Positions 1 to 7,149 of a stretch of DNA of 7,149 bases are shown here, piece by piece. How positions within the stretch are numbered: the stretch's first letter is position 1; each line of letters begins with the position of its first letter. Source of the DNA: Burkholderiales bacterium (lineage in GTDB: Bacteria; Pseudomonadota; Gammaproteobacteria; Burkholderiales; Usitatibacteraceae); assembly GCA_014378085.1 (NCBI GenBank), contig JACMOJ010000335.1, forward strand, positions 1 through 7,149, given 5' to 3'. The notes below the pieces were generated by a model, which saw nothing but the letters and a program-made list of their open reading frames with translations, was not told the origin of the DNA and searched no databases. Made by a program: the position numbers and the translations under genes.

Positions 1-2127
1 CGCCGCGCCGATGATCAACACGGCCGCTTTCTTTTGCTCGCGCAACGAGTGGCGGGTGATCAGCGTGGAGGTCGCCTCCGCATCGTCCTGCGCACCAATC
101 ACTGCGGTGATGGCTTCGTTCAACTGTTGTCCCGCCACCGGTTGGCGAAGGTAGGCGCTGATGCCGTTCTCCCGACAGGTAATCGCGTCGCCGGGTTTGC
201 CGTCCGCCGCAAGCATGATGATGGCGGTTTGTTTGAGCTTTGGATGATGCTTGATACGAAACGCGAGCAAAAATCCATCCTGCGTGGTTAGCTGGTCGGA
301 GGTGATGACGAGCGGAATCGGATTCTCTTCGTTGGCCATTCGCGTTAGCAACTGCAAGGCGACATTGGCGTTATCGGCTTCGCGTGGCGCCATGCGCCAA
401 CTTTTTGCCATCTCCGCGAGTTGGCTGCGCTCCTCTGTGTTCTCGCTGACAATCAGCACCGGCACGCCGGTCAGTGTCACGAAGGTCGGCCTGGCTTTGG
501 CGGGTTTGGTTTTCTCGAACGGGAAAGCCGCCGTGAACTGAAACGTGGTGCCGAGTTTGCGTTCTTGAATATCCAGTTTGTTCTCTGTCGAGCTCTCGCT
601 GGATTTTTGCGCGAGTGCGCGAATGATTTGCCGCGCGATTGCTAATTGCATGGCGGTGGCGGCGGGCAACTGCTTTGGTTTGGCCATACCCGGCCGGATT
701 AATTGCTCAACCGTGAACGATAGGTGAATTTGCTGCTCGGCCAAATATTCGGGTGCAATGGCAAGCGTAATCTCAGTCGGCCGCTCGACGGGTCCATCGG
801 CGGACGCGCCGGTGGATTTATCGCTGACGTCATTGGCTAGCGCGTCCACATGGGGCGCGGACTCGATTGCGTAGTCGATTAAATTACGCAGTACGAGCAT
901 CAACTTTGCCGCGTCGCCGATGAGTTCATCGGGCACATCTTGTTCAATGCGTAATTTTAGCTGCACATGGCGCTGCGCCGATTTTTCGGCGGTGCCGACA
1001 ATCATCGTTGCGAGCTGTTCGCGGAGATTGAACGGCGCAATCTCCATATTTATCAGCCCGCCCTCAATGCGTTGGAAATCCAGCAATCCGGCGACCGCAT
1101 CAACGGCGCTGCGTGTTGCCAGCGCCACGCGCCGCAGTTCAATTAAGATTTGCCCCGGCGTTTCTAATTGCTCGGATCGATGCACCGCCGATCCCGCAGC
1201 ATCAAATGCAATGCCAAGCTCCCGCACAATGCTGCCGATCAGCGTCATCTGGCTGGCGATCATGCCATCGGGCGCGGATTCAGCTGTTCTGGCGGCATGC
1301 GGTGTAGTTTGGTGAAACAAATGCAGTCGCCCGGCAATGCCCGATTCGCCGTCAACAGCCAGTGATGCTTGTAGGATGCTCTCGCCGGAGGCAAGCGGAA
1401 AAGTAAGTTCGTCGCGTTGGTTGCTGCCGGTCAGAACATCGAGTGGAAAATAGAGTGGCCCGATGCGCTTCTCAGTTGCCTTGGAGGCCGCTTCAAACAG
1501 CGCCGCACAACTGGTGCCCACCAGTGATTGTGGTGCCTCGCTAATTTCGAACAAGCGGCAGAATGCGTCGTTCAACATTTCGACGCTGCCATCCGCGCTT
1601 TCGACGACACATGCATCGCTGACGTTTTCAACCAAATCGAGTAGGTGGGTGCCCTGCACGTTAGCCGCCGCTTCACTGGCTTTCTCAAGCGACAGGTCGC
1701 GCAGCCACAGCCCCACGCTGACCGGTTTGCCGTTGACGTTGTTGGTGGCGCCAAGTTTGGCTTCCATTGGCAGCACGTCGTTAGCCGCGCTACTCACCGC
1801 CACACCCGCCGCCACACCCGCTGCCACACCCGCCGCCGCACCCGCTGCCACAATCCCCAACTCCATCCGATGTGAGCCGATCTTGCCGTCAGCGATACGT
1901 TTGAATGCCTGTTCAAACCGCGCCCGGTCACGGCTCGCAACGATGCGCGAAAATTCCCAGTTGTCGACGATGTCGAGTGCGTCGGTTGCCTTGGTGGCGT
2001 CTCCGGCTTCCCCGGCCTCGCCGGCCATGGTGCGGGCGGCCGCGGTAGCGGCGATGACTTTGCCGTCGAGGCTAAGCTCGAATATGGCTTCGCCTAACGC
2101 ATTGAGGAGGTTGGCAGGATTGTTCAT
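1..2127 (-). CDS. Hybrid sensor histidine kinase homologue with degenerate catalytic sites (PAS-PAS-HisKA-like-HATPase-like-REC-REC), C-terminus beyond left edge
   Basis: An open frame of 709 codons starts at ATG 2127 and reaches the window edge without a stop (every codon was read). No membrane segment is seen, so it is probably cytosolic. Two PAS-like domains lie at about 5-149 and 160-270 (DGSVEMLNDAFCRLF, 179-193). A HisKA-like helical pair follows at about 290-357, ending in DFQRIEGG (350-357), then a HATPase-like region at about 366-545 and a receiver at about 550-685. An ITRHSLRE linker (690-697) leads into a second receiver. The fold order is that of BarA/GacS-type hybrid kinases, but the catalytic signatures are lost. 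There is no His in 290-309 where SHEIRTPL should be. N415 is kept, but the second N-box Asn is Y419. G1 (474-478) and G2 (ATAMQ, 490-494) lack their glycines, and about 14 residues of the ATP lid are missing. In the receiver the acidic pair is S561/E562, the phospho-Asp position S610, Thr A640 and Lys Q662. The start overlaps the pgi stop and has no clear ribosome-binding site. The domain assignment is firm; absence of activity is inferred. Confidence 0.85.
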   Translation of the reverse strand, partial: MNNPANLLNALGEAIFELSLDGKVIAATAAARTMAGEAGEAGDATKATDALDIVDNWEFSRIVASRDRARFEQAFKRIADGKIGSHRMELGIVAAGAAAGVAAGVAAGVAVSSAANDVLPMEAKLGATNNVNGKPVSVGLWLRDLSLEKASEAAANVQGTHLLDLVENVSDACVVESADGSVEMLNDAFCRLFEISEAPQSLVGTSCAALFEAASKATEKRIGPLYFPLDVLTGSNQRDELTFPLASGESILQASLAVDGESGIAGRLHLFHQTTPHAARTAESAPDGMIASQMTLIGSIVRELGIAFDAAGSAVHRSEQLETPGQILIELRRVALATRSAVDAVAGLLDFQRIEGGLINMEIAPFNLREQLATMIVGTAEKSAQRHVQLKLRIEQDVPDELIGDAAKLMLVLRNLIDYAIESAPHVDALANDVSDKSTGASADGPVERPTEITLAIAPEYLAEQQIHLSFTVEQLIRPGMAKPKQLPAATAMQLAIARQIIRALAQKSSESSTENKLDIQERKLGTTFQFTAAFPFEKTKPAKARPTFVTLTGVPVLIVSENTEERSQLAEMAKSWRMAPREADNANVALQLLTRMANEENPIPLVITSDQLTTQDGFLLAFRIKHHPKLKQTAIIMLAADGKPGDAITCRENGISAYLRQPVAGQQLNEAITAVIGAQDDAEATSTLITRHSLREQKKAAVLIIGAA
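1795..1848 (-). repeat. 12-bp in-frame tandem repeat encoding AAGV units
   Basis: On the plus strand, four near-identical 12-bp units of the form cacacccgc-cgc/tgc lie at 1801-1848, with a partial unit before them. On the coding strand they give successive AAGV or AAGA units at about residues 94-111 of the sensor-kinase homologue. The run falls late in the first PAS-like domain, just before the terminal strands, so it probably forms a loop insertion. A second low-complexity stretch (GEAGEAGDATKATD, about 36-49) sits earlier in the same domain. Confidence 0.85.
2124..2127 (-). promoter_or_regulatory. ATGA stop/start overlap coupling pgi to the sensor-kinase homologue
   Basis: The pgi stop TGA (2126-2124) shares bases with the ATG (2127-2125) of the next gene. 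The sequence just upstream of that ATG has no good Shine-Dalgarno match, so ribosomes finishing pgi probably reinitiate here. The overlap is seen directly; the coupling is inferred. Confidence 0.8.
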
Positions 2128-3674
2128 TTTGCTGCGATGAAGTGCCGACTGATGGGCCCATCCGCCGGCGCCGACGATACCCGCGGCAACAACGTCTTCG
2201 CAATCGTCTTACCCAATTCAACCCCCCACTGGTCAAAGCTGTTTAGGTGCCACATCACACCCTGCGCAAACACTTTATGTTCGTACAGGGCGATGAGCGC
2301 GCCAAGATGAAAGGCGTCGAGTCGTTCGAGCTCAATCACGGCGACCGGTCGTCCGCCCGCATGCACGCGATAGAGCGGCAAGTTGTCGTCGTGGTTGCCA
2401 AACCAGAATGCGTCGGCCTGCGCAAACGCATTTGCGAGTAAACGTTCATGCTTCGACGCCGAGCGTCCTTCGCGTTCCCGCACGATGATGATGTCGCTCG
2501 AAATAATATCGGTGCCCTGATGCAGCAGCTGGTGAAACGAGTGCTGCCCGTTGGTGCCGGCTTCGCCAAAGATTACCGGGCAGGTCGCATAGTCGATGCG
2601 GTTGCCATCCAGATCTACGGATTTTCCGTTGGACTCCATTTCCAGCTGCTGCAAATGTTTAGGCAACAACGCGAGCCGTTGGGCATACGGCAGCACCGCG
2701 TGCGACGCGATGCCTTTGAAGTTGCGGTTCCACACCCCGTAGGCTGCCAGCAACATCGGCAGATTGCTGATGAAGGGCGCGGTGGCGAAGTGTTGATCCA
2801 TGGCGGCCGCCCCGTCCAGCATCGCGCGGAAGTTGGCGAAGCCTGTGGCAAGGGCGATGGGTAAACCGACGGCCGACCACATCGAAAAACGGCCGCCAAC
2901 ACCAACGGGAAAGGTGAACGTTGCGGCGAGCAGATAACCTTGCCGCTGTGCTTGCTCAGGCGCTGCGGTGATGGCCGCGAATTGGGCGGGGAACGCGCCT
3001 GCTCCCGCTCCGGCCTCCAGCCACGCCCGCGCCGCGGCGGCGTTGATGGTGGTTTCTTCGGTGGTGAAGGTTTTGGAGATGACCACCACCAATGTGGTGA
3101 GCGGCAAGAGGGGGGCGGTGAGGTCATCAAACGCAGCACCGTCAATATTGCTCAAAAAATGGATGCGCGGGCCATCGGCAAAACGCGTCAATGCGCGCAC
3201 CGCCAGTTCCGGGCCCAATGCCGATCCGCCAATACCGATCACCAGCACGTCGGTGTAGCGATGATCGGCCAAACTTCTCGCCTCAGCGTGGCCGACTCTT
3301 ATCGCTTCCACCCATTTTTTCACTTTCTCCAGCGGCTCGCGGATGTCTTCTGGTAGCGTGCCGCGTTCAGGCGGCTGTCGCAGTAATGTGTGCAGCACCG
3401 GGCGCTGCTCGGTTACATTCATGACCCTGCCCGCCACCAGCGCCGCCGACTTCTCGGCGAGTCCTATCGCTGCGGCAAATTCACCGAAGCTGGCAAGCGC
3501 GTCGGTGGTGAGGGATTGGCGAGTGAAATCGAGCGAAATTCCGCACGCGGAAACCAAGTCCGACCGTGTAGGCGGCAGCGCTTCAGTGGCCTTTGGCGAG
3601 CGCGATTGTTGCGAATCTGCCAAAGCCTGTAACGTTCGCCAAGCCGTGGTGTTTTGCGGTCGTGTCATGTGCAT
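2124..3674 (-). CDS. pgi: Glucose-6-phosphate isomerase
   Basis: This cytosolic enzyme interconverts glucose 6-phosphate and fructose 6-phosphate in glycolysis and gluconeogenesis. The 516-residue product shows the family landmarks in order: phosphate-binding IGIGGSALGP (146-155), SNIDG (175-179), SKTFTTEET (200-208), the first signature VGVGGRFSMWSAVG (257-270), MESNGK with the catalytic Glu (E347), GTNGQHSFHQLLHQG with the catalytic His (H385), and the second signature ending FDQWGVELGK with the active-site Lys (K489). It is therefore expected to be active. It is somewhat shorter than the E. coli enzyme (549 residues). An AGAGAGA run (221-227) is a small low-complexity stretch. The start at 3674 is the longest; ATG at 3668 is an alternative, and neither has a Shine-Dalgarno match. 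A perfect TATAAT lies about 25 bases upstream. The stop overlaps the start of the sensor-kinase homologue by ATGA, implying one transcript and coupled translation. Confidence 0.97.
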   Translation of the reverse strand: MHMTRPQNTTAWRTLQALADSQQSRSPKATEALPPTRSDLVSACGISLDFTRQSLTTDALASFGEFAAAIGLAEKSAALVAGRVMNVTEQRPVLHTLLRQPPERGTLPEDIREPLEKVKKWVEAIRVGHAEARSLADHRYTDVLVIGIGGSALGPELAVRALTRFADGPRIHFLSNIDGAAFDDLTAPLLPLTTLVVVISKTFTTEETTINAAAARAWLEAGAGAGAFPAQFAAITAAPEQAQRQGYLLAATFTFPVGVGGRFSMWSAVGLPIALATGFANFRAMLDGAAAMDQHFATAPFISNLPMLLAAYGVWNRNFKGIASHAVLPYAQRLALLPKHLQQLEMESNGKSVDLDGNRIDYATCPVIFGEAGTNGQHSFHQLLHQGTDIISSDIIIVREREGRSASKHERLLANAFAQADAFWFGNHDDNLPLYRVHAGGRPVAVIELERLDAFHLGALIALYEHKVFAQGVMWHLNSFDQWGVELGKTIAKTLLPRVSSAPADGPISRHFIAAK

Positions 3675-3699
3675 TCAAAGCGGTTGGAGGTTTGCGACC

Positions 3700-3729
3700 A
3701 TTATAGAGACCGCCGCCGCGGACTGGCAT
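3700..3729 (-). promoter_or_regulatory. Probable sigma70-type promoter for pgi
   Basis: On the minus strand a perfect TATAAT occupies 3705-3700. With an 18-base spacer, ATGCCA (3729-3724) matches four of six bases of the -35 consensus TTGACA. Initiation would fall near 3693, giving a leader of about 19 bases before the pgi ATG at 3674. The leader has no Shine-Dalgarno; it carries ACCTCC instead. The -10 element is clear; the -35 is weak. Confidence 0.5.
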
Positions 3730-3745
3730 GACAAACGACTTGCAT

Positions 3746-3751
3746 GGAAGG
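3746..3751 (+). promoter_or_regulatory. Ribosome-binding site GGAAGG that selects the exonuclease start
   Basis: GGAAGG lies 7 bases before ATG 3759. The earlier in-frame ATG at 3744 and the later one at 3780 have no comparable site, and an in-frame TGA at 3729-3731 excludes anything further upstream. This favours 3759 as the start. Confidence 0.55.
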
Positions 3752-3758
3752 CTCGGCG

Positions 3759-4895
3759 ATGTCAGCTAAAATTTTTCCTATGACGATTTCCCCGACTCCC
3801 ACTCCACCGCTTCTCGAACACACGCCACGCGGCCTTTACTGTGCGGCGGGGGATTTTTACGTTGATCCATGGCGGCCGGTAGCGCGAGCTGTTATTACCC
3901 ATGCGCATAGTGATCACGCCCGACCCGGCCACGAGGCATATTTGGCCACACCGGAGGCCATCGGGGTGCTGCGGACGCGGCTTGGCGCGCGGGCGGTGAT
4001 TGACACCTTGCCCTACCGGCAGTCAGTGCACATGAATGGGGTGGAGGTGTCGTTCCACCCAGCCGGGCATGTACTGGGCAGCGCGCAGGTGCGCATTCAA
4101 TATCGCGGCGAGGTGTGGGTGGTGTCAGGTGACTACAAACTGGACCCCGATCCGACCTGTGCGGCGTATACCCCAGTCCGCTGTGACACGTTCGTGACTG
4201 AATCGACGTTTGGTTTGCCGATTTACCGCTGGCGCGCTGCCGGGCAGATGTTTGGCGAGGTCAATGGGTGGTGGGCCGGAAACGCGGCTGCCGGGCGGGC
4301 GAGCGTGCTCTATGCGTATGCGTTTGGCAAGTCGCAGCGGATTCTGGCGAGTATTGATGCCACCATTGGGCCGGTGATCTGTCACGGTGCGGTTGAGTTG
4401 CTCAACCGCGCCTACCGCGACGCTGGGGTATTACTGCCCAACACGATGATGGTGACCGATGCAATGGTGACCGATGCGCCTAGCGGCTTTGATTTCTCGC
4501 GTGCGCTCATCATTGCACCGCCGTCAGCGGCCAGTTCGCCGTGGTTGAAGCGATTTGGTGCGTTTTCAGATGCGTTTGCCTCCGGCTGGATGGCGGTGCG
4601 CGGTGCCCGTAAGCAGCGTGGTGTGGACCGCGGGTTTGTGATTTCGGACCATGCTGATTGGCACAGTTTGCACACGGCAATTCGCGAGAGTGGTGCTTCA
4701 CGCGTGCTGGTTACCCATGGAAGCGTGGCGGTGATGGTGCGTTATCTGCGCGAGCAAGGTCTGGAGGCAGATGTGCTGGAGACTGAATTTGAAGGTGAGG
4801 GTGGGGCTGAAATTGTGGCGGAGATCGCGCCTGAGATCGCGTCTGAGATCGCGCCTGAGATCGCGGAACCCAATGTTGGCGAAGCGCAGTCGTGA
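3759..4895 (+). CDS. Ligase-associated DNA exonuclease (metallo-beta-lactamase/beta-CASP family)
   Basis: This is a two-metal nuclease of the beta-CASP branch, the EXO component that travels with ATP-dependent ligase in bacterial DNA-repair clusters. Residues below count from the 3759 start (378 residues). The family opening GLYCAAGDFYVDPWRP (25-40) is followed by the metal-binding HAHSDH (48-53), PAGHVLGSA (101-109, His 104), SGDYK with Asp 125, TESTFG (Glu 148), FGKSQR (189-194), SDHADW (296-301) and VTHGS with His 320. All the metal-site motifs expected for the family appear intact. The last 30 or so residues are a repetitive EIAP/EIAS tail beyond the conserved fold, which makes the protein longer than the roughly 330-345 residues I recall for the family. 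A five-residue tandem duplication (MVTDAMVTDA) lies at about 231-240. Alternative starts are 3744 (383 residues) and 3780. The stop overlaps the ligase start by four bases. Confidence 0.93.
   Translation: MSAKIFPMTISPTPTPPLLEHTPRGLYCAAGDFYVDPWRPVARAVITHAHSDHARPGHEAYLATPEAIGVLRTRLGARAVIDTLPYRQSVHMNGVEVSFHPAGHVLGSAQVRIQYRGEVWVVSGDYKLDPDPTCAAYTPVRCDTFVTESTFGLPIYRWRAAGQMFGEVNGWWAGNAAAGRASVLYAYAFGKSQRILASIDATIGPVICHGAVELLNRAYRDAGVLLPNTMMVTDAMVTDAPSGFDFSRALIIAPPSAASSPWLKRFGAFSDAFASGWMAVRGARKQRGVDRGFVISDHADWHSLHTAIRESGASRVLVTHGSVAVMVRYLREQGLEADVLETEFEGEGGAEIVAEIAPEIASEIAPEIAEPNVGEAQS
4449..4478 (+). repeat. 15-bp tandem duplication inside the exonuclease gene
   Basis: The unit atggtgaccgatgca (4449-4463) is followed at once by a copy differing only in its last base (4464-4478). 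It encodes MVTDA twice. Near-identity at the DNA level suggests a recent slippage or duplication that kept the frame. Confidence 0.85.
4821..4866 (+). repeat. 12-bp in-frame tandem repeat encoding the exonuclease C-terminal EIAP/EIAS tail
   Basis: Four units of gagatcgcg-cct/tct (the last truncated) run head to tail, preceded by a diverged unit at 4809-4820. They encode EIAP-EIAS-EIAP-EIA, an acidic and hydrophobic periodic tail after the conserved nuclease fold and just before the stop that overlaps the ligase start. Confidence 0.88.
4892..4895 (+). promoter_or_regulatory. GTGA stop/start overlap coupling exonuclease and ligase
   Basis: The GTG start of the ligase (4892-4894) overlaps the TGA stop of the exonuclease (4893-4895). 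No strong Shine-Dalgarno precedes it, so translation is probably by reinitiation, which would keep the two repair proteins in step. Confidence 0.8.
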
Positions 4896-6574
4896 AAGCC
4901 TTCGCCAACCTCTATGTGGCGCTCGACGGTAGTACGAGTACCAACGATAAAGTCGCGGCGTTAGTCGCGTACTTTCGCGCCGCGAATACCAACGACGCGG
5001 CCTGGGCGGTGTACTTTCTTACTGGCAACCGACCAAAACAAGCGGTGCCGAGTAAACGGCTACACCAGCTGGCCGCCGAGGTTGCCGGATTATCCGAGTG
5101 GTTATTTGCGGAGTGTTATGACCAAGTCGGCGACCTCGCCGAAATGATCGCGATGATTCTGCCGCCGCCCACCAACCGAAGCTTGTTGGGTTTGCATGTC
5201 TGGGTCACCGAGCGGCTGTTGGCGTTACGTTCACTCGATGAGGCCACACAACGCGCGGCGCTCATTCAATATTGGAATGAGCTCGACGGCACCGAACGGT
5301 TTGTGTTCAACAAACTCATCACCGGTGGTTTTCGTGTCGGTGTATCAACGCTATTAGTGGTGCGTGCGCTCGCGGTGGTGTCCGGGGTGGACAGCAAGGT
5401 AATTTCGCACCGGCTGTCGGGGATTTGGCAGCCGAGCGCCACAAGTTACGAGGCGTTAGTCGCACCCGGTTCCAACGAGTTTGATGTGAGCCAACCCTAC
5501 CCGTTTTTCCTCGCGCACCCCTTGCAGGATGCTCCAGACACCTTGGGCAACGTGCACGATTGGCAAGCCGAGTGGAAGTGGGATGGTATTCGCGGCCAGC
5601 TCATCAAACGGCAGGGACAGATTTTTTTGTGGTCGCGCGGTGATGAGCTAGTGTCGGAGCAGTTCCCGGAAATCATCTCCGCAGCCGGACGTCTGTCGGA
5701 CGTGGTGCTCGACGGTGAAATTCTGGCGATGCGTGATGGCAAGGTGCTGCCATTTGCCGCATTGCAGAAGCGCTTGGGGCGAAAAAATCCCGGCAAAAAA
5801 GTTTTATCAGATACGCCCGTCGTGTTTGTTGCCTATGATCTGTTGGAGGTCGCGGGCGAGGATTGGCGACAGCGTCCGTTGCACGAACGTCGTACCAAGC
5901 TGCATGAAGTGGTTTATTGCATGGTGCTGGGTGCGGACGAGCGCCACGTAATTCAGCTCTCCGACATTGTGCGTGCGCCGTCGTGGGCAACACTCGCGCT
6001 GGCGCGAGATCAATCGCGACAAAACGGCACAGAAGGACTAATGCTAAAGCGTCGCGACTCGGCCTATGGCGTCGGGCGAGTTGCTGGCAAGAGTGGACAG
6101 GGTGGTGAGCAGGGGGGGCAAGGAAATGACTGGTGGAAATGGAAAGTCGATCCCTTCACCATTGATTGTGTGTTGATGTATGCCCAACGCGGCCACGGCA
6201 AACGCGCCAACCTTTATACCGACTACACCTTCGGAATTTGGAAGACCAATAGCGACGGGCATCTTGAGCCAGAAATGCCGGAAAATGCTCGCCAATTGGT
6301 CACTTTCGCTAAAGCATATTCAGGTTTGACGGACAAGGAAATTCGACTTGTTGACGCGTTTATTCGAAAGAACACGCTGGAAAAATTCGGCCCAGTGAGG
6401 ACCGTGAAACCAGAGATGGTATTTGAACTAGCCTTTGAAGGCATTCAATATTCAAAACGCCACAAGTCAGGATTTGCGGTGCGTTTTCCGCGCATTGCGC
6501 GCATCCGGACCGACAAAAAAATCGAGGACGCCGACACGGTTGAAACGATTGCAAAAATGCTGCTGCAACAATAG
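4892..6574 (+). CDS. ATP-dependent DNA ligase of the exonuclease-associated (LIG-EXO cluster) family
   Basis: The product (560 residues, GTG start) seals DNA nicks through a lysyl-AMP intermediate. An N-terminal DNA-binding domain covers about 1-200. The adenylation domain carries motif I KWDG with the nucleophile K229 and R234, SRGDE (248-252), motif III LDGEI (E276), VFVAYDLLE (311-319), motif IV EGLMLKR (381-387) and motif V WWKWK (K416, K418). The C-terminal OB domain includes AKAYSGLTDKEI, FGPVR, FELAFEGI and RHKSGFAVRFPRI (523-535). All nucleotidyl-transfer motifs are intact. The conserved YGVGR (392-396) is normally followed almost directly by WWKWK; here about 15 Gly/Gln-rich residues (398-412) intervene, and a shorter insertion sits near 461-468. 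These help explain a length slightly above that usual for the family. It is cotranscribed with the exonuclease. It is not the LigD type: no polymerase or phosphoesterase domain is present, and no Ku gene is seen. Confidence 0.95.
   Translation: MKAFANLYVALDGSTSTNDKVAALVAYFRAANTNDAAWAVYFLTGNRPKQAVPSKRLHQLAAEVAGLSEWLFAECYDQVGDLAEMIAMILPPPTNRSLLGLHVWVTERLLALRSLDEATQRAALIQYWNELDGTERFVFNKLITGGFRVGVSTLLVVRALAVVSGVDSKVISHRLSGIWQPSATSYEALVAPGSNEFDVSQPYPFFLAHPLQDAPDTLGNVHDWQAEWKWDGIRGQLIKRQGQIFLWSRGDELVSEQFPEIISAAGRLSDVVLDGEILAMRDGKVLPFAALQKRLGRKNPGKKVLSDTPVVFVAYDLLEVAGEDWRQRPLHERRTKLHEVVYCMVLGADERHVIQLSDIVRAPSWATLALARDQSRQNGTEGLMLKRRDSAYGVGRVAGKSGQGGEQGGQGNDWWKWKVDPFTIDCVLMYAQRGHGKRANLYTDYTFGIWKTNSDGHLEPEMPENARQLVTFAKAYSGLTDKEIRLVDAFIRKNTLEKFGPVRTVKPEMVFELAFEGIQYSKRHKSGFAVRFPRIARIRTDKKIEDADTVETIAKMLLQQ
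6083..6127 (+). repeat. Low-complexity Gly/Gln insertion with a G7 run in the ligase gene
   Basis: This segment encodes residues 398-412 (AGKSGQGGEQGGQGN) between motifs IV and V. It is purine-rich and contains seven consecutive G at 6112-6118, a plausible slippage site. The flanking motifs on both sides are conserved, so this looks like a surface-loop insertion. Confidence 0.7.
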
Positions 6575-6595
6575 CGCGGCTCTGCCTAGCCGCGC
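6574..6595 (+). terminator. GC hairpin at the ligase stop, possible terminator without a U tract
   Basis: GCGCGGCT (6574-6581) and AGCCGCGC (6588-6595) form a perfect 8-bp stem with a 6-base loop, beginning on the last base of the ligase stop. No T-run follows, so it is not a classical intrinsic terminator; it could stabilise the 3' end or work with Rho. The 10-mer gcctagccgc occurs twice in tandem (6584-6593, 6594-6603), so a second, alternative pairing partner is available. Confidence 0.45.
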
Positions 6596-6624
6596 CTAGC
6601 CGCACAGCATAGCTTCACCCGCGC

Positions 6625-6737
6625 CATGGTTCCCTATATCCGATGTTGCCAGCGCGACCTCTGCGCGGCATGGTTCCGTATGTCTGATGTTGCCAGCGCG
6701 ACCTCTGCGCACCATCGTTTCCTATGTCGGCGAATAC
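6625..6737. repeat. 44-bp tandem repeat, two near-identical copies and a partial third
   Basis: Unit 1 (6625-6668) and unit 2 (6669-6712) match at 39 of 44 positions by eye, both opening with catggttcc and sharing the block gatgttgccagcgcgacctc. A diverged third copy begins at 6713 (catcgtttcctatgtc) and then breaks down, perhaps with a 12-base insertion, before cgatgtcgc. The period is not a multiple of three and no gene spans it, so it is most likely intergenic repeat DNA. Confidence 0.8.
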
Positions 6738-6987
6738 GTACGATGTCGCACACCAAAAGCATCCTACTACTTATGCGTCGCCGAACATATGCAATGCGTT
6801 TTTGTTTCAGGTATGGCGGCAGCAACTTCGGTTTGTCTTCAGCACGTCCTCGCAGTTGACGCAGACGTGACGCAATCTCGCGACGAGGTTATTCATGCCA
6901 CGACGGCGCGAGTGTTTCGCCAATCAGTTGCTTGCTGCAGTCCCGCCGACAGTTCGCGGCAACTCGGCAATTATTAATGGCCCGGCG

Positions 6988-7149
6988 CTAGAGGCCGTGG
7001 CTTGCGCTTGTTACAAACATGCGTCCGGTCACGAGTGAGCTGATGTTGAGCACAATGCCAATGGTTTTGATTGACGCTAGTCCGCCCGCGGATGTGCGGA
7101 AAATCTGCTGTCGCAACCGTGCCTTGGTGTAAGGACGCTGTGCAAATGC
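6988..7149 (-). CDS. Possible C-terminal fragment of an unidentified minus-strand gene entering from the right edge
   Basis: Reading leftwards from the right edge, a frame with no start in view stays open for 53 codons and stops with TAG at 6990-6988. The fragment begins with basic residues (RPYTKARLRQQ) and continues with a hydrophobic stretch (GGLASIKTIGIVLNISSLV). I do not recognise a family. If real, it would converge on the exonuclease-ligase operon, and the hairpin at 6945-6968 would lie just past its stop. Chance openness over so short a length is quite possible. Confidence 0.22.
   Translation of the reverse strand, partial: AFAQRPYTKARLRQQIFRTSAGGLASIKTIGIVLNISSLVTGRMFVTSASHGL

What the first reader, a model, noticed from the sequence alone, without database searches (positions are those of the whole stretch)
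1..2127. Intact hybrid histidine kinase homologue that has lost its phospho-histidine and ATP-binding residues
Seen: a frame of at least 709 codons without a stop keeps the PAS-PAS-HisKA-HATPase-REC order, with recognisable framework segments (DFQRIEGG, GDAAKL...RNL, LAIARQII, GTTFQFTAAF). However, the HisKA His is absent, the second N-box Asn is Tyr, G1 (DxGxG) and G2 (GxGLG) have no glycines, and the distance from G1 to G2 is about 16 residues instead of about 30, so the ATP lid is gone. Known: these residues are needed for ATP binding and phosphotransfer in HisKA/HATPase_c kinases. Inference: the protein is a maintained pseudokinase, perhaps a scaffold, a partner of another kinase, or a ligand-responsive switch. 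Loss of every catalytic signature together with an intact frame argues for a changed function, not fresh decay.
Basis: partly seen in the sequence, partly recalled or inferred. Interest (0 to 1): 0.72.

Follow-up and report, generated by a model that had tools for sequence, protein, structure and literature searches.

The report
Family-wide dead hybrid histidine kinase
This bacterial gene makes a sensor protein built like a signalling kinase but with its chemical machinery gone, and relatives across one bacterial family keep it intact, which suggests it now works by binding other molecules rather than by passing on phosphate.

Summary
Window 1-2127 (minus strand) encodes 709 aa of a PAS-PAS-DHp-CA-REC1-REC2 protein; the window edge cuts REC2. 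The phospho-His is Arg302, N2 is Tyr419, the G1 Asp and G2 glycines are gone, and 14 instead of 29 residues separate G1 from G2, so the ATP lid is missing. REC1 is dead too: Asp, Thr and Lys are Ser, Ala and Gln. It is not decay: two sister clades of relatives exist, 25 of 28 genomes of one taxonomic family carry it, and dN/dS resembles that of the neighbouring pgi. AlphaFold keeps the DHp-CA fold, near GacS and RetS. Both clades lack the lid, G1 Asp and REC1 chemistry; the window's clade then lost N2 and G2. REC1 is the domain most alike between the clades (58%, others 26-36%), so I infer docking or ligand binding through REC1 on a PAS-controlled dimeric scaffold. No partner or ligand is known. 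Pseudo-histidine kinases are known; I found no description of this family in the open-licence papers searched.

The parts
1..2127 (-). pseudo-hybrid histidine kinase CDS, 3' end cut by the window (709 of about 790 codons)
   Evidence: open frame; relatives P0001-P0111 are 41-77% identical
1693..2127 (-). PAS1 region (residues 1-145), poorly conserved, with an Ala/Gly/Val repeat insert
   Evidence: PAS_8 and PAS_4 each give two stretches in the protein; strands and helices in the model of the orthologue P0001; TRF array 1797-1852
1273..1692 (-). PAS2 (residues 146-285)
   Evidence: Pfam PAS_8 164-204, PAS_4 166-215
1063..1266 (-). pseudo-DHp (residues 288-355); phospho-His column is Arg302 (nt 1222-1224)
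   Evidence: two long helices in the model
493..1062 (-). pseudo-CA (residues 356-545): N1 N415 kept, N2 Y419, G1 Asp is Q475, no G2 glycines, G1-G2 segment 15 residues shorter
58..492 (-). REC1 pseudo-receiver (residues 546-690): DD1 S561, DD2 E562, Asp position S610, Thr position A640, Lys position Q662
1..42 (-). start of REC2 (from about residue 696); DD1 position is G707; the rest lies outside the window
2124..3674 (-). pgi (glucose-6-phosphate isomerase), 4-bp overlap with the pseudokinase start
   Evidence: PF00342 463.6 bits, PRK00179 550 bits, over its cut-off of 492; next gene upstream in 20 of 23 places where the upstream side is visible

Best explanation
It is a vertically inherited pseudo-hybrid histidine kinase. 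SHOWN: it lacks the residues known to be needed for ATP binding, autophosphorylation and REC1 phosphorylation, keeps the DHp-CA and REC folds in AlphaFold models, and is under purifying selection in its relatives. INFERRED: it forms a DHp dimer, its PAS pair senses a cytoplasmic signal, and the conformational change is read at the pseudo-receiver REC1 by a partner protein or small ligand. REC2, which in most relatives keeps the phospho-Asp and Lys, may feed in phosphorylation from another kinase. The output is therefore binding, not phosphotransfer. I put 'dead but maintained' at about 0.95 and the REC1-centred docking mechanism at about 0.4.
Against: No partner or ligand is known. REC2 lacks an acidic residue at DD2 in 116 of 117 and 105 of 105, and the window and P0001-P0003 also lack DD1, so REC2 may be inactive, above all in the window's own group. 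Strong REC1 conservation could reflect a contact inside the protein. 26 of 105 own-clade proteins have His at the site, so phosphotransfer onto that His in trans is not excluded for them.
Confidence: 0.45

Rival explanations
1. RetS-like: it heterodimerises through the DHp with a working BarA/GacS-type hybrid kinase of the same cell and blocks or tunes it.
For: Best NCBIfam match is BarA for the window and for three relatives. GacS, the RetS:GacS complex and RetS are among the top structural matches to the window DHp-CA model. The BarA model finds hybrid-kinase matches in 7 of 7 carrier genomes tested. RetS blocks GacS autophosphorylation, takes its phosphoryl groups and dephosphorylates its receiver (PMC5992135, abstract).
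Against: The BarA match of the window is far below cut-off (61 of 890 bits). In one search no genome passed the cut-off, the same search rang in 11 of 14 control genomes, and some of its matches are the pseudokinases themselves, so it shows only that hybrid kinases exist there. Two of the three RetS mechanisms need chemistry that is absent here. No heterodimer was tested.
Confidence: 0.25
2. DivL-like reader: the dead transmitter binds a phosphorylated response regulator and converts it into an allosteric output.
Against: pgi is the only recurrent same-strand neighbour I could see; no dedicated regulator gene was evident (judged by eye beyond pgi, exonuclease and ligase). Between clades and in the window's clade REC1, not DHp-CA, is the most conserved part.
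Confidence: 0.15
3. ShkA-type REC1 ligand sensor only: REC1 binds a nucleotide or metabolite and the rest is a passive frame.
For: Same CA-pseudo-receiver-receiver order as ShkA. Many columns of the PGDAI.CRENGI.AY.R.P stretch of REC1 are at least 95% fixed.
Against: ShkA's output is kinase activity, which this protein cannot have by known chemistry. PAS and DHp are also under selection.
Confidence: 0.15
4. It serves the pgi enzyme or its operon (a metabolic regulator of glucose-6-phosphate isomerase).
For: pgi is next upstream in 20 of 23 visible places, with a 4-bp overlap in the window and in L001.
Against: In G309 and G310 pgi lies on another contig and the pseudokinase is kept without it beside it.
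Confidence: 0.05
5. A decaying gene.
For: Many motif losses; PAS1 is the least conserved part.
Against: dN/dS; open frame and fold in relatives; 25 of 28 genomes.
Confidence: 0.02
6. An unconventional kinase: ATP binds in a remodelled pocket or phosphate is accepted on another residue.
For: N1 Asn kept in 117/117 sister-clade and 72/105 own-clade proteins; N2 in 84/117 and two G2 glycines in 116-117/117 of the sister clade. A His in the second DHp helix occurs in 89% of the sister clade and 68% of the own clade.
Against: That His is not in the window protein. G1 Asp 0/222 and a shortened lid.
Confidence: 0.05

Closest known systems
RetS and GacS/BarA hybrid kinases (Pseudomonas, E. coli)
   Same: DHp-CA fold; closest NCBIfam match is BarA; kinase core followed by a receiver or pseudo-receiver
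   Different: GacS is a working kinase (passages). This family has no ancestral His, a shortened lid, no G1 Asp and a dead REC1. The 3 canonical hybrid relatives scanned have an Hpt domain; the family members scanned do not.
DivL (Caulobacter pseudo-histidine kinase)
   Different: DivL has Tyr at the His site; Arg here. The REC1-REC2 tail here is, from recall, not in DivL.
ShkA (Caulobacter hybrid kinase with pseudo-receiver REC1)
   Different: ShkA is an active kinase regulated by c-di-GMP on REC1; this protein cannot autophosphorylate by known chemistry
NifL (Azotobacter)
   Same: the NifL-NifA complex ranks second in Foldseek for the full-length orthologue model; PAS-PAS-DHp-CA protein that acts by binding (recall)
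   Different: no REC domains in NifL and a nucleotide-binding CA (recall)

Membership tests
HisKA phospho-acceptor domain (PF00512) | profile match and phosphorylatable His | tested here: not met
   not listed at E<=10 for the window; Arg302 at the His column
HATPase_c (PF02518) | profile match above cut-off and N, G1, G2 boxes | tested here: not met
   not listed for the window or for P0001, P0061, P0108, P0045; in the sister clade 2 of 5 distinct proteins scanned pass the cut-off of 26.4 bits (L047 28.9, L049 33.2; L056, L058 and P0217 below it)
HATPase_c / Bergerat fold | fold of the CA domain | tested here: met
Response regulator receiver (PF00072), REC1 | profile match | tested here: met
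   35.3 bits, cut-off 30.2
Response regulator receiver (PF00072), REC1 | phospho-Asp, Thr/Ser, Lys, acidic pair | tested here: not met
   S610, A640, Q662, S561 in the window, with one acidic residue left at DD2 (E562); Asp 0/222 in relatives
Pseudo-receiver (as in PMC12632262) | receiver fold lacking key active-site residues | tested here: met
Pseudo-histidine kinase (as in PMC12632262) | lacks one or more histidine-kinase functions by sequence | tested here: met
   definition
Pseudo-histidine kinase (as in PMC12632262) | integrated in a two-component network | not testable with these tools
   needs interaction or genetic data
BarA (NF008318) | curated NCBIfam cut-off | tested here: not met
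   61.3 of 890 bits for the cut window protein; P0001 76, P0121 109, P0135 106
RetS-type kinase regulator | heterodimer with GacS-type kinase | not testable with these tools
   hybrid kinases exist in carrier genomes, interaction untested
DivL | Tyr at the His position | tested here: not met
   Arg302 in the window; Tyr in 1 of 105 own-clade and 0 of 117 sister-clade proteins

The most novel reading that the evidence does not exclude
One bacterial family has turned a PAS hybrid kinase into a phosphate-free allosteric hub whose working part is a pseudo-receiver. PAS signals and, optionally, REC2 phosphorylation by another kinase are integrated and read out only by binding at REC1. Information would then flow backwards through a two-component protein, from receiver to the other domains.
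Probability: 0.25. Interest if true: 0.75.

Novelty: new variant of a known kind. Interest (0 to 1): 0.52.

Why it matters
A 2025 review counts the His missing in 0.9% (722 of 76,471) of HisKA domains sampled (PMC12632262, section 6). Proteins like the window's, in which no HisKA or HATPase_c profile is recognised, would escape such counts. This family gives two sister clades at different stages of loss, presence in 25 of 28 genomes of one taxonomic family, and a pseudo-receiver that is conserved better between the clades than everything around it. That would make the question the same review calls central, how pseudo-receivers are switched on and off (passages), testable in one orthologous series.

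Tried and rejected
Decay: rejected on dN/dS, open frames and distribution. Conserved His elsewhere in DHp-CA: a His in the second DHp helix is common (68% own clade, 89% sister clade) but absent from the window; a CA His is at 95% in the own clade and 6% in the sister clade, and is not catalytic by position. His as ancestral: 26 of 105 own-clade proteins have it, but Fitch parsimony on the FastTree gives an ancestor of that clade without His and 6 changes, so it looks regained or drifting (0 of 117 in the sister clade). This is parsimony on one tree of 235 sequences.

pgi-specific role: weakened by neighbourhoods without pgi. Downstream operon partner: none evident; G190 has a FIST protein and a hybrid kinase downstream, not evident by eye in the other 9 neighbourhoods listed, which were not annotated gene by gene.

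VIA-align of the full-length model was filled by REC1 matches, mostly CheY, and said nothing on DHp-CA, so DHp-CA was modelled alone. PDB sequence search with the REC1 stretch gave receivers such as PleD and CheY.

First dN/dS run used mis-set start codons for some loci; one search replaces it (starts of L060 and L061 could not be reset by pattern; only aligned codons were counted). One search also has more diverged pairs with dN/dS 0.41-0.57 at dS 0.54-0.64, where PGI, when available, gives 0.37-0.51; I read these as depressed dS in GC-rich codons, which is not tested. One own-clade pair (L045-L046) has saturated dS and gives no value.

Rows dropped before counts: searches used 105 of 111 own-clade proteins (short or partial P0034, P0040, P0086, P0095, P0110, P0111 left out), 117 of the 120 listed sister-clade proteins (P0161, P0163, P0175 left out; 412 reported), and 12 canonical kinases chosen from the nearest canonical hits (P0115, P0117-P0120, L003-L007 and L025 not used). 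Papers: search listings; no description of this family seen in the rows listed. Named sections or passages seen; outlines with abstracts.

Full report
WHAT IS THERE. The frame runs from ATG at 2127 to position 1 on the minus strand, 709 codons, no stop, cut by the window edge. No whole genome is held for the window. Pfam lists PAS and Response_reg, but no HisKA or HATPase_c; NCBIfam's best match is a weak piece of BarA (61 of 890 bits). The closest relatives (77, 74 and 70% identical) are 789-792 aa long; P0001 and P0004 were seen to continue through REC2.

HOW WIDE. A search of 5.8 billion proteins (7996 candidates scored, 126 hits, 120 listed) gave 111 relatives at 41-77% identity (P0001-P0111), then a sharp drop, from 337 to 97 bits, to canonical hybrid kinases at 22-27%. 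A profile of five proteins of a second, more Usitatibacter-like clade gave 412 hits, 120 listed. In a sample of 300 genomes of one order, with only the top three candidates per genome scored, 16 matched at E<=1e-25; nine of these are in the family of G190 and the other seven are hits of 26-39% identity; the eight loci of these seven used as references all have the canonical His. In that taxonomic family 23 of 28 genomes matched at E<=1e-40 and two more at contig ends (G302, G317), so 25 of 28. In some of the 25 the gene is split or cut by contig ends. The three others are G303, G314 and G316; in G314 and G316 pgi was not found either, which may mean incomplete assemblies, but G303 has pgi without a match.

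RESIDUES. I aligned 105 own-clade proteins, the window, 117 sister-clade proteins and 12 canonical kinases (full counts). Canonical kinases have His, N1, N2, the G1 Asp and the G2 glycines in 12 of 12. Sister clade: His 0/117, N1 117/117, N2 84/117, G1 Asp 0/117, first G2 glycine 0/117, second and third 117/117 and 116/117. Own clade: His 26/105 (Arg 73), N1 72/105, N2 0/105, G1 Asp 0/105, G2 glycines 0/105 at all three columns. REC1 phospho-Asp 0/117 and 0/105 (Ser, Ala, Thr, one Pro), Lys 0/117 and 0/105, Thr position Ala in 114/117 and 103/105; REC1 DD1 acidic 0/117 and 0/105, DD2 acidic in 32/117 and 15/105, the window among those with Glu. REC2 phospho-Asp 112/117 and 103/105, Lys 117/117 and 105/105, DD1 Asp 117/117 and 102/105, DD2 acidic 1/117 and 0/105; the window and P0001-P0003 have Gly at DD1. 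The T position of REC2 is Ser or Thr in 111 of 117 sister-clade proteins; in the own clade the alignment has a gap there in 96 of 105, so it was not scored. Residues between G1 and G2: 29 in 12 of 12 canonical, median 14 in both clades, range 9-17 and 11-30. In the FastTree the 12 canonical kinases, the sister clade and the own clade are each separated by a branch (support 1.0, 0.996, 0.984). So the lid, the G1 Asp and REC1 chemistry were most likely lost before the clades split, and the His probably so, while N2 and G2 went later in the window's clade. HATPase_c still passes its cut-off in two of five distinct sister-clade proteins scanned and in none of five own-clade proteins, the window included, the same order of erosion.

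SELECTION. Window against G190: dN/dS 0.104 (PGI 0.060), and against L001: 0.176 (PGI 0.190), both with dS near 1.8. Sixteen sister-clade pairs with dS below 0.5 give 0.10-0.38, with PGI 0.16-0.32 in the same pairs. In four close pairs the pseudo-DHp gives 0.00-0.16 and REC1 0.02-0.29. Between clades REC1 is 58% identical and the other domains 26-36%; within the window's clade REC1 leads with 70%; within the sister clade the pseudo-DHp (79%) and REC1 (77%) are about equal.

CONTEXT. pgi is the next gene upstream on the same strand in 20 of 23 places where the upstream side is visible: the window, L001/G001 and 18 more genomes (in G221 recognised by eye). Three places (G309, G315, G310) have no pgi beside it, and three more carriers (G319, G313, G318) end at a contig edge or were not fetched further. 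In the window and L001 the start overlaps the pgi stop by 4 bp. G309 and G310 carry pgi elsewhere, so the two genes are separable; in G315 no pgi was found. Seven of seven carrier genomes tested have hybrid-kinase matches to the BarA model, none over its cut-off, but the model also rings in 11 of 14 control genomes, so this shows only that possible partners exist. In five carrier genomes searched with P0001 the next best matches had 23-26% identity: no close paralogue.

MECHANISM. Shown: loss of the known chemistry, kept fold in models, kept gene. Inferred: dimeric PAS-driven scaffold that works by binding, most likely through REC1. RetS (kinase-kinase interaction), DivL (regulator reading) and ShkA (pseudo-receiver ligand) are the three precedents (PMC5992135 abstract; PMC4211667 section 15; PMC7010744 passages). 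They cannot be told apart from sequence. REC1 conservation favours a REC1-centred output; the BarA/GacS likeness and the well-conserved pseudo-DHp of the sister clade favour a kinase or regulator partner.

KNOWN OR NEW. Pseudo-histidine kinases and pseudo-receivers are established (PMC12632262, sections 6 and 7). I saw no description of this family in the library listings for pseudokinase, pseudo-histidine kinase or Usitatibacter terms, which cover open-licence PMC papers only, with only the top rows listed. It is a new variant of a known kind.

Noticed in passing
window 3744-6574 (+): Divergent pair: ligase-associated exonuclease (TIGR04122, 478 bits) and ATP-dependent DNA ligase (TIGR04120, 633 bits), overlapping by 4 bp; the same pair also lies near the pseudokinase in L043, L046, L050 and L054.
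   Followed up: partly
window 1797-1852: 12-bp tandem repeat (4.7 copies) that encodes an Ala/Gly/Val insert in the PAS1 region of the pseudokinase.
   Followed up: no
window 4821-4865: 12-bp repeat giving a repetitive tail rich in Glu, Ile and Ala near the C-terminus of the exonuclease.
   Followed up: no
window 6620-6728: 44-bp tandem repeat, 2.5 copies, after the ligase gene, in a stretch without a convincing gene.
   Followed up: no
L043 4257-7208 (-): FIST-domain protein followed by a canonical PAS-HisKA-HATPase_c-REC kinase downstream of the pseudokinase in genome G190; not evident by eye in the other neighbourhoods listed.
   Followed up: partly
own-clade proteins, e.g. P0045, P0050, P0022, P0030: 26 of 105 have a His at the phospho-His column, 21 of them followed by Asp, without N2, G1 Asp or G2 glycines. 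It may be drift, or a His phosphorylated in trans.
   Followed up: partly
P0108 and P0109: 883-aa members with 30 residues between G1 and G2, an insert near where the lid was lost.
   Followed up: no
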